This document shows positions 1 through 64,000 of a stretch of DNA of 64,000 nt, piece after piece (position 1 is the first letter of the stretch; the number at the start of each line of letters is the position of its first letter). Source of the DNA: Adlercreutzia hattorii (GTDB lineage: Bacteria; Actinomycetota; Coriobacteriia; Coriobacteriales; Eggerthellaceae); contig NZ_AP022829.1 of NCBI RefSeq assembly GCF_011405655.1, positions 124,001 through 188,000 of the forward strand, given 5' to 3'. The position numbers were made by a program, and so were the translations under genes. The notes under the pieces are model-generated. The model was not told the DNA's origin, did no database searches, and saw only the letters and a program-made list of their open reading frames with translations.

Positions 1-209
1 CTACGGCCGCCGCCGGCGCCCGAAGACAGCAGGTCGTAAGCCTCTTGCAGGCGTTTGAACTGCTCGGTGGCGCGGCTTTGCAGCTTCTCGTTGCCCGCGA
101 ACTTGTCCGGGTGCAGAATCTGCACCGTTTCGCGGTAGGCGATTTTGATGTCGTCGGCCGTGGCGTCGTCTTCCAGGCCGAGTATATGCAGGGCTTCAGT
201 TCTGTTCAT
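1..209 (-). CDS. J-domain protein, N-terminal part (runs off the window)
   Basis: The first 69 residues are visible and begin MNRTEALHILGLEDDA. They form a complete J-domain: helix I, then helix II ending in the HPD tripeptide (LHPDKFAG), then helix III (RATEQFKRLQEAYDLL). J-domains stimulate the ATPase of DnaK-type chaperones. The sequence moves to a Gly-rich stretch (SSGAGGG) just before the window edge, as in DnaJ/CbpA-like proteins, but the rest is not visible, so I cannot tell DnaJ from a small J-domain protein with another C-terminal domain. Confidence 0.8.
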   Translation of the reverse strand, partial: MNRTEALHILGLEDDATADDIKIAYRETVQILHPDKFAGNEKLQSRATEQFKRLQEAYDLLSSGAGGGR

Positions 210-218
210 GGGCAAAGC

Positions 219-905
219 CTAACATGATTTTACGGCCCATGCCAGCAGAACCGTTGTGATCACCAAAGGTACGAGATCGGCCGGATTGCCCGTGAGGTAG
301 GTAGAGGGCAGCACGCCGCCTGTCAGCAAAAGGGGGCCCCAGAACAGCAGATCGAAAAGGCCGTGAACGATTACGGGTGCCATCAGGGAAAGCGCCCGCT
401 GCGGGAAAGGACGCGAGCCGTAGGGACTACGAACGACGAGCAGCGCCATGACAGCCCCGAACAACGTCGACTGCGTCACCTTGAGAAAGCCCTGGATCGC
501 AGCAACACCAATGTCGGCTCCTGGCGCCATCAGCGATCCTTCAGGGAACAGGTGGGCCAATCCGAATATGAGGGAACTCGCCATTACCGCGAAACCGGCG
601 GGATCAACGACTGCGCGTAAGCCGGCGAACCGATGACGATGAGCGCGCGGCGCTCTTCTTGGGTATGCTTCATTCCGGCGACGCACCCAAGACAGGCATG
701 CCCACAACAACACGCCGCGGAAAAGCACCTCTTCCACCACCGCCGCCTCCCAAGCCTCGGCAAGCAATGCGTCACAGCGCGCCAGCTGCACTGCTTGCGA
801 ACCCCCGTCGGCCCACCACTGACCGAGGCCGCCCACGACGCCGGCGAGCAGCACCAAGACGAGCACAGGCCCAAAGCCACACGGTATGATTTTGGTATTT
901 CCCAT
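219..905 (-). CDS. CPBP family intramembrane metalloprotease (CAAX protease-like)
   Basis: A 228-residue multi-pass membrane protein with the three signature motifs of the CPBP/Abi (Rce1-like) family: EExxxR at residues 58-63 (EEVLFR), FxxxH ending at His118 (FGLAHL) and HxxxD at 181-185 (HGLFD). In the family these Glu and His residues form the membrane-embedded active site. Substrates of bacterial CPBP proteins are mostly unknown; roles in bacteriocin immunity and surface-protein handling are described for relatives. No good ribosome-binding site precedes the ATG. A TATAAT lies only about 9 nt upstream, so the mRNA may be leaderless. It is divergent from the TraX-like gene. Confidence 0.8.
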   Translation of the reverse strand: MGNTKIIPCGFGPVLVLVLLAGVVGGLGQWWADGGSQAVQLARCDALLAEAWEAAVVEEVLFRGVLLWACLSWVRRRNEAYPRRAPRAHRHRFAGLRAVVDPAGFAVMASSLIFGLAHLFPEGSLMAPGADIGVAAIQGFLKVTQSTLFGAVMALLVVRSPYGSRPFPQRALSLMAPVIVHGLFDLLFWGPLLLTGGVLPSTYLTGNPADLVPLVITTVLLAWAVKSC

Positions 906-930
906 GGCGCATCATTATAATAGGTGCGCC
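906..930. promoter_or_regulatory. Candidate overlapping divergent promoter
   Basis: The sequence ATTATAAT at 914-921 contains TATAAT on both strands, between the divergent CPBP (minus, starts 905) and TraX-like (plus, starts 979) genes. The minus-strand -10 is so close to the CPBP ATG that transcription would start at or next to the start codon. No convincing -35 hexamer is visible on either strand. Confidence 0.3.
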
Positions 931-978
931 TCTTTGACTGCGCCGGCACCTTTCAGCCGGCCTCGCGAAAGGATCCCC

Positions 979-1686
979 ATGAAGCCTATGCCCCCCGTTA
1001 CCGCCTTTGCGTTGAAGGTGGCAGCTATCGTGGGCATGACGTGCAACCATATTGCCAACGTGTTCGGCAGCGAGCTGCCAGGGGGCGCCATGGTCGCTTT
1101 GTATTCTTTGGGCGGCCTCACCTTCCCCATTATGGCGTATCTGCTGTGCGAGGGGTATCGACACACCTCCAGCGTGCGACGCTATGCAGAGCGACTCGCC
1201 GTGTTCGCAGTTGTCTCGCAAATTCCCTATTCGCTGCTGTTCGGAGCGACAGGCAACGTGCTCATCACCCTGCTTATCGGGCTCGGGATGCTGTGGCTTG
1301 TCGACCACCAGCGGCAGAACCTTGTCCTATGCGCGCTGGGCCTCCTTGGAGGGCTGGCCGTCAGTTCCTTTTGCGACTGGGGCATTATCGGCCCGCTTAT
1401 GATTCTGCTTTTCTGGCATTTTCACGATCGGCCGCGCGGGGTAGCGCTCGCAATGCTCGTACCTTTTTTGAGCCTAGGGCTGCCGGCTCTTTCACGGGCA
1501 GTCAGCGATCCTGCGCTGCTAAGCCTAGGCGTACTCGGCTATTACACCGTTGGGTTCGGATTGGCAACAGCGCTCATGCTGAACTACAACGGCCAGCGAG
1601 GCCGACCGTTGAAATGGTTCTTCTATGGGTACTACCCTGGGCATCTTCTAGCACTGTGGGCGCTGGCGCAAGCGCTTGCTCTCTAG
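979..1686 (+). CDS. TraX-like membrane protein
   Basis: A hydrophobic protein of 235 residues with about eight membrane segments. The N-terminal stretch (KVAAIVGMTCNHIANVFG), followed by a segment with FPIMAYLLCEGYRHT and a later R-x-A-E-R-L-x-x-F, is the TraX family pattern. F-plasmid TraX acetylates pilin; chromosomal homologues in gut actinobacteria and firmicutes have no assigned substrate. The start at 979 is chosen because AAAGGA lies at 968-973, and a longer frame upstream has no such site. It faces the surface protein ending at 1747. Confidence 0.75.
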   Translation: MKPMPPVTAFALKVAAIVGMTCNHIANVFGSELPGGAMVALYSLGGLTFPIMAYLLCEGYRHTSSVRRYAERLAVFAVVSQIPYSLLFGATGNVLITLLIGLGMLWLVDHQRQNLVLCALGLLGGLAVSSFCDWGIIGPLMILLFWHFHDRPRGVALAMLVPFLSLGLPALSRAVSDPALLSLGVLGYYTVGFGLATALMLNYNGQRGRPLKWFFYGYYPGHLLALWALAQALAL

Positions 1687-1746
1687 CTGAAACGCCAAAC
1701 CCTGAGGGCGCGGCGGTCCTTTAGAAGCGCTCCCTTTAAAGCAAGG

Positions 1747-3222
1747 CTAAAGCGCTTGATGCCCGGCATTCGGAACGGCGACGGCATCAGCCTCGACAGC
1801 ACTATTGCCCAGCACCTGGCCCTCGAAAGACGCCAGCCGCTGCGCCATCACGAGACGTCGGCGCACGGCGATAACGCCCCACAGCGCCGTTCCAATAGCC
1901 CCCAGACCCGCGACCCAAGGAGCCGGATCAACCGGAGCGTCGAAGGCCCCCATGGGAACCTCCTCTTCGGCAATGGCTTCGGCGCCGCCTACCCGAGCGA
2001 CCATCGGTGTTGCATCATCGTCGATGGAAACCGTCTCGGCTGCAGGCTGCTCGGCAGAAGTCGTTTCGGCAAGCTCGACCTTCGCGGGAGCGGCCTGGGG
2101 CGCGGGCTCGGACACAGCCGTGCGCTCGCCCGCGTTGAACCCACCGCCGTTGGCACCGGTGGCGGTGTCGTTATTCTGGGCATTGCTCTGCGACTGCTGA
2201 GGTGTGGGCGGCGCGGGAACCTTGATGCTTGGCACCTTCGGGGTTTCGTTGTCGGAAGGCGCCGGCGGCTTCACGCCACCGTTGTTGTCGACCGACCCGT
2301 TACCATTATCGTCGGGGACGACGGGCTTGCCGGCAGGATCGTTATCGCCAGGGTTTTCGGGCTTGACCGGCTCTTCGGCTGTCTTTTTGTAGACCAAGGT
2401 CATGCCGGAAACGGAGGATCGCGCGAGAGATTCAGCTGCTACCGTAACGGACTCGCCGCCATTCTTCTCTGTAGTTAGCTCTTTCGAATATTCGTAGCCT
2501 TCGATGTCGATGATTTGGTCGTCCGCAGCTATCTCCGACCCAACGGCAGCCAAAATGGTGCGCGTGTCGGTCTTGTTGCCCTGATCATCTACGTCGCCCA
2601 CAGCAAGTGCGTTGCCCTCGGCGTCAATGTAGCGGACATCAAAATTCACCAGCTGATCGCACAGTTCTCCGTCGAGGTGCCACGTATGCCCTGCCGCCGC
2701 ATAATCAGTCGCTCCGGAGCACACCTTAAGGGCGGTCCACTTCGCAGCACTCAGGCTCAGCGCTTGGGCACCAGGGTAATAGTTGATCGACCGCAAAGCC
2801 GTGCCTATCTGATTTTGCATAGCTTTAAGCTCAGTTTGGTCAACCTCGTAATTCAAGGGCTTTTCACTCGGTTTTGCAATGCCTTCCAATGCAATGACGC
2901 CTACCGTGAACCAGCCCTCCCGGTTGACCTCCAACCCGGCCGCCTTCGCCGTAGCCAGAGCCGGCCCACTTAAATGCAGGTACACGAAGACGTTCGATCC
3001 CGCCTCGGGCTCCTCGGGTGCAGGCAAAACAAGGTGCTCGGTAGCCGCATCGACGCCGTCGGCCTCTTCTGCCAGGGCGGTGCCGGGAAGCACCGTCAGA
3101 TTCAAAAATGTCAGAGCGAGCAATGCGGCCAAGCCAGCAGCCAAAACCCGCATCGCCAAACCCATTCCTTTATTGGTAAACCGCGTGATGTCTCCCACGA
3201 TCATCACCCGCTTCCTTCCCAT
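1747..3222 (-). CDS. Secreted, membrane-anchored surface protein with MGAFD/VRRRL C-terminal module
   Basis: The 491-residue product has a long signal peptide (hydrophobic core around residues 25-45, then LPGTALAEEAD). A folded N-terminal region to about residue 280 ends in a MucBP-like stretch (YIDAEGNALA and VYKKTAEEP). A Pro/Asn/Gln-rich low-complexity spacer follows (about 285-400). The C-terminus reads EEEVPMGAFD, one membrane helix (WVAGLGAIGTALWGVIAV), RRRL, then a cytosolic tail with EGQVLG that ends in GHQAL. There is no LPXTG, so anchoring is presumably by the helix. The same C-terminal module ends the unrelated adhesin at 7826. Ligand unknown. Confidence 0.7.
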   Translation of the reverse strand: MGRKRVMIVGDITRFTNKGMGLAMRVLAAGLAALLALTFLNLTVLPGTALAEEADGVDAATEHLVLPAPEEPEAGSNVFVYLHLSGPALATAKAAGLEVNREGWFTVGVIALEGIAKPSEKPLNYEVDQTELKAMQNQIGTALRSINYYPGAQALSLSAAKWTALKVCSGATDYAAAGHTWHLDGELCDQLVNFDVRYIDAEGNALAVGDVDDQGNKTDTRTILAAVGSEIAADDQIIDIEGYEYSKELTTEKNGGESVTVAAESLARSSVSGMTLVYKKTAEEPVKPENPGDNDPAGKPVVPDDNGNGSVDNNGGVKPPAPSDNETPKVPSIKVPAPPTPQQSQSNAQNNDTATGANGGGFNAGERTAVSEPAPQAAPAKVELAETTSAEQPAAETVSIDDDATPMVARVGGAEAIAEEEVPMGAFDAPVDPAPWVAGLGAIGTALWGVIAVRRRLVMAQRLASFEGQVLGNSAVEADAVAVPNAGHQAL

Positions 3223-3290
3223 TTCAGCATCTCGTTAAAGATGATCCAAGCTTACCAAATATTGACAGAATTATCAGCTCATCAACCGCA

Positions 3291-4253
3291 TTATTCGGGC
3301 TGGGAGATGCCAAACTCACGCATCAGCTCATCCCGGTAACTCTCTTCCGCAGCTGCCCGTCGAGCGTCGTCGAGCCGTTCGGCGCCCAAAAGCAACGCCA
3401 TCAGCGAAGCAACCTCGCTAGCCGCTTCCGCGCGGCCCTCGGCCAGGCCTTGCTCTCGGCCCTCGGCCAGGCCTTGCTCTCGGCCCTCGGCCAGGCCTTG
3501 CTCTCGGCCCTCGGCCAGGCCTTGCTCTCGGCCCTCGGCCAGGCCCTGTTCAAGGCCCTCGGCCAGGCCCTGTTCAAGCCCCATCTGGAGGCCGATTATT
3601 TGACCGCGCTCTTGTCCCTTTTTCTCAGCAATGCGCCTTTGAATTTCCATGTCTTCCTCAAACGTCAGCAACGCCATCTTCTCCTTCCGCCAATTCTCGT
3701 TTTTGTTGGCCTTTTTCACCGCAACGGCAAGCTGGCCCATAAGCGGATCTTCCCCGGCTTCCCCCGTCCAAACATAGTGTAGCAGGTTCCGCAAGCGCCC
3801 CTCGGGGAGCTTGCCCCAAGCAGGGGCGGATAGGGCTTTCCAAAGAAAGCCATGACCGATGCGCGCACTGGGTTTCTCCAAGCAGTTCACATCGAGCGTA
3901 TACACAGGAAGTCCTTCATCGAACGGATCGTGCATGCAGATGAAAATAATGATACAAGGAGGTAGCTCTTCGTAACCTTCTCCCTTCCGCAGAGTCAGCG
4001 TATCCAACGCTCCCTGGTAGTACCGCATTCTCCGTCCGAGGTCTTCTCGCTTGGTTGTCTGCATCTCAATATCGTAGATCTCGTTTTTCGTCTTCACGAA
4101 GGCATCGAGACGCACGCCGTGATTGGTGAGTGTTGGGCGAACGTCGTCTTCGGTGACGATATACTCGATATCTGCTATTGGCTCGAGGAGGTTCCCATGG
4201 ACACTGCAGCCGACATCGTCACGCAGCTCGCTACGCGCCAACCGCGATGGCAC
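3291..4253 (-). CDS. Rpn-family PD-(D/E)XK nuclease/putative transposase, 5'-truncated
   Basis: Recognisable from about residue 22 onward: GVRLDAFVKTKNEIYDIEMQT carries the D...ExQ part of the PD-(D/E)XK nuclease fold of the Rpn (YhgA-like, PDDEXK_2) family. The family's LRYYQ-type helix follows as MRYYQGALD, then CIIIFICMHDPF. Rpn proteins promote RecA-independent recombination. The usual N-terminal 50-60 residues are missing: the first 20 residues are not family-like and are antisense to a fragment of an AlbA_2-type gene (MDTAADIVTQLA on the plus strand near 4199). The C-terminal tail is a run of GLAEGREQ octapeptides encoded by a 24-bp tandem repeat. Probably a decayed copy, though the frame is open. 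Confidence 0.7.
   Translation of the reverse strand: MPSRLARSELRDDVGCSVHGNLLEPIADIEYIVTEDDVRPTLTNHGVRLDAFVKTKNEIYDIEMQTTKREDLGRRMRYYQGALDTLTLRKGEGYEELPPCIIIFICMHDPFDEGLPVYTLDVNCLEKPSARIGHGFLWKALSAPAWGKLPEGRLRNLLHYVWTGEAGEDPLMGQLAVAVKKANKNENWRKEKMALLTFEEDMEIQRRIAEKKGQERGQIIGLQMGLEQGLAEGLEQGLAEGREQGLAEGREQGLAEGREQGLAEGREQGLAEGRAEAASEVASLMALLLGAERLDDARRAAAEESYRDELMREFGISQPE
3433..3576. repeat. 24-bp tandem repeat, about 6 units, inside the Rpn gene
   Basis: Six consecutive 24-bp units. Four end in CCTTGCTCT and two are the variant ending CCCTGTTCAA. On the minus strand they encode an eight-residue GLAEGREQ/GLAEGLEQ repeat. The unit length is a multiple of three, so copy-number change keeps the frame. 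A shorter repeat of the same amino-acid style occurs in the second Rpn gene (19080-19139). Confidence 0.85.
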
Positions 4254-4271
4254 CCTCGGCGCGGCCTTCCT

Positions 4272-4487
4272 CTAGCCCGCCGGCAGCGAGGCGACACGGG
4301 CGAGCAGCCCCGCCACCGTCTCCGGATCTTCGATTCTGCTTACCGCAAAGGCGCGCTTTCCCGCATCCTTGATAGAGGCGCCGACGTGGTAGGCCTCGGT
4401 GCCGCCGAGAGCCTCCAAGTCGACATACACGTCGACAAGCAGAATCCTTTCCCGCGCGCGGAGGTCGTTAGCTATGTCTCAGTCGAA
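4272..4487 (-). pseudogene. C-terminal remnant of an ORF6N-like (or related) protein
   Basis: Between the truncated Rpn gene and the DUF3800 gene the minus strand keeps about 70 codons without a start. They read ...ERILLVDVYVDLEALGG, then EAYHVGASIKDAGKRAFAVS, then RIEDPETVAGLLARVASLPAG and stop. The pattern YHxGASxKDxGKxxFAxS is the C-terminal end I associate with ORF6N-domain phage-type proteins; this is from memory and was not searched. An in-frame TGA lies just upstream. The remnant suggests this spot was hit repeatedly by insertions and deletions. Confidence 0.4.
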
Positions 4488-4507
4488 GGCCCCTAGCACG
4501 AATCGCA

Positions 4508-5179
4508 CTATGCGAGCTTGCGTCTCACCTGCTTAAGAAAGTTCTGCCTGAAGTTTCTACGCGTTCCGAAGAAGCGCCGGTAGGAGGCGCTCACGTCTCC
4601 GCGCTCGTAGCGTCTCTCGGCGAGGCCGACCGTGCACAGGTAGTCCGCCGCCTGGGCCAGCCTCTTTTCCTGGTGGGAAAGCGGTTTGTAGACCGCGGCA
4701 CTGCGCGCAAGGGCGTAATCGAACGCCCCGTGCAGAGACGCTGTCACCGCCTCCTGGCCTCCATCGTAGTATATCGCCACCCGATCGTATAGCCGAAAGT
4801 CGTCGAGACGGTCGAACACGAAGTCGATTATATCCTTGCGCAAGCGCGCCTCAAGCCGATCGCGATCTTCCGTGTACGCCCTCTCGTAGGAAAAGACCCT
4901 GTAAGTAATGGGCAACGTGCGGACGAACATGGAAAACGCGATCAAATGGCGCTTTCTCTTCTCAGGAGAGATTCCCTCGTAGTCTCCATGGCCGTGAATG
5001 AGATCGACGCCATGGAACGGAATATCGGCCAACCCCTCCAGACTCAAGCGATCCAGATAAGGCCCGATATACTGCGCAAGCTCTTTGCTCTGGTCGTGAA
5101 ACACCAACGCCGTCAAATAGTAGCCGGCGGCCATGTCTTGCGCCCCCGCCTCATCGGTGAAGCAGCTTAGTAGTCGCAA
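4508..5179 (-). CDS. DUF3800 domain protein (copy 1)
   Basis: About 223 residues with the DUF3800 pattern: an N-terminal acidic strand motif (SCFTDEAGAQD), a central YYDGGQE and a C-terminal QAADYLCTVGLAERRYERG, followed by a basic tail (FRQNFLKQVRRKLA). DUF3800 proteins are predicted RNase H-fold nucleases, often found in defence islands and mobile regions; activity is unproven. I place the start at a TTG (5179) preceded by AAGGGGG at a good distance, because the family motif follows within ten residues; an open frame continues to 5278 without a family match. It shares its overall layout with the gene at 5833-6510. Confidence 0.65.
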   Translation of the reverse strand: MRLLSCFTDEAGAQDMAAGYYLTALVFHDQSKELAQYIGPYLDRLSLEGLADIPFHGVDLIHGHGDYEGISPEKRKRHLIAFSMFVRTLPITYRVFSYERAYTEDRDRLEARLRKDIIDFVFDRLDDFRLYDRVAIYYDGGQEAVTASLHGAFDYALARSAAVYKPLSHQEKRLAQAADYLCTVGLAERRYERGDVSASYRRFFGTRRNFRQNFLKQVRRKLA

Positions 5180-5672
5180 AACAGCACGCCCCCTTAAATG
5201 CAAACGGCGAGGGAGCACCCTCGCCAGTCTGGAGCCATCGGGCCTTCCGACCCTCCGGCAGAATCTTTTATACCACAAACAGGCGGCCCTGGAAACGCAT
5301 CTTTCTCATTTGTTTCCCTTGCGACCGCCGCTAGCTTCGGCTTCGGACTGAAAACTATCCTACTCGATCGCGACCGCGGAAATGACGCGGGAATGTCCCG
5401 ATCCGTTCCCCGCGCCGACCGCACCCGCGTCGCAAACCACCAGGAAGATGCCCCCAAAACCGCAGCGACACAGAAGGAGGACATATCAGCGCTGCCCCCT
5501 CTGGTCATCGGCTGCTCCTCGGATCCGCAGGCCCTCGCGGACCCGAGGGCCGCCCCTACGCCGCCAGGAACGCGGCCAGCAGTCCATCGTCCCGAGCGAC
5601 TTCGCGCTCATCCCGAAAGTTCTCAACGAGTTCGACGCATGCGAGCACACGGGCACGGACAAGCTGGGCAAC
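5180..5672. other. Gene-free stretch with repeat and debris
   Basis: No intact gene is visible. It holds a copy of a dispersed intergenic repeat (5356-5421), a GC-rich hairpin around 5531-5552 (GGCCCTCG/CGAGGGCC), and on the minus strand a short open stretch ending DDGLLAAFLAA-stop at about 5556. The DNA around that stop resembles the 3' end of the small membrane-protein gene at 7271 (REDLAALLAA-stop), so it may be the tail of a lost paralogue. Confidence 0.4.
5356..5421 (+). repeat. Dispersed intergenic repeat, copy 1
   Basis: The core contains ATGACGCGGGAATGTCCCG followed by ATCCGTTCCCCGCGCCGACCG. The CGGGA-ATG-TCCCG part is a small inverted repeat. A near-identical copy with longer flanking identity is at 6709-6773, and a core copy in opposite orientation is at 61138-61179. 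All three lie between genes. Confidence 0.75.
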
Positions 5673-5810
5673 AAGAAATCCCTCGTCGACATCGTCACGC
5701 AGCTCGCTGCGCGCCCACACGAAGAAGAATGGTTCGAGTTCAAGACGAATTGGTGCGAGCCCCGGATTTTGGGGGAGTATGTATCCGCCCTCTCCAACGC
5801 CGTTCTCTCT
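5673..5810 (+). pseudogene. N-terminal fragment of an AlbA_2 (Schlafen-type) ATP-binding protein gene
   Basis: The plus strand encodes KKSLVDIVTQLAARPHEEEW then FEFKTNWCEPRILGEYVSAL followed by SNA. This is the start of the AlbA_2 domain found in predicted helix-turn-helix/ATP-binding regulators (the FEFK strand and the GEYVSALSNA helix). Similarity stops abruptly at about 5805 and the reading continues into unrelated sequence next to the DUF3800 gene. A second, shorter piece of the same start (ADIVTQLATRQ) lies at about 4211-4240. Confidence 0.5.
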
Positions 5811-5832
5811 CTCGCCCAAACCCACACAGAAG

Positions 5833-6510
5833 CTAGAAGGCCCAGCGGCGGAACTCCTTCAGATAGGTCTTTTTGAAACTTCCGGCGCCTCCGAAGAACG
5901 CAGCCTCGGACTTCGTGAGCCCGCGCTCGGTGCGCCGTCTCTCAACTAGCTCGATCGTACAACAAAGACCTGCGACCTGGAACAGGACGTAATCGGCCGG
6001 TGCGACAATCCTGTGCTCGACGTGGCTGAGCGAGGCCGCGAAGGCGACCCTGAGCGTGCGACTTATCTCCTTTTGCCCCCTATCGTAGTACACGATGACC
6101 TTGTCGTAGGACTGAAAGAAAGAGATATTCTCTCTTAAGAACTCACCCAGCTCGCGAGCGATGCGCTCCTCCAGGGCATCGCCGTCCCCGAACCAGCGCT
6201 TATCGACGAGAATGACTTTGTGTCTGATGGAACAGCGGCGGCTGAACGCGAAGAGCGCGTCGAACATGCGGCGCCTCTGCCTACCATCGAGCTCGGAATA
6301 CGGCGCCTCCCGGCGAATCAGCGGCGCGGTGTGAACCGGCCCATACCTGTCGAACCCCGACTCGCGCATCACCTTTTCCAGCCTCCCCAGCTGGGCGTCG
6401 ATGGGCTCGTCTTGGTCGTGAACGACAAGGCTCACAATATAGAAGGGGCAGTGAGCGGCGAGCGCCCCGAAATCTCCGGACTCGTCGACGAAAACGCTCA
6501 ACTCGCTCAT
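5833..6510 (-). CDS. DUF3800 domain protein (copy 2)
   Basis: The 225-residue protein starts MSELSVFVDESGDFGALA. It carries the family features: N-terminal VDESGD, a C-x-F-Y-I-V-S-L-V-V-H-D-Q strand, YYDRGQK in the middle and APADYVLFQVAGLCCTIELV near the end. DUF3800 is a predicted RNase H-like nuclease fold of unproven function. The ATG at 6510 is preferred to one seven codons upstream because GAGGGGG sits 5 nt before it. A terminator-like hairpin (6542-6570) lies just upstream in the same orientation, so transcription of this gene is probably insulated from whatever once lay beyond. Confidence 0.75.
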   Translation of the reverse strand: MSELSVFVDESGDFGALAAHCPFYIVSLVVHDQDEPIDAQLGRLEKVMRESGFDRYGPVHTAPLIRREAPYSELDGRQRRRMFDALFAFSRRCSIRHKVILVDKRWFGDGDALEERIARELGEFLRENISFFQSYDKVIVYYDRGQKEISRTLRVAFAASLSHVEHRIVAPADYVLFQVAGLCCTIELVERRRTERGLTKSEAAFFGGAGSFKKTYLKEFRRWAF

Positions 6511-6541
6511 TTTACCCCCTCCCCTCAGCATGGCACCGAGA

Positions 6542-6570
6542 AATAAAAAGGCGGGGATTGTTCCCCGCCG
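6542..6570 (-). terminator. Rho-independent terminator-like hairpin, orphan
   Basis: An 8-bp perfect stem (GGCGGGGA/TCCCCGCC, loop TTGT) is followed on the minus strand by TTTTTAT. No minus-strand gene remains upstream of it (6571-7190), so it probably marks the end of a gene that has been lost. Confidence 0.6.
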
Positions 6571-6708
6571 ATGGGTGGACCCGCTCTCGCGCGCCCCGCG
6601 CTAATCTTATATCACGGCCTGCAACCTCGCGTCAAGCCACGAGGAGCTGGCGCGCCGCGATCGACTGGGCTCGGCCGTCAGGACCGGTCTCGACTTCGAA
6701 CCAAGGCC

Positions 6709-6773
6709 ATCCTACTTGATCCCGACCGCGGAAACGACGCGGGAATGTCCCGATCCGTTCCCCGCGCCGACCG
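6709..6773 (+). repeat. Dispersed intergenic repeat, copy 2
   Basis: Matches copy 1 (5356-5421) over about 65 bp with few changes, from ATCCTACTTGATC through GACGCGGGAATGTCCCGATC to the GCCGACCG end. Same orientation as copy 1, opposite to copy 3. Confidence 0.75.
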
Positions 6774-6868
6774 CGACGGAGTCGCAGGGGCGCCCCCATT
6801 GCGCTGCGGAGGCATGCGCCCCGCCGCTGGCGGGGATACGGAAGGTGCGGAAAGCAGGGCCGCGCTGA

Positions 6869-7057
6869 TGGGAGCGCAGCAGTCGCGTGCAGCGCGCCCG
6901 CAACCAATCGCCCTGCATCGTCCTCGACTCGAGGCGCATGAGAAAAGTCCCGGACGCCGCAATCGAAAGGGAGCTGAGAAGGTGCGCGAAGACCATCAAG
7001 GGGATAAGGCGCCTCCTGTTCGTCGGCCGACACGGAAGCGTCACAACCATTCTCTGA
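6869..7057 (+). pseudogene. Short open stretch before a terminator, possible 3' gene remnant
   Basis: About 62 codons without an upstream start. They include SPCIVLDSRRMRKVPDAAIE and AKTIKGIRRLLFVGRHG and stop 24 nt before a plus-strand terminator. An ATG at 6938 would give a 39-residue product, but no clear ribosome-binding site precedes it. I do not recognise the family. The terminator just downstream in the same orientation is the main reason to think it is the tail of a former gene. Confidence 0.25.
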
Positions 7058-7080
7058 ATCTGTGGTATGATTGCGCCAGC

Positions 7081-7123
7081 AAACGCCCGAACGGTACGCA
7101 GTTTACCTTCCTCGGGCGTTTTT
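7081..7123 (+). terminator. Rho-independent terminator
   Basis: A 10-bp stem (AAACGCCCGA / TCGGGCGTTT) with a 21-nt loop and a TTTTT run in the plus direction. Confidence 0.65.
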
Positions 7124-7192
7124 GCTGCTTCCCCTGGTTTAGTTTTTCATCCCAGCATCTTTCCGCTGAAATTACCTCCTATTTCATAGAAA

Positions 7193-7226
7193 AGGAGGTC
7201 GGCGCTCGCCAGAGCGCCGACCTCCT
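7193..7226 (-). terminator. Strong terminator of the 7271-13828 surface-protein operon
   Basis: A perfect 15-bp stem (AGGAGGTCGGCGCTC / GAGCGCCGACCTCCT, loop GCCA), followed on the minus strand by TTTTCTATG. It lies 45 nt beyond the stop of the minus-strand gene at 7271. Confidence 0.8.
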
Positions 7227-7270
7227 CTCGGTTGGCTATGTCGCGGCCCCTAAGGGCCAGCGGGCCTCCC

Positions 7271-7765
7271 CTACGCCGCCAGCAGGGCGGCCAGGTCCTC
7301 GCGGGACGAGAACGCACGCGGCTCGGCCTCGGGGTCGTGGGCGGGGACGACCTCGCCCTCCCAGACCTCGCCGTTGCGGTCGAACTTGCGGCTCCGCACC
7401 ACCCAGCGGAACGCGGGGCGCACGCGCTCGTCCAGCGCAGCCACCTCGTCGGGGAAGGCCATGCCGGCGAGCGTGCGCTCAAGCGCCGCCAGCTCGCTCT
7501 CGCCGGCGTCGGGCATCACGAGCCCGGCCTCCGGGTTGTACACGATGCCCTCGCCGATAAAGGCCAGGCGCATCTTCTCGCGCCTCTTGCCCTCGGCCCA
7601 CACGATGCCGCCCACGACGGCGGCCACGGCGAGCCACCACACCACGGCGACCACCAGGTCCAGCGGGTCGTCCACGTGGTTGAAGCCCAGCGCGAACCAG
7701 GCCCACAGCAGAACTCCGCAGGCGACGGCCGCGATCGCTGCGACGATCCAGTTGTTCTTTCTCAT
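7271..7765 (-). CDS. Small two-helix membrane protein of unknown function
   Basis: A 164-residue protein with two hydrophobic helices in the first 55 residues (WIVAAIAAVACGVLLWAWFA and DLVVAVVWWLAVAAVVGGIV). A basic stretch follows (EGKRREKMR) and then a soluble C-terminal domain of about 100 residues rich in acidic residues, ending REDLAALLAA. The topology suggests both termini are inside. It is the last gene before a strong terminator and follows the broken adhesin with a short gap, so it is probably co-transcribed and may assist that surface protein. No family recognised. Confidence 0.6.
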   Translation of the reverse strand: MRKNNWIVAAIAAVACGVLLWAWFALGFNHVDDPLDLVVAVVWWLAVAAVVGGIVWAEGKRREKMRLAFIGEGIVYNPEAGLVMPDAGESELAALERTLAGMAFPDEVAALDERVRPAFRWVVRSRKFDRNGEVWEGEVVPAHDPEAEPRAFSSREDLAALLAA

Positions 7766-7825
7766 CTCAGTCTCTCCTTTCCTTCACGGAGGGGGGCGGC
7801 GGGGCCGCCCCCTCGCGGCTGTCTC

Positions 7826-9400
7826 TTACAGGGCCTGGCGACCGTCGGCGGGCACGGCCTCGGGGGCCTCGTCCTCGATGCCGAGCACCTGCTTCTCGTA
7901 GTCGTCCACGTCGTCGGCCAAATGCAGGCGGCGGCGGACGACGATGGCGCCGTAGGCGGCGGTGATGAGGATGCCGAGCAGCATCACCCAGTGAACCCAG
8001 CAGTGCGGCTCGTCGAAGGCGCCCATGGGGGTCGCCTCGTCCTCGATCTCCTCGGTTTCGGCCAGCGGCGTGCCCTCAGCGGGCGCGGCGGCCTGCGGCG
8101 TGGCATCGTCCTCGATGGGCTCGGCGGCCGGAGCCGGCGTCGCAGCCGCAGGAGTGGCGGCCGGAGCCGGAGCGGCGGGAGCGGGAGCCGCCGGGGCAGC
8201 AGGCGCAGCCGGGGCCGGCGTCGCGGGCGTCACAGCAGCCGGGATCACCGGAGCCGTAGCGGCCAGGACGGTGAAGTTGCCGGGAACCACCGTCACCGAG
8301 TAGTTCGGGTTGGCCAGGTAGGTGGCACCGATCACGCCCGGGTAGAAGCCGACGCCCTCGGCCGCGTTGCTCCGGCCGAACGAGACGGCACCGAGATCTC
8401 CGGCGCGAACCAGGCCGGTCACCGTACCCGTGAAGATCGGGTCGGCGGCACCCGCAGTCTTGGTCGCGCTGTTCGCGACGATGACGGCAGGCCGCGGGTT
8501 GATGGTCACCGTCGCGCGGACGGCGCGGGTGGTCTCGTAGTTGGCGGCGTTCGCGCGCACCCACACCGAGTAAGTGCCCGCGTTGGTGAAGCTCGGGTTG
8601 GCGGCAGTCCAGTTAACGCCGTCGAGCGAGTACTCGAAGGTGGAGCCGGCCACCGCGGCGGTCGGGGAGACCGAGGTGGCCGCGCCGTCGTAGGTCTTGG
8701 TCAGGCCCGTGGCGTCCGACAGGTTGGAGACGGTAACCACGTTGGCCCCGGAGGCGACAATCTCGAAGATGTCGGTCACGTAGCTCACGCGGTAGTTACC
8801 CTGGATCTCGTCACCAGAAGGCGTGATCACATAGTCATCGACGTCCTCGCCAGGAGCGCGGGTGACATTGTAGGCAATGTCAAAGCCGTCGCTGGGCTTC
8901 TGGCTGACCGTGGCCGTGAGGGCCGGATCTGCCGTGCCGTAGGTCTTACCGGCGCCGTTGGCCGTCACGGTGACGGGGAAGTGCATGATCTGGTACTCCG
9001 CCCAGTCCTCGCCATCGTAGTTGCCCTTGCCGACGACCGTCACGCGGACGGTGCCGACGTTGGTCGTGTCGGAGGACCAGCGTAATTCGTAATCCTTGCC
9101 TTCGACGAGCTTCTTATCGCCGTCCTTCACGACGATCTTCTCGTGCTGCGGCTGCGAAGAGCCGTTGTATGTAACATTCTCGAGGCCTTGGAGGGTCAGC
9201 TTGTGTTCAACTGCGTCCGGATCCTCCGGGGTCGGAGTCGGCGTCGGGTCGATCTTCTTTGCGGTCACGGTCAGCACCCCGATGCCGTCAAGCGAGGTAT
9301 CGTGGATGTAATTGCGCTCATCGGTGCCGCTAGCCCAATTGACATCGCCAGCCGAGTTCGGCACTTCGCCCTTGTCGGTGATCTCTCCAGTTCCCTCGAC
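7826..9400 (-). pseudogene. C-terminal part of a giant adhesin, cut off by an in-frame TAA
   Basis: This 525-codon stretch is in the same frame as the upstream 1475-codon stretch, separated only by one TAA (9401-9403): ...LVAKDTA-stop-VEGTGEITDKGEVPN.... It holds MBG-like immunoglobulin-fold repeats (VTYNGSSQP, GKTYGTADPALTATV, KTYDGAATSV, repeated NYxVTxxxGxFxI ends). An Ala/Pro linker follows, then EEIEDEATPMGAFDEPH, a membrane helix, VVRRRLHLADD, EKQVLG and the ending GRQAL. The helix-plus-tail module matches the protein at 1747. If translated alone from the ATG at 9364 it would lack a signal peptide, so I treat it as the detached anchor end of one gene. Confidence 0.7.
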
Positions 9401-12400
9401 TTACGCCGTGTCCTTAGCAACCAGGCCTGCAACCTCAGCATTTTTGTTTGTCAGAGGAGTGCCGTCGTATTCCTTGCTGTCGGAGGCTGTATTAATACCG
9501 TACGCCTTAGCAGTGATGGTCAGCTTCTGGGTGCCGGTGACGTAGCCCTCGTAGGAGGACTCGACGGAGGCGCGCACGTTGACGGTCACGGAGTCGGCCA
9601 CGGCGGTCGCGGTGATCGAGGCCGGGTCGGTGGTCCAGTCGGTCCCGTTGACGCTGTACTCGACCTTCACGGCCTTGCCGTTGGCGTCGGCGGCGGTGGC
9701 CACGCCGGCGGCGTGGGCGGCGCCGTCGTAGGTCTCAACGACGTCGACGGGGGTGAGGGTGACGTACTGGGCGATCTCGGACTTGGTGATGTCCAGGGAG
9801 CCCGGGGTCTTGGTCTTCAGCGTGTAGTTGGCGGTCACGTCGTCGGCGCCGGCCATGACCTTGAAGTCGTCGCCGAACGCGCCGTCGTAGTGGCCCACCT
9901 CGGTGCCCGAGAGCTCGTAGCCGATGGTGGCCGTCTGGCCGGCGACCACGTTGTCGAAGGCGTACTCGCCGTCCTTGGTGTAGGGCTTGCCGGTGTAGGG
10001 CTGCTCGGAGGGCCAGCCCTCGCCCGTGACGGTCACCTCGCGCTGGCCGATTTTAGCAAGACCGTTCTTAATCTCAGTGATGTTGTACAGACGTGTTACA
10101 TCTACACCAGACCAATAAATCTTCACATCGGATTTATCAAGCGTGGTCAGTTTTTCACCAGCATTGATCATCTCACTGGAGCCATCAGACAGCTTGATTG
10201 CATCAGAGCTTATGACCACCTTATGACCTGGTAGCAAATTCGTAGCGGTCGCATCAGTCCACCCGCCAGCAACCATAATATTGGTGCCATCATAGGTCAT
10301 AGTCTTTGAGGGTGCCGTTACAACGACATCAATCTGCCACAACGCCTCTATCGTCAGATCGCCAATGGTTCCCTTGGCAAGTGTGATGGTCTGCCCCAGC
10401 AACTCCGGAGGCAAAAGATCAGTCGATGGATCTTTGCTAATTATCTGCTCAACCTTGGTATCAACTCCGTCGACCTTCCAGCCAACAAATCTGTGACCTT
10501 CCCACGTAGGCTGCTTGCTGATACTGATCTCTAGATCGTTCTTTGTATAGAAGTCGTTTTCCCAAGTTTCGCCATTGCCCAGCACATAAGTAATAGTGTA
10601 GGGCTGGTAGTCGAGATCGAAAGTTACCACTTTGCCGAGGCCCATGTCGGAGACGACCTGGGTGGTGCCGTTCTTGAACATGTAGCCGTTGTCGGAGGCC
10701 CAAGTGGCGGCCTCCTGGGAGATGCCAACAACCTGCATCCGAGCTGCCGCGGGAACGTCCTTCTGGGTGAGTTCGTTAACGATGGAGCCATCGGGGAGCT
10801 TGTACTCGACCGTGTACTTGATGTCGTCGAGCTTCGCGTACTCGAAGACCATCGTGTTCTCGCCGCGGACGAGCGTCGTAGTTTGGGTAGCCGGAGTCGG
10901 CAGGTAGTCCTTGTATTCACCGAGCGCATCCTCGGAAAGAGCGCTTGCCGTAACCGTGGATCCAACCATACCGGTGTGCTTCTCAGTAGCGATAACCTCG
11001 CCGCCGACCTTATGGATCACGGTGTACTCAACTGTGGAGCTCGCCATCCAGGAGGCATAGAGCGTGGTGTCCTCGGTGATGGGCTTGCGAGGATCGAACG
11101 GCGCTTCGGTGATGGGGCTGGTGACCCAGCCGGTGAAGATATAGCCGGGTTTCTCGGGAGTGGGAAGCTGAGAGCCGATAATCTCGCCGTACTCCACGTC
11201 CTCGGGCATCTGCGCATCGTCAGTGAAGGTACCGCCCTGACCGTCGAGCGTGATCTTATACGTCGGCATGTTCCAGTCCGCGTACAGCGCCAGACCCATG
11301 GGCATCGCAGTGCCAGTGAATGGCGTCGTGTGCTCGGGATCGATGAACCAGCCGGCGAACGTCGCGCCGTCGACCGGGGCCTCCGGCTCAGTGAGATACG
11401 AAGTGATGTCAGCACCTAGTTTCACGGAGTTGGTGGAGAGTTTCACGCCCTCGTAGCCGTATAGATCGAGGCTATAGCTCGCGGCGTTATAGTAGAAATC
11501 GCCAGTTGTGCCATTGCTGGTAGTGTATTCGCCGAAATTAACGCCCCGTGACCTACCATCGATATAGGCGTCGTGTCTCATATATCCAGTATGATCCGGG
11601 AAATCGGCGCTATTCAGGTAATTGAATTTCACATTAATAGTTTTGTACAGACCATAAGTACGACCGTCGTACATGGTAGTGGTATCCGAAGCATAATTCT
11701 CGAGCCAATAGCTAAGCGTCTGACTTTTTTTCGAGCTGTACTCAAACTCGTAGACTGTAGCATTCCTACCGGGCATGACATCGATTGCGGCGACTTTCGT
11801 GCTCTGATCGTTTTCAAGAGACCACGCGATGTCGTTTCCAGTTGGCTCGTTGAAAGCTTTGTTGAAGGCATCAGTAATGTGAGCCCCATATTTAGCTGTC
11901 AAGGTCAGCTTTTTCCCACCGTGTTTTTCTTCGGACGTAAGAGTATAAGTGTTGCGCTTGTACTTGACCGTGACGACGGTGGAGCCGTCGGCCTTGACGG
12001 TCGCGGAGGTCGATTCGGCGAAGGTGAAGTGCGCGGTATCGAGACCGGAGGGCTTGGCGGAGTTCGCGTTCGCGGTCACAGTAGTACCGACCTCGGCGAG
12101 CTGGTTGCCAATGCTGCCGAAGTATGAGCAGTTGCCGTCGTCAGCATTCTCGGTCAGGTAGACAATGGTGTAGAGCGCCTGACCGGCCGTCCACTTCGCG
12201 TAGAGGGTGCGGTCGCCGGTGAGCACGTAGGTGTTCTGCGCCGGGGTGGTCAGGGCCTCGTCCTCGTACCAGCCCTCGAACGTGTAGCCCTGCTTCTGCG
12301 GGGTCGGCGTCCAAGACTCGAGGGTCACCTCGTAGCACTCGCCGTCGGTGTGCTGGTGCGCCTCGAGTCCGCAGGTGTAGCCGTAGCAGCTGTCGCCATG

Positions 12401-13828
12401 GGTGTGGGCAGTTTTCCCACAGCTCGGATTCCGGCTCCAGCTGCTTCCGTAACAGCCGCCCTTGTACTCCATATGACCACCCAAGAGCGGAATACCTTTC
12501 CATTGCGACTCCGTATAGCTATGGGTATGCTCCTCAATCTTGCACGTCAGCCCCCAGCAGTCGCCGTCGTGTGAATGGACGGTCTTGCCGCAGGTGAGAA
12601 CCTTGCTGTAGGGGATATAGGTGATGGCGTCAACCGTCTGCCCGTGGACTCCAAGCACCGGAGGGACGTAGGAGCCGCCGTTGGACTCGTAGCTCAGCTT
12701 GTAGCTGTTGGGCGCGTAGTAGATGTTCACCACGGCGTCGTTCTCGGCCGTCACGATCGTCTGCGCGACGCCCTCGCACGTGTAGCCCTCATAGGTATTG
12801 GCCACGGCCTCCGTCGAAGTGCCGACGATGCCCTCCCGCTGCACGGATTCCGCAAGCGTCTCCTCGCCCTCGTTGGCGCCTCGCTTGTAGTGGTTGACCG
12901 TGTAGGTCGCCTTCTCGCCCCGCAGGGTCACCACGATGGTCACCGGCTCGTCGTCTTGGAAGCTGAAGGAGACAAGCCCCGTTTCGTCGATGGTGGCCAT
13001 CTCTGCGTCGCAGCTTGCGGTGAAACCGTTCAGATCGAGCTTGTAGGTGCCGGCGTAAGCACCGTCCTTCTTCTCGACCGCTATCGGAATGACGTCGCGC
13101 ACCGCGCCCGTCTCGTATACGACGCGGAGGGTGACGGTCTTCTGCTCGACCGTGGGAGCCTTGATCTCGGCCTTCTTGCCAACCAGAACGTAGACGTTGC
13201 CAGACTCGGTCGGAGCAGCATCGGAGAAAGCAGCTGTGCCGTTATCCCGAATCTCGGCAACCTCGACAGCACGGGCTCCATTCGCGACCTTCATGACGGT
13301 AATCTCATCGCCGTCGACTCCGGCGTTGCGGAACGACACCTTCACCTTCTTGGCGGGAGACACCTCGTCACCCGCAGCGTTGAAGAGAGTGATGCTGTAG
13401 GCAGATTGCTCCTCGACCTTCTTGCCCTCATCAGCCACGACCTCCTCGACTGTCTTCTCGACAGCGCGCGATGACACCGTCTCCACCTTCATGGAGCTGT
13501 TGGCCGGGAGCGCTCCCTCGGGAGCCTCCATGACGACAGTCACTCCATCGCCCGCCTCGGCGGTCAGGCGCTGGGCCGGATAGCTCTCCTCGGGCTCCTC
13601 CGCCACGGCAGGGGCCTCGGGCTCGGCGGCGGGCTCGGCCTCGTTCACCTCCTCCGCGGGCTCCTCAGATTCCGGGCCGTTGGCCTCGTCCTCGGGCTGC
13701 GCCTGGGCCTCGGGCTCTCCGACAGGCTCGGCGAACTCGGTCGCCTCCCCGTTGTCACCCTCGGCGTTGGCGTAGTCCGTGAACATGGTCACGTTCAGGA
13801 ACGAGAACACCAGCAGCACCGACAGCAA
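9401..13828 (-). pseudogene. N-terminal part of a giant InlB-repeat/MBG adhesin, start lost, stops early
   Basis: The 1475-codon frame begins at a TTG inside what should be the signal-peptide core (LLSVLLVFSFLNVTMFTDYA, then NAEGDNG). An in-frame TGA lies two codons upstream (WSEL-stop-I-LLSV), so the proper start and basic N-region are out of frame. After an acidic Glu/Pro/Ala-rich stalk come a ZU5-like region, a MucBP-like repeat, several Listeria-Bacteroides repeats (FEGWYEDEALT, LYAKW, FAGWFIDPEHTTPF, FTGWVTS), a Cys/His-rich insert and MBG repeats. Without the anchor part (7826-9400) the product would be released. Lower-GC patches (about 10050-10620, 11400-11980) suggest domain exchange. 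Confidence 0.7.
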
Positions 13829-13992
13829 GATTCAAAGCTCTGACCAGGGGTTTCTCGGAACTTTCTTACGAAGTGTCCAAAACAAGTTGGTAGGCAAATG
13901 ACAGGGTAAAGAACGACGAAAATGCTTTCTAAACGCTCTAAACCCTATTCGAGCGGTACATTTTCAGGGGTGAGCGGCGAAAGAGAAAAGCC

Positions 13993-15402
13993 TCACACTA
14001 CTCCGCTGGAGTTCTCTCTTGTGGGCGCGGATAGGGACGGAAGCGTTATGCTGAACGAGTTCTCCTCATCGGAGCGCTTTCTCAGGCCGAGAGCCTCGGG
14101 CAGGCACGCCGTCACGTACCAGGGGAGGTAGACAACACGATCGCGCTGCTCCACATTGAGGCGCGAAAGCACGTAGCCCTTTTCAATCCCGTATTCCGGA
14201 GTGGCGAGCAGCTTGTTCAAAGCTTCATGGGCGCGGGGCGTGCGGCCCGACTTGATCTCAAGTGGAACTACGTCTCCCCGGGCATTTTCAACCAGGAAAT
14301 CAACCTCTCCCCTCTTGCGGTTCATGTAGTAGAACAGATCACACCCGCAAGCAGTAAGCGCCTGGGCGAACACGTTCTCGAACATGAATCCGAGATTGAG
14401 CGTGCGATCATCGCTGTACAAACCGCGCGCCACCGAAATGTCGTAGCGACTCGCCAGCATCCCCGTGTCCGACTCATACAGCTTGAAGTTCCCCGCGTCT
14501 TCCGTGGCCTTGAGAGGCCTCTTCGGATCGCGTACCACGTTGCATTTCAGGCCGACATGGGCCGAAACTAGCCAGTTGAAATCGAAGCTGAACTTGCTGT
14601 AGCGCGCATCCCTTCCTAGGGAGTTCAGTTGGAACCGCTGCGAGCGCGCGTCCAGCTGAAGGGGAAGCTGTTCGAAGATCGCCCTCACGGTTGGAGCCGC
14701 AGTGCCGGCGTATTTCGTGATGTCGTGAACATACGAAACCACCAGCTCAGCCTGAACCTCTCGCACCGGTCCCATATTGCCGGCGTTGTCGAGAAAGGCT
14801 TGCACTGCTGCAGGCATTCCCCCTACTACCATGTAGCTGCGGAAATAGCCGAGCAGGGCTTCGTGCAGGTAGCCAGGCACCGCCTGAAGGGACGTGCAGC
14901 AGTCCCGGACGACGGAAAGAGCCTCGTTCTGGACACCCATCGCCCAGCAGAACTCTTCGAAGTCCATAGGGAACATGGTGACCTCGGTCACAAAGCCCAC
15001 AGGATAGGAGCGCACGTGCTTCAGCTCGGTTCCCAACATCGAACCCGAGAACGCATAAGAGAATCGGCCGTCCTGAACAAGACCCTTCACCATGGTCATG
15101 AGGTCGGGAAGCTCCTGGATCTCGTCGATGAAGATCAGCGTCTCGCCAGGAACGAGGGGCTGATCAGCCATGAGAGAGAGGCGTGTTATGAGATCCGCTA
15201 CATTGGAGGCCTCAGCCAGCGAGCGCTTCGCCGCCTTATCGAGATAGAGATTGACCGTCAGAAGGCGCTGATACTTCTCGCGACCCAAGTACTCTACCAG
15301 ATAGCTTTTACCGATCTGGCGCGCACCTGTCACGAGAAGTGCTGTCTGACCACGTCGGGTCGCCCAACGCTGTAGAGAATCGTAGACCTTCCTGCGAAAC
15401 AA
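13993..15402 (-). CDS. AAA ATPase with DUF4143 domain (copy 1)
   Basis: A 469-residue protein of the AAA_14-DUF4143 type. The Walker A is GARQIGKS (residues 26-33), Walker B is LIFIDEIQELP (about 89-99), and a FSGSMLG sensor strand follows. The DUF4143 half contains GGMPAAVQAF and, near the C-terminus, the nuclease-like strand FYYMNRKRGEVDFLVEN...VPLEIKSG. These ATPases are common in gut bacteria and their role is unproven. The start is a TTG at 15402, with AAAGGAG about 7 nt before it. The region upstream (15449-15530) carries spaced A-tract repeats like those before copy 2. Confidence 0.8.
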   Translation of the reverse strand: MFRRKVYDSLQRWATRRGQTALLVTGARQIGKSYLVEYLGREKYQRLLTVNLYLDKAAKRSLAEASNVADLITRLSLMADQPLVPGETLIFIDEIQELPDLMTMVKGLVQDGRFSYAFSGSMLGTELKHVRSYPVGFVTEVTMFPMDFEEFCWAMGVQNEALSVVRDCCTSLQAVPGYLHEALLGYFRSYMVVGGMPAAVQAFLDNAGNMGPVREVQAELVVSYVHDITKYAGTAAPTVRAIFEQLPLQLDARSQRFQLNSLGRDARYSKFSFDFNWLVSAHVGLKCNVVRDPKRPLKATEDAGNFKLYESDTGMLASRYDISVARGLYSDDRTLNLGFMFENVFAQALTACGCDLFYYMNRKRGEVDFLVENARGDVVPLEIKSGRTPRAHEALNKLLATPEYGIEKGYVLSRLNVEQRDRVVYLPWYVTACLPEALGLRKRSDEENSFSITLPSLSAPTRENSSGVV

Positions 15403-15448
15403 GGAGGACTCCTTTCGCTGCTATCGTTTTGTCTATTCTAGCTGGGCT

Positions 15449-15530
15449 TTTTCAATAATGCAATTCTTTATTTGGTCGATTTTTACGATAATGTAACTCT
15501 TCATTTTGCAGAAATTGACGATTTTGCCGC
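15449..15530. repeat. A-tract iterons upstream of DUF4143 ATPase copy 1
   Basis: Read on the minus strand, two related units, CAAAATGAAGAGTTACATTA and CAAATAAAGAATTGCATTAT, are preceded by a third partial one (GGCAAAATCGTCAATTTCT). The A-tracts recur at spacings of about 11 and 22-23 bp. This is a looser version of the perfect array at 18528-18619, and it also lies just upstream of a DUF4143 ATPase. Confidence 0.55.
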
Positions 15531-15567
15531 TTTTCATGGCTTCGGGCTTACCAGTTCTTTGTACTAG

Positions 15568-16790
15568 TCAAGCTTCGTAGACACTTTTTCCATCTTCCCC
15601 GTGGCAATGGTGGACACCAGAGCTGGAATCCGCATCGCGTTCGTAGACACTGGAGCTGTTTTTCTTTAGAGGGACGTAGACACCGGCATCGAAGCAGAGG
15701 AGCTCGCTTGTGCCGATCGCGTTGCTTTCGGCATCGGCCTCGGCCCTTGCGAGCTTCTCGCGCACGAACTTCGGCGTCGGGTCGATCACGCGACCCGCGA
15801 ACGTGTCGCGCCTCTCCACCTCCCCCGCCATGAAGGCGTCGTAGAAGTCGTTCGGCGTCATGTACCCGAGAGACCAGCAAGGTCGCTTCGCGTTGTACCA
15901 CTCGATGTAGTCGTCGACCACCTGCTCCACCTCCCAATCCCGCTTGTCGTAGAGCCCGAAGTCCGTGAAGAGCTCCTCCTTGATCCAGCCGTTCAAAGAC
16001 TCGTTCACGGGGTTGTCCGTGGGCTTGCCCGCGCGCGAGCACGAGCGGACGATGCTGCTCTCGCGGATGATCTCGTTGTAGGCCTTGGATGTGTAGACGC
16101 TCCCCTGGTCGGTGTGCAGCACGCAGATGTCGCCCGATCCCGCCTCCAGCCTCCCCACGGCCTCCGCCCTGGATCTCTCGATCTCCTCCCTCGCCTGCTC
16201 GAGGCCGTCGTGGTAGATGCCCGGCCAGCCGCGTCTTTTCGTGAGGCCGCGCCCTATGATCTGCTTCGTGAACACGTCGAAGTAAAGAGCGAGCTCCCAG
16301 TACCTGCTCCGCGTCCAGAACGCCGTCATGTCGGAGACTATCACCTGGCGCGGGCGATCGACCGTCTCCCACGTGGAGAAGATGAGGTTGGGGTAAGGAT
16401 CGCGCGCCTTGCGCTCGCGATCCTTCTTCTGATGCTTGGTCTCGGCGCGTATGCCCAGGTAGAGAAAGCATCTCCTGACGTATTCCGCGGACACCGTTAT
16501 GCCATCGCTCCTCTTGAGGTAGGCGTGCACCCACCGGTACCCGTGCGAGGGGTGGGCGTCGTGGCAGCCTTGCACCAGCCGCAGCACCTTCGCGCGGTCT
16601 TTCGGCGGATCCCCGCCCCTCTTCCTCCACTTGTAGAAGCCGGAGCGGCTCACGCCGCACAGGCTGCAGAGCCCGGTTACAGGGAACTCCTTCGAGAGCG
16701 CCTCGATGATCGCGCACTCTTCTCGGATACAGGCACGAACTCTCCCGGCGTCCCATCTTCTCTCGGGATCCGGATGTAGCCTTTTTTTAG
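15568..16790 (-). CDS. IS3-family transposase OrfB (rve DDE integrase), made by -1 frameshift
   Basis: The catalytic domain carries the DDE triad in order: VSDMTAFW, LHTDQGSVYTS and NPVNESLNGWIKEE. An N-terminal helix-turn-helix segment precedes it (VTGLCSLCGVSRSGFYKWRK, HTH_21). No strong start codon opens the frame; it would be reached from orfA by slipping at the AAAAAAAG run (16782-16788 on the plus strand is T7), joining ERLKK to RLHPDPERRW. The C-terminal extension past the usual IS3 end contains two SVYE repeats encoded by the terminal GTAGACAC motifs. It looks functional: all catalytic residues are present. Confidence 0.8.
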
Positions 16791-17057
16791 TCGCTCCAGC
16801 TCGATTCTGGTCTTGATGAGCTCGCGGCGCAGGGTCTCCTCCGTCTCGTCCACGCCCTCGGGAAGCAGGCTCGGCGTCTTCTTCGAGCGATACAGCCCGG
16901 AGAGCCCCTCGGCGCCGTACTTCTTGAGCCAGGTCTTGAACGCCGCCTCGCTCACGTTGTTGGCGCGGCAGAAGTCGGAGAGCTTGATGTCGGGATTGCT
17001 CCTGTAGAGCCTTATCAGGAGCTCCTTCTCCAGAGGGTTGAGTATATTGTTGGACAT
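16677..17057 (-). CDS. IS3-family transposase OrfA (HTH)
   Basis: 127 residues starting MSNNILNPLEKELLIRLY. The start at 17057 is chosen because the family-like sequence begins there. It contains a helix-turn-helix (LSDFCRANNVSEAAFKTWLK) and a C-terminal leucine-zipper-like helix (ETLRRELIKTRIELERLKK) that ends at the slippery A7G site. The zero-frame product continues for a short basic tail and stops at 16677. OrfA normally binds the IS ends and, as the OrfAB fusion, supplies DNA recognition to the transposase. Confidence 0.8.
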   Translation of the reverse strand: MSNNILNPLEKELLIRLYRSNPDIKLSDFCRANNVSEAAFKTWLKKYGAEGLSGLYRSKKTPSLLPEGVDETEETLRRELIKTRIELERLKKGYIRIPREDGTPGEFVPVSEKSARSSRRSRRSSL

Positions 17058-17170
17058 GGCAGGCTCCCATCGTTCGGAAAGAGGCGATGGCGACTCCATT
17101 ATCGCCATCGCCGACAGACTTTTGAAGATGGAATTCCGGAATTCACTGTCTACTTAGACATTAGCAGCAC

Positions 17171-18469
17171 TCAGGCGCCGAGGGCGCGCAGGGGAATGAC
17201 GTAGATACCCTCTTCGGCTTGGTAGGCATACTCGCCCGTGCCCGTCAGAACCGCCACGAATTCGGGCGGCCGGGTGCGCGCATGGGGGTTGCGCGTCACC
17301 TTCTCACGCACGCGCTTCAGAGTCGCCACGCCCGCATCGGCCTTCGCGATGCCCAGCTTGAACTCGAAGGCTGCCCACCGCCCGTCGGGCAGCTCGACTA
17401 TGGCGTCCGCCTCAAGGCCGGCGTCGTCGCGGTAATACCTCACCGGCACGGCCGGAGCATCGGGCAGCGCCTGCGCGTACACCATGAGGTCGCGCACGCA
17501 CATGTTCTCGAACACCAGCCCGAACGTCTGCCAATCGGCGAGAAGCGCCTCCTCGTTCATGCCGAGGAGCGCCACGGCCAGGGAGGGGTCGGCGAGGTAG
17601 CGCTTCGGCTTCACCGAGAGCCGTTTAGGGGATCGCCTCGCCGGCACCCAGCCCGGCACCTCTTCGATTACATACATATTCTTCAGCAGCTCGAGGTACG
17701 AGGCCACCGTAGCTGTCGTCGTCAAGGGCTCATCGCCGCCCGATACGTCCGCGAGAAGCGTCTTGTAAGTTGCTGCCTGCCCCAGGTTTCGCGCGAGGGA
17801 AAGCGCGATGCGCCGTGCCAAACCTCCGTCTCGGCCGTGGCGCGGGACGCTTTCCGAGAACAATAGGTTCAGGTACTCCCTTGCGGTGAGAAGAGATTGG
17901 CTCGGGGAAAGATCCAACGTCTCGGGCCAACCACCGCGGCACGCCGCAGCGGCAAGGGAGGCCGCGTCCCCCGGCACCGTGGCCCGCGCAAATTCTCCGC
18001 GGAAAAGCGCGGCCAGGGAAACCTGACCTGTCGAGTCGCCCGATTCGGCAAGGCTCATCGGGTGCATGCGAATGCGGCCTATGCGGCCGGCGCCGCTGTG
18101 CATCGCTCTCGCCTGATCCTCGTCTTTCGCGAGAGGGGTGGAAGAGCCCGTTAAAAGCCACGCGCCGCGCAGCCCCCGCTTGCGATCCACGGCATGGCGA
18201 ACGGTGTTCCAGATGGCCGGTGCAAGTTGCCACTCATCAATGACGTGGGGCTGCTCGCCCGCAAGCATCGCCTGAGGGTCGGATTGGGCTAGGGCCAGGG
18301 CGTCGTCGACGTAGCTGACGCTTTCGCCGTGGCGACAGGCCGTCCAGGTTTTCCCGCACCATTTCGTTCCGGCCACTTCCACCGCCCCGAAAATCTCAAG
18401 GTAGCGGCGCACTTGGTCGTCGACAATGCGAGGCAGGTATTCGTCTCGCGGAGGCAGTTCGTTGGGCAT
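17171..18469 (-). CDS. AAA ATPase with DUF4143 domain (copy 2)
   Basis: 432 residues. The Walker A is GTKWCGKT (34-41), Walker B is HVIDEWQ (about 76-82), then a WLLTGSSTPL sensor strand and RIGRIRMHPMSLAESGDS. A DUF4143 half follows (GGWPETL, SYLELLKNMYVIEEVP) with a nuclease-like strand YYRDDAGLEADAIVELPDGR then WAAFEFKLG. It is only distantly related to copy 1, so this is not a recent duplication. It starts 59 bp downstream of a perfect four-unit 23-bp iteron array, which suggests the repeats are an operator or target. The IS3 element ends about 10 bp beyond its stop. Confidence 0.8.
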   Translation of the reverse strand: MPNELPPRDEYLPRIVDDQVRRYLEIFGAVEVAGTKWCGKTWTACRHGESVSYVDDALALAQSDPQAMLAGEQPHVIDEWQLAPAIWNTVRHAVDRKRGLRGAWLLTGSSTPLAKDEDQARAMHSGAGRIGRIRMHPMSLAESGDSTGQVSLAALFRGEFARATVPGDAASLAAAACRGGWPETLDLSPSQSLLTAREYLNLLFSESVPRHGRDGGLARRIALSLARNLGQAATYKTLLADVSGGDEPLTTTATVASYLELLKNMYVIEEVPGWVPARRSPKRLSVKPKRYLADPSLAVALLGMNEEALLADWQTFGLVFENMCVRDLMVYAQALPDAPAVPVRYYRDDAGLEADAIVELPDGRWAAFEFKLGIAKADAGVATLKRVREKVTRNPHARTRPPEFVAVLTGTGEYAYQAEEGIYVIPLRALGA

Positions 18470-18527
18470 AGCGCGCTCCTGTTCGCGTTTCGCTTCTTAG
18501 CGCATTGTAGCCTTTACCGGGTGTTTC

Positions 18528-18619
18528 CGATAGTCACTTTGCAAAATCCTAAAATTTCACTTTGTATTTTCCGACATTCTCACTTTGCAAAATCCGAAGA
18601 TTCCACTTTGTATTTTCCG
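18528..18619 (-). repeat. Perfectly phased 4 x 23-bp iteron array upstream of DUF4143 ATPase copy 2
   Basis: On the minus strand four units of exactly 23 bp follow without gaps, two beginning CGGAAAATACAAAGTG and two beginning (C/A)GGATTTTGCAAAGTG, in alternating order. The shared core is GGA(A/T)3-4(T/A)(G/A)CAAAGTG. Two helical turns per unit would place all sites on one face of the DNA. The array ends 59 bp before the ATPase start. Confidence 0.85.
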
Positions 18620-18661
18620 GATTTTGCTTCGAGCTTCGAGCAGGCGGATGTCAAACCCCCC

Positions 18662-18780
18662 AATCTTGGCGTGGCGGGCACCAGATCCCGGCTCCTGAAG
18701 AGGGACGATTGATTGTCATATTCAAAATAACGAGATTTTACAAGAAAAACGAGACTTTCAGGTACAAAATAACGAAGATT
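18662..18780 (+). repeat. About 120-bp direct repeat, left copy
   Basis: Shares AATCTTGGCGTGGCGGGCAC, then a GATTGATTGTCATATTCAAA block and a CAGGTACAAAATAACGAAGA end with 19760-19881. The second half contains AACGAGATT/AACGAGACT/AACGAAGATT units at about 19-23 bp spacing, the same A-tract-plus-GA style as the DUF4143-linked iterons. No ATPase follows it. Together with the right copy it flanks the Rpn gene. Confidence 0.85.
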
Positions 18781-18947
18781 GGAAGGGGCGAGCTGTAGCG
18801 CTGTTAGATTTTCGGCAGCGAGATCTTCGGCAATCCTGCTTCGGGAAGGAGAACCTCACCGCACTTGCGGCTCGTGCCGAAATCCAGTGTCACTCGCTAT
18901 GAAATCAGCGCAGCTGGAAACGGGAATAATCAGTAGGGCGTTTTGCG

Positions 18948-19721
18948 CTATAGGGAGTACTCTTTCAGGAGGCGCTCTAGGGCTTCCTGATCACCAAGAA
19001 GCAAAATGTCTTGCTCTCTCCCGTCTGCGAGAAGGCGGTTGATTAACGCTGAGATGCGAGCGGCCTCTTCCTTCTTTCCTTGCTCGAGGCCTTGCTCGAG
19101 GCCTTGCTCGAGGCCCTGCTCGAGGCCCTGCTCGAGGCCCTGCTCTTCTCCGGCCTCATAGCCCTGCTTGAACCCCACTTCGCTATAGAACTTCTTAGCT
19201 TGGCGAACACGACGCTCGGCGTTGGCCTCCACAGTACTGACGGATATCATCTCGCTCATCACCTTATCATCGTCGTTGGCCGCTACAACCAGACGGTCAA
19301 TTTGGGCCACAAGATCATCGCCCTCCGTAACGGTACCGTCCTCGATGTATTGTAGCAAGGATCGCAGCTTCTCGTCGTCCTCTTTTACCCACGCGCTTCC
19401 GTTAAGGACGATCCACGTGCAGCGCGTATCCAGCTGACAGTCATTATTCTCCAAGCACCTCGGTTCAATGGTATACACGGGGAGACCGCAGCCGAACGAA
19501 TCGTGAACGCAGAGAAAGATAATATAGCTGCGAGGTAAGTCCTCGTAGTCATCTCCTTTGTGGAGCAGATCGCTATCGATCACCGATTGGTAATAGCGGA
19601 GTCTGCATCCAAGGTAGTATTCAGCCTGCGCTTGCATTTCGATGTTGAAGGCTTTTCCCTCCCCTTTTACATAAGCGTCGAGCCTCACGCCGCGACCCTC
19701 AATGCTGGGATCAATTGACAA
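18948..19721 (-). CDS. Rpn-family PD-(D/E)XK nuclease/putative transposase, 5'-truncated (copy 2)
   Basis: The 257 codons start abruptly at SIDPSIEGRGVRLDAYVKGE, i.e. in the middle of the family's nuclease core (GVRLDAYVK...FNIEMQ supplies the D and ExQ residues). It continues with LRYYQSVIDSDLL and YIIFLCVHDSFG. The N-terminal 50-60 residues normally present are absent and the only start is a TTG. The C-terminal region carries EQGL repeats from a 12-bp tandem repeat, then a conserved helical tail (INRLLADGREQDILLL). It is bounded by two direct repeats of about 120 bp, so it may have been delivered or cut back by recombination between them. Confidence 0.7.
   Translation of the reverse strand: MSIDPSIEGRGVRLDAYVKGEGKAFNIEMQAQAEYYLGCRLRYYQSVIDSDLLHKGDDYEDLPRSYIIFLCVHDSFGCGLPVYTIEPRCLENNDCQLDTRCTWIVLNGSAWVKEDDEKLRSLLQYIEDGTVTEGDDLVAQIDRLVVAANDDDKVMSEMISVSTVEANAERRVRQAKKFYSEVGFKQGYEAGEEQGLEQGLEQGLEQGLEQGLEQGKKEEAARISALINRLLADGREQDILLLGDQEALERLLKEYSL
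19080..19139. repeat. 12-bp tandem repeat (5 units) inside the Rpn gene
   Basis: Five consecutive TTGCTCGAGGCC/CTGCTCGAGGCC units encode EQGL on the minus strand. Both Rpn genes in the window have in-frame repeats in this linker, but the nucleotide units differ (12 bp here, 24 bp at 3433), so they arose separately. Confidence 0.85.
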
Positions 19722-19759
19722 AGGCCTCAGCCAACTTGGGAGATGGGAACCAAACCGCT

Positions 19760-19881
19760 AATCTTGGCATGGCGGGCACCAGGTCCCGGATCCTGAGGAG
19801 GGACGGTTGATTGTCATATTCAAAATAACGAGGTTTTACAAGCAAAAAAACGAGAACTTCAGGTACAAAATAACGAAGATT
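19760..19881 (+). repeat. About 120-bp direct repeat, right copy
   Basis: Matches 18662-18780 with scattered substitutions and 1-3 nt indels in the A-tracts. It ends about 20 bp before the stop of the signal-peptidase gene at 19901. AACGAGG, AACGAGA and AACGAAG are spaced 22 and 23 bp apart here. Confidence 0.85.
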
Positions 19882-19900
19882 TGTTGGCGGAGGCGCTGCA

Positions 19901-20509
19901 TTATTGCCTCGCGAGGGAGGCTATGGCGGTGCCGATTATGGAGAAGGCGGCGCCCATGAGGACGACCCAACCCAAGACGAGCTTTCCCGGCAGCGACGCC
20001 AGCGCCATGACGAAATACCCGATGCCCGGTATCTGGTTCACGGCGCGGCCGACCACGTTGTCGTACAGCGCCGGATGCGCGTCGATGCCTTCGTTGGCGT
20101 CGCCGCGGGTGATCAGTTCGCAGTCTTCGTAAAGGTTTTCCTCCACGCGGTGAATGACGACTTCGTCATTGCGCCAGAAGACCGCCACGTCACCCACGGC
20201 TAACGCCTCGGGCTCGATGGGTTCGGCGTACACGAGGCTGCCCACGGGAAATGACGGCTCCATGGATCCCGATACGATGGTATAGGATTGCAATCCCATG
20301 AAGCGCGGCGCCACTGTTGCGCTGATAGCCAGCAGGGCAACCGCCGCCAGGAGCACGGCACCGACGATCGAGCAGAGCCGCGACACAATGCGCAACCGCG
20401 CGAGGCGCTTCTTAACGTCGCGCGCAAATGCATCCGACGTCTCCGCCGGCCCTGAAACGCCGAGCGAACCTGCCGGTATGTTAGCTACTGCATCAGTCAT
20501 GGAAATCAT
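19901..20509 (-). CDS. sipW: SipW-type signal peptidase I
   Basis: 202 residues with a cytosolic N-terminus of about 45 residues, a membrane helix (IVGAVLLAAVALLAISATVA), the catalytic Ser82 in SGSMEPSFPVGS, and a WRNDEVVIHRV strand with His120. This is the Ser-His pattern of ER/archaeal-type (SipW) peptidases rather than the Ser-Lys of LepB. A C-terminal helix pair follows. SipW-type enzymes usually serve dedicated substrates (biofilm or pilus proteins). It lies directly downstream of the two surface-protein genes (20659 and 25405) in the same orientation, so those are its likely clients; this is inference. A long inverted repeat separates it from the LPXTG gene. Confidence 0.85.
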   Translation of the reverse strand: MISMTDAVANIPAGSLGVSGPAETSDAFARDVKKRLARLRIVSRLCSIVGAVLLAAVALLAISATVAPRFMGLQSYTIVSGSMEPSFPVGSLVYAEPIEPEALAVGDVAVFWRNDEVVIHRVEENLYEDCELITRGDANEGIDAHPALYDNVVGRAVNQIPGIGYFVMALASLPGKLVLGWVVLMGAAFSIIGTAIASLARQ

Positions 20510-20575
20510 GGGGTCGATGGATTGTTTGCTCTGTCTTTTCCTTAGTCAATAGCTCATCTTTTACTATCAAGCACA

Positions 20576-20611
20576 GATACGCGCGAAGCCCCGAAGAGCC
20601 TCGCGCGTATC
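20576..20611 (-). terminator. Inverted repeat between the LPXTG-like gene and sipW
   Basis: An 11-bp stem (GATACGCGCGA / TCGCGCGTATC) with a GC-rich 14-nt loop. There is no T-run on the minus strand, so it may be an RNA-processing or attenuating hairpin that lowers sipW expression relative to the surface gene rather than a full terminator. A related CGCGCGAAGC hairpin occurs in the leader at about 27860. Confidence 0.45.
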
Positions 20612-20658
20612 CCTCATGGTATCTCAATCAGGCGGTTGCCTGCGACTCCCGACACATC

Positions 20659-23600
20659 CTAGTTCTCGTCATCCTTTCCTGCACGACGCCGGCGGCCGGC
20701 CACGATAAGGGCGATCAGACTCGCCAGCACGATGAGGCCGATGCCCAGGATCGGCAGCATGTCGCCAGTCTGGGCCAGAATCGTGCCCAGCGGCACCTCG
20801 CGGGTGGTTTCGTGCTCGCGCTGCTCGACCTCTTCAGCGTCCATCATAGTGTCGTAGAGGGTGATGGTGTTGTCGGACAGCTCGGCGTTGCCGTTTTCCG
20901 TGCCCTTGGTGATGGTCACGTTGCCGTAGTTGTCGATGACGAACTCAACGTCGTTGGCCAGGCGGTACTCACCGGGAGCCTCCACCTCGCGCAGGAGGTA
21001 AGTGGTGCCGACGTTCAGTGTCTTCGCCAGCTTCTGGGGAGCCTTGCCCGAAGTCCAGCTGGCCACTTCCTTTCCCGATTCTTTATCGAGGATGACCAGC
21101 TTGGCGCCTTCCACCCATTCGTGGGTGCGCGTGTCCAGCTTGTTCACCTCGATTTGGGTGGTTTCGTCGTAGACGCCGCCGTCCTTGTCGTAGGTCAGCA
21201 GGATGTTGCCGTCGGCGCTGTGGCCGGGCTTGGTCTGGTCATCGGCCGCGGTCGCCTCGGCTTGGGCGGCGATGGCAGCCTGCAGAGCCTGAGCCTCAGC
21301 AGCGGCCAACGGAGCGGCAGCGGCTTCCGTTTCGGCGGCGTCGAAGTACTTGGTGTCAGTGTGCTTCAGGGCATAGCCGTTGGCGGACGTCGCATCTTCC
21401 ACGAGGTAGAAGTAGGGGCTGCGGAACTCGCTCACGGTATGGCCCGCGGGCGCAGCCGTTTCCTTGAAGTAGTACAGGTTGTTGGTGGCAAGGCTCACGT
21501 TCTTGTAGGTGATCCAGCCGCCCTCCTCGGAGGTCGCCTCAGCGAGCCAAATGTCGCCCTGCGGGTTCTCGTTCACCATGTACAGCGCGTAAGTGGCGCC
21601 CACCAGGCCCTCATCGCGATCGGATACGCTGGTCTTGCGCACCTGCAGATCCATCGGACGCGCCTTGTTGTTGATGGTCGGGTGCCAATCGGGATTCAGC
21701 TTCGACATATCGCCGATGTTGCCCGGCTGGGTCTCATAGTCGGCGTACTGCTCGTCGAAGCGGACGTTCTGGTTGGCCGCGGCGTCCCACCAGCCGTAGT
21801 ACATGTCGGTGCACACCAGCTGACCGGTCGCCTCATCTTGCTCGATGACCGTGGTGAAGGTGATCACCTGATCGCTGTACAGCACGGATTGGTCGTTCAT
21901 GCCGCCCTTGCTGGTGTCCTCGATGACGCGGTAGTAATAGGTGCCGGGCTTGGTGTAAGCCAGGCAGCTGGGGTTCTCGAGGTCGCCGGAAACGTTGTTC
22001 GCCTTGTCGAAGTCGACCATGCCGAACTCGTCGTTAGTAGTGGCGGAGATGAGCTCGCCCTCGGTGTCGTTGTAGTTCGCCACCTGAATGAGCTTGAAGG
22101 CGAACTCGCCAGACTTGATGGCGCGGCCCTCGAGGTTCTTGACGATCTTCGGATCGACGTAGCACACCTGATCGACCGGCTCGCCGCTAGCAGTGTACAC
22201 GCTATAGCTGGCAGCGCTGATCAGATCGTAGGTGTCGGTATTGTAGAACGCTGGGAGCTCGCCTTCGGGAAGGGTCAGCGGGTTCAGCGAGGAGTTGATG
22301 TCGTCAGCGTAACCGAGCACCGTTCCAGTGGCGGTGAGGTTGCGCGTATTGGCAGCGTCTTCCGCGACAGTCACCTTCACGACATAGGCCGTGGTGTCCT
22401 TGACGGCCTCATCGCCGTCCTCGGTGATGAGGTAGTAGTGGTCGCCCACATCGTTCTGGAAGCCCTCGCCTTCGCCTTGCTGCTCATAGTTGATTGCGGG
22501 GAAGGAGATGAAGGCGTGGCCGTCGGTGAGGTCGGCGGCGGCAATGCTGGCCGTCCACTGCTGGAGGTTGTCGTTCGACACGAGCACGTTCGCCAACGGC
22601 TCACCGGCTTCGGGGGCGCGCTCGATCTCCTGCAGAGTAAAGCTGCAGTCATGCGGAGCGCCCAAGCCATAGAAGAACTTGTCGGCCTTGAACTGCCAGG
22701 TACCCTTGGGCGTGGCCACATTGGTGAAGGTGACGCCGATATCACCGGCTACTTCCTGCAGCTCACTCGAATCGGAAACCGTCTTGTAAACCTTCTTGGC
22801 CGTGCTCAAGCTACGGCCGTCTTCAGACAGCGTCGTGGTGATCTTCACAAGATAGGCCGTGGTGTCGTACACGACGCCCGCCGTTGCGCCTGGCTGCTCG
22901 GCAATGACGTACCAGTGGGTTTCTTCGGCAGTTGTGGGTGCATAGTTGAATTTGAAGGTCTTGGCGTCTGTTCCTGAAACTACCTCGGAGGTAGAGTCGG
23001 CTACCGCGATGGTGGCTGTCTCGTCCGAAGCCGTCAGCGCCTGCTCGGCCAGATTGACGGAATTCTTCAGCGTAATCTTGTTACCAGCCTGATCCACCAG
23101 GGAGTCGATATTCGCCGTAACATCCTTAAGCCCGAATGTGAATGTGTTAGCCGCGATGCCATCAGCGATCTTCGTCACCGGAATGTTCACAGACGTCTTC
23201 AAATCCAGCGTGTTCGTAACTGTTGCAGCATCGTCGCCCGATTGATTGCCAATCTGCACCGAGTTGACCGTGGTGGTGTAGGTCGTGGAAGTCAGGAGAA
23301 CGTTGTTGTCCTTTTCTTTGTAGCTAGCCACCTCTTTTTTGACATTCAGACTGACATGAACATCGATACCGTCGGGAATAGAAGACACAAAACCCGCGTC
23401 TTTCTGTTCATTAGTTAATATCTCCTTCAAAGAGAAGGTTTTTTCTTTCGGGCCTTCGGTACTGAAACCAGGCAATATAAATTTCAGATCACCGTTCTCG
23501 GTGTATCCTTCGTATGTCTCATTCGTTTCTTTGTCAGTTAACTCGAAGCGGAAAACGTCATCGGAGCCAATGTCTAGAAGATCACCCAAGCTGTTAACAA

Positions 23601-25389
23601 TTTTCTTCGTCAGTGAAACCGTGTAAGGGTTCACCGTGGTTTTTTCTTCCGTGTCGAACTTTCCGAACTTGATCGCGCCGTTGCAGGCAATACCACCGCC
23701 GTGAGTTCCACTTTTGTTTCCTGTTATGATGACACTTCGAGCTATGTTCACATTATCGGCAGTAGCCGTGTTAGTAAGACAAAGGGTGGCATCATGGGAT
23801 TCATAGCTCTGGCCCACAGGAATACCGATTTCCCTTGACCACAATCCAGTATCGCTCACCGAACAACCGTTCACGGGAGGCATGCCAACCTCGAACCCCC
23901 GCCAAGCAAGAGTTTCTCCATCCCCACGCACGAGAGTATTATCCGCAGAAACATAGCTCGCGAGAGTACAATAATAGTCTTGTGCAAGATCAACCTTAAA
24001 AGACTTGCTCACATAATCCTTATTTTCAAGAGTATATTTTGTGCTCCATCCGTAGGTAAGCTTACCATCGACTACGTTGCCAGGATTCTCCCCGTTTAGT
24101 AATTTGTCAATTTCGCCTTCGCCCATACCAGTAAGGAAGAAGTCGCCCGAGGGAACATTCTTACCAGAAGAAACAACAGACGCAGGAACATTGAACCGCA
24201 GCACCGTATTCAAAGGATAGCTCGTTCCCGAAGCAGTGTTCTTGAACACTGCGGCGCTGCTTTCCAGCTGGCCTGCACTGGTTGTTTCCTTCTCTCCGAT
24301 AATAATTTTCGCATGAGGGCAGCCAGCAACGCCTCCACCCAGACCAGCAGCGCTGTTGTTCGTAATAAGGGCAGAGGGAATCATCAAGGTGCCATTATTG
24401 TTGATATAAATGCCACCGCCGCCCCAGTCGGTAGTAGTCTCTGTTTCATTGTTAATGATGGAACCACCAGTTATCTTGGTGTCTTTTGCGTCAGTAAAAA
24501 TTCCGCCGCCTTCATGGGCACGCAAAGGACCATCGGAGTCATCCGTTTTATCGGGGTCTTTTGCTTTGTTACTGGAGATCTCGCCGCCCGTCATTTCGAA
24601 GTGACAACCATTCCACACGAATACACCGCCACCAGCGCCCGCTTCGTTCTTGGTGATGGCGCCGCTGTGCATGATGAAGCTAGCCCCGTCGTTCACAAAA
24701 ACGCCGCCGCCTACCGTGCCTGCGCCGTTGTTGAAGTTACCAGGGCTCTCCGATCCTTTGCCACCTGTAACGGTTGGTCCTACACCGTTTTCTGTGCCGA
24801 GAATGACCTTGCTGTTAGAACCAACTATCGCTATGACAGAACTGATACCCGATCCCTGGATTGTGCCTGCCCCCACAATGGACAGCGTAGCGCCGCTGGT
24901 CACTCTGATGTCGCTGTGAAGCGTGCCATTGACGGTGAGGGTGTAGGCTCCATTCCCGCTGAAGGTCAGAGGGCTAGAGGTGTTGGTCACGTCGCCTTCA
25001 ATGGTATGCGATTCGTTGTTGGCCAACGCCGTGGAAGTCGTATCCGCGGGAGTTTCGGCGCCTGCGTCGGGATTCTCCTCGGGGAGCGCCGTCGCCATGA
25101 TCCCGGCCTCTTCGCCTGCAGGCGGCTCTTCCCCATCGAGAGTTGCACCGTCTAAAACGTTTTCTTCTGAGAGGACCCCCTCCTCTTCACCTTCAGCATT
25201 TTCCGCACCTTCGGCGCCTTCCAGATCGTCCGTATCTTCGACGGATTCTTCCGTGCCCGTGTCGGCTAGGACGTCGTCCTTGGAGCCGTAGGCGATGTTG
25301 ATCTGGGGGACAAGGGCGACGATCAGTAGGATCGACAGGGCGATTCCCAAGAATTTGATGATCGATTTGTTCTGCAGCAACTTGGTCAT
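20659..25389 (-). CDS. Giant LPXTG-like (LAQTG) surface protein, beta-helix plus pilin-type domains
   Basis: 1576 residues. A signal peptide (IIKFLGIALSILLIVALVPQ) and an acidic stalk are followed by a Gly/Asn-rich parallel beta-helix region of about residues 130-580 (repeated GGGVFVNDG, GGGIYINNNG, GGGVAGC strands, as in polymorphic adhesins). Several Spy0128/FctA-like pilin domains come next (FRFELTDKETNE, FTFGLKDV, FKLIQVANYNDTEG), then Cna-B/SpaA domains (LQVRKTS...GATYALY and IEVNKLDTRTHEWVEGAKL). The C-terminus is LAQTGD, a helix and RRRRAGKDDEN: a sortase signal with Ala in place of Pro. Lys/Asn-Asp/Glu isopeptide bonds are typical of such domains. The sortase itself is not in the window. 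Confidence 0.85.
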   Translation of the reverse strand: MTKLLQNKSIIKFLGIALSILLIVALVPQINIAYGSKDDVLADTGTEESVEDTDDLEGAEGAENAEGEEEGVLSEENVLDGATLDGEEPPAGEEAGIMATALPEENPDAGAETPADTTSTALANNESHTIEGDVTNTSSPLTFSGNGAYTLTVNGTLHSDIRVTSGATLSIVGAGTIQGSGISSVIAIVGSNSKVILGTENGVGPTVTGGKGSESPGNFNNGAGTVGGGVFVNDGASFIMHSGAITKNEAGAGGGVFVWNGCHFEMTGGEISSNKAKDPDKTDDSDGPLRAHEGGGIFTDAKDTKITGGSIINNETETTTDWGGGGIYINNNGTLMIPSALITNNSAAGLGGGVAGCPHAKIIIGEKETTSAGQLESSAAVFKNTASGTSYPLNTVLRFNVPASVVSSGKNVPSGDFFLTGMGEGEIDKLLNGENPGNVVDGKLTYGWSTKYTLENKDYVSKSFKVDLAQDYYCTLASYVSADNTLVRGDGETLAWRGFEVGMPPVNGCSVSDTGLWSREIGIPVGQSYESHDATLCLTNTATADNVNIARSVIITGNKSGTHGGGIACNGAIKFGKFDTEEKTTVNPYTVSLTKKIVNSLGDLLDIGSDDVFRFELTDKETNETYEGYTENGDLKFILPGFSTEGPKEKTFSLKEILTNEQKDAGFVSSIPDGIDVHVSLNVKKEVASYKEKDNNVLLTSTTYTTTVNSVQIGNQSGDDAATVTNTLDLKTSVNIPVTKIADGIAANTFTFGLKDVTANIDSLVDQAGNKITLKNSVNLAEQALTASDETATIAVADSTSEVVSGTDAKTFKFNYAPTTAEETHWYVIAEQPGATAGVVYDTTAYLVKITTTLSEDGRSLSTAKKVYKTVSDSSELQEVAGDIGVTFTNVATPKGTWQFKADKFFYGLGAPHDCSFTLQEIERAPEAGEPLANVLVSNDNLQQWTASIAAADLTDGHAFISFPAINYEQQGEGEGFQNDVGDHYYLITEDGDEAVKDTTAYVVKVTVAEDAANTRNLTATGTVLGYADDINSSLNPLTLPEGELPAFYNTDTYDLISAASYSVYTASGEPVDQVCYVDPKIVKNLEGRAIKSGEFAFKLIQVANYNDTEGELISATTNDEFGMVDFDKANNVSGDLENPSCLAYTKPGTYYYRVIEDTSKGGMNDQSVLYSDQVITFTTVIEQDEATGQLVCTDMYYGWWDAAANQNVRFDEQYADYETQPGNIGDMSKLNPDWHPTINNKARPMDLQVRKTSVSDRDEGLVGATYALYMVNENPQGDIWLAEATSEEGGWITYKNVSLATNNLYYFKETAAPAGHTVSEFRSPYFYLVEDATSANGYALKHTDTKYFDAAETEAAAAPLAAAEAQALQAAIAAQAEATAADDQTKPGHSADGNILLTYDKDGGVYDETTQIEVNKLDTRTHEWVEGAKLVILDKESGKEVASWTSGKAPQKLAKTLNVGTTYLLREVEAPGEYRLANDVEFVIDNYGNVTITKGTENGNAELSDNTITLYDTMMDAEEVEQREHETTREVPLGTILAQTGDMLPILGIGLIVLASLIALIVAGRRRRAGKDDEN

Positions 25390-25404
25390 GTCGTCCTCCT
25401 CCCT

Positions 25405-27726
25405 TTAAGCGTTCATCGAATCGGTTGCGGTTTGCTCGTTCTTTTTGCGGCGACGCATCCACCAGTAGATGCCAAGGCCGGCGACCACGAGAACGATAGC
25501 GCCCGTGGCTACGACCAGCGCCATGCCCGAGCCGGAGGTCGCCACGTCCTGGGCGAGGCCGGAGTACAGCGGGTTCTCGTCGTCGACGATAGCGCGCTCA
25601 GTACCGGTGTCCTGGCCGCCAAGCGTCGCCAGCGGATTGTCATCGTCGTTGATGACCGCGGCGGCATCGCCTGTGCCCACACCGGCATCAACCGTTGCCG
25701 GCGCCGTAGCATCGGCAGCGGCTCCTTCCGCAGCGGGGGCGGCAGCAACCGGAGCGGCCGTCATCACTGTGGTGCCCGGCACCGTCACCACGCGCTCGGT
25801 GTCGACGATCTGCGTGCGGCGAATAGTGATCTGCGCGCTGAGCTCGTCGTTCACATCGCGGTAGTAAATGGTGTAGGTACGCGCCGGTGAGAAGTAGGCA
25901 TGGCGGATGGCCGTTTCCTGACCCGCCAGACGCACGTAGGTGTCATCGCCGAGCGCGAACTGCTCCTCGCCGAGGATGTTCACGAAGTCGTTCGTTTCGG
26001 GATCGATGGTGATGGTCTCACTGCGGAGAATCTGGCTGTTGGCGATGTTCATGTACTGCACGGTGATGTCGTAGGTATCGCCCGGCGTGTAGTCCTCCGG
26101 CACGTAGTAGACGTACTGGAGCACGTCGGTGCCCTTTTCCAGATCTTCCCACGCGTAGGTGATGGGCTCCATATTGCCAGACCACGGCACCAGACCGTTC
26201 TTCGGGGCCGGGGTGTAGGTGGCCGTCTGCTCCGGGGTGACTTCGTAGTGGATCTTATCGATAAGAGCACCCGTCTCACCGTTGATTTCCATCACGGTGA
26301 GGTTGACCTTCTTCGTAGTGGCCTGCGAGACGTACTTCGCCGTTACCGTGCGGCCGGCCGGATACTCGCCCGCTTCGAAGGCGACGACGGGATTGCCCTG
26401 CTGGGTCTCCGCCGAGCGGGCCCCAATGGCCACATTGTCGTCCGTCGCATTGGTCTCGATGGTCCAAGAATCCAGCGTGTAGTAGTTGACGCCCCACTGT
26501 CCCTTGTCGCGGTCGGTGGTAGGCGCATCCGCTGCATTCGTGACAGCGCTCATCGAAAAGGAGTTCGGCAGGGTGTATTGGTAGCCCTTGCCCTTCACAT
26601 CTACGCTGTCGGTCCACAACGTATTGCCGTTATCGTCCACATAGTTAATGGTGACCTGATAGGCGCCGGCTTCGGTGTTCTTCACTTCCATAACGCGAAT
26701 CTGCTTCGTGGCCTGCTCGGGCGTCAGCATGATGGTGGAGCCGGTGAGACGCTGGATGACGCGATAATAATGCGTGGTCTCCTGGCCGGCCTCATCGGTA
26801 GTCGTCTTGAAGAAAGACTTCTTGATAGCAACCTCTTTGCCTTCGCCGAGGTTTTCCACGATTTCCGTTTCGATGATGTTGCCATCGACATCGACGTACT
26901 TGACGGCGCCGGAGATGGCGGCAGCGTCAACTTGCTCGTAGGTGACGACGAGGCGCTGGCCATGAGTGGTGTCAGCGGCCTGCACCTCGGCTTTGGGCTC
27001 GCCATCCTTGGTGGTTTCCGCGCTTTGGAAGACAATGGGGATGTCGCCCGTGAGGTTCTTATAGTAGCTGGCACCAGCGCCGACCGTTTCCGCGAACTTG
27101 TCGTTTTTGGGATCGATCGTGCGAATGCCGAGCACCTTCCACTCATCCTCATTCGGCACGGCGGGGTCGTTGACAAGCTTCGCGTAGATGGGGCAAATAG
27201 TGCCCGCGTACAACGGGTCACCGCCGCGCTTCGCGTCGAACACTTTCACGGTATAGGCAGGGAAATTGTTCGGGTCGCCAAACACGTCATGCAACGATTG
27301 CGGCACCGAGGCTGGGGCCTCGGCATCCTGAGCCGCCGGAGCCGGCTGTGCAATCTTCAGCGCGACAATTTGGGCGATGCGAGAGGAGTTGGCATCGCCA
27401 GCGTAGTCGGGCGCGGAAGTGTCGGCATCCTTTGCCTCGGGATCGGTATCCTGCGTCTCGGGAATAGCGTAGGCGAAACGCGGCGCGATGGTTTTGCCGT
27501 CTTTCTCAACCTCTATATAGATGGTCTTCCCCGCGCCGTTTTCCACGCGGAAGAGATCCCACATACCATCTTCAGCTGTGGGGGTCATGAAATCGATGCC
27601 GTGAATTTCGCCGCTCTTGACCGGGTCGACTACAGGAGCGGCAGGAGCTTCTGCCGCATCACCATTCGAAGGGTCATCGGCAAAGGCCTGGGCAACGAAA
27701 GAAAGACTCGCTGCCGGAAAAGCCAA
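25405..27726 (-). CDS. Surface protein with MucBP-like repeats; start displaced by a G-run
   Basis: Open from a TTG at 27726 (773 residues), but that start cuts the signal peptide in half. Reading further upstream in frame gives EKRIFGRSLLAFTLAATLAF, then PAASLSFVAQAFADD: a complete signal peptide with no start codon of its own. The natural ATG (27793) with TGAGGA before it is one base out of frame because of a run of seven Gs. The mature part has MucBP-like units (VTINYVDDNGNTLWTDSV, VKYVDVDGNIIETEIV), a Val/Ala/Pro linker, a C-terminal helix (MALVVATGAIVLVVAGLGIY) and MRRRKKN, without LPXTG. It lies 15 bp upstream of the LAQTG gene and is surely co-transcribed. Confidence 0.75.
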   Translation of the reverse strand: MAFPAASLSFVAQAFADDPSNGDAAEAPAAPVVDPVKSGEIHGIDFMTPTAEDGMWDLFRVENGAGKTIYIEVEKDGKTIAPRFAYAIPETQDTDPEAKDADTSAPDYAGDANSSRIAQIVALKIAQPAPAAQDAEAPASVPQSLHDVFGDPNNFPAYTVKVFDAKRGGDPLYAGTICPIYAKLVNDPAVPNEDEWKVLGIRTIDPKNDKFAETVGAGASYYKNLTGDIPIVFQSAETTKDGEPKAEVQAADTTHGQRLVVTYEQVDAAAISGAVKYVDVDGNIIETEIVENLGEGKEVAIKKSFFKTTTDEAGQETTHYYRVIQRLTGSTIMLTPEQATKQIRVMEVKNTEAGAYQVTINYVDDNGNTLWTDSVDVKGKGYQYTLPNSFSMSAVTNAADAPTTDRDKGQWGVNYYTLDSWTIETNATDDNVAIGARSAETQQGNPVVAFEAGEYPAGRTVTAKYVSQATTKKVNLTVMEINGETGALIDKIHYEVTPEQTATYTPAPKNGLVPWSGNMEPITYAWEDLEKGTDVLQYVYYVPEDYTPGDTYDITVQYMNIANSQILRSETITIDPETNDFVNILGEEQFALGDDTYVRLAGQETAIRHAYFSPARTYTIYYRDVNDELSAQITIRRTQIVDTERVVTVPGTTVMTAAPVAAAPAAEGAAADATAPATVDAGVGTGDAAAVINDDDNPLATLGGQDTGTERAIVDDENPLYSGLAQDVATSGSGMALVVATGAIVLVVAGLGIYWWMRRRKKNEQTATDSMNA

Positions 27727-27784
27727 CGTAGCTGCAAGAGTAAAGGCTAGAAGGCTTCGGCCGAAAATTCTCTTTTCAGCGAGA

Positions 27785-27793
27785 CCCCCCCAT
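27785..27793 (-). promoter_or_regulatory. Start codon followed by G7 run: candidate phase-variation switch
   Basis: On the minus strand: TGAGGAAATCGGTC, then ATG whose G is the first of seven Gs. With seven Gs translation reads ATG GGG GGG TCT CGC TGA. With six it reads M-G-G-L-A-E-K-R and continues into the perfect signal peptide of the gene at 25405. The tract is at the classic position for slipped-strand ON/OFF switching. Confidence 0.6.
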
Positions 27794-28350
27794 GACCGAT
27801 TTCCTCATTTGTGTCTCCTCTGCTGCTCGCGATCGCCTCTGGTGCTATATGCACCTATACGCGCGCGAAGCGGGGGCTTCGGGCGCGTCGGCGATCCTCT
27901 TCTCCTCGTTGATTGCGAAGAGCCGCCTCTCTTCGTCAGCTGATTCGCAATCCTGCTCTCTTGCTTGCTATTTTAGACGGCTCATCAGGCTATTGTCTAC
28001 CCGTCAAATCATCTTTTAGCAAGCTAGCTCTCTGTCAATGCTAAGGATCACTTTATTGATCTGAGATTTTTTGTCTACTGCCAAAAATGACAACAAATGA
28101 GACAATTATGGCTTCTCTTCAAATTGCAAGGCTTTGACCTGGTGATTCTTCGCTATTTCACAGAGACCCCGAAAGAAGATGACTAGGTAAATGACAGGGT
28201 AATGACTATATTAAAACGCCCTGCAAGGAGTCAATCTGTGGCAAACAATAACTACTTTTCAACGAATGGCACTCAGCTAAGCGAGTGGCAATGCGTTAGG
28301 GATGACTCATGTCCCCTTCCTTGCTTCTACTTCCCTTAACAGGCAGCTAC
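27794..28350. other. Intergenic region with structured leader of the surface operon
   Basis: No gene is visible. On the minus strand, before the surface gene, GATTGCGAA/TTCGCAATC (9 bp) competes with an inner GAAGAG/CTCTTC stem (about 27908-27950), and a CGAAGC-CCCC-GCTTCG hairpin lies at about 27865-27880. A weak promoter candidate is TAGACA with TAAAAT 18 bp on (about 27970-28000). At about 28172-28205 three TGAC...GGTAA-like units recur at 12-bp spacing (ATGACTAGGTAA, ATGACAGGGTAA, TGACTATATTAA); the middle unit resembles 13891-13912. Confidence 0.4.
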
Positions 28351-28380
28351 AAAAAGACGAACACCCAAAGGTGTTCGTCT
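28351..28380 (-). terminator. Terminator downstream of tRNA-Ala
   Basis: An 11-bp perfect stem (AGACGAACACC / GGTGTTCGTCT, loop of 4), followed on the minus strand by TTTTTGTAG. It lies 10 bp beyond the tRNA-Ala CCA end. Confidence 0.85.
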
Positions 28381-28390
28381 GATTCGTTTA

Positions 28391-28466
28391 TGGTGGAGCA
28401 TAGGGGGATCGAACCCCTGACCTCAGGCTTGCAAAGCCCGCGCTCTCCCAGCTGAGCTAATGCCCC
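28391..28466 (-). tRNA. tRNA-Ala (anticodon TGC)
   Basis: 76 nt including an encoded CCA. Acceptor stem GGGGCAT/ATGCTCC, D-arm TAGCTCAGCTGGGAGAGC, anticodon loop CTTTGCAAG giving TGC, and T-arm with GGTTCGATCC. A full cloverleaf can be drawn. Confidence 0.95.
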
Positions 28467-28550
28467 ATGGCATGCACTAGCAGCCATCACTTTGCTCGTT
28501 CGGGGTTTCGACAGTTTAAGGAAAATCGGCCGATTCTGGCCCGAAATATA

Positions 28551-28594
28551 ATAAACGCTCCACCGGCTAACTCGGCTCACGGTGGAGCGTTTAT
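28551..28594 (-). terminator. Terminator between tRNA-Ile and tRNA-Ala
   Basis: A perfect 15-bp stem (ATAAACGCTCCACCG / CGGTGGAGCGTTTAT, loop of 14), then TTATATTTC on the minus strand. It lies 10 bp past the tRNA-Ile end, so the two tRNAs are probably separate transcription units. Confidence 0.75.
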
Positions 28595-28604
28595 CGCAAA
28601 GTAA

Positions 28605-28681
<77 letters not shown>

Positions 28682-29120
28682 TTGAAAAAGTGCTTGACTA
28701 TCTTAAGCCTGTTTCATAGATGAGGTCAAGGAAAATTTTTCCGATTTCCAAAACGTACACGACACGCCGCGAACGGCACGAGTAGTATCCTTTTAATCAG
28801 AATATGAATTATTTCACCTTCCGTGACAGTATCCTCCCTTTCGATGTGCGAAAAGCGACTTATACAGACATTCGAAACTCCAGGATGCAAGAATTTTGAC
28901 TTATACAGGCAAACCTACTCCTTGTTTTATTTCGGAAATGCCTGTATAAGTCGCTTTTCGCGTCCTGGACTCAATGTTTTTGTCACCGGAAGATGGGCTT
29001 AAGCGGTTAAACATTCCAAAAGTTTAAATAAGCTTGGTTCAATAATGAGACAATAGACATCAAACATAGAAAACTCAATCTGCAATCATGTTCTCATCGA
29101 ACTAGAGTAAAGGACAAAGC
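28682..29120. other. Intergenic region upstream of the DUF151 gene
   Basis: No gene is visible. The centre holds a large imperfect palindrome (28848-28961). The remainder is AT-rich and must contain the tRNA-Ile promoter on one side and the DUF151 promoter on the other; I see no hexamers good enough to call. Confidence 0.5.
28848..28961. repeat. 25-bp inverted repeats with a third internal copy
   Basis: The left arm (28848-28872, starting GCGAAAAGCGACTTATACAG) and right arm (28937-28961) are inverted and differ at one base. A third GACTTATACAGGCA copy lies between them (about 28897-28910) in the left-arm orientation. It could be a MITE-like unit, an operator with three sites, or a long hairpin. 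Confidence 0.8.
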
Positions 29121-29633
29121 ATGGTTCCGTTGAAAGTGTTGACATTGGTGGTGGCGGGGCAGAACCAGCCGTCCGTGCTGGTGCTGCAACCCGTAGAGGA
29201 GACACCAGCGGGGAAGGCGCGCATTGTGCCCATTTGGATTGGCCCCACCGAGGCGGCACAAATCGGGATGGCACTGGAGCATGTGAAGTTCGCGCGGCCC
29301 ATGACCCATGACCTCATGCTAGATGCGCTCACCAATTTGGATGCGCGCGTCGATTCCATGGTGATTTACGGATCGAAGGGGCAGATGTTCTTCGCGCACC
29401 TGGTTCTTTCCCAGGGAGGACGACTCATCACCTTAGACGCCCGGCCGAGCGACGCCATTGCCCTGGCGCTTCGGCAAGATGCGCCGCTCTATATTGAAGA
29501 GACGGTACTTGACGCTTCTTCGTTCCCGTTTCTCTTCAAGGGTGAGAAGCAGACGGAAGAGGAACTGGCGGCGTTCAAGACATTTCTCGACCATATATCC
29601 CCCGAGGATTTCGGAGATATCGAACAGCTTTAG
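29121..29633 (+). CDS. DUF151 bifunctional nuclease-like protein
   Basis: 170 residues. The whole length matches the DUF151 (BFN) family: VLVLQPVEETPAGKARIVPI with WIGPTEA next, then TLDARPSDAIALALRQDAPLYI with its hallmark ARPSDAxALA loop, and a C-terminal FKTFLDHISPEDF helix. Plant and archaeal relatives have nuclease activity and bacterial ones are often found with growth or repair genes; the role here is unknown. The ATG follows AAAGGA only loosely (GTAAAGGACAAAGC). The toxin-like peptide gene follows at 29714. Confidence 0.85.
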   Translation: MVPLKVLTLVVAGQNQPSVLVLQPVEETPAGKARIVPIWIGPTEAAQIGMALEHVKFARPMTHDLMLDALTNLDARVDSMVIYGSKGQMFFAHLVLSQGGRLITLDARPSDAIALALRQDAPLYIEETVLDASSFPFLFKGEKQTEEELAAFKTFLDHISPEDFGDIEQL

Positions 29634-29713
29634 TTTTCTTTCTTCTGTGATAATATAACTGAACCAGCAAAGTCCGTGTGCGGGCGGGGCCTACTACAAA
29701 GGAGGTTTCGCCT

Positions 29714-29827
29714 ATGAATGAATTCCTGATTGCTTTGGCCGCCATGGCCAACGTGGTGACAGCTTTGCTATCACTGTGGCGGGAGTATAAGCACCAACGG
29801 ATGGAGAGGATAGACAAGAGGGACTAG
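29714..29827 (+). CDS. 37-residue membrane peptide, candidate type I toxin
   Basis: MNEFLIALAAMANVVTALLS then LWREYKHQRMERIDKRD: one N-terminal membrane helix and a basic, charged tail, the usual architecture of type I toxins (Fst, TxpA, Ldr). AAAGGAGG precedes the ATG at ideal spacing and the upstream TGTGATAAT looks like an extended -10. The stop codon lies inside a 10-bp hairpin. A minus-strand TATAAT at about 29906 could start an antisense RNA running back through this hairpin. No homology was recognised, so toxin status rests on architecture only. Confidence 0.5.
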   Translation: MNEFLIALAAMANVVTALLSLWREYKHQRMERIDKRD

Positions 29828-29843
29828 CAGCAACTAGTCCCTC
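29818..29843. terminator. Convergent hairpin at the end of the small-peptide gene
   Basis: A perfect 10-bp stem (GAGGGACTAG / CTAGTCCCTC, loop CAGCAA). The peptide's TAG stop is the last part of the left arm. T-runs are weak on both strands (AAGTTGTT plus, TTGTCT minus). It could end both the sense RNA and a converging antisense RNA. Confidence 0.5.
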
Positions 29844-29932
29844 AAGTTGTTAACCCGCTCCGCCCGCTCAACCGTTAACCAAACGACGGGCTTTGCTGGT
29901 GTTTCTATTATAGCACGTTTTCTAACGTTTTG

Positions 29933-32773
29933 CTACTCTTCCGTCGCTTCTCCCTCGTCGCCCAGATCGTCGTCGAGGTCGTCGAGGTCGTCGATGGCGA
30001 GAGTGCCTTCCTCACTCTCTTCCTCGAGCAGACCCATCTGGTTCTCATCGGCGGGAGCCGCCTTCTTGGTCTTCTTCTTGCCGGTGGAGGCGATGGCCAC
30101 CGCGCACACCTTGTCCTTGTCGGCGACGTTCATCACCTTCACGCCCTGGGTGGAACGGCCGAGCTCGGAGATGCCCTTCACCGGGGTGCGCACAATGACG
30201 CCGTCCTCGGAGACAATCATGATCTCGTCATCGGCGCCGACGATCTTCATGACCGACAGCAGGCCCTTCTTGTGGGTCATCGTAATGGTGTAGACGCCCT
30301 GGCCGCCGCGATGATGCTCGGGGTATTCCTCGATCTTCGTGCGCTTGCCGTAGCCCTTTTCGGTGATGACGAACAGGTCAGTGCCGGGCTTGGCAATTTC
30401 CATGCCGAGCACGTGAGCGTCGGCGGGCACGTTCATGCCGCGCACGCCCATGGTGCCGCGGCCCATGGCGCGGGCCTCCGACTCATCCCACAGAATGGCC
30501 TTGCCGGCGCTGGACACCATGATGACCTTCTCGCCCTTGGCCACGCGCTTCACGGAAATGAGCTCGTCGCCGTCCTTCAGGTTGATGGCGATGAGGCCGT
30601 CGCGGCGCGTACGGTCGTACTGGTCCATGGAGGTCTTCTTCACGTTGCCCTGAGCCGTGGCGAACATGAGGAACTCCTCGGCCGGGAAGTCCTTCGTGGC
30701 GATGACGGCCGAGATGGACTCGCCCTTCTCCAGCGGCAGCAGGTTCACGATGGCCGTGCCGCGGGCATGGCGGCCGGCCTCGGGGATCTCGTACACCTTC
30801 AGGCGGTAAACCTTGCCCTTGGTGGAGAAGAACAGCATGTAGGAGTGCGTGGAAGCTACGAACAGGTGCTCCACGAAGTCGGCGTCTTTCAAGTTCACGC
30901 CCTGCATGCCCTTGCCGCCGCGCTTCTGCTGGCGGTAGGTGCTCACGGGCAGGCGCTTGATGTAGCCGGCCTTGGTCATGGTGACGACCATGTTCTCCTC
31001 GGCAATGAGGTCTTCCACCTCGATATCCTTGGCCTCGCCGGTCAGGCGGGTGCGGCGCGGGGTGTTGTACTTCTTCTTGATCTCCTGCAACTCTTCCTTG
31101 ATGACCTGCTTCAACAGGTTCTCGTCGGCAAGGATCTGCTTGTAGTAGGCGATCTTCTCACGCAGCTCGGCCAGCTCTTCCTCGATCTTGGTGCGCTCCA
31201 GACCGGTCAGACGGCGCAGGCGCATTTCCAGGATGGCGTTGGTCTGCTTCTCGGAAAGGCCGAAGCGCTCGGTGAGGCGCGCGGCGGCTTCCTTGTCCGT
31301 CTCGGAGGAGCGGATGATGTGGATGACCTCGTCGATGTTATCGAGCGCAATGATATAGCCTTCGAGGATGTGCTCGCGCTCCTCGGCCTTGGCCAGCTCG
31401 TAGCGGGTGCGACGGGTGACGACGTCTTTCTGGTGCTCGATGTAGTAGAAGAGAATTTCCTTCAGCGAGAGCACGCGCGGGGTGCCGTTCACCAGGGCCA
31501 GCATATTGCAGCCGAAGCCCACCTGCAGCTGGGTGTGCTTGAACAGCTTGTTCAGCACCACCTGCGGGATGGCGTTGGACTTCAGATCGATGATGATGTC
31601 GATGCCCTTGCGGTCGGCGGCGTCGTGGATGTTGCTGATTTCGGGCAGCTTCTTGTCGCGCACCAGCTCGCCGAGCTTCTCCAGCAGGCGCTTGCGGTTC
31701 ACCTGGTAGGGAATTTCCTTCACCACAATGGAGGCACGGCCGTTCTTCTTTTCCTCGATCTCGCATTTCGCGCGGATGGTGAGGTTGCCGTGGCCGGTCT
31801 CGTAGGCGTCCAGAATGCCCTTCTTGCCCATGACGAGGCCGCCCGTGGGGAAGTCGGGGCCGGGCATGGCGGTGAGCAGGTCCTCCGTCGTGCAATCCGG
31901 GTTATCGATCATGAGGCAGGTGGCGTCGATGGCCTCGCCCAGGTTGTGGGGCGGGATGTTGGTGGCCATGCCGACGGCGATGCCGTTCGAGCCGTTGACC
32001 AACAGGTTCGGGAAGCGCGACGGCAGCACCGTAGGCTCCTGCAGCGACTCGTCGTAGTTGGGCTGGAAGTCGACCGTCTCCTTGTCCAGGTCGCGCAGAA
32101 GTTCCATAGCCGGCTTGTCGAGGCGCGCCTCGGTGTAACGCATGGCAGCGGCGGAGTCGCCGTCGATGGAGCCGAAGTTGCCGTGGCCGTCGATGAGAGG
32201 CAGGCGCAGGCTGAAGGGCTGGGCCAGGCGCACCATGGTGTCGTACACGGCGGAGTCGCCATGGGGATGGTACTTGCCGATCACGTCGCCGACGGTACGG
32301 GCTGACTTCATGTGCGGCTTGTTCGGCGTGTAGCCGGACTCGTTCATGGCGTACAGGATGCGGCGATGCACCGGCTTCAAGCCGTCGCGCACATCGGGCA
32401 GGGCACGGGAGACAATGACGGACATGGAATACTCGAGGAAGGAGGTCTGCATCTCCTTGCCGAGAAACGCGGCGCGCACGATGGTGCCCTCGCCGCCGTT
32501 GGCGCCCTCGATGATGGAGCCGTGGGGATTGGGCATGTCCACCATCAACGAGCGGGCTCGCTCTTCCTCGGAGATGAAGCCGGGTTCGTTGCCATCCTCG
32601 TCGGCGTCTTCCACGTCTTCTTCTTCATCGAGGGTGGAGCTGGCACTGGCGAGTTCCGCGTCGTCGTCGCCCTCATCGTCGGTGTTCACTTCCTCGGCCA
32701 GGTACAGGGCGTCCTCCTCGGCGGCCTCTACCTCGTCGCGGTCGTCGTCGAATTCGTCAAAGTTATCAGCCAT
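29933..32773 (-). CDS. gyrA: DNA gyrase subunit A
   Basis: 946 residues. The breakage-reunion domain has the catalytic Tyr213 ([11 protein letters not shown]), the [16 protein letters not shown] with the sensitive Ser174 and Asp178, and the IGKYHPHG and [11 protein letters not shown] motifs. C-terminal beta-pinwheel blades include the GyrA box QKRGGKG. Unusual: about 85 extra residues precede the usual start, mostly Asp/Glu ([19 protein letters not shown] and [14 protein letters not shown]), and the C-terminal tail is also acidic. It pairs with GyrB (32783) to introduce negative supercoils. The short gap to gyrB shows co-transcription. Confidence 0.97.
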
Positions 32774-32782
32774 TTAGCTCTC

Positions 32783-34820
<2,038 letters not shown>

Positions 34821-34982
34821 AAGTCGCGGAATGGGGCTATTTTAAGGCTGTTTGAGGGCCTATATTGCGGTTCGGTGAAGACTTTGCCAGGAATTGTGGA
34901 AAACAGGGCTTAAATCAAGCGAGAAATGCACGGAGTTAATACTTTGGGGACTCAAATGGGGCAATCCTGCGGTTTTGGCGGT

Positions 34983-36089
34983 TCACACCAACGGCAAGTG
35001 GATAACATTGCTCTTGTTCAACATGGTCTCATTGAAGTAATCGATGTTCGCTGTGGTGATAAAGGTCTGACTACCGCCTTCCATAGCGGTTACCAGCGCA
35101 TCGCGTCGTCGGCCGTCCAGCTCGCTCATCACATCGTCAAGAAGGAGCACCGGCTTCTGGTCGATGATCTCCTCGATGACGGCCGCTTCAGCCAGTTTAT
35201 ACGAGAGAACAATAGAGCGCTGCTGTCCCTGACTTCCGTAGATTGAGGCGTTTTCCCCATCGAGAGTGAATACGATTTCATCGCTATGAGGTCCCACCAC
35301 TGCCCGGCCGCGCCCCCGCTCTTCCTCCGCGCGCTCATGAAGCGCGCGGGCCAACGCCTCGCGGGCTTCGTCGCGGGTAAGGGGCTCAACTGTTTCCTCT
35401 GGCGCTCCTTTTCCCCACGAGGGAACATAGACGGCGTTCAAACAATCGCGTCCTTGAGAAATCTCCTGGTACTTTGCAGTCAGATGAGGGAGCAGCCGCT
35501 CAAACAACGCGATGCGATAGATCGTGAGCTGAGCTCCCACCGTGACGATCATCTCATTGATGGCCTCCACAAGAGCGTCATCGGCCTCCTCTTTGAGAAG
35601 GCGATTCTTGTGGCGAATCACCTTCTCGTAATCACGCCGTACCGTGTAGTAGCTTTTATTTACCTGAGCACCCAAGGTGTCCAACGATGACCGCCGCCCG
35701 CTGTTCGGCCCTTTTACCAAATCGAGATCATCAGGCGTAAAAACGACCGAGGGAATGAGTCCTTTCAAATCGATCGGCCGTTTCGCCTTCCCATTGAGCC
35801 GATACTTACGCGTACGACCATCAAGCGTGAGGTCGATATCAAGGCGCCGATTGCCATCAGTTGCCTGCATGGACACGCGACTATGCTCCTCGCCGTGGCG
35901 AATCAGCTGATCAGCCGTACCATGTCGGAACGACGTGAGCGCCGTAAGCAGCTGGATGGCCTCGATGAGGTTCGTTTTGCCAACAGCGTTCTCCCCCACA
36001 AGTACGGTGATGTCCCCAAGCTCGTTTAGAGCCGCATCCTCGTAGTTGCGAAAATTCCGCAAAGAGAGGCTTTCAATACGCAGGGTCAT
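34983..36089 (-). CDS. recF: DNA replication and repair protein RecF
   Basis: 368 residues: SMC-like ABC ATPase with Walker A GENAVGKTN (the usual GxNGxGKT has Ala for Gly here), the RecF motif LRNFRNYEDAAL, VVFTPDDLDLVKGPNSGRR, the signature YGSQGQQRSIVLSYKLAE and Walker B PVLLLDDVMSELDGRR. It loads RecA at single-strand gaps. Its ATG is immediately next to the dnaN stop, so translation is probably coupled. Confidence 0.95.
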   Translation of the reverse strand: MTLRIESLSLRNFRNYEDAALNELGDITVLVGENAVGKTNLIEAIQLLTALTSFRHGTADQLIRHGEEHSRVSMQATDGNRRLDIDLTLDGRTRKYRLNGKAKRPIDLKGLIPSVVFTPDDLDLVKGPNSGRRSSLDTLGAQVNKSYYTVRRDYEKVIRHKNRLLKEEADDALVEAINEMIVTVGAQLTIYRIALFERLLPHLTAKYQEISQGRDCLNAVYVPSWGKGAPEETVEPLTRDEAREALARALHERAEEERGRGRAVVGPHSDEIVFTLDGENASIYGSQGQQRSIVLSYKLAEAAVIEEIIDQKPVLLLDDVMSELDGRRRDALVTAMEGGSQTFITTANIDYFNETMLNKSNVIHLPLV

Positions 36090-37190
36090 TTAGGAGATGC
36101 GCACAGGCATGACGAGGTAGAGGAAGTTTTCCGGCTCAAGCGCGCGGAAGATGCCCGGCTTCAACGCCGATTGCACTTCAAGATACACCTCGGCGGTGGC
36201 AATGGATCCGAGGCCATCCAACACATAGGCATAGTTGAAAGCGATTTCCACATCTTCACCCTCGATAGCGCAAGAGATGATCTCCTGCGCGCTGCCCACA
36301 TCCTGAGATGCTGCGGAAATCTGCACCGTTTGGGAGGCGTTGTTCAAATCGAAGCGCACGGGCGATGAAGTAGAGCCAAGCAGGGAGGCGCGCCGAACAC
36401 TGGCCACGAGCTTATCCACCTCGATGGTAGCGCGAGTAGCGTAGCCGTCGGGGAGCAGCTGCTTGTAATTGGGGAAGTTGCCCTCAATGCGGCGGTTGAT
36501 AAACACCGTGTCCTCGCAGGTCACGACGATCTGATTGTCAGCCAAGGCCAGAGACACCGGCGACTCCGTTTTCGGCAACGACGCGATTTCCGATAGAAAG
36601 CTGCCCGAGATGACCGCGTGGAACTCATCGGCCGAGGAGTTCGGCAGAGGAGCATCCGTGATGGCGAGACGATAGGAGTCGGTGGCCACCATGCGCAGCA
36701 CGCCGGCCTCCAGGGTGATGAGGACGCCCGTGAGAATAGCGCGAGACTCATCTTTGGATACGACGCGAGAAACACGCTTGACCATAGTGGAAAACTGATG
36801 GAAGGGAATTTCTATCTTCTGGTGAACGTCCACACGGGGAAAACCGGGGAAATCCTCAGCGTTCAAGGCGCGGATAGAGAACGAAGACGTGTCGCAGGTG
36901 ACGAAAGCCTGCTCATCGGTAGCCTCGACATGGACTGCAGCATCGGGAAGGTTTTTCACAATCTCCGAGAACAGCTTACCGGGCACCACCGTGCGGCCTT
37001 CCTCCTCAACGAGCGCGGCCACGGAGTATTGAATGGAGAGCTCCAAGTCGGTGGCTTGGAGGATGATTTTGTCGCCAGCGGCCTCGATGAGGATACCGGA
37101 CAAGACAGGGAGCGTCGATCGAGTGGAAACCCCTTTGAGGACAATGGACAGGGCGTTGGCAAGCTCGGTGCGATTGATACTGAATTTCAA
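36090..37190 (-). CDS. dnaN: DNA polymerase III beta subunit (sliding clamp)
   Basis: 366 residues with the three-fold clamp architecture: MKFSINRTELANALSIVLKG and STRSTLPVLSGILIEA at the N-terminus, VLITLEAGVLRMVATDSYRL in domain II, and the C-terminal ending LYLVMPVRIS with the MPVR/MPMR hydrophobic-pocket motif. It tethers DNA polymerase III and many repair proteins. A TATAAT (37244-37249, minus) lies about 55 nt upstream. The gene reads away from the probable origin. Confidence 0.97.
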   Translation of the reverse strand: MKFSINRTELANALSIVLKGVSTRSTLPVLSGILIEAAGDKIILQATDLELSIQYSVAALVEEEGRTVVPGKLFSEIVKNLPDAAVHVEATDEQAFVTCDTSSFSIRALNAEDFPGFPRVDVHQKIEIPFHQFSTMVKRVSRVVSKDESRAILTGVLITLEAGVLRMVATDSYRLAITDAPLPNSSADEFHAVISGSFLSEIASLPKTESPVSLALADNQIVVTCEDTVFINRRIEGNFPNYKQLLPDGYATRATIEVDKLVASVRRASLLGSTSSPVRFDLNNASQTVQISAASQDVGSAQEIISCAIEGEDVEIAFNYAYVLDGLGSIATAEVYLEVQSALKPGIFRALEPENFLYLVMPVRIS

Positions 37191-37343
37191 GGGATGCCTC
37201 TCTTCGTAATGGCCTGAGCTGAAACAGAAGATATCGTGCGGGTATTATAACGCCGGAAAACAGGGAAACGGAGAGGCCGCGCAGAGTTGTCTGACTAATG
37301 GTTGATTAGTTTTACACCCTTTTCTCGCTCCGCTAGTGGAAAA

Positions 37344-37408
37344 AGTGGATAACTTCCTCTTTCCCCAGCGCAAGCAGTGGATAACCGTCCTTTTCACTGA
37401 GTGGATAT
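37344..37408. promoter_or_regulatory. oriC: DnaA-box cluster, candidate oriC
   Basis: AGTGGATAA at 37344-37352 and again at 37376-37384, then AGTGGATAT at 37400-37408. These are inverse matches of TTATCCACT, one change from the consensus TTATCCACA. All three point the same way, with start-to-start spacings of 32 and 24 bp. Confidence 0.6.
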
Positions 37409-37685
37409 CGAAGGTAAAGATGGTTGACAGTTTTAGCTAACAATTCACTGTCGATTTTTCTTTTCAAAAACGACGCGTTGAACTGGGGTTTTGTAAATTA
37501 TGTCAGGGTAATTCTCTTTAAACGCACCTATGTTCGAACAAGATCGTGCTTGATGGGAATTTTCTTCTCAAAGGCATGGGAAGCAGCTGAGAAGGGTTAT
37601 CGAGAGCCTCTGTCAAGGTTTTTGGGCAAAGTTTTTCACTTTTTCCTCTTTGAATGACAGCCGTTAGGAATTCTCGAATTCCGAG

Positions 37686-37775
37686 TTTTCCACTTTTACT
37701 GAATATTTGGTTGATAAGTCGGAATTCTTCAGAAAATCGCAGGTAGTTCAGTTTCGGTTTTCCACTTTTACTGAA
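37686..37775. repeat. 18-bp direct repeat in the origin region
   Basis: TTTTCCACTTTTACTGAA occurs exactly at 37686-37703 and 37758-37775, 72 bp apart. On the minus strand the unit reads TTCAGTAAAAGTGGAAAA, in style like the A-tract iterons found near the DUF4143 ATPases. Confidence 0.8.
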
Positions 37776-37899
37776 CAAACAGTGAATTACTCATCACTGG
37801 TTATGAAATGCGCAGGTAGATACCTTGTAAAATGATGAAACACGTTACAATATCCTGAAAAAATCTTGAAACGACGAATTGAACGGCGAACAAAACGGA

Positions 37900-39048
37900 A
37901 TGATCTTGGAAACCATGGAACAACATACTTCTCTTCACGACGAAGCTCCCCAGGGGGCTTCCTTCGACTATTCCTTCGTCGACACCGTGGGGCGCATCGC
38001 TCTCTACGACGACCTGCGTAGCGCACCACGGGTTGCGGAGATAAAGCCCGCCGACACGGCGGCTTATATCGAGGCGCTCGCCTCCACGGTGTACGAACAG
38101 TCCCATGGCGCAGGGGGAACCATCCCTTACACCGTTATTCGGGAGGTTTCCGAAAATTTCATCCATGCGCGCTTCAAAGAGGTGGTGGTCTCCATTCTCG
38201 ACAAAGGGAACACCATCCGCTTCGCCGATCATGGCCCCGGCATCCCCTCGAAAGAAAAAGCCCAAATGCCAGGGTTTTCTTCTGCCGTCGAGCCTATGAA
38301 AAACTATATTCGGGGCGTCGGGTCGGGCCTTCCCATTGTGCGGGAGTACCTCGAATCGTCCCATGGCACCATTACTATCGAGGACAATCTGGGGACCGGC
38401 GCCGTCGTCACCGTCAGCTTGGTGCGTGAAGAAGACGATCCTCTGGACGACTGGGACGAAACCGACGTGCTGAGCAGCAAGGGAGAGTATATCCCAAGTT
38501 CGTCCTACGCTTCGGAAACCGCCGTGGTTCATCAGCCCTACGCAGCGCCCCTCGCAGCCGGCACCGAACCCTATCCCTCCAATCCAGCCGGAATCTATCC
38601 CTCCATGGGCTCATCCAGCGCACCAGGGGCGACTCCCTACCCACCCGCCTACGCGCCGCAAGGCTACAGCGCAGTACCCGCGGCTCCAGCTCCCGTACCG
38701 GCTCCCTCTTACGGAGCCCCTTACCAGGGATATCCGAGCTACGGGGCCTATGGAGCCGCCCCAACCGCCTATCCGGCCTACGGAGCAGCGCCAGCACCGG
38801 CGGCGTATCCGGGTTACCCGAGTGCCGTCATGCCGGCGCCCGCCCTCTCCGAACGCGAGCGAATATTCCTGAAGCTTCTCCTTAAAGAAGGAACCCTCCG
38901 GAACAAGGATTTCAGCGACCTGACCGAGACGCCGGCCTCCACCACCAACACCACCCTCAATCGGCTGCGAGAGGCAGGTTTGGTGGAAATGGTCGGGAAA
39001 CAGCGAGCCCTCACCCCTTACGGCCGACAGATCGCACAGGGTCTCTAA
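37900..39048 (+). CDS. HATPase-fold protein with Pro/Tyr-rich linker and winged-helix C-terminus
   Basis: About 382 residues. The N-terminal third is a GHKL ATPase fold as in anti-sigma kinases: N-box REVSENFIHA, G1 DHGPGIPS and G2 GVGSGLPIVREYLESSHG. There is no H-box or receiver. A low-complexity spacer of about 130 residues follows, rich in Pro, Tyr, Ala and Gly (repeats like YPAYGAAPAP). The C-terminus is a winged helix (LLKEGTLRNKDFSDLTETPA, NTTLNRLREAGLVEM). It lies immediately upstream of dnaA and downstream of the origin. The start is uncertain: an in-frame TTG at 37879 and an ATG at 37915 are alternatives; none has a strong ribosome site. Function unknown. Confidence 0.7.
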   Translation: MILETMEQHTSLHDEAPQGASFDYSFVDTVGRIALYDDLRSAPRVAEIKPADTAAYIEALASTVYEQSHGAGGTIPYTVIREVSENFIHARFKEVVVSILDKGNTIRFADHGPGIPSKEKAQMPGFSSAVEPMKNYIRGVGSGLPIVREYLESSHGTITIEDNLGTGAVVTVSLVREEDDPLDDWDETDVLSSKGEYIPSSSYASETAVVHQPYAAPLAAGTEPYPSNPAGIYPSMGSSSAPGATPYPPAYAPQGYSAVPAAPAPVPAPSYGAPYQGYPSYGAYGAAPTAYPAYGAAPAPAAYPGYPSAVMPAPALSERERIFLKLLLKEGTLRNKDFSDLTETPASTTNTTLNRLREAGLVEMVGKQRALTPYGRQIAQGL

Positions 39049-39127
39049 GACCCAAGCCTTGCCAATTTGCTAGAATTGCCCTGAAAGCGGAGAACCACGG
39101 CAAAAAACGCCGGCGGAAGGATGATGT

Positions 39128-40756
39128 ATGGATAGCGAGACGCTCAACGAACAATGGGCGCGCATTTGCGCCCAGGTCAAAAGCTACCAGGATATCGACC
39201 CCTCCCAGGTTTCCGCCTTTTTCTCGCGGCTCGTTCCCCAGGCCATGAGCGATTCATTTCTCATGCTCACCGCCGACAACGACTTTATAAAGACATGGGT
39301 CGAGCAGCATTACACCGAGGTTATCGTACGCGCGCTGCGCGATCTCACCGGCGTCGTATTCGCGGTGGCCATCGCTGTCGACCCCACCCAAGAGCAGCGT
39401 AAAATCGCCGCTGCGGGCCAACCATCCCCTGCGGCGCCCCTTTCGGCGCCCGCCCAACCGATGCCGACGCCAACACCCGCGCAGCCAGCAGCATCGACGA
39501 TAGAGTCTCTCCCTTCTCAGCCCATCGCGGCAGCTGCGCCCCCCTCACCGGCCTATGGTGCTCCCCTGTCTCAGGCGACCCCCTTCGAACCATCCGGCAT
39601 GGTCGCCCATTCCCTTGCAGAGGACGTCGTGGTCGATCACTACGCGCCTCCCGCGCCCGCACCGCTCTCCCAGGAGCCGGTCGCCGAGCGGGCTTCGAAT
39701 CCCTCGTCTTCCCTCACGTTCGAGAACTTCGTTATCGGGGAATCGAACCGCATGGCCTACTCCATGGCCGTCGAAGTTGCAGAGTCCCCCGGACGGCTTC
39801 CCCTTAATCCCCTGTTCATTTACGGGAAAAGCGGCTTGGGCAAAACCCATCTCATGAGAGCCATTCAGAACTACATCGAGGAAACGCGTCCCTCGATGCG
39901 AACGGTCTACGTGGATGCTCAGGACTTTGTCTCGAAGTACTCAGAGGCCGGCGCCATCAAGGACCAGGAGAAGGTCAGCTTCCGCAACTTCCGCGCCTAC
40001 TATGAGCAGGCGGACATCCTCCTCCTCGATGATGTCCAGCACCTTCAGGGCAAGAAGGAATCCATGAACATGCTTTTCCAGCTGTTCAACACGCTGACCA
40101 GCCAGGGCAAGCAGGTGGTGCTCTCCGCCGACCGCGCTCCCAAGAACATCCAATTCGACGAACGTCTGAAATCTCGCTTCTACAGCGGCGGCACCATCGA
40201 TATCCAGCCGCCGGAAGTGGAAACCAAACTCGGCATCGTCAAATCCTTCACCGACGAGTTCAGCCGCAGCGAGGGCCTGGGAAACTTCACCCTCTCCGAC
40301 GACATTCAAATGTACATCGCCGAGAACTCCGGGTCCAACATCCGCGAGCTCAAGGGCGCCGTGAATACCGTCATCTACCGCATGATCTACTGCGATCGCA
40401 GCGATATCTCCATCGATGAAGTGCGCGAGCTTCTAGCCAATCATTTCACCGGCGGCATGTCACGAAGCTTGACCGTGGAGGACATCCAGCGCGAAGTGGA
40501 GAACTTCTTCAAAGTGAGCCATAGCGACATGGTAGGCCCAAAGCGATCCCAATCCATTGTGAGACCGCGACAGATCGCCATCTACCTGTGCCGACAACTG
40601 CTCGACCTCCCCTACGGCGATATCGGCAAGAAATTCAATCGCGACCATTCGACCGCCATCCATTCGGCAACAAGTATCGAAGAGCGTTTGAAGACCGATC
40701 GCGATACCCAGGAAGAGATTGAGGTGCTGCAGAAGATCATCTGCGAGCTGGACTAG
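39128..40756 (+). CDS. dnaA: Chromosomal replication initiator DnaA
   Basis: 542 residues. Domain I covers residues 1-85. A long disordered Pro/Ala/Ser-rich domain II runs from about 90 to 190. The domain III AAA+ ATPase begins NPSSSLTFENFVIGESNRMA, with Walker A GKSGLGKT (233-240), Walker B ILLLDDVQHLQGKK and a sensor II region. Domain IV has the DNA-binding signature FNRDHSTAIHSATSIEERL. It unwinds oriC; box-like sites lie about 1.8 kb upstream, on the far side of the HATPase gene. Confidence 0.97.
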   Translation: MDSETLNEQWARICAQVKSYQDIDPSQVSAFFSRLVPQAMSDSFLMLTADNDFIKTWVEQHYTEVIVRALRDLTGVVFAVAIAVDPTQEQRKIAAAGQPSPAAPLSAPAQPMPTPTPAQPAASTIESLPSQPIAAAAPPSPAYGAPLSQATPFEPSGMVAHSLAEDVVVDHYAPPAPAPLSQEPVAERASNPSSSLTFENFVIGESNRMAYSMAVEVAESPGRLPLNPLFIYGKSGLGKTHLMRAIQNYIEETRPSMRTVYVDAQDFVSKYSEAGAIKDQEKVSFRNFRAYYEQADILLLDDVQHLQGKKESMNMLFQLFNTLTSQGKQVVLSADRAPKNIQFDERLKSRFYSGGTIDIQPPEVETKLGIVKSFTDEFSRSEGLGNFTLSDDIQMYIAENSGSNIRELKGAVNTVIYRMIYCDRSDISIDEVRELLANHFTGGMSRSLTVEDIQREVENFFKVSHSDMVGPKRSQSIVRPRQIAIYLCRQLLDLPYGDIGKKFNRDHSTAIHSATSIEERLKTDRDTQEEIEVLQKIICELD

Positions 40757-41099
40757 TTTGTTCACAAACTCTTGATAAGAAGGGAAAACCTGCGCATAAC
40801 AGGGCGACTTTTCAACGACAACAGGAGAGAGCAGAGGATGGCCGCCAGCGCATGGTTCACAAGCGCGCTTGACAACTCACCAAGCAGTAAGTACGTTGCA
40901 AGCTCCCCACCTGCGGCTATGCCAGTTATCGACTAATCCACTCGTCTTATTGAGACTACTATTTGAATTCTATTTTTAGAATCCCTCTTCAATGGGAACT
41001 ACATTTTATTTCTGCACAGCCGTTACCTGTACTTCATGGTTCCACCTCCCTATCGCAACTCCCTTCGCAGCCATCTTCCTTATTCTTCTGTTCGCCCCG
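40757..41099. other. Intergenic region between dnaA and rpmH
   Basis: No gene is seen. It has imperfect DnaA-box-like words (TTGATAAG, GTTATCGACTAATCCAC around 40925) but no clear cluster. The rpmH promoter begins at 41100. Confidence 0.5.
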
Positions 41100-41127
41100 T
41101 TGACAGTACTTTTTTGCGTTGTATAAT
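41100..41127 (+). promoter_or_regulatory. Sigma-70 promoter of rpmH
   Basis: TTGACA (41100-41105) and TATAAT (41122-41127) with a 16-bp spacer, both consensus. They lie 40 nt before the rpmH start. Confidence 0.85.
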
Positions 41128-41166
41128 TCAAAAGCTACTCTTTAAACCATGAAAGGGAAAGAAACA

Positions 41167-41301
41167 ATGAAACGCACCTATCAACCGAACAAACGCAAGC
41201 GCGCCAAGTGCCATGGCTTCCGTGCCCGTATGGCTACCAAGGGTGGTCGCGCTGTTCTCGCTTCCCGTCGTGCTAAGGGGCGCAAGCGTCTCACCGTCTA
41301 G
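41167..41301 (+). CDS. rpmH: 50S ribosomal protein L34
   Basis: 44 residues beginning [20 protein letters not shown] and ending [13 protein letters not shown], the full L34 pattern. GGGAAAGAAAC precedes the ATG. It is first in the rpmH-rnpA-yidD-yidC-khpB-rsmG run, under a consensus promoter. Confidence 0.97.
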
Positions 41302-41312
41302 GAGATCTTTAG

Positions 41313-41699
41313 GTGCAGACTATTAAATCCAGCACTGAAATCTCCCAGCTCTTCTCTACGGGGCATCGTCTTCATACGCCATACTTTACGGTTATTGTAG
41401 GCGCTCAGGACGACAAGCAGAGCAATTATGAGCGACACGGCCATTCCGGTCGTGTCGCTTTTATTGCGGGGAAGAAGTTGGGGAATGCCGTTTGGAGAAA
41501 CCGCGCCAAGCGCCGCCTGCGAGCACTCTGCATGGAAATGGGTGGGCCGTGGGCCGGCTTTGACGTGATATTTCTGGCAAAATCAGGCCTCACCCGGGCT
41601 TCTTATAGTAAAGTGCTGAAAGCATGCGGAAATGTCGCTGAGCGCCTTGCCCAAGGCGAAGGGAAGAACACCGTTGAAGAAGCTACTCGTACGCATTAA
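41313..41699 (+). CDS. rnpA: Ribonuclease P protein component
   Basis: 128 residues from a GTG (GGAG 8 nt upstream). It carries the RnpA core GRVAFIAGKKLGNAVWRNRA then KRRLRALCMEM, with the RNR motif that contacts RNase P RNA, and an N-terminal FSTGHRLHTPYFTVIV strand. It is the protein cofactor of the tRNA 5'-processing ribozyme. It overlaps the yidD start. Confidence 0.93.
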   Translation: MQTIKSSTEISQLFSTGHRLHTPYFTVIVGAQDDKQSNYERHGHSGRVAFIAGKKLGNAVWRNRAKRRLRALCMEMGGPWAGFDVIFLAKSGLTRASYSKVLKACGNVAERLAQGEGKNTVEEATRTH

Positions 41700-41916
41700 G
41701 AGGATTCCGACTCTGGTCGCTATCGGTCTTATTATGTTTTACCGAATGGCTCTTTCACCCCTTCTCCCCCCTTCTTGCCGCTTCATTCCCACATGTTCCG
41801 AGTACGGACTCACCGCGTTCAAGCGATATGGGTTTTGCAAAGGGTTCGTGCTCACTGCAAAGAGGATACTGCGATGCCGCCCTGGCGGTCCGTGTGGGTA
41901 CGATCCCGTTCCCTGA
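41674..41916 (+). CDS. yidD: YidD, membrane protein insertion efficiency factor
   Basis: About 80 residues from a TTG at 41674, giving the typical (M)KKLLVRIKRIPTLVAIGLI opening. An in-frame ATG at 41632 would add 14 residues inside rnpA. Hallmarks: YRMALSPLLPPSCRFIPTCS, EYGLTAFKRYGFCKGF and the C-terminal RCRPGGPCGYDPVP. It has three conserved Cys and an amphipathic N-terminal helix. It assists YidC insertion, and yidC follows 28 bp downstream. Confidence 0.9.
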   Translation: MKKLLVRIKRIPTLVAIGLIMFYRMALSPLLPPSCRFIPTCSEYGLTAFKRYGFCKGFVLTAKRILRCRPGGPCGYDPVP

Positions 41917-41944
41917 GTCGCTGGTGCATTTGGAAAGGTAAGCT

Positions 41945-42721
41945 ATGTGGGATATCTTTAAAGACTGGATCTTCGACATCATCCAGTTCTTCTATAACTT
42001 CTGCCACGACTGGGGACTGGCGATCATCATCGTCACGATTATCTTTCGTATCATTGTCGCGCCCCTCATGCATAAGCAAGCGAAGTCCAATTATGCTATG
42101 CAGAAGGTGCAGCCGAAGATTCAGGCCCTGAAAGATCGTTTCCCCGATGATCCCACGCGTCAATCCCAGGAGATGCAGAAGATCTACGCGGAGATGAAGT
42201 TCAACCCGCTCGCTGGTTGTCTTCCGATGCTGCTCCAGATGCCGATCTTTATTGCTCTGTTCCAGGTGCTTCGCGAGATGGGCGATCGTATTGGCGAGGG
42301 CACGTATTCGTTCTACAACTTGGTTCCGAATCTCGTCACGACGCCCTCCCAGGCTTTCGGCGAGGGATTCGGAACATTTGTTCCCTATCTCATTCTCATG
42401 ATTATCTTTGCTGGTGCTACCTTCCTTCCGATGGTCCTTCAGCAGTTGAAAACTGAAAACACCCAGCAGAAAAATCAGACGCTCATGATGGGCGCGATCA
42501 TGTCTCTTATGATGCTTTGGATTTCCTGGGGTTCGCCGGCGGGTGTGTTGCTGTTCTGGGGCGCATCCTCCCTTATCGGTATCGGGCAGAACCAGTTGAC
42601 GCTTGCGCGCTGCCGCGCTGCCGATCGGCGTAAAGAGGAGGAAGAAGCTCTCGTCGTCAAGCCGATCGAGGTTAACGTCACGCGCAAAGAGAAGAAGAAG
42701 CGTCCTAAGAAAAAGCGCTAG
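41945..42721 (+). CDS. yidC: YidC/Oxa1 membrane protein insertase
   Basis: 258 residues of the short Gram-positive-type YidC core without a periplasmic domain or lipobox. It has helices at the N-terminus (LAIIIVTIIFRIIVAPLMHK, with the conserved groove Arg in the first helix), the FNPLAGCLPMLLQMPIFIAL segment, and a tail ending RKEKKKRPKKKR for ribosome contact. A palindrome with a parS-like centre immediately follows and can act as terminator. Confidence 0.93.
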   Translation: MWDIFKDWIFDIIQFFYNFCHDWGLAIIIVTIIFRIIVAPLMHKQAKSNYAMQKVQPKIQALKDRFPDDPTRQSQEMQKIYAEMKFNPLAGCLPMLLQMPIFIALFQVLREMGDRIGEGTYSFYNLVPNLVTTPSQAFGEGFGTFVPYLILMIIFAGATFLPMVLQQLKTENTQQKNQTLMMGAIMSLMMLWISWGSPAGVLLFWGASSLIGIGQNQLTLARCRAADRRKEEEEALVVKPIEVNVTRKEKKKRPKKKR

Positions 42722-42735
42722 ACCTTACTGATTTT

Positions 42736-42765
42736 AGGGAGTGTTTCACATGAAACACTCCCTTT
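42736..42765 (+). terminator. yidC terminator built on a parS-like palindrome
   Basis: GGGAGTGTTTCA-CA-TGAAACACTCCC is a 12-bp stem followed by TTTG. Its centre (42742-42757, TGTTTCACATGAAACA) differs from the parS consensus TGTTTCACGTGAAACA by one base. Confidence 0.65.
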
Positions 42766-42817
42766 GTACGTTCCGCGGCATCATTTCAACCGCGGTGTTT
42801 AAGGTTAGGAGCCTGTA

Positions 42818-43405
42818 ATGACTGAAGAGTTCGAGGACATGATTGAAGAGGTAGAAGACGAGGTGGTGGAAGAATCTCAGTCTTCTGCGGATCCCATTAA
42901 TACCGAAGAGGTTGTTGAAGAGGACGAGCTTATCGTGACGGACGAGATGCTCGATACCATTGCCGACACTGCTATCGCGGCACTCCAAGATATTCTCCAG
43001 TATTTCAATGTCGGCGAAGTGACTATTGATGAATACGAGGGTGACGAGGGCGAACTGATTCTTGATATCAGCGGCAAAGATATGGCTGTCCTTATTGGTC
43101 GTCATGGAAAAACTCTTGATGCGCTGCAATTCATTGTGTCGATGATAACGGTACGCACTATCGGTTTCCGTTATCCAGTTATTGTCGATGTTGAGGGCTA
43201 CAAGAACCGCCGGCGCCAAAAGCTCGAGTCGATTGCGCACAGCTCCGCTAATCGAGCTGCTTCTCAGCACCGTAAAGTTGGATTGCGCCCGATGACCCCC
43301 TACGAGCGTCGGATTATCCACATTGCTTTGAGAGACGATGATCGCGTCGAGACCGTTTCTGAGGGGGAGGGTCCTTCCCGCCATGTGGTCGTGGTTCCTC
43401 TGTAA
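42818..43405 (+). CDS. khpB: KhpB/Jag RNA-binding protein (KH-R3H)
   Basis: 195 residues with an acidic N-terminal region of about 50 residues instead of the Jag_N domain, a KH domain with the GRHGKTLDALQ loop (GxxG) and an R3H domain (LRPMTPYERRIIHIALRDDD). KhpB with KhpA binds RNA and affects cell division and envelope growth. Placement after yidC is conserved widely. The ATG is preceded by AGGAGCC. Confidence 0.9.
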   Translation: MTEEFEDMIEEVEDEVVEESQSSADPINTEEVVEEDELIVTDEMLDTIADTAIAALQDILQYFNVGEVTIDEYEGDEGELILDISGKDMAVLIGRHGKTLDALQFIVSMITVRTIGFRYPVIVDVEGYKNRRRQKLESIAHSSANRAASQHRKVGLRPMTPYERRIIHIALRDDDRVETVSEGEGPSRHVVVVPL

Positions 43406-43500
43406 AAACTGTTCTAATACTTTCAATGTGCTGATGGGACGCGCAAAGCACGTCCCATTTCCTTTATTATGGACACGTTCGCCTATGGAAAGGAGTTGAG

Positions 43501-44175
43501 ATGGCAGATGATCAGACGATGAGCTTGATGCAGTGCTATCTTGCTTCAATCCTTGAAGCAAACAAAGTTACGAATCTTACTCGCATTACTGATGGGGAAC
43601 AGGCGCGTCTCCTTCATATAGAGGATTCGCTGGTAGGTTTGCCGGAGGTCAATGAAGCTCCTGACGGTCTCTATGGAGACCTTGGCTCAGGAGGGGGGTT
43701 CCCCGGCGTCCCTCTTGCGCTTGCGACAGGAAGAACGACCCTTCTCGTTGATTCGGTGAAGAAGAAAATGGCCATCGTCCAATCTGTCCTTGATGATCTT
43801 TCGTTGAGTGAGCAAATTTTCACATCGAGCGAACGCATCGAGGATCTTCCTCTGGAGTACAAGGAGAAATTCGCCGTCCTCACAGCTCGAGCTCTGTCTA
43901 AACTAGTTTCTCTTATAGAGCTTGCTTCGCCCCTTTTGAAAAAGGGCGGTCGGTTAGTCTGTTATAAAGCCCAGCTATCATCGGAAGAACTTGATGAAGC
44001 TCTTGCTGTGCAAGACCTTGTGGGTATGAGAATGATCTCTCAGCGTGAGATTTGCTTGAGCGATGGAGAGACCATGAGAACCATTGTAGTGTTTGAGAAA
44101 GTCGGCAAGTCACGCATCAAGCTTCCTCGAAGAATTGGCTTGGCTCAGAAACAGCCACTGCGTCCCCGTAGCTGA
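43501..44175 (+). CDS. rsmG: 16S rRNA (guanine-527 N7) methyltransferase RsmG
   Basis: 224 residues of the GidB/RsmG fold: KVTNLTRITDGEQARLLHIE then DSL, the AdoMet-binding GDLGSGGGFPGVPLAL, and VLTARALSKL. It methylates G527 of 16S rRNA; loss gives low-level streptomycin resistance in other species. Translation starts at an ATG with AAAGGAG 6 nt before it. A parS site follows its stop. Confidence 0.93.
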   Translation: MADDQTMSLMQCYLASILEANKVTNLTRITDGEQARLLHIEDSLVGLPEVNEAPDGLYGDLGSGGGFPGVPLALATGRTTLLVDSVKKKMAIVQSVLDDLSLSEQIFTSSERIEDLPLEYKEKFAVLTARALSKLVSLIELASPLLKKGGRLVCYKAQLSSEELDEALAVQDLVGMRMISQREICLSDGETMRTIVVFEKVGKSRIKLPRRIGLAQKQPLRPRS

Positions 44176-44187
44176 ATGTAGTATGTG

Positions 44188-44213
44188 ATCGTGTTTCACG
44201 TGAAACACGATCA
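44188..44213. promoter_or_regulatory. parS site (perfect)
   Basis: TGTTTCACGTGAAACA at 44192-44207 is the exact consensus, embedded in a longer perfect palindrome with GATCG arms. It lies between rsmG and parA. ParB loads here, and the longer arms could also form a hairpin in the transcript. Confidence 0.93.
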
Positions 44214-44294
44214 ATTTGAATCCTTCTGTCGAACATCGCCTGAACCAGCTTGAGGCGATGATATACTGTGCTCCAATCAAGGAAGGAGGTTCCT

Positions 44295-45290
44295 GTGGGA
44301 TTCTTTGATGGTCTTAAACGAGACACAAAACAAGCCCGGACTGTCGAAGAGGTTGATCAACCTCAGACTCAGGAACAAGAAGTGGTAGCCGCTGAAGAGG
44401 AACTCGTTGACGATCCTGAAAATATTGAAGTGGTTGTCAGGGAGGTTGAGGATTACGCAGCTCCTGTGATTCCTCGAGAACCTTTGAAGAGCTATAAAGA
44501 CAAAGCGCCGGTGCGTCATGTTGTCGGACAGACGAAGATTATTGCCATCATTAACCAAAAAGGTGGCGTAGGGAAGTCGACAACAGCGATCAACCTTGGG
44601 GCTGCACTGGGAGAGATGGGCAAACAGGTGCTTCTTGTCGATCTTGATCCTCAGGGAAATTGCTCCAGTGGCCTAGGCGTTGAGAAGAGTCTTATACAGC
44701 AGTGCATCTACGATGTTCTCCTTAACGATGTTCCTCTTGAAGAGGTAATTATTCCTGATATCGCCGAGGGATTAGACATTGCTCCGGCTACGATTAATCT
44801 TGCGGGGGCGGAAGTCGAGCTGGTCTCGGAAATGGCGCGAGAGAATCGCCTTAAGGATGCTGTGGGTAGCATGCGGGGCAAATATGATTTCATTCTCATC
44901 GACTGCCCGCCTTCTTTGGGTCTTTTAACAGTTAATGCTCTGGTGGCGGCTGATAAATTGCTTATTCCTATCCAATGCGAGTTCTATGCCTTGGAGGGTG
45001 TGACAAAACTTCTCGAATCAATGAAGCGTGTCAAATCTCGCCTTAATCCTACTCTGGATATCTACGGCATTCTTCTTACTATGTACGATAGCCGTACGAC
45101 GCTCTCGAAGCAGGTTGTCGATGAAGTGCGTGAGTATTTTGGGCGCCTGGTGTTCGCCACGCCTATTCCTCGCACGGTTAAATTGTCGGAAGCTCCGAGT
45201 TTTGGGCAGCCGATTACCCAATACGATCCCAAGGGAAGAGGCGCTCTTTCCTATATTGAATTAGCGAAGGAAGTGATTGCACGTGGCTAA
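44295..45290 (+). CDS. parA: ParA/Soj chromosome-partitioning ATPase
   Basis: 331 residues from a GTG with AAGGAGG upstream. The deviant Walker A NQKGGVGKST lies at 88-97, then LLVDLDPQGN, the switch FILIDCPPSLGLLTVNAL and the C-terminal AKEVIA. An unusual N-terminal extension of about 80 residues, mostly acidic (EEELVDDPENIEVVVREVED), precedes the MinD/ParA core. It moves ParB-parS complexes. It overlaps parB by 8 bp. Confidence 0.93.
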   Translation: MGFFDGLKRDTKQARTVEEVDQPQTQEQEVVAAEEELVDDPENIEVVVREVEDYAAPVIPREPLKSYKDKAPVRHVVGQTKIIAIINQKGGVGKSTTAINLGAALGEMGKQVLLVDLDPQGNCSSGLGVEKSLIQQCIYDVLLNDVPLEEVIIPDIAEGLDIAPATINLAGAEVELVSEMARENRLKDAVGSMRGKYDFILIDCPPSLGLLTVNALVAADKLLIPIQCEFYALEGVTKLLESMKRVKSRLNPTLDIYGILLTMYDSRTTLSKQVVDEVREYFGRLVFATPIPRTVKLSEAPSFGQPITQYDPKGRGALSYIELAKEVIARG

Positions 45291-46335
45291 GCCCGAACGT
45301 CGTGGAGGACTCGGTCGAGGTCTGGGTTCCCTCCTCCCCGGTTCCTATGAATCACCTGCCCCTGTTTCCCCTGCGCCCGAGCGCCAGAGAGTGACAATTG
45401 AAGTAGATGAAGAGGCGGCGCGAGAGGCCCCTGTTTCCACACGGCCCGTACGGACGATGGTTGAGATAGAGGAAGAACCAGTTAAGGTCTCTGAACCCAT
45501 TGTGCGAGAAGCCATCATTGAGGAATCGAGGACTGAGGAGGTTCCTGCACGGGGAACTGATGAGGTGGAGATTGATAGAATCGCCCCTAATCCTGATCAG
45601 CCGAGAACCCAATTTAAAAAAGAGGAAATAGAAGAACTCGCTGCTTCTATTGAAAAGGATGGTCTGCTCCAACCTATTCTTGTAAGGCAAATGGCCGATG
45701 GTACCTATCAGATCATTGCCGGTGAGCGCCGTTGGCAAGCCTCTAAGGCTGCTGGTCTTAAGAAGGTTCCCGTTCGTGTAAAAGAGGTTGATGACGACCA
45801 AGCCCTTGAGCTTGCGTTAATTGAAAATATCCAGCGCTCTGATTTGAACCCGATAGAAGAGGCGTACGGATACCGTCGGTTGATGGAGCGACGCTCGATG
45901 ACTCAGGCGGAAGTGGCACAAGCAGTTTCCAAAGGTCGTTCGACTGTCGCCAATGCACTTCGACTTCTCGATCTTCCTGAAGAGGCTCAGCAGCTTCTGT
46001 TTGAGGAAAAGATCACGGCGGGCCATGCACGGGCCATTCTTTCAGTGCCCACAGCTGAAGGTCGTCTTTCCTTGACTCAGAAGATTATTGATAACGGTTT
46101 GAACGTACGCGAAGCAGAGAATCTTGCTCGCCTTATGTCAGGTAAAAAGGACGGCTCTGCCTCGACTCCTCGTGAGCCGATGCCTGCGGTTTACAAGTCT
46201 GTGGCGAAGACCTTACGCGAGACACTGAAGACTAACGTGCGTGTGAAATCGTCTAAAGGGAAGAACAAAATCGAGATTGAATTCAAAGATGAGGAAGATT
46301 TGCGGCGACTCTTCAGCGAGCTTGTTGGTGAGTAA
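45283..46335 (+). CDS. parB: ParB/Spo0J chromosome-partitioning protein
   Basis: About 350 residues from a GTG. The N-terminal RRGGLGRGLGSLLPG is the ParA-activating peptide, followed by an acidic linker. The CTPase/ParB core has the IAPNPDQPRTQF box, then IIAGERRWQASKAAGL and ALIENIQRSDLNPIEEA. A helix-turn-helix (TQAEVAQAVSKGRSTVANAL) and C-terminal dimer domain with VKSSKGKNKIEIEF complete it. It binds the parS sites listed here and spreads by CTP. Confidence 0.93.
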   Translation: MAKPERRGGLGRGLGSLLPGSYESPAPVSPAPERQRVTIEVDEEAAREAPVSTRPVRTMVEIEEEPVKVSEPIVREAIIEESRTEEVPARGTDEVEIDRIAPNPDQPRTQFKKEEIEELAASIEKDGLLQPILVRQMADGTYQIIAGERRWQASKAAGLKKVPVRVKEVDDDQALELALIENIQRSDLNPIEEAYGYRRLMERRSMTQAEVAQAVSKGRSTVANALRLLDLPEEAQQLLFEEKITAGHARAILSVPTAEGRLSLTQKIIDNGLNVREAENLARLMSGKKDGSASTPREPMPAVYKSVAKTLRETLKTNVRVKSSKGKNKIEIEFKDEEDLRRLFSELVGE

Positions 46336-46359
46336 CTTTCGATAGCATTTAATGACTAA

Positions 46360-46396
46360 GAAAAGAGTCTGTTTCACGTGAAATAGACTCTTTTCT
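46360..46396 (+). terminator. parB terminator built on a parS-like site
   Basis: AAAAGAGTCT and AGACTCTTTT enclose GTTTCACGTGAAAT: a 10-bp stem continued by the palindromic parS-like core (TGTTTCACGTGAAATA, 46370-46385, one mismatch), then CTTTTG. It is both a transcription stop and a potential ParB site. Confidence 0.7.
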
Positions 46397-46577
46397 TTTG
46401 TTCAGGCTCGTGAGCCTGCACGGCGCGCGAAGCGCGGCGGGCAAAAAACCACCCGCTATGCGGGTGCGCGTCGAAGGTGTTAGCGCTACCGCAAAATCAG
46501 CCGAACGCGCCACTCTATCCCGCCGGCGGCGCCCCCGGTTCCCGGCCGGGGGCGCTACCGCACTTTGGCCGCCCGCG

Positions 46578-46793
46578 CTACCTCGGGCCGCCGCCCAGGG
46601 CGCGCTCGACCGCGGGGTAGTCGAAGTCCGCGGCCCAGATCTCAACCTCCAGCGCCGGGGAGCCCTCGGCGTCCCCGGGCGCGACCGCCCAGCTCGTGAC
46701 CTCCCATCCGCCGAGCTGCGGGAACCTGACCGTCACCGCGACGTCCTCTGCGCCGAACGCGGCCAGCCACCCCGCGGCGTCCGCGGCCCTCAC
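46578..46793 (-). CDS. Third ORF of the IS21-family element, unknown
   Basis: 71 residues from a GTG overlapping the istB stop (GTGA). The sequence is AADAAGWLAAFGAEDVAVTV, then RFPQLGGWEVTSWAV and EVEIWAADFDYPAVERAL. It looks like a small compact alpha/beta domain, acidic, without cysteine or membrane segments. Translational coupling to istB and position inside the terminal repeats make it part of the element. I do not recognise it; it could modulate transposition, target immunity or host functions. Confidence 0.6.
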   Translation of the reverse strand: MRAADAAGWLAAFGAEDVAVTVRFPQLGGWEVTSWAVAPGDAEGSPALEVEIWAADFDYPAVERALGGGPR

Positions 46794-47587
46794 GACTGCC
46801 CCCTCTCGGGCAGCCCGTCGCCGTCGGCCGCCTCGGCCAGCAGGTCCTTCATGCGGTAGGACCGCCCCGTTATCTTGAGCATCGTGCAGTGGTGGCACAC
46901 CCGGTCGGCGATGGCCGCGGCGGTCACCGCGTCCCCGAACACGTCGGCCCAAAGGCCCACGGCCACGTTGGTGGTGATGACCGTGGAGCGGTGCTCGTAG
47001 CGGGCCGAGACGAGCTGGAACAGCAGGTCGGCCCCCTCCTCGTCCACGTCCAGGTAGCCGAGCTCGTCGATGATGAGCAGCGTCGCGTGGGCGTAGTACT
47101 TCAGCCTCTTCGCCAGGATGCCGCGCGAGGAGGCGTCCTTCAGGTCGCGCACCAGCGCCGCGCAGTCGGTGAAGCGCACCTCCTTGCGGGCGCGCACCGC
47201 CTCCACCCCCAGCGCCACCGCGATGTGGGTCTTGCCCACGCCCGGGCTGCCGACCAGAACCACGTTCTCGGCCGCGTCCAGGAACCTGAGCGTGGCCAGG
47301 TCGTCCACGACGGCCCTGGGTATGGAGGGCTGGAAGGAGAAGTCGAAGTCGGCCAGCGTCTTGACGAACGGGAAGCCGGCGGCGCGCACCTTGCGGTCGG
47401 TCCCGCGACGGCGCTTGGCCTCGGCCTCCTCGGAGGTCATGGCGAGCATCGCCGAGGCGAAGTCGGCCTCGCCGGCGGCCACCGCCGACATCCAGTGGGG
47501 CAGCCCCGCCGCCATGGCGTCCAGCCCCAGCTCCGAGAGGTTCTCGCGTATGCGGGCGTAGGCGCCGCCCTCGTCCCGGGCGCTCAC
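46790..47587 (-). CDS. istB: IS21-family helper ATPase IstB
   Basis: 265 residues from a GTG that overlaps the istA stop by 4 bp. The N-terminal helical region precedes the AAA+ core with VVLVGSPGVGKTHIAVALGV (Walker A 113-120), LLIIDELGYLDVDEEGADLL (Walker B), sensor ITTNVAVGLWADVFGD and an Arg-containing ADRVCHHC. IstB oligomerises on target DNA and recruits IstA. The gene is intact. Confidence 0.93.
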   Translation of the reverse strand: MSARDEGGAYARIRENLSELGLDAMAAGLPHWMSAVAAGEADFASAMLAMTSEEAEAKRRRGTDRKVRAAGFPFVKTLADFDFSFQPSIPRAVVDDLATLRFLDAAENVVLVGSPGVGKTHIAVALGVEAVRARKEVRFTDCAALVRDLKDASSRGILAKRLKYYAHATLLIIDELGYLDVDEEGADLLFQLVSARYEHRSTVITTNVAVGLWADVFGDAVTAAAIADRVCHHCTMLKITGRSYRMKDLLAEAADGDGLPERGQS

Positions 47588-48813
47588 AGCGACCCCTCCC
47601 CGAGCCTGCCGAGCAGCTCCAGGTTGGCGCGGGCCGCCGCCTCGATGTCGGCGTCGGCGTAGCGCGCCTTCGCGGCCAGGGCCTCGGCGTAGTGCGCCGG
47701 GTCGTAGACGACGGGCCCTCCCGGGGCCGACAGGTCGTGGACCGCGACGGTCTCGCCGGCCATCTCCACCCTCACCTGGCCCGACGGCATCGCGAGCACC
47801 TTGACGCGCCTGCCTATGCAGCGCCGGGGCACCGAGAACTCGCGGCCCCGGCAGCGGACGAGCATCGTGGGGGGCGCCGCCTGGACGGAGACGTCGGCCA
47901 CCATCGACTCCAAAAGCCCCATGTTGCCCACCTTGCGCAGCTCCTCCTTCTCGCGCATGAACAGCACCGCCGGCGGCACCCCGGTCGACGCGCTGGGCTC
48001 GGTGTTGCACCGCGCCTCGATGCGCGCGATGGCGGCCACGAGCCCCTCCTCGCCGCGGAAGTCGCCCTCGTAGACGGCCAGCCTCGACAGGAACCGGTTC
48101 GACGACTCCACCTTGCCCTTGGTCTGCGGGCTCCTCGGCCGCGCCAGCTCCAGCTCGAAGCCCGCCGCGGCGGCGAACCTGGCGAAGCGCGCCGAGACGC
48201 GCCGCCCCGAGGCGGAGGACGAGACGATGGAGGACATGTTGTCGGTGACCAGCGTGCGCGCCGTGCCTCCGTTGGCGGCCATCACCGCCAGCAGGCACGC
48301 CATGACGTCGTCCTCGGTGCGCGTCCTGGAGTAGACGAACCGGTGGAGCCGGGAGTAGCCCAGCGTGGCCGAGAACACGTTGAACTCGAACACCTCGCCC
48401 TCGGCGTCGGCCATGCGCAGCGACTCCTTCCAGTCGAACTGCATCTGCTCGCCGGGCGCCGTCTCGAAGCGGGGGTGGGGCTCGGGGCCCTCCGGAGGGC
48501 GCCCGCACTCGATGCCGTTGCGGCGCATCCACTTGGTGAGCGTGTTGTAGGCCGGCGGCTCCTCGCCGGCGTAGCAGCGGTCGATCAGGTACTCGTAGAT
48601 GCCGCGCTTGGTCGCGCCGGGCAGCTGCGCCTTGGCCTCTATGACCTCCCTGTGGCGGTCCAGCCCGCTCGGGCGGCACCTGCGCGCGTCCTCCACCTGG
48701 CCGCCGGCCTTCCAGTACTTGGCCACCGTGTGCCGGTTCATGCCGTAGCGCCGGGCGATGTCGGTGAAGTTGGGCGTGGTGCCCGCCTGCCTGTACATGT
48801 CGAACTCTCCCAT
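47584..48813 (-). CDS. istA: IS21-family transposase IstA
   Basis: 409 residues from the ATG at 48813 (AAGGA 6 nt upstream). It has an N-terminal helix-turn-helix (PNFTDIARRYGMNRHTVAKY) and a DDE core with GEQMQFDWKES, TLVTDNMSS and KGKVESSNRFL supplying D, D and E. A C-terminal Mu-transposase-like beta domain follows (VRCRGREFSVPRRCIGRRVK). All catalytic residues are present. It is translationally coupled to istB. Confidence 0.92.
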   Translation of the reverse strand: MGEFDMYRQAGTTPNFTDIARRYGMNRHTVAKYWKAGGQVEDARRCRPSGLDRHREVIEAKAQLPGATKRGIYEYLIDRCYAGEEPPAYNTLTKWMRRNGIECGRPPEGPEPHPRFETAPGEQMQFDWKESLRMADAEGEVFEFNVFSATLGYSRLHRFVYSRTRTEDDVMACLLAVMAANGGTARTLVTDNMSSIVSSSASGRRVSARFARFAAAAGFELELARPRSPQTKGKVESSNRFLSRLAVYEGDFRGEEGLVAAIARIEARCNTEPSASTGVPPAVLFMREKEELRKVGNMGLLESMVADVSVQAAPPTMLVRCRGREFSVPRRCIGRRVKVLAMPSGQVRVEMAGETVAVHDLSAPGGPVVYDPAHYAEALAAKARYADADIEAAARANLELLGRLGEGSL

Positions 48814-49068
48814 GATGTTCCTTTCCAATCGGGGCTCCTTCCGTCCGGAGACGTCGGGAGCCTACACCTTGCGGCGCCGGGGGCGCCGCCGGCCAAAGTC
48901 CGGTAGCGCGATCGGCGCCTGTGCGGTGGCGCGATTGGCGGGAAGCGGGGGCCCAATCGGCGATTATTACGGTAGCGCTAACAGAAGGCTCCGCCCTTGC
49001 GTCAAAACGCCGCCAGTCGGGATACGATACGGGTGTTCAAGTCGTATCAGCCCGGAAAGGCGGCCGTT

Positions 49069-49527
49069 TTGGCAAACAAGGCACACAGCCTGTCGCACAC
49101 GAAGTGGATGTGCAAGTACCACATCGTGTTCACACCGAAGTATAGGCGCAAACTGATATACAGCCAATACAGGGATTCGCTGGGCGAGATATTCCGCAAC
49201 CTGTGCAGGTACAAGGGGGTGGAGATAATCGAGGGGCACCTGATGCCCGACCACGTCCACATGCTGGTCAGCATACCTCCCAAGATCAGCGTGTCCAGCT
49301 TCATGGGCTACCTCAAGGGCAAGAGCGCGCTCATGATGTTCGACAAGCACGCCAACCTCAAGTACAAGTTCGGCAACAGGCACTTCTGGTCCGAGGGCTA
49401 CTACGTGTCGACCGTCGGCCTGAACGAGGCGACGATAGCGAAGCACATCAGGGAGCAGGAGGCCCACGACATCGCGCTGGACAAGTTGAGCGTCAAGGAG
49501 TACGAGGACCCGTTCAAGAGGAAGTAG
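49069..49527 (+). CDS. tnpA: IS200/IS605-family transposase TnpA, copy 1
   Basis: 152 residues from a TTG at 49069 (GGAAAGG upstream). This is a Y1 HUH transposase: MCKYHIVFTPKYRRKLIY, HUH motif DHVHMLVSIPP (His62, His64), and a catalytic Tyr in FWSEGYYVSTVG. It excises and inserts single-stranded DNA using subterminal hairpins. Its protein sequence is identical to copy 2 (60438), so transposition is recent. The IS21 insertion upstream separates it from its left end, which probably disables this copy in cis. Confidence 0.92.
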   Translation: MANKAHSLSHTKWMCKYHIVFTPKYRRKLIYSQYRDSLGEIFRNLCRYKGVEIIEGHLMPDHVHMLVSIPPKISVSSFMGYLKGKSALMMFDKHANLKYKFGNRHFWSEGYYVSTVGLNEATIAKHIREQEAHDIALDKLSVKEYEDPFKRK

Positions 49528-49770
49528 GGGAGCCCCTTTAGGGGCTGCCCGGTAGTACGAGGGCCGCTTTGTGCGGCCCGCGAGAGACAAGGGCGGTACG
49601 GCTTGAACGAAGTGAGAGGCAGCGCCTTTAGACGCTGCCGGCCCCCCTCGGCCTTATAGGCCCAGAGCAAACCACCCCTTTGAGGGGTGGTTCATGATTA
49701 AAAGAAGTTGTTGTAGACCCTAGTGTGAGGTAAGAGAAAATGCTTTACATAACATGCCATTAGTTATCTT

Positions 49771-49786
49771 TGTTTCACGTGAAACA
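49771..49786. promoter_or_regulatory. parS site (perfect)
   Basis: TGTTTCACGTGAAACA, exact consensus, between the IS200 element and rlmN, about 3.4 kb from parB. Confidence 0.92.
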
Positions 49787-49804
49787 AGAGAAGAGAAAGA
49801 CGAA

Positions 49805-50860
49805 TTAACGAAGAGAACCTTGCGCTAACTTGTTTTTTAACTGACCACATGCTCCATCGATATCAGCTCCGCGGGATTTTCTGAAACTTGTTTCCACACC
49901 ATAATGGATCAGCGTCTCGACCCAATGTTTTGCAGTTGCTGGCGAGGCAGCTTGCAGAGGGGATCCTTCTACGGTGTTCACCGGAAGAAGGTTGACATGG
50001 CAGAGTAGCCCATCGCAGAAGTCGAGAAGTGCTCGAAGATCTTCTTCTGAATCGTTGACATCCTTGATGAGGAGATACTCGAAGGAGACACGACGGTTGG
50101 TTGACTGGGTGTATCTCTCCACAGCCTTTTTTAGATCCGAAAGAGGTTGCTTTGCCACTTTCGGCATAAGCCGATCACGCTTCTTCTGTAAAGCCGAATG
50201 AAGAGACACGGCGAGCGTGAATTGCTCTGGCTCTTGGGAGAGACGATCGATCCCATCTGTAATACCGCAGGTAGAGAGCGTGATATGTCTCGCTCCTATA
50301 TTGAAATCGTCCCGGCTGTTTAGAATGCGCAAAGCGGCAAGAACTTCATCGTAGTTAAGGAAAGGTTCCCCTTGACCCATAACAACGACATTGCTTACCC
50401 GTTCTTGGAAATCCTCTTGGACGAGAGCCACTTGAGCGATGATTTCTGCAGCCGTGAGATTCCGTGTAAGGCCTTCGCGGCCAGTTGCACAGAATTGGCA
50501 GGCCATAGGACATCCTACTTGTGAGGAAACGCATACTGATAGCCGATCGAGGGAGCCGTCTCGATGGTAGACGGGCATGCCCACCGTCTCAACTAATGAG
50601 CCGTCGGCCAGGGTCACAACATATTTGCGTGTCCCATCTAAGGAAACTTGTCGGTCGAAAATTTTTACCGTCTCCAACGGAAAGAACTCAGAAAGTTTTG
50701 TTCTGAGGTCTTTCGGAAGGTTGGACATGGTATCGAAAGAAGCCGCATGATGGCGGTGAACCCACTCGTGGATCTGTTTTGCGCGAAAGCGCGGGTATCC
50801 CCACGAGGTGACAAGATCCTCGAGTTCGGCTTCTGTAAGCTTTATCAGTTCGTTATTCAT
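49805..50860 (-). CDS. rlmN: 23S rRNA (adenine-2503 C2) methyltransferase RlmN
   Basis: 351 residues. Radical-SAM motif CPMACQFC (Cys117, 121, 124) preceded by SSQVG, then NVVVMGQGEPFLNYDEV and the C-terminal SRGADIDGACGQL with the second catalytic Cys. An N-terminal FRAKQIHEWVH region is present. It also modifies some tRNAs. The presence of both methyl-carrier cysteines argues for RlmN, not Cfr. Confidence 0.93.
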   Translation of the reverse strand: MNNELIKLTEAELEDLVTSWGYPRFRAKQIHEWVHRHHAASFDTMSNLPKDLRTKLSEFFPLETVKIFDRQVSLDGTRKYVVTLADGSLVETVGMPVYHRDGSLDRLSVCVSSQVGCPMACQFCATGREGLTRNLTAAEIIAQVALVQEDFQERVSNVVVMGQGEPFLNYDEVLAALRILNSRDDFNIGARHITLSTCGITDGIDRLSQEPEQFTLAVSLHSALQKKRDRLMPKVAKQPLSDLKKAVERYTQSTNRRVSFEYLLIKDVNDSEEDLRALLDFCDGLLCHVNLLPVNTVEGSPLQAASPATAKHWVETLIHYGVETSFRKSRGADIDGACGQLKNKLAQGSLR

Positions 50861-50932
50861 AGGTTCATTATAGACGGTGGCGTTGCTCTGATATACTGCC
50901 TCCAGAGATTTACCGTCTGGAAGGAATGCTCC

Positions 50933-51883
50933 ATGGCAGCAGTAGTTGAACCCGCAAAATGTCGCGTCGCCCTCTTAGCTGGAGGAACCAGTGGGGAACG
51001 CGAAATTTCCCTTGCATCGGGCAAAGGTGCCGGGGAGGCGCTTCGTGAAGCGGGGTTTATTGTTCAGGAGTTGGATCCGGCGAAGAAGGACCATCTGAAA
51101 ACGCTCATTGAGGAGCCCTTCGACGTTGCCTTTCTCTGTCTTCATGGAAAAGGTGGCGAGGATGGCGTGCTCCAGGGTTTTCTGGAAACGATCGGCCTTC
51201 CCTATACAGGACCTGGTGTGTGGTCAAGCGCGACGGCGATGAACAAGGCCCAATCCAAGCTCTTTTACCAGCGCGAAGGCATTCCTACTGCTCCCTATCA
51301 ATACATCAAGAAGGGAGAGGGATATTCCGTTCAAGAACTTGCATTGGCTATGGGCGGAACCTGTGTCGTGAAACCGGCTACCGAAGGCAGCGCTTTGGGC
51401 ATTTACATCGTGGAAGGCGAAGAAGCTATCGCAGATGCCATCGAGCGTGTGTTTGAAATCGACGAGCTTGTTGTCGTTGAGAAGTATATTCAAGGTACCG
51501 AGCTCACGGTTGCCGTGTTGGGCAATAGGGATCCTTTCGCTTTACCTGTCATCGAGATTGTTCCTAAAGCTGATTTTTATGATTTCGAATCGAAATATGC
51601 CCCCGGCGGTTCGCAGCATATCTGCCCGGCACCTCTCGATGAGGAGAAAACCAAGCAAGTAATGGACGCCGCTGTCGGCGCCCATAAGGCATTGCAGTGC
51701 AGTGGCGTGTCGCGTTCCGATTTCATTCTCGACGAGAATGGCATCCCGTGGATTCTGGAGACCAATACCATCCCTGGTATGACGGCGACCTCGCTTCTTC
51801 CCGATGCGGCCCGCGCGGCAGGCATCAGTTTCCCTGAGTTGTGCACGAAGCTCATTGAGTATGCCTTCGAAGAGGGAGAGTAA
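50933..51883 (+). CDS. ddl: D-alanine--D-alanine ligase
   Basis: 316 residues from the ATG at 50933, which follows AAGGA at 8 nt; a longer frame from 50648 is antisense to rlmN. ATP-grasp fold: LLAGGTSGEREISLASG, CLHGKGGEDGVLQGFLE, VKPATEGSALGIYIV (Ser binds substrate), SQHICPAPLD and a metal site near LETNTIPGMT. It makes the peptidoglycan dipeptide. A hairpin follows (51897-51918). Confidence 0.93.
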   Translation: MAAVVEPAKCRVALLAGGTSGEREISLASGKGAGEALREAGFIVQELDPAKKDHLKTLIEEPFDVAFLCLHGKGGEDGVLQGFLETIGLPYTGPGVWSSATAMNKAQSKLFYQREGIPTAPYQYIKKGEGYSVQELALAMGGTCVVKPATEGSALGIYIVEGEEAIADAIERVFEIDELVVVEKYIQGTELTVAVLGNRDPFALPVIEIVPKADFYDFESKYAPGGSQHICPAPLDEEKTKQVMDAAVGAHKALQCSGVSRSDFILDENGIPWILETNTIPGMTATSLLPDAARAAGISFPELCTKLIEYAFEEGE

Positions 51884-51896
51884 GCGCTTGCGGCCG

Positions 51897-51918
51897 AGGG
51901 GCGACCAAGGTCGCCCCT
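51897..51918 (+). terminator. Hairpin downstream of ddl
   Basis: AGGGGCGACC / GGTCGCCCCT with a 2-nt centre (10-bp palindrome) just after ddl. It has no T-run on the plus strand, so termination strength is uncertain. Confidence 0.5.
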
Positions 51919-51940
51919 TACGGTTACCGGTTAGATAACT

Positions 51941-51969
51941 AAAACAAGTGTTCTCGTTTTAGAACACTC
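51941..51969 (-). terminator. Terminator of the 51959 gene
   Basis: AGTGTTCT / AGAACACT (8 bp, loop CGTTTT), followed on the minus strand by TTGTTTTAG. The gene's stop codon lies in the stem. Confidence 0.6.
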
Positions 51970-52597
51970 CGCAAGACTTCAGGCCGATGATGATGGCGGC
52001 AACGAGGGCAAGAAGAAAGGCCCAGCTGAGAATGTAACAGCCTTTATTGCCCGTGCGTCCAGCCTCCACGAGGCCGTCGATGAACCCTCGGCGCGTTTTA
52101 AGTAGCGCCATGCCGCGTTGTTTCTCGGGGAGAGGTTCGCGCTCGCTCGGAAGCCACGTGCCGTTCGAGTCGATGATCTCGTCGACGGCCGACCCCTTCA
52201 ACGCCAGCTTCGGGCGAATGCCCTTGCCGATAAGCCCGCAGATGCCATCGATGAACTGGTTGAATTCTTCTGAGTAATGGGGGCTGTACCCGATAACTGC
52301 GGCCTGTCCCCAATATTCACCTGGCTCAGGTGTTTCCGTGAAGGCGACAAAGGAGAGAATTCCCACGAGTTCCAGACCTTCCGCTGCCAAAAGGCTCAGT
52401 TCGCGTGAGAAGCTGTCGTCGAAGTAACCGATAGTTTCGTTGAACTTGTTGATAAGCCATGCGCGATGGACGCCCTCGTCCATAGTGAGATTGATGCGGT
52501 ATCGGTCTCCCACGAGGGTGTTGGAACCCATGAACACCGCCGCATCTTTCTTTGAGACCGTTCGAAATGTTTGATATGTACCGAAATACCGTTCCAT
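51959..52597 (-). CDS. Membrane-anchored protein of unknown function
   Basis: 212 residues from the ATG at 52597 (GGAGAG 7 nt upstream); a longer frame to 52678 has no start support. An N-terminal domain of about 120 residues (MERYFGTYQTFRTVSKKDAA, INLTMDEGVHRAWLINKFNE) has mixed alpha/beta character, and a basic central region follows. A C-terminal helix (ILSWAFLLALVAAIIIGLKS) ends in CGVF, so it is a tail-anchored type protein facing the cytosol. No family recognised. It is divergent from the DinG-like gene, separated by about 140 bp. Confidence 0.65.
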   Translation of the reverse strand: MERYFGTYQTFRTVSKKDAAVFMGSNTLVGDRYRINLTMDEGVHRAWLINKFNETIGYFDDSFSRELSLLAAEGLELVGILSFVAFTETPEPGEYWGQAAVIGYSPHYSEEFNQFIDGICGLIGKGIRPKLALKGSAVDEIIDSNGTWLPSEREPLPEKQRGMALLKTRRGFIDGLVEAGRTGNKGCYILSWAFLLALVAAIIIGLKSCGVF

Positions 52598-52738
52598 GAA
52601 TATTCTCTCCGCCCTGGCTGATACAATACCGTGAGTTGTCGAGAACACCATAACCGAGCCCGATGAATCAGGGAACACTCGCTAGGCCGAGGTTCCTTTT
52701 TTTCACCACCAAGGGCGCCGCGAAAGATAGGCTGCGCT

Positions 52739-55708
52739 ATGTCACGTGACACCACCCCCCTTGAAGGACAGCTGAAGAACTTCATCAGCGACGGAACGCC
52801 GCCGGAGATTATCGCGCGCTACGAGTCGCTGCCTGAACGGGCCCAAAGGAGCAATTTCGGCCGGTTCGATAATAATGTCGTTGTTTTGGATACGGAAACA
52901 ACGGGATTCTCTCTCGCTCATGATGAGTTGACGCAGATTGCAGCGGCACGGGTGGAAAACGGCGAAATTGTCGACTGGTTCGTTACCTTCGTGAACCCGG
53001 GAAAACCCATTCCTGAGGATGTTGCCCATCTCACCGATATTCACGATGAGGATGTGGCCGACGCTCCCTCGGCGTCCGAGGCACTAGCTGATCTGGCCAC
53101 TTTCGTAGGAGATGCCGTCGTCGTGGCCCATAATGCCGAGTTCGACCGCAATTTCACGACGAACCATCCGACGGGCTATCCGCTGCTCGAGAACACCTGG
53201 GTCGATTCCCTCGATTTGTCCCGCATCGCGCTGCCCCGCATGAAATCCCATCGACTCATCGATCTTGTGAAGGCCTTCGGTGCTCCTCGGTCAACGCATC
53301 GGGCTGATGAAGATGTGGCGGCGACCTGTGCTCTCCTGCGTATTTTGCTTGCTGCTGTGGAAGCCATGCCGACTATGTTGCTGCGGGAAATCGCCTCTAT
53401 GGCGGAACCGAACGATTGGCCGACGGTCGTGGTGTTCAAGTATTTTGCCGAGCGTGCGGCTGAGACGAGCGAGGAGAAACCCCTTCCGTTCTCGCTGCGC
53501 ACCCTGCGCCGAGAACGGGTGGGGAAAGCCGATCTAAGACCGCTCGTGGATGCCGATGAAATCGCCGCCGATCCAGGGCGATCCTTCTTGCTCCCCACGG
53601 CCGATGCTGTGGCCCAAGCGTTCACCGCCGAGGGCGTAGTAGGCTCCCTGTACGAAGAGTACGAGCAGCGCGGCGAGCAAGTGGCTATGGCCGAGGCGGT
53701 GCGCAACGCGTTTGCCCGATCGCGCAATCTTATGGTGGAGGCAGGAACAGGCGTGGGTAAATCCATGGCCTATCTTTTGCCGGCGGCCATCATTGCCCGA
53801 GATAACGGTATCAATGTCGGCGTGGCCACTAAGACGAACGCTCTCCTCGACCAACTGGTCTATCATGAGCTTCCCGCTCTTTCGGAGGAGCTCGGTGCCG
53901 ACCTCACCTATGCTGCTCTCAAGGGGTTCTCCCATTATCCCTGTCTGCACAAGGTGGAGCGCCTCGTTGTGGAAGGCCCCGGCATGCGCACCGTGGGCAA
54001 GGAGCAAAAACCTCAGGCTCCGGCTCTTGCCGCCTTGCTTTCCTTCATTGAGCAGACGGCTTACGACGACATCGACGGCCTGAAGATCGACTACCGCACG
54101 CTACCGCGCTGGATGATCACCACCACGAGCCACGATTGCCTGCGCCGTAAATGCCCATTCTTCGGCACGTCCTGCTTCGTTCACGGTTCGCGCCGCAAGG
54201 CCGAGGCCGCCAATATCGTCGTTACCAATCACAGTCTCCTATTCTGCGATCTTGCTGCTGACGGAGGCTTGCTCCCGCCCATCCGCTATTGGGTGGTGGA
54301 TGAGGCCCACAGCGCCGAAAGCGAGGCCCGCCGGGCATTTTCCCTTGAACTGGCAGAGGAGGACATTCTCTCCCTCGTGCGCCGCGTAGCTTCCGAGGAA
54401 TCTCGGCGCAACGTCTTCGTGCGGGCGGAGCGCACCGTTGTCATGCCGGGCAATGAATCCTCGACGACGCTGTTCTATGGGCTCACGGGAAAGGCGCGCC
54501 GCGCGGGAGCCGAATTCGGCGAAGCGGCCCAGGCGTTCTGCAAGGCACTGCCCGACTTGTTCTTCTATGACACCAATAAGCGCTCGAAGGGCTACGAGAC
54601 GGTGGATCTTTGGCTGAATGACGAGATTCGCCACGGCTCCCTCTTCCAGAACATTGCCCGTCTTGGCCGCGCCATGGCCGAGCGTGCCGAGAAGATGGTG
54701 ACGGTTTGCCAGGAGCTCGTGGGTTATTTGGAGGACATTGAAGGCGCTGCCGTCATTCAGCGGGAGATCGCCTCTATTGCCATGGAGATGAAGGAAATCA
54801 TCCAGAACGTCGAGGTCATCTGCACGCAGTGCCCCGAGCGCTACGTATATGCGGCAAGTTTGAGCCGCAAGACCGATCGCCCGCAGAACAAGCTGGAGGC
54901 CTTGCTCGTGTCGGTGGGGGAGACGCTGAACGAGACCTTGTACGCGCGCGCCCATTCGGTGGTCTATGCGTCGGCCACGCTGACCGTTGACGGCAGCTTC
55001 AACAGCTTCTCCCAGGCCATGGGTCTGAACGAGAGCGAGTTTTCCGTTGCCGACGAGCTGCTGCTTGCCTCAAGCTACGACTTCGACAATCAGATGGTTG
55101 TCTATGTCGTCAACGATATGCCCGAACCCAATGATCCGAGTTATCTCGGCGCCCTGCAGCGCCTGCTCATCGACGCTCACCGTGCCCAGAACGGGTCGAT
55201 GCTTACCCTGTTCACGAATCGCCGCGAAATGGAGAAGTGCTTCGAAGAGGTGCAGCCGGCTCTGAAGGGAGACGATTTGCGCGTCGTGTGCCAGAAGTGG
55301 GGCGTGTCGGTGAAGGGGCTGCGCGACGACTTCCTCGCCGACGAGCATTTGTCTCTCTTCGCTCTGAAGAGCTTCTGGGAAGGATTCGATGCGCCGGGCG
55401 CCACGCTGAAGGGCGTCGTGATACCGAAATTGCCCTTCTCGAAGCCAACTGATCCTCTTTCTTGCGAACGGGCCGCTCGTGACGATGCCGCCTGGCGGCG
55501 CTATGTCCTGCCAGCGGCGGTATTGGAAACGAAGCAGGCAGCAGGCCGTCTTATTCGCAAAGCTGATGACCGGGGCATTCTCATCCTTGCGGACAAGCGT
55601 CTTATTACGAAGGGCTATGGCAAGACGTTCCTAAGGTCACTTCCCAGCCAGAATATCCGGTTCCTATCGGCGGCTCAGATCGTCGACGAGATAGCAGCGC
55701 GCCGCTAG
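52739..55708 (+). CDS. dinG: Fused 3'-5' exonuclease and DinG-family helicase
   Basis: 989 residues. The N-terminal DEDDh exonuclease has VVVLDTETTGFSLAHDELTQ (ExoI at Asp51), VVAHNAEFDRNF (ExoII) and HRADEDVAATC (ExoIII). The XPD/DinG-type superfamily-2 helicase has MVEAGTGVGKSMAYLLPAAI (about 330-345), Cys residues for a 4Fe-4S cluster (CLHK, CLRRKCPFFGTSC), the DEAH box at about 521 (VVDEAHSAESEA), and C-terminal motifs (SFWEGFDAPGATLKGVVI, QAAGRLIRK). It resembles the firmicute DinG exonuclease-helicase fusion. It probably removes R-loops or handles replication damage; it starts independently. Confidence 0.88.
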   Translation: MSRDTTPLEGQLKNFISDGTPPEIIARYESLPERAQRSNFGRFDNNVVVLDTETTGFSLAHDELTQIAAARVENGEIVDWFVTFVNPGKPIPEDVAHLTDIHDEDVADAPSASEALADLATFVGDAVVVAHNAEFDRNFTTNHPTGYPLLENTWVDSLDLSRIALPRMKSHRLIDLVKAFGAPRSTHRADEDVAATCALLRILLAAVEAMPTMLLREIASMAEPNDWPTVVVFKYFAERAAETSEEKPLPFSLRTLRRERVGKADLRPLVDADEIAADPGRSFLLPTADAVAQAFTAEGVVGSLYEEYEQRGEQVAMAEAVRNAFARSRNLMVEAGTGVGKSMAYLLPAAIIARDNGINVGVATKTNALLDQLVYHELPALSEELGADLTYAALKGFSHYPCLHKVERLVVEGPGMRTVGKEQKPQAPALAALLSFIEQTAYDDIDGLKIDYRTLPRWMITTTSHDCLRRKCPFFGTSCFVHGSRRKAEAANIVVTNHSLLFCDLAADGGLLPPIRYWVVDEAHSAESEARRAFSLELAEEDILSLVRRVASEESRRNVFVRAERTVVMPGNESSTTLFYGLTGKARRAGAEFGEAAQAFCKALPDLFFYDTNKRSKGYETVDLWLNDEIRHGSLFQNIARLGRAMAERAEKMVTVCQELVGYLEDIEGAAVIQREIASIAMEMKEIIQNVEVICTQCPERYVYAASLSRKTDRPQNKLEALLVSVGETLNETLYARAHSVVYASATLTVDGSFNSFSQAMGLNESEFSVADELLLASSYDFDNQMVVYVVNDMPEPNDPSYLGALQRLLIDAHRAQNGSMLTLFTNRREMEKCFEEVQPALKGDDLRVVCQKWGVSVKGLRDDFLADEHLSLFALKSFWEGFDAPGATLKGVVIPKLPFSKPTDPLSCERAARDDAAWRRYVLPAAVLETKQAAGRLIRKADDRGILILADKRLITKGYGKTFLRSLPSQNIRFLSAAQIVDEIAARR

Positions 55709-55723
55709 GGGAGCGTTCTGGTC

Positions 55724-56959
55724 ATGGCAGCGAAGAGGGCGCATCATCCGATGCACATAAAGCGGCGCACGCGGGGATCTTCCAACGAGATTTCCTTCAG
55801 CGTGCTCGATGCCGCCCGTGAGGCTCGCGATGCCGAGGAGCGCGATCGGCACGAGGGGGGCTCGGGCGGCCCTTCTCTTTTCACGTTGGGAAAAGGGAAG
55901 AAGCCTCGGCCAACACCGGTCAAAGGGCAGTCCATCGTCTTGTCTGGCGAAGCTCCCGCATCCCCGTCAGCCTCTTCTTCCGCTGTTGATCGAAAAATGA
56001 GGGGCATCGTGCCCGTGTTCGTGGTGGTGTGCGCCCTTTTGGTCATCACGCTGATGGGCGGTCAAGCTCTTATGTCGATGAGGGAGCAGCAGAAGTCCCT
56101 GCTTGATACCCTGAATGATCAGGTCGACATCATCAAGAGCTGCGACGAATCCCTTCTCCCCTTCGACGAACTGGTTATTGAACAGTGCGATGCCAAGCGC
56201 CTTTCCCCCTCGGCGACGGGAGACGCCGCGCCTTCCGCGGAAGCGCTGAACGAGGGGTATCGTGCCGTTGTCGCGGAGATTGCCCCGATGAGAGCCCAGT
56301 TAGAGGACTCTATCGCATCCATGGAAACGCTGCAGTCGTCACTGAGCGACAATGACGATAAGGAAGCGGCCTCTCAGGTGGTGACGGCCGCTCGCTCGCG
56401 CCTTAATATGCTGGATGCGGGGGTCAATATCATCGAGGAGTCGTTGATGGCGACCGAGGCGTTCCTTAAAGCCCGCTCGGGGTGGAATGCCGTGATAAAC
56501 GCCGATGCGGCTATTCGTGAGGCCACGGCGCTGGCTGAAGAGATGAGCAAGGAAAACATTCTTGCCTCGCAGGCTAAGGGCACCGAGGCCTTGGCGTTTT
56601 TGGAAGAGGCTCAGCAGGATTTCTCCCAAGCCGAAGCGGCCTATCCCGGTCTCGATTTGGCGGCCTTCGAAGCCTACGTGGTTAAAAGAATGGAATCGCA
56701 GCAGGCAGCCCTTGCTGCCGACGATGCCTATCTTTCCCGCAACAAGGAAGAGCTCGAAGCTCAGAACAGCCGCTATAACGCATTGGAGGAGGAGGCGGCC
56801 GCCTTGGCCCAAGAACTCGGGGAAGATGACCCGGAGCAAATCGTTGCTCTTCGATTCTACAAAGAGATTGAGGCCGACCAAGGCGCCTATGAGGCCGAGC
56901 GCCTAAAAGCAGGAAATGCTGATGCCTTTCTTCGTGAATATCTCGGAACGGCCTCGTAA
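55724..56959 (+). CDS. Membrane protein with coiled-coil extracellular domain, unknown
   Basis: 411 residues with a basic cytosolic N-terminus (RAHHPMHIKRRTRGSSNE) of about 90 residues. One membrane helix follows (IVPVFVVVCALLVITLMGGQ). A long extracytoplasmic region is predicted to be mostly helical and coiled coil (SMETLQSSLSDNDDKEAASQ, AFLEEAQQDFSQAEAAYPGL, RYNALEEEAAALAQEL). It begins 15 bp after the DinG-like gene, so it may be co-transcribed. No enzyme motif seen. Its shape resembles division- or cell-wall-spanning scaffold proteins, but that is only a resemblance. Confidence 0.65.
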   Translation: MAAKRAHHPMHIKRRTRGSSNEISFSVLDAAREARDAEERDRHEGGSGGPSLFTLGKGKKPRPTPVKGQSIVLSGEAPASPSASSSAVDRKMRGIVPVFVVVCALLVITLMGGQALMSMREQQKSLLDTLNDQVDIIKSCDESLLPFDELVIEQCDAKRLSPSATGDAAPSAEALNEGYRAVVAEIAPMRAQLEDSIASMETLQSSLSDNDDKEAASQVVTAARSRLNMLDAGVNIIEESLMATEAFLKARSGWNAVINADAAIREATALAEEMSKENILASQAKGTEALAFLEEAQQDFSQAEAAYPGLDLAAFEAYVVKRMESQQAALAADDAYLSRNKEELEAQNSRYNALEEEAAALAQELGEDDPEQIVALRFYKEIEADQGAYEAERLKAGNADAFLREYLGTAS

Positions 56960-57020
56960 TGGCGTATACTTACGATAATTATGTCCATAGAACCCTCTTC
57001 ACCGAGGAAAGGCAACGTAC

Positions 57021-60000
57021 ATGGCCGAATTGAACGAACATGTCGCATATCTGTCTCAGGAGATCGGCCCCCGGCCGGCGGGTACTGAGGAAGAACAGCG
57101 TGCGGCTCTCTACATAAGCGAGCAGTTTTCCGCCGAGGCCGGTCTGACGACTGCTATGGAAGACTTCCAGTGCAATCCCGACAGCTCACTTCCTCGAACG
57201 CTGTGCAGTGGTGTAGCTGTGTTGGTGACGCTGGTGGCGACGATTGTGGGGGCGCTGGCTGTTCCTGCCATCGTGGTGTCCCTCATCTGCGCTGCGTTGG
57301 CAGCCGCCGAGGTGTTCGATAAGCCGGTGCTTTCGCGGCTTTTGAACCGCGGGGTGAGCCAGAACGTCGTCGCGCGCTACCTGCCTGCGAAATCGCCGAC
57401 GCGAGCGAGCCGGAGACGCAAGGTGATCGTGGTGGCGAACTACGACAGCGGTAAGGTGCGACGCGATTTGAACGGTGCGATGCCGGCGGTGCTCCCCATC
57501 CTTTATTGGGTTGAGCTGGCGATGCTGGTGGTCATTCCGCTGCTTTTGGCGATTCGCATGGTGCTCGCACCCGACGGTAGCGTGCTCGTGGTGTTCAACG
57601 TCCTTCTGGCTGTTGCCATGGTGGTAGCGGTTTTGCCGGTTGCGTCGTTTCTGCTTGAGAAGTTCGCGAACTACAACGAGGGCGCAAACTGCAACGCTGC
57701 AGGAGTGGCGGTGCTTTTGGAAGTCGCCTCTCGCGTGGCCGCCGCTCGGGATCTCCCCGATGCCCCCGAGCCAACGGTTCATGGCGAGGCGGCCGCCGTG
57801 TCGGCGGGACTTGTTCCCGAGGGGGCGGAGATTGTCTACCATACGGGAAACACTTCCGAGGATTTGGGAACCTCCATGGAGTCGGCTGCCGAGCGTCTGG
57901 CGGCCGCCAAGGCTGCCGTAGCGGCGTTGTCAGGGAAACCGGTGTCTGCAACGCCTGCTGAGGTGGCAACAGAGGATGAATCTCCGGCGAAGGGAGAGGA
58001 AAACGGCGCCGTGGAGGTTTCTCCGGAAGAGAGCCTAACTCCATCCTCTGCCGCGGTCGTCGTCCCTGTTGCTGCTCCCGCCTACGCGGCGCCTGTTGAG
58101 CATCAAGTACCTGAATGGTTCAAAAAGGGCCAGGAGCAAGCCAAGAAGCCTGCTAAGGAAAAGCCCGTGCAGCGGTCGCGGTACGCCACGGCTTTGGAAC
58201 GGGCCGAGGAAGAAATTAACGCGCGCGAGGAGCATGAGCGCCGCAACCTCGCCGAGCTTTCCGAGCGTATGCGTGTTATGCGCGCTTCGGTGCAGGCAGC
58301 TTCGGCAGCAGCTGGCGCAACACCCACCGAGATTATGGACAGCGTGGTTGCGGACGAGAGCTCCGAGGAAATTTCTGCTCCGCCTTCCTTATCGGCCGTT
58401 AATGAAGAGGCATCGCCCTCGTTGGCCCCCGTATTGCCAGCCATTGAAGTGCCGGCAGTTGAGGCCGATCAATTGCCGTCTCCTTCGAACAACACGGTCT
58501 CCGCGATGTTGGCCGACATTCCCGCCATCGCATCCGAGCCGGCCTCTTCGGAAGCCGGGACGTCTGCCTCGAAGCCTGTCGTGCCTGCTGTACCGGCTGT
58601 ACCTGTTGTGCCCCAGCCGACCGATGACCCCGATGTGACGGTGCGAGATGGCCAGCGTCCGTTGACGGGCGCCACTGTGGCGGTTCCTCCCATTGATCTT
58701 TCGACGCCTGATGCTCCTGCTGCGCCTGCGGGCGGGCAGCGCGTGGTGGTGCCCTCGGTGGGAGAAGTGGCCGAGAATCCGGCTCCAGCTCCGGCCGCTG
58801 CTCCCCGCCGGCGCCGTGCTATTACGCTGCCCAATATCGGCATCTCCCAAGAGCTTCCGCGCATCTCCATGGATGATTGCCAGCAAGCCGCTCCTCTTTC
58901 AGAAGATCGCCCCGAGCATGATGGTCGCGTGCATGACTTGAGCGCCGTCATCCCCTCGGTGACGACGCCCGAGCCGTCGCCGGCCGTTTCAGGCACGCGG
59001 GAAGCGGCGCTGCTCGACGCGCTGCCGTCTTTGGGAAGGACGACAACGACGACTGATCCAGCGCTTTCCGGCAGCATCAGTCTTGCGGGCACGTTTTCTT
59101 CTATGGGGGCGACGGGAGCGGCCGCGCCTATCGGCGATGAGCTTTTGGAGAATGCCTCCGAGAACGATATGTATGTCGAAGATGTTGATGACTCTGCTTA
59201 TGTGGAGCAGATCACCGAGACGGGAGCCATGGCTGGTCCTGGTTATGTGGAGATGCCCAAGAGCCGCTTCGGCGGTATCTTCGGCAAATTCCGCCGCAAG
59301 AAGCGTGAGGAAGCATCCAGTCCGCAGGAATGGCTCGATGTCGAGGAGAGCTTCGATGCCCGCGAAGTTGGAGCAGCGCGCGGCGGCTGGGAGAGTTTCC
59401 GCGAAGAAGGCGATATCCAGGCTTACGACGAGGAATATTTGGACGCCGACGCAACGACGGCGTTTTCTCCCGAATTTGACGACGATTTTGCCGAGGACGA
59501 CTTCGATGCACCTCGCTCTTCGCATCGCCGCGGCCGCCATTTCGAGGGTGGGGCGTTCTCCCGTGATCAATTTGACGATGAGTCCGAAGGCGAAGAAAAC
59601 CAGACAAGTGCCGCCGATCCGTCCAGTGTGTTCGGTGAAGGCCTGCCCGCCGATTTCGTCTTTGAGCCGACGCCGGAAATCGAGCAGATCGAGCAGTTCC
59701 ACAGCGACCGCATCGATATGGAAGTGTGGTTCGTGGCGCTCGGATCCGAACTTGCCGGCAATGGCGGCATGAAAGCGTTTATGGCTGCTCATGAGGCTGA
59801 GCTCAAGGGCGCGCTTATCGTGGAGCTGGAGGCGTTGGGTGCCGGCGAGCTGACGCTGATCGACAAAGAGGGCACCTATGTTCCCAAGAAGGCCTCGAGC
59901 CGCATGAAGCGCTTGGTTCGCAAGGCCGGTCAGGCCACCGGGCTGAAAGTGCCCGAGGCTACGATGGAATGGCGCAACAGCGCATCGGCCTACGCCTTGA

Positions 60001-60149
60001 AGCACGGCCAGCAGGCCCTGCATTTGGCGGGCATGGATGGCAGAAAGCCGGCATTCTTCGCCGAGGAGGACGATGTCATTGAAAACATCGACAACGACAT
60101 GTTAGCCTTGAACAGCGATTTTGTCATGGAAGTGCTCAAGCATATCTAG
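57021..60149 (+). CDS. Large membrane protein with split M28-peptidase-like domain
   Basis: 1042 residues. The N-terminus (HVAYLSQEIGPRPAGTEEEQ then RAALYISEQF) matches the start of M28 aminopeptidases. Two hydrophobic helix pairs interrupt it (about 60-95 and 155-215), and a KVIVVANYDSG strand resembles the M28 metal-site strand with Asn in place of His. A disordered segment of about 650 residues, rich in Pro, Ala, Val, Glu, follows. The C-terminal 130 residues resume the peptidase-like fold (VWFVALGSELAGNGGMKAFM, ALIVELEALGAGELTLID). Metal ligands look incomplete, so it is probably an inactive, membrane-anchored pseudo-peptidase; not proven. Confidence 0.6.
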   Translation: MAELNEHVAYLSQEIGPRPAGTEEEQRAALYISEQFSAEAGLTTAMEDFQCNPDSSLPRTLCSGVAVLVTLVATIVGALAVPAIVVSLICAALAAAEVFDKPVLSRLLNRGVSQNVVARYLPAKSPTRASRRRKVIVVANYDSGKVRRDLNGAMPAVLPILYWVELAMLVVIPLLLAIRMVLAPDGSVLVVFNVLLAVAMVVAVLPVASFLLEKFANYNEGANCNAAGVAVLLEVASRVAAARDLPDAPEPTVHGEAAAVSAGLVPEGAEIVYHTGNTSEDLGTSMESAAERLAAAKAAVAALSGKPVSATPAEVATEDESPAKGEENGAVEVSPEESLTPSSAAVVVPVAAPAYAAPVEHQVPEWFKKGQEQAKKPAKEKPVQRSRYATALERAEEEINAREEHERRNLAELSERMRVMRASVQAASAAAGATPTEIMDSVVADESSEEISAPPSLSAVNEEASPSLAPVLPAIEVPAVEADQLPSPSNNTVSAMLADIPAIASEPASSEAGTSASKPVVPAVPAVPVVPQPTDDPDVTVRDGQRPLTGATVAVPPIDLSTPDAPAAPAGGQRVVVPSVGEVAENPAPAPAAAPRRRRAITLPNIGISQELPRISMDDCQQAAPLSEDRPEHDGRVHDLSAVIPSVTTPEPSPAVSGTREAALLDALPSLGRTTTTTDPALSGSISLAGTFSSMGATGAAAPIGDELLENASENDMYVEDVDDSAYVEQITETGAMAGPGYVEMPKSRFGGIFGKFRRKKREEASSPQEWLDVEESFDAREVGAARGGWESFREEGDIQAYDEEYLDADATTAFSPEFDDDFAEDDFDAPRSSHRRGRHFEGGAFSRDQFDDESEGEENQTSAADPSSVFGEGLPADFVFEPTPEIEQIEQFHSDRIDMEVWFVALGSELAGNGGMKAFMAAHEAELKGALIVELEALGAGELTLIDKEGTYVPKKASSRMKRLVRKAGQATGLKVPEATMEWRNSASAYALKHGQQALHLAGMDGRKPAFFAEEDDVIENIDNDMLALNSDFVMEVLKHI

Positions 60150-60168
60150 CGGCGAAATCCAGATATCC

Positions 60169-60244
60169 GCCCCCGTAGCTCAGCGGATAGAGCGTCGGTT
60201 TCCTAAACCGTGCGTCGGAGGTTCGAGTCCTCTCGGGGGCGCCA
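60169..60244 (+). tRNA. tRNA-Arg (anticodon CCT)
   Basis: 76 nt including an encoded CCA. Acceptor GCCCCCG/CGGGGGC, D-arm TAGCTCAGCGGATAGAGC, anticodon loop TTTCCTAAA giving CCT, T-arm GGTTCGAGTCC. It is 19 bp after the 1042-residue gene. Confidence 0.95.
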
Positions 60245-60253
60245 TGATGTGAG

Positions 60254-60280
60254 CGGCGGAGCTTCGGCTCCGCCTTTTTA
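60254..60280 (+). terminator. Terminator of tRNA-Arg
   Basis: GGCGGAGC-TTCG-GCTCCGCC (8-bp stem) and TTTTTA. The IS200/IS605 copy 2 begins directly after it. Confidence 0.85.
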
Positions 60281-61068
60281 TTCAGGCTCGTGAGCCTGCA
60301 CGGCGCGCGAAGCGCGGCGGGCAAAAAACCACCCGCTATGCGGGTGCGCGTCGAAGGCTCCGCCCTTGCGTCAAAACGCCGCCAGTCGGGATACGATACG
60401 GGTGTTCAAGTCGTATCAGCCCGGAAAGGCGGCCGTTTTGGCAAACAAGGCACACAGCCTGTCGCACACGAAGTGGATGTGCAAGTACCACATCGTGTTC
60501 ACACCGAAGTATAGGCGCAAACTGATATACAGCCAATACAGGGATTCGCTGGGCGAGATATTCCGCAACCTGTGCAGGTACAAGGGGGTGGAGATAATCG
60601 AGGGGCACCTGATGCCCGACCACGTCCACATGCTGGTCAGCATACCTCCCAAGATCAGCGTGTCCAGCTTCATGGGCTACCTCAAGGGCAAGAGCGCGCT
60701 CATGATGTTCGACAAGCACGCCAACCTCAAGTACAAGTTCGGCAACAGGCACTTCTGGTCCGAGGGCTACTACGTGTCGACCGTCGGCCTGAACGAGGCG
60801 ACGATAGCGAAGCACATCAGGGAGCAGGAGGCCCACGACATCGCGCTGGACAAGTTGAGCGTCAAGGAGTACGAGGACCCGTTCAAGAGGAAGTAGGGGA
60901 GCCCCTTTAGGGGCTGCCCGGTAGTACGAGGGCCGCTTTGTGCGGCCCGCGAGAGACAAGGGCGGTACGGCTTGAACGAAGTGAGAGGCAGCGCCTTTAG
61001 ACGCTGCCGGCCCCCCTCGGCCTTATAGGCCCAGAGCAAACCACCCCTTTGAGGGGTGGTTCATGATT
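60281..61068 (+). mobile_element. IS200/IS605-type element, copy 2 (uninterrupted)
   Basis: 788 bp from TTCAGGCTCGTGAGCCTG to GGTTCATGATT, the same sequence as copy 1 when the IS21 insertion there is removed. Subterminal hairpins as in copy 1. It carries only tnpA, no tnpB. It lies between a tRNA terminator and the rpsF promoter region, an insertion that damages nothing visible. Confidence 0.88.
60438..60896 (+). CDS. tnpA: IS200/IS605-family transposase TnpA, copy 2
   Basis: The protein is identical to copy 1 (49069), with HUH motif DHVHML and catalytic Tyr in EGYYVSTVG, from a TTG start with GGAAAGG before it. Because both ends of its element are intact, this is the probable active copy. 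After the gene the hairpins GGGAGCCCC/GGGGCTGCCC and GGCAGCG/CGCTGCC lead to the right end. Confidence 0.92.
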   Translation: MANKAHSLSHTKWMCKYHIVFTPKYRRKLIYSQYRDSLGEIFRNLCRYKGVEIIEGHLMPDHVHMLVSIPPKISVSSFMGYLKGKSALMMFDKHANLKYKFGNRHFWSEGYYVSTVGLNEATIAKHIREQEAHDIALDKLSVKEYEDPFKRK

Positions 61069-61137
61069 GCTATCGAAATTAGTTCCGCGGGGGCAACCAG
61101 AGTCGTGCCCTGGGGGGACGGAGATACGACGCCCATA

Positions 61138-61179
61138 CGGTCGGCGCGAGGAACGAAACGGGACATTCCCGCGTCATTT
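61138..61179 (-). repeat. Dispersed intergenic repeat, copy 3
   Basis: On the minus strand it reads AAATGACGCGGGAATGTCCC then GTTTCGTTCCTCGCGCCGACCG, the core shared with 5356-5421 and 6709-6773. It lies between the IS200 copy 2 end and rpsF. Confidence 0.75.
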
Positions 61180-61296
61180 TTACGGTTCGCTTGGTTTACC
61201 ATGGCCCCAGCGACCGAGGCAATGTGTGCTTACCGTGATGGAGAAATGCAGGTTCAACCGCAGCGGGGAAAGCTCTGCTAAGATAACAAGGCTATT

Positions 61297-61334
61297 CCTG
61301 CTCCGGTGTGTGCCTTCACCAGCCCGGAGCCGTA
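61297..61334 (+). promoter_or_regulatory. Candidate rpsF leader (S6-S18 binding) hairpin
   Basis: GCTCCGG...CCCGGAGC pairs around a GTGTGTGCCTTCACCAG loop, 20-60 nt before rpsF, with CCG at the stem-loop junctions. Leaders of rpsF-rpsR operons in many bacteria carry a CCG-containing hairpin bound by S6-S18; the position and CCG fit, but details were not compared. Confidence 0.4.
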
Positions 61335-61355
61335 AAGTCCAAAGGAGGTGAGCTG

Positions 61356-61649
61356 ATGAAGGCGTATGAACTGCTGTTTATTGTTGCTCCGACGATTGAC
61401 GACGAGACGCGCGCTGGCGTTATGAAGCGCATCGAGACGACGATCACCGACGCCCAGGGCGTGGTGGACAACGTCGACAATTGGGGCAAGCGTAAACTCG
61501 CTTATGAGATCAACGGTCTGTCTGATGGCGACTACACTCTCATCGATTTCCATACTGACCCGCAGAGCATTGCCGAGCTCGATCGCGTGCTGCGCATCAA
61601 CGATGCCGTTGTGCGTCACATGATCGTCGCCCGCACCGATCGCGACTAG
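61356..61649 (+). CDS. rpsF: 30S ribosomal protein S6
   Basis: 97 residues beginning MKAYELLFIVAPTIDDETRA, with the S6 strands WGKRKLAYEINGLSDGDYTL and the ending AVVRHMIVARTDRD. The ATG at 61356 follows AAAGGAGGTGA. First gene of the rpsF-ssb-rpsR-rplI operon. Confidence 0.95.
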   Translation: MKAYELLFIVAPTIDDETRAGVMKRIETTITDAQGVVDNVDNWGKRKLAYEINGLSDGDYTLIDFHTDPQSIAELDRVLRINDAVVRHMIVARTDRD

Positions 61650-61695
61650 TTGGAAACTGAGCGTTCTTAAGCGCTCACCATGAGAAGAGGTAGAA

Positions 61696-62205
61696 ATGAG
61701 CATTAATCGAGTGATCATCAGCGGCAATCTGACCCGCGACCCCGAGCTGCGCAGCACCCAGTCCGGCATGGACGTCATGAGCTTCGGCGTGGCCGTGAAC
61801 GACCGTCGTCGTAACCCCCAGACCAACGAGTGGGAGGATTATCCGAACTTCGTTGACTGCACCATGTTCGGCAATCGGGCTCGCAGCCTGCACCAGTACT
61901 TGTCCAAGGGCACCAAGGTGGCCATCGAGGGCAAGCTTCGCTGGAGCCAGTGGGAGCGCGATGGTCAGAAGCGCAGCAAGCTCGAAGTCATCGTTGACGA
62001 GCTCGAATTCATGTCGAGCCGCAACGGCGGCGGCGCTCAGTCCTACGGCGGCGATTTCGGCGGCAACCAGGGCTATGCTCCGGCGGCTCCGGCCTATAGT
62101 GCTCCGGCTCCCATGCCCGCACCGGCTCCGGCGCCCGCGCCCATGCCCGCTGCACCGGTTATCGACGCTTCCTCTTCCGTGTACGATGATGACATTCCGT
62201 TTTAA
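61696..62205 (+). CDS. ssb: Single-stranded DNA-binding protein
   Basis: 169 residues. OB-fold with SINRVIISGNLTRDPELRST, then FVDCTMFGNRA, GTKVAIEGKLRWSQWERDG; a Gly/Ala/Pro-rich linker; and the conserved acidic tip YDDDIPF that recruits DNA-repair partners. AGAGGTAG precedes the ATG. Confidence 0.95.
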   Translation: MSINRVIISGNLTRDPELRSTQSGMDVMSFGVAVNDRRRNPQTNEWEDYPNFVDCTMFGNRARSLHQYLSKGTKVAIEGKLRWSQWERDGQKRSKLEVIVDELEFMSSRNGGGAQSYGGDFGGNQGYAPAAPAYSAPAPMPAPAPAPAPMPAAPVIDASSSVYDDDIPF

Positions 62206-62225
62206 GCGAAACGAAAGAGGTTAAT

Positions 62226-62486
62226 ATGGCCGATTACGCTAAGCAGCCTCGTCGTAAGTATTGCCAGTTCTGCAAGGACGACGTGGAGTATATCGATTAC
62301 AAAGATACTCAAATGCTGCGCAAGTACGTTACCGATCGTGGCAAGATCAAGCCCCGTCGCGTGACCGGTGCCTGCACCCAGCACCAGCGCGACATCGCGG
62401 AAGCTGTTAAGCGCGCCCGCGTCATGGCTCTCATGCCCTATGCCGTTCCCGCTGTCAGCGGCCGTGGCGATCGCCGCAACCGCTAG
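62226..62486 (+). CDS. rpsR: 30S ribosomal protein S18
   Basis: 86 residues with KYCQFCKDDVEYIDYKDTQM, LRKYVTDRGKIKPRRVTGAC and HQRDIAEAVKRAR, the S18 signature. The CxxC in the N-terminal part is a zinc-type S18 feature. It starts 20 bp after ssb. Confidence 0.95.
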   Translation: MADYAKQPRRKYCQFCKDDVEYIDYKDTQMLRKYVTDRGKIKPRRVTGACTQHQRDIAEAVKRARVMALMPYAVPAVSGRGDRRNR

Positions 62487-62503
62487 GCGAAGGGAGGAGA
62501 ACC

Positions 62504-63088
62504 ATGAAAGTTATTCTTCTGAAGGAACTCCAGGGCAAAGGCGGCGAGGGCGACGTCATCGACGTCAACCGCGGCTTTGCCAACAACTTCCTGCTGACCC
62601 AGGGCTACGCGGTGAAGGCTACTCCGGGCAACCTGAAGCAGCTTGAGGAGCGCAAGAAGAACATCGCCAAGCGCGAGGAGACTCGCATTGCCGATGCCAA
62701 CGCTCTGGCCGAGAAGCTGAACGACGCTACGGTGCGCGTTATCGCCCAGGTGGGCGAAGAGGGCGTGCTCTTCGGTTCCGTCACTGCTCCTCTGGTGGCC
62801 GACGCCATCGCCGAGCAGCTCGACATCGAGATCGATCGTCGTCGTGTGGAACTGGGCAAGCCCATCAAGATGACCGGTACCTACCAGGTGCCCGTGTCGC
62901 TGTACCGCGACATCAAGGGCACGGTGACCGTGATCGTTGCTGGCGAGTCCGAGGCCGAAGAGGCCATCGACGCTATCGAAGAGGCTATCGATATCGCCGA
63001 GACTCCGGCCGACGAGATGGTTGAAGTTGACGGCGAAGTTGCCGCCGACGGCACCGTCGAGGTTGAGGTGACCGAGACCGAGGAGTAG
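62504..63088 (+). CDS. rplI: 50S ribosomal protein L9
   Basis: 194 residues. The N-terminal domain VILLKELQGKGGEGDVIDVN and RGFANNFLL, the long connecting helix and C-terminal domain follow the family. An acidic tail of about 45 residues (EAEEAIDAIEEAIDIAETPA...) makes it longer than the usual 148. GGGAGGAG precedes the ATG. A terminator follows. Confidence 0.95.
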   Translation: MKVILLKELQGKGGEGDVIDVNRGFANNFLLTQGYAVKATPGNLKQLEERKKNIAKREETRIADANALAEKLNDATVRVIAQVGEEGVLFGSVTAPLVADAIAEQLDIEIDRRRVELGKPIKMTGTYQVPVSLYRDIKGTVTVIVAGESEAEEAIDAIEEAIDIAETPADEMVEVDGEVAADGTVEVEVTETEE

Positions 63089-63110
63089 TCCTCGTCTTGC
63101 GAGACCCTTT

Positions 63111-63138
63111 GATGGCCCCTCTTCGGAGGGGCCATTTT
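63111..63138 (+). terminator. Terminator of the rpsF-rplI operon
   Basis: ATGGCCCCTC-TTCG-GAGGGGCCAT (10-bp stem, tetraloop) then TTTTCT. Confidence 0.9.
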
Positions 63139-63150
63139 CTATAATGAGCC

Positions 63151-63166
63151 TGTTTCCCGTGAAACA
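63151..63166. promoter_or_regulatory. parS-like site (one mismatch)
   Basis: TGTTTCCCGTGAAACA differs from the consensus at one central base. It lies between rplI and dnaB, about 17 kb from parB. Confidence 0.6.
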
Positions 63167-63244
63167 GTGGCGGTAAGCCGAGTTCCGGCGTTCGCGGGAA
63201 GAAACGCGATACAATAGGCGCACCGACGACGCGAAGGATGTTTC

Positions 63245-64000
63245 ATGCCCTACCAGCCTCAGCCTCCCATGGATGCCAACAATACGCCCGGACTTGCGCC
63301 CCGCGCGCAGTTGCCTCAGAACATCGAGGCCGAGCAATCGGTGCTCGCCGCCTGTTTGCTCAACGGGGAGGTGACCGAAGAAGCGGTGATGCGGCTGCGT
63401 CCGGAAAACTTCTTCCGTCCGGCCCATCGCATCATCTTCGAGGCCATCATCAGCCTCACGAACCGCCATATTCCCGTTGACCCCATCGCTCTCGCCGACA
63501 CCTTGAAGTCCACGGGGCAGCTGGAGGCTGTGGGCGGCCGCGCCTATCTGGCCGAGCTGGCCGACAACACCTTCTCGCTCACCAGCTGGGAGCGCCATGT
63601 CGACATCGTCAAGAGGCAGTCCATTTTGCGCGAGCTCGTGTTCGCCGCTACGCAGATTAACGCTTTGGCCTACGACGCGCCCGATGATTTGGATCAGGTG
63701 GTGGAAGAGGCGGAGAAGACGCTCTTCAACGTAACCGAGAAGCGTGTCAGCTCGTCGTTCCGCAAGATGGACGAGTTGGTAAGCGATGCCTACGAGGAAA
63801 TTTCCCGCCTCGCCAATCAGAAGGACAAGATGGCCGGCGTTCCCACAGGCTTCAAGGACGTCGATGAGCTCTTTCATGGATTTCGCGGCGGCGACCTGGT
63901 TATTCTGGCGGCGCGTCCCGGTGTTGGCAAAACCTCCTTCGCTTTGAACCTGGCCACCAATGCGGCGAAAGCCGGCGCCGCTGTGGCGTTCTTCTCCTTG
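63245..64000 (+). CDS. dnaB: Replicative DNA helicase DnaB, N-terminal part (runs off the window)
   Basis: 252 codons are visible. The N-terminal domain has LPQNIEAEQSVLAACLLNGE and FFRPAHRIIFEAI, then a linker helix. The RecA-like motor starts GVPTGFKDVDELFHGFRGGD, with Walker A AARPGVGKTSFALN. It unwinds the fork and moves with DnaG. It starts at an ATG 79 bp after the parS-like site. An intein, common in DnaB after this motif, cannot be judged from this part. Confidence 0.95.
   Translation, partial: MPYQPQPPMDANNTPGLAPRAQLPQNIEAEQSVLAACLLNGEVTEEAVMRLRPENFFRPAHRIIFEAIISLTNRHIPVDPIALADTLKSTGQLEAVGGRAYLAELADNTFSLTSWERHVDIVKRQSILRELVFAATQINALAYDAPDDLDQVVEEAEKTLFNVTEKRVSSSFRKMDELVSDAYEEISRLANQKDKMAGVPTGFKDVDELFHGFRGGDLVILAARPGVGKTSFALNLATNAAKAGAAVAFFSL

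What the first reader, a model, noticed from the sequence alone, without database searches (positions are those of the whole stretch)
18528..18619. Four perfectly phased 23-bp iterons upstream of a DUF4143 ATPase
The units alternate between two types, with GGAAAATACAAAGTG and GGATTTTGCAAAGTG, and every unit is 23 bp. This is a strong sign of a cooperative DNA-binding site. The ATPase starts 59 bp away, and the other DUF4143 gene in the window has a looser A-tract array in the same place. DUF4143/AAA_14 proteins are widespread yet have no agreed function. An ATPase that recognises its own iterons, for regulation or DNA transactions, would be a new kind of module.
Basis: partly seen in the sequence, partly recalled or inferred. 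Interest (0 to 1): 0.7.

Follow-up and report, generated by a model that had tools for sequence, protein, structure and literature searches.

The report
ATPase-nuclease reading its own promoter repeats
A very common but uncharacterised bacterial and archaeal ATPase-nuclease (a predicted anti-phage gene) almost always carries a private array of evenly spaced repeats in front of its own gene, and the bases of those repeats change together with two specific amino acids of the protein, so the protein almost certainly reads its own promoter.

Summary
The four 23-bp units are real (cores 18536-18623, minus strand), 66 bp before an AAA_14-DUF4143 gene (17171-18469), and they alternate as described. 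They are one case of a broad rule. Of 15 DUF4143 genes in this genome, 14 have their own direct-repeat array just upstream, against 17 of 181 control genes (Fisher 4e-12). In 158 relatives of the window protein, from bacterial and archaeal phyla, the best repeat lag is 22-23 bp in 151. A sister clade, to which the window's second DUF4143 gene belongs, has 32-33 bp in 84 of 99. Other DUF4143 clades, PF09820 and DUF234 ATPases lack such arrays. Each array has its own sequence. Two variable blocks, about one helical turn apart, covary with two residues. Block 2 follows residue 253, in the winged-helix recognition helix. Block 1 follows residue 349, a loop beside the PD-(D/E)XK active site. The effects dissociate, replicate in split data and include a register-free check. 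So the protein very probably binds its own iterons. The array ends at the promoter and the motif is found nowhere else in the genome, which favours autoregulation, most likely repression. PADLOC calls the protein PDC-S01, an untested defence candidate. No paper found reports the arrays.

The parts
17171..18469 (-). AAA_14-DUF4143 ATPase/nuclease gene (432 aa; PADLOC PDC-S01), subfamily A
   Evidence: Pfam DUF4143 3.5e-29, AAA_14 6.2e-8; PADLOC PDC-S01 2.6e-55; AlphaFold model pLDDT 94.8
18601..18623 (-). iteron unit 1 (first type) AATCCGGAAAATACAAAGTGGAA
18578..18600 (-). iteron unit 2 (second type) TCTTCGGATTTTGCAAAGTGAGA
18555..18577 (-). iteron unit 3 (first type) ATGTCGGAAAATACAAAGTGAAA
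18536..18554 (-). iteron unit 4, core only (second type) TTTTAGGATTTTGCAAAGT
18504..18509 (-). possible -10 element TACAAT of the gene's promoter (no good -35; the consensus scan found no promoter)
   Evidence: read from sequence; one search found none
17594..17830 (-). winged-helix region (residues 214-292); residue 253 (codon 17711-17713) at the start of the recognition helix covaries with iteron block 2 (positions 13-16)
17357..17443 (-). PD-(D/E)XK strands, residues 343-371 (D355, E369, K371 invariant); residue 349 (codon 17423-17425) covaries with iteron block 1 (positions 5-7)
13993..15402 (-). second AAA_14-DUF4143 gene of the window (PDC-S01, subfamily B)
15447..15540 (-). its own upstream direct-repeat array, period 33 bp
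   Evidence: (p 0.005)

Best explanation
The array is the protein's own operator. The AAA_14-DUF4143 protein (STAND/NB-ARC-like ATPase core, winged helix, C-terminal PD-(D/E)XK nuclease domain) binds the 23-bp units directly and probably cooperatively. The recognition helix reads one 4-bp block; a loop next to the nuclease active site reads another about one helical turn away. Filling the array, whose last unit abuts or covers the -35/spacer region, most likely represses the protein's own promoter and keeps a potentially harmful nuclease low and parked on its own gene until a signal, probably acting through the ATPase, releases it. Shown by sequence statistics: the arrays, their fixed spacing, clade specificity, position before the gene, and residue-to-base covariation. 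Inferred: physical binding, cooperativity, repression rather than activation, nuclease activity, and a defence role with release on infection.
For: Enrichment: 14/15 vs 17/181 genes. Lag 22-23 bp in 151/158 subfamily-A genes, 32-33 in 84/99 subfamily-B genes; clades supported by tree. Unit anatomy: two blocks constant inside an array but variable between arrays (positions 3-7, 13-16), flanked by A-rich positions common to all. Covariation: residue 349 K->GCC, D->CGG, Y->AAA; residue 253 D/E->C14 and G16. Identity-matched pairs (60-75%): block 1 differs in 40% when residue 349 is the same, 90% when it differs; block 2 64% vs 97% for residue 253; crossed pairs show no such effect. Tree-independent pairs agree (5.6:0.0, 6.5:0.1). 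Rank 1-2 of about 345 columns in two separate data sets, rank 1 in 10 of 10 random halves. Register-free: CCAA at 22/23-bp spacing in 24/33 K349 vs 5/119 others. Position: array only 5' of gene, last core median 43 bp before start, -10-like element 4-7 bp after last core in 31/152 vs 6.7 shuffled. Motif not found elsewhere in own genome.
Against: No binding or expression data. The -10 geometry is clear in only about a fifth of arrays, and in the window gene the possible -10 lies 26 bp past the array with no good -35. An activator of the MalT kind would sit in a similar place; -35 matches are only slightly above background (3.3 vs 2.65-3.0). Subfamily B shows the arrays, but its residue covariation was inconclusive twice. 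Sites of paralogues in one genome are no more different than protein divergence predicts (p 0.28).
Confidence: 0.6

Rival explanations
1. The protein binds its iterons as an activator, like the STAND activator MalT on its repeated boxes: the promoter-proximal unit replaces a weak -35 and the protein turns on its own synthesis (positive feedback after a signal).
For: STAND-like fold (Foldseek also lists a maltose-system regulator chain, 8bob); proximal unit at the -35/spacer and mostly poor -35 matches.
Against: Some promoters have a good -35 inside the last unit (L190 TTGACA). A stand-alone nuclease with strong positive feedback would be risky (inference).
Confidence: 0.2
2. The iterons are the cleavage or processing site of the nuclease domain: block 1 is read beside the active site, so the protein cuts or nicks its own array when activated (self-inflicted break, excision, or origin-like nicking).
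For: Residue 349 lies six residues before invariant catalytic D355 (D355/E369/K371 invariant) and determines block 1.
Against: Arrays are intact and widespread; no second array at the other end of the gene in 74 of 76 loci, so not a transposon. A PD-(D/E)XK fold can serve for binding alone.
Confidence: 0.13
3. A different host regulator binds the arrays and the protein only evolves alongside.
For: Covariation alone cannot prove contact.
Against: Specificity tracks two residues of the encoded protein, in domains able to bind DNA, with a clean double dissociation; paralogues in one genome carry different arrays, and no single regulator could follow them.
Confidence: 0.05
4. The repeats are chance, AT-rich low complexity or a by-product of replication slippage.
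For: Upstream regions are AT-rich.
Against: Dinucleotide-shuffle p values, the fixed lag (22-23 or 32-33) across phyla, control genes and control clades.
Confidence: 0.01

Closest known systems
PDC-S01 (PADLOC phage-defence candidate; AAA_14-DUF4143)
   Same: Both window genes match PDC-S01 models. PMC12988326 describes PDC-S01 as an ATPase fused to PD-(D/E)XK, fourth most common defence system in prokaryotes, found by guilt-by-embedding, most PDCs not validated.
   Different: No report found of the iteron arrays, their fixed spacing or the recognition code.
RptR, autorepressor of a defence island (PMC12255303)
   Same: Three direct repeats overlapping the -10 of its own promoter, stepwise binding that is weak on a single repeat, repression of a defence locus.
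   Different: RptR is a separate 9-kDa repressor with 9-bp repeats and one palindromic site; here the ATPase-nuclease itself appears to be the DNA-binding protein, with 23- or 33-bp units and diversified sites.
MalT-type STAND activators binding repeated boxes
   Same: STAND ATPase with multiple direct sites at a promoter (established knowledge; a maltose-system chain, 8bob, is among the fold hits).
   Different: MalT reads DNA with a LuxR-type HTH and activates other operons (own knowledge); here the winged helix and the nuclease domain covary with the site, and the only site found is the protein's own promoter.
Cdc6/Orc1 initiators on origin boxes, and iteron-binding plasmid Rep proteins
   Same: AAA+ plus winged helix on repeated sites (Foldseek 2qby).
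   Different: No origin context is known here; the array sits in the gene's promoter region; extra PD-(D/E)XK domain.

Membership tests
AAA_14-DUF4143 (Pfam PF13173 + PF13635) | both domains over their cut-offs | tested here: met
PDC-S01 (PADLOC) | match to PDC-S01 profile | tested here: met
   2.6e-55 and 4.6e-175
PDC-S01 (PADLOC) | protects against phage | not testable with these tools
   literature says unvalidated
STAND/NB-ARC-like NTPases | NBD-helical-winged-helix core fold | tested here: met
   VIA-align Z 15.4 to 2qen, 13.5 to 2fna, 12.9 to NLR RPP1, 12.5 to CED-4
STAND/NB-ARC-like NTPases | clade-specific sequence motifs and nucleotide switch | not tested
   -
PD-(D/E)XK nucleases | catalytic D...E-x-K | tested here: met
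   D355, E369, K371 invariant in 61 aligned sequences; strands in model; activity not tested
Autorepressed defence loci (RptR-like) | direct repeats at or overlapping own promoter | tested here: met
   for the window gene the array abuts rather than overlaps the presumed promoter
Autorepressed defence loci (RptR-like) | measured repression of own promoter | not testable with these tools
   -
Transposon or homing element with terminal repeats | matching sites at both ends | tested here: not met
   241 sites upstream, 16 elsewhere in 76 loci, of which 11 extend one array and 5 lie downstream in two loci
Iteron-type replication initiator | iterons in an origin that drives replication | not tested
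   -

The most novel reading that the evidence does not exclude
The array is both operator and substrate: a STAND ATPase-nuclease stays inactive on a private, readily re-specified set of sites in its own promoter, and when triggered its PD-(D/E)XK domain, already docked on block 1, cuts there or is released. Specificity is set by two easily changed residues (253 and 349), so paralogues stay orthogonal.
Probability: 0.15. Interest if true: 0.95.

Novelty: new variant of a known kind. Interest (0 to 1): 0.85.

Why it matters
PDC-S01 is reported as one of the most common candidate defence genes in prokaryotes, with no known mechanism. A near-universal, protein-specific array in front of two of its clades gives a first handle on how it works: it says what DNA the protein binds, with which residues, and predicts base changes for given residue changes. 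It makes DNA binding, regulation and nuclease activity directly testable with a short synthetic DNA, and offers a natural set of hundreds of protein-site pairs for a DNA-recognition code in which a nuclease-fold loop reads bases.

Tried and rejected
Chance or AT-richness: rejected by shuffles, control genes and control clades. Mobile element with two ends: no second array in 74 of 76 loci. Regulon: the exact motif occurs only in the array. Comparison families: PF09820 ATPases show no arrays (0 of 12); DUF234 ATPases show none of 23 or 33 bp, one palindromic 30-bp-spaced repeat at L383. Selection for orthogonality between paralogues beyond protein divergence: not seen (p 0.28). Subfamily B residue-base covariation: two attempts, inconclusive because the register of its arrays is uncertain. 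Exception L123 (lag 33 with an A-type protein): it also has a 23-bp-spaced array right before TATAAT; the 33-bp array lies further upstream. A Bacteroidota phylum scan for subfamily A gave few hits; viral contigs only 9; PHROGs none. No solved structure by sequence for the whole protein. Sigma-70 promoter scan of the window region found nothing.

Full report
Observation. Four 23-bp direct repeats lie on the minus strand at 18536-18623, 66 bp before the ATG (18469) of an AAA_14-DUF4143 gene. Types alternate: units 1/3 share 16 of 19 core bases, units 2/4 share 17, crossed pairs 11-12. TRF reports period 23 and lag 23 beats dinucleotide shuffles of the same region. The second DUF4143 gene in the window (13993-15402) has its own array with a 33-bp period.

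It is a rule, not a local oddity. The genome (2.9 Mb, held as G000) has 15 DUF4143 genes. Printed side by side, almost every one is preceded by direct repeats of different sequence. With a simple statistic (best ungapped self-match at lags 18-38 in the 200 bp upstream), 14 of 15 reach score 9.5 or more with p at most 0.02, against 17 of 181 control genes of the same genome that reach that score (Fisher 4e-12). Strong arrays fall into two periods: about 23 bp and about 33 bp.

Breadth. Relatives of the window protein from 60 genomes and 80 loci from other bacterial and archaeal species show the same thing: in the second set 67 of 77 arrays pass p 0.01, 64 of them at lag 23. Over 158 distinct subfamily-A genes the best lag is 23 in 145 and 22 in 6 (six rows of other clades left out). 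A sister subfamily (B) has 32-33 bp in 84 of 99. In a tree of 81 DUF4143 proteins from 13 genomes, clade B (36 rows, SH-aLRT 100) has 26 arrays of 32-34 bp and clade A (23 rows, 100) has 19 of 22-23 bp, while two other clades have almost none. PF09820 ATPases (0 of 12) and DUF234 ATPases also lack 23- or 33-bp arrays. So the signal belongs to these two clades. 23 and 33 bp differ by about one turn of DNA (inference: same geometry, one turn more).

Anatomy of the unit. 152 arrays were placed in one register (the placing used protein similarity as a guide). Positions 3-7 and 13-16 are almost constant inside an array (1.6-2.0 bits) but differ between arrays (0.1-0.4 bits). Positions 8-11 and 17-23 are mostly A-rich in all. 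The two variable blocks are about 10 bp apart, as expected for two major-groove contacts on one face.

The protein reads the array. Mutual information between protein columns and iteron positions gives residue 253 first for block 2 (z 7.5, 6.6, 4.9), with neighbours T252, E247 and T251 among the next four, and residue 349 first for block 1 (z 7.8). The mapping is chemically sensible: K349 goes with GCC, D with CGG, E with CG, Y with AAA; D/E253 with C14 and G16. Among protein pairs of 60-75% identity, block 1 differs in 40% when residue 349 is the same and 90% when it is different; block 2 in 64% and 97% for residue 253; residue 253 has no such effect on block 1 nor 349 on block 2. On a tree that leaves those columns out, independent pairs go the same way (349=K with CC 5.6:0.0; 253=K with G15 6.5:0.1) and crossed pairs do not; the acidic-253 comparisons lean the same way without reaching significance. 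In two separate data sets and ten random halves the two residues rank first or second of about 345 columns for their own block and near the bottom for the other. A test without any register: CCAA repeated at 22/23 bp occurs in 24 of 33 arrays with K349 and 5 of 119 others. In the AlphaFold model (pLDDT 94.8) residue 253 starts the recognition helix of a winged helix and residue 349 is in the loop before the strand with D355 of the PD-(D/E)XK site (D355, E369, K371 invariant).

Fold. The core resembles archaeal AAA+ ATPases 2qen and 2fna, plant NLRs, CED-4 and Apaf-1, that is STAND/NB-ARC-like; Cdc6/Orc1 on origin DNA is also among Foldseek's hits.

Place and mechanism. The array lies only 5' of the gene. 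Arrays have mostly 3-4 units; the last core ends a median 43 bp before the start codon and base composition falls to background right after it. A TATAAT-like hexamer sits just (3-7 bp) beyond the last core in 31 of 152 arrays against 6.7 in shuffled tails, so the last unit covers the -35 and spacer there. In the window gene the possible -10 (TACAAT, 18504-18509) lies further away. The exact motif is found nowhere else in the genome. I therefore favour an autoregulatory operator and, by position, repression; activation by a MalT-like arrangement and cleavage of the array remain open.

Known or new. Both window proteins match PADLOC's PDC-S01, which PMC12988326 ranks as the fourth most common defence system across prokaryotes and describes as an ATPase fused to PD-(D/E)XK, with validation pending for most such candidates. 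The open-access papers searched do not mention these arrays; subscription journals and preprints could not be searched. The closest tested parallel is RptR, a small separate repressor on three direct repeats of a defence-island promoter. Here the putative effector itself appears to be the DNA-binding protein. I file the module as a new variant of a known kind (autoregulation through direct repeats) with unusual parts.

Limits. All evidence is from sequence. Binding, cooperativity, repression, nuclease activity and a role in defence are inferred. Covariation could not be repeated for subfamily B. The start codons used were chosen by rule, so a few upstream regions may be misplaced.

Noticed in passing
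18712-18790 and 19812-19881: Two copies of an orphan three-unit array (AAAATAACGA..., spacing about 21-23 bp) lie in a roughly 130-bp direct duplication that flanks the Rpn-family (PDDEXK_2) gene 18948-19721; perhaps the operator of a lost DUF4143 gene.
   Followed up: partly
L142 upstream of the gene: A very long array: 11 further in-phase units at 23-bp spacing beyond the 220 bp examined.
   Followed up: no
L110 and L115, just after the stop codon: A second short array with the same unit lies downstream of the gene, same orientation.
   Followed up: no
L123 2297-2385: A Saccharibacteria gene of subfamily A has its 23-bp array and, further upstream, a separate three-copy 33-bp array.
   Followed up: partly
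L166: A DUF4143 gene outside clades A and B also has a 23-bp array, so arrays may be wider than the two clades.
   Followed up: no
L383 (own genome 2105353-2105628, minus): A DUF234 ATPase gene is preceded by two palindromic repeats (ATTATACTTTGAAGTATAAT) 30 bp apart, a different kind of operator-like site.
   Followed up: no
19081-19145 and 3433-3569: 12-bp and 24-bp tandem repeats; the first encodes an EQGL tract in the Rpn gene, the second lies close to another PDDEXK_2 gene (window 3915-4184).
   Followed up: no
15568-17108: An IS3-family transposase and its helix-turn-helix ORF lie between the two DUF4143 genes.
   Followed up: no

Follow-up and report, generated by a model that had tools for sequence, protein, structure and literature searches.

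Bacteria are known to control DnaA through several regulators, including Hda, YabA, SirA, Soj, and DnaD. To our knowledge, none of these is a GHKL protein or the product of a gene lying in front of dnaA, and how initiation is timed outside E. coli, B. subtilis, and Caulobacter is an open question. The parts of the protein considered here are themselves familiar: SpoIIAB-like ATPases are classic, and a GHKL ATPase is found together with a winged helix in DIP2311. A soluble HATPase regulator that carries no HisKA domain has also been described in Streptomyces, namely, SspH, which requires its N-box Asn and G1 Asp for function (PMC9137472).

The locus described here lies in a 64,000-nucleotide stretch of Adlercreutzia hattorii DNA, the whole of which we call the window. 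Its order is gyrB, recF, and dnaN on the minus strand, a gap, the gene of interest and dnaA on the plus strand, and then rpmH and rnpA, most of these names having been assigned by eye from the translations (Table 1). A first, sequence-only reading had put the gene in the dnaN-dnaA gap. It does sit between the likely oriC and dnaA, but the origin-like part of that interval needs to be drawn more narrowly, between the gene and a divergent dnaN, since dnaN is on the minus strand. Translation probably starts at the ATG at 37915, the likelier site because the ACCATGGA found there is kept in both of the same-genus relatives that were aligned (L010 and L011). A consensus promoter scan of the window made no call at the TACAAT hexamer just upstream, whose promoter role we infer. 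Some other features of the window may be recorded here. A perfect TTGACA-16-TATAAT promoter stands ahead of rpmH at 41100-41127. In the window's DnaA, a long Pro/Ala-rich stretch lies N-terminal to the AAA+ domain, and the protein fits its family less well than the DnaA of other orders does (399.5 bits versus up to about 570). Behind parB (45277-46335) is an IS21-type pair on the minus strand (46790-48828), consisting of an IstA-like protein (47584-48828) and an IstB-like AAA protein in the frame 46790-48679, with family names given by eye; the IstB-like AAA match occurs at four places in the genome with an identical score.

Table 1. Features of the dnaA-linked locus, in window coordinates
Feature	Position	Strand	Basis
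Gap from dnaN (-) to the HATPase gene (+), probable oriC	37191-37878	.	DnaA-box-like sites
Probable -10 hexamer TACAAT of the HATPase gene's own promoter	37846-37851	+	Conserved in alignment with L010 and L011
HATPase-linker-winged-helix gene	37879-39048	+	ORF, 389 codons from TTG; likelier start ATG 37915
SpoIIAB-like GHKL ATPase domain, residues 35-182	37981-38424	+	Pfam HATPase_c; model aligned with SpoIIAB 1til and DIP2311 3lmm
N box, E89-x3-N93-x2-H96-A, residues 89-97	38143-38169	+	N93 and H96 in 67/67 rows; E89 in 64/67
G1 box, D117-H-G-P-G-I, residues 117-122	38227-38244	+	D117, G119, and G121 in 67/67 rows
G2 box, G146-V-G-S-G, residues 146-150, end of ATP lid	38314-38328	+	G146, G148, and G150 in 67/67 rows
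Pro/Ala/Tyr-rich low-complexity linker	38425-38844	+	Composition; pLDDT about 43-66 in blocks of ten
MarR-like winged-helix domain	38845-39042	+	Pfam, AlphaFold2 model, structural comparison
dnaA	39128-40756	+	Directly 3' of the HATPase gene, same strand, 79-bp gap

What kind of protein does the gene encode? Pfam HATPase_c (PF02518) matches residues 84 to 181 (E = 1.2e-10; 42.2 bits against a cut-off of 26.4) and was matched by all 32 A2 members (E<=0.01). At E<=1, Pfam gave no match to HisKA or another phospho-acceptor domain, nor was PF13749, which we take to be HATPase_c_4, among the protein's 11 matches. In an AlphaFold2 model made with 70 homologues, both domains have a pLDDT of about 92-98 and the linker is disordered; a compact member of 277 aa was modeled at a pLDDT of 89.8. 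The best solved match to the ATPase part of the compact member is DIP2311 of Corynebacterium diphtheriae (3lmm; Z 15.0, 2.6 Å, 147 residues), and the alignment of DIP2311 with the window model covers both domains (Z 14.3, rmsd 10.5). SpoIIAB (1til) matches the window model at Z 11.6 (128 residues, 3.8 Å) and the compact member at Z 11.9 (127 residues, 3.1 Å), which bears out the anti-sigma-kinase-like fold proposed from the sequence. With Foldseek alone, the ATPase domains of histidine kinases and mitochondrial-type kinases rank first; a family that is missing from the VIA-align lists is not thereby excluded. The first reading had also called the ATP-binding boxes intact, and they are so across the family: of the 164 extracted members (154 different sequences when the last 200 residues are compared), all have the G1 and G2 patterns and 161 have the complete N-box pattern. 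Destroyed boxes, which that reading would have counted against itself, did not appear among these members.

Might the protein then be a serine/threonine kinase of the SpoIIAB/RsbW type, working through a partner switch that involves a sigma factor and an anti-anti-sigma protein of the STAS kind? SpoIIAB is the best-Z GHKL entry after DIP2311 in both structural comparisons, and the lid spacing looks SpoIIAB-like by eye. Yet just 2 of 32 members match HATPase_c_2 (E<=0.01), STAS went undetected in 4 of the 30 gene-carrying genomes tested (G004, G134, G156, and G163), and the window's genome has STAS only in frames of 594 and 699 aa. We know, moreover, of no winged helix in RsbW or SpoIIAB, and we consider a kinase of this type quite improbable.

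The linker of the window protein spans 141 residues, of which 20% are Pro, 21% Ala, and 12% Tyr. Linkers run from 16 to 170 residues in families f1 to f3 and from 11 to 52 in the others, and the long Pro/Ala/Tyr-rich version is a lineage addition within f1 to f3. As for the C-terminal domain, a TrmB/MarR-type winged-helix match to residues 323 to 374 (E = 2.9e-4) falls under the Pfam cut-off; the assignment is firm from the predicted structure (pLDDT about 94-98), from the likeness to MarR folds (Z about 13 over some 70 residues, at an rmsd of 0.8-2 Å for several, DNA-bound MarR entries included), and from the relatives. With the HATPase_c match, the low-complexity linker, and the modeled winged helix all in place, the ATPase-linker-winged-helix architecture first read from the translation holds. 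The winged helix is reached in 163 of the 164 members, the remaining one being cut by a contig end. Its identity to the window protein is 37-49% in four rows from the window's family and 19-30% in five more distant rows; the corresponding values for the ATPase domain are 74-86% and 32-59%. Judged from such alignments, linker length and winged-helix sequence are far more variable than the ATPase core. Of 84 rows, 78 have a Lys or Arg at the wing position and 56 have an Arg in the recognition helix, where the window has a Thr.

How closely is the gene bound to dnaA? The check proposed with the first reading, conservation beside dnaA across Coriobacteriia (the window's class), came out in its favor. 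Of 120 class genomes in which both places could be compared, 109 have the gene on the same strand, 104-752 bp upstream of the dnaA match. In another 7, whose contigs start at dnaA, the two become neighbors only when the contig ends are joined (the full contig extent is known for three). The gene adjoins dnaA in inverted orientation in 2 members of the window's family (G102 and G190, which are L078 and L077), and the last 2 genomes have gene and dnaA on separate draft contigs. Outside the class, 75 genomes with both show the same arrangement: 67 have the gene on the same strand 39-341 bp upstream, 5 have it across the join, and 3 have it on a different contig; in G238, also outside the class, it is again beside dnaA. 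Among 80 named loci, dnaA is next on the same strand in 76, and the contigs of the other 4 end within 652 bp. In none of the three sets are homologues scattered away from dnaA, the outcome that the first reading had said would speak against it. Stop-to-start spacing was calculated for the 71 loci where the dnaA start could be guessed and is -30 to 60 bp in 63 of them; in 14 the genes overlap or come within 4 bp of each other, and the pair of largest gaps (797 bp) probably reflects wrongly guessed dnaA starts. Since the spacing is short in most loci, the gene and dnaA look like an operon in most lineages.

The family is widespread. Matches at E<=1e-8 were found in 169 of 197 class genomes, so that the gene is no chance occurrence, and in 158 of the 170 good assemblies. 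Profile A1 has matches at E<=1e-10 in 162 of 396 genomes sampled from the phylum. By a count of the rows, 124 of the 162 lie outside the class, and a few of these, with E near 1e-11, probably represent kinases. Scanning genome contigs gave 446 relatives, of which 80 with names were retained. Their record titles, in which the taxon names are the submitters' labels, include Coriobacteriia, Candidatus Aquicultor, Subteraquimicrobium, Oleimmundimicrobium, Hakubella, Anaerosomatales, and Thermoleophilia, along with Armatimonadetes (including CSP1-3), Terrabacteria group ANGP1, UBP13, and some Bacillota or Clostridia. In FastTree trees of the ATPase-winged-helix proteins and of DnaA, both calculated without bootstrap support, the Armatimonadetes, ANGP1, and Centralia-Bacillota records stand apart from the actinobacterial ones; the inner branching is the same for most, while the deep branches differ. 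Because the main clades agree between the two trees, the pattern fits a long joint descent of the gene and dnaA. A plasmid search turned up just 20 records, from Rhizobium and Azospirillum, that match in part (31% across 44% of the query among the ten matches listed), and a phage search for the family gave no matches, so there is no sign of mobility.

What of the 28 class genomes in which the first search had no match? Profile A2 finds no family copy anywhere in them, and almost all of its partial matches there (E>=2.8e-12) fall in long frames that look like kinases. In 18 of the 28, dnaA is without a match as well, which suggests a missing contig; in two of the 28, the contig ends (G145) or begins at dnaA (G095). 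Eight genomes, in turn, keep rpmH and dnaA with the family gene absent between them (G008, G011, G020, G029, G061, G131, G139, and G162), so the gene is not indispensable and can be lost. These eight verified losses, together with a recognition helix that differs between lineages, would suit a protein whose job is unrelated to replication control, that is, a regulator of other genes that uses the dnaA promoter for constitutive expression only. We think this improbable, given that no placed genome shows a change of neighborhood apart from two local inversions and draft-contig breaks, and that actinobacterial classes and records labeled Armatimonadetes or ANGP1 alike retain the pair.

On its other side, the gene faces what is probably the origin. 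The gap upstream has sites with one mismatch to TTATCCACA at 37344 and 37376 and sites with two mismatches at 37335, 37400, 37597, 37686, 37709, and 37758, and GTTTTCCACTTTTACTGAA is repeated in it at 37685 and 37757. GC skew in the window is noisy and did not locate the origin. When sites within one mismatch of TTATCCACA were counted in 77 loci (76 relatives and the window), the 52.6 kb ahead of the gene contained 370 DnaA boxes (7.0 per kb), compared with 129 across the 49.8 kb that follow dnaA (2.6 per kb) and 17 within the 53.9 kb of dnaA sequence (0.32 per kb); the window, with two sites at one mismatch, has fewer and weaker ones than its relatives. Because the boxes cluster upstream of it, the gene appears likely to sit between oriC and dnaA. 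For operators, the region ahead of the gene in 78 loci was searched for k-mers, direct repeats, and gapped palindromes. Facing boxes of the form TCCACA-N2-TGTGGA occur in 59 of these and the same pair at N14 spacing occurs in 62, with none in shuffles; such fixed-spacing facing boxes (L119 to L198) suggest a conserved orisome layout. Tandem TGTGGA-N6-TGTGGA boxes were also seen, in 51 of the 78. A comparison of paired boxes between genomes without and with the gene covered 3 losers and 9 holders in which rpmH and dnaA were measurable.

Does the protein have a binding site of its own? After DnaA boxes were masked, the upstream motifs left were CTTGAAAA and TAGAATC. Both were set aside as its specific target because both are also present in L210, from a genome that lost the gene. 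No conserved operator specific to the gene holders, other than DnaA boxes, was found upstream in the 78 loci. In a separate observation, a TAGAATC(GGC) box is followed about 40 bp on by CCTTGAAAA, some 390-470 bp before the HATPase gene (L148, L157, L158, and others); the two are possibly a promoter and leader, and they too occur in a genome without the gene.

What, then, might such a protein do in front of dnaA? It probably helps to decide when replication starts. The reading that we favor, tentatively and with slightly less than even confidence, is a nucleotide-gated switch acting on dnaA expression or on oriC and DnaA. Its gene would lead the dnaA transcription unit. The protein would pair a SpoIIAB-type GHKL domain, able to bind ATP or ADP and probably to dimerize, with a MarR-type winged helix at the other end of a flexible linker. 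The nucleotide state would alter the dimer and so the way in which the winged helices engage DNA at the adjacent control region of oriC and the dnaA operon; alternatively, it would govern a nucleotide-dependent contact with DnaA at that region. Either way, dnaA output or the access of DnaA to the origin would be tuned. The support is computed (domains, ATP boxes, fold matches, adjacency, operon-like spacing in most lineages, and upstream DnaA boxes). We favor the switch because of the intact ATP boxes, the retained winged helix, the adjacency to dnaA, the DnaA boxes upstream, and the SpoIIAB and MarR folds, and we count for it as well the lack of a family copy elsewhere in the 28 genomes, the Lys or Arg at the wing, and the agreement of the two trees. 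Against it we count the poor conservation of the winged helix, the Thr of the window at the recognition-helix Arg position, the lack of a specific operator beyond DnaA boxes, and the eight losses with rpmH and dnaA in place.

The relative conservation of the two domains speaks for another arrangement. With the window as reference, the HATPase domain had appeared better conserved than DnaA domain III in 130 of 137 loci, a claim that was dropped: the window's DnaA is diverged, which biases the comparison. With three other references, HATPase identity exceeds that of DnaA in 32 of 131, 29 of 130, and 33 of 132 pairs, DnaA being the higher in about three quarters. From such neutral references the median identity of the ATPase domain is 57%, approaching the 65-66% of the DnaA AAA+ domain. 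Within the protein, conservation is carried by the ATPase domain and not by the winged helix, as would be expected if the GHKL domain bound DnaA (or the DnaB-loading complex) and modulated its nucleotide cycle or filament, with the winged helix as a tether or non-specific DNA clamp. Strict linkage to dnaA and overlapping genes would also suit a protein partner, and DnaA regulators that work by protein contact are known in other bacteria. No member other than the one truncated at a contig end lacks the winged helix, however, which suggests more than a tether. On balance we find protein contact rather unlikely, though the far better conservation of the ATPase puts it close behind the switch.

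That the protein replaces DciA, as a cofactor of the orisome or of helicase loading, is very improbable. DciA (PF05258) was undetected at E<=1e-3 in the window (34789-34983) and the rest of its genome and in 80 others of the 197, but beyond the window's order DciA and the HATPase-winged-helix gene occur together in most genomes. In the window's family, such DciA matches as were found have weak scores, a sign of divergence more than of clear absence. Most members of that family are without a DciA match, and the helicase loader there may have diverged or been replaced.

Returning to the nucleotide-gated switch, we can ask how far it might extend. It is possible, though we would not put the chance as high as even, that these proteins form an ancient class of replication-initiation regulators, in which a GHKL switch with a winged helix, encoded by the leader gene of the dnaA operon, would read ATP/ADP and act at oriC beside DnaA. 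Many deep-branching actinobacterial classes and lineages of the Armatimonadetes/ANGP1 type would rely on it as others use Hda, YabA, and SirA. A protein whose gene keeps its place ahead of dnaA across classes, and apparently across phyla, while its ATP site stays intact makes a concrete candidate regulator. The old proposal that energy charge is sensed at initiation could be tested directly with it. Nearly all sampled relatives in the window's class carry the family, and some of them are cultivated, so such a test should be feasible.

In searches of the open literature, we found no description of the dnaA-linked family, and the same searches found no DnaA regulator for deep-branching actinobacterial lineages. 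Passages in PMC4255298, PMC5109545, and PMC9137472 do not describe the family; those of the DciA paper present the dciA neighborhood without such a gene (PMC5109545). SspH is a HATPase domain only, of 142 aa, and affects antibiotic clusters, whereas the dnaA-linked protein has a winged helix too (PMC9137472). Sensor histidine kinases such as HK853, YycG, and CpxA resemble it in HATPase_c, by sequence and by Foldseek; unlike them, it has no HisKA or phospho-acceptor domain and no sensor domain, and its ATPase is N-terminal and followed by the winged helix. With SpoIIAB/RsbW of Bacillus it shares a GHKL/Bergerat ATPase of similar size and lid and a matching fold, but it adds a C-terminal winged helix and an N-terminal hairpin, hardly matches HATPase_c_2, has no consistent STAS partner, and is tied to dnaA. 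DIP2311 is the best structural match, with a GHKL ATPase and a winged helix in both, but is larger (a 477-residue chain against 277 residues in the compact member), the matched part beginning at residue 235; we take its N terminus to be an AlbA_2 domain and its ATPase to be HATPase_c_4, and we know of no linkage to dnaA. With Hda, YabA, SirA, Soj, and DnaD, finally, the likeness is one of proposed role, the control of initiation.
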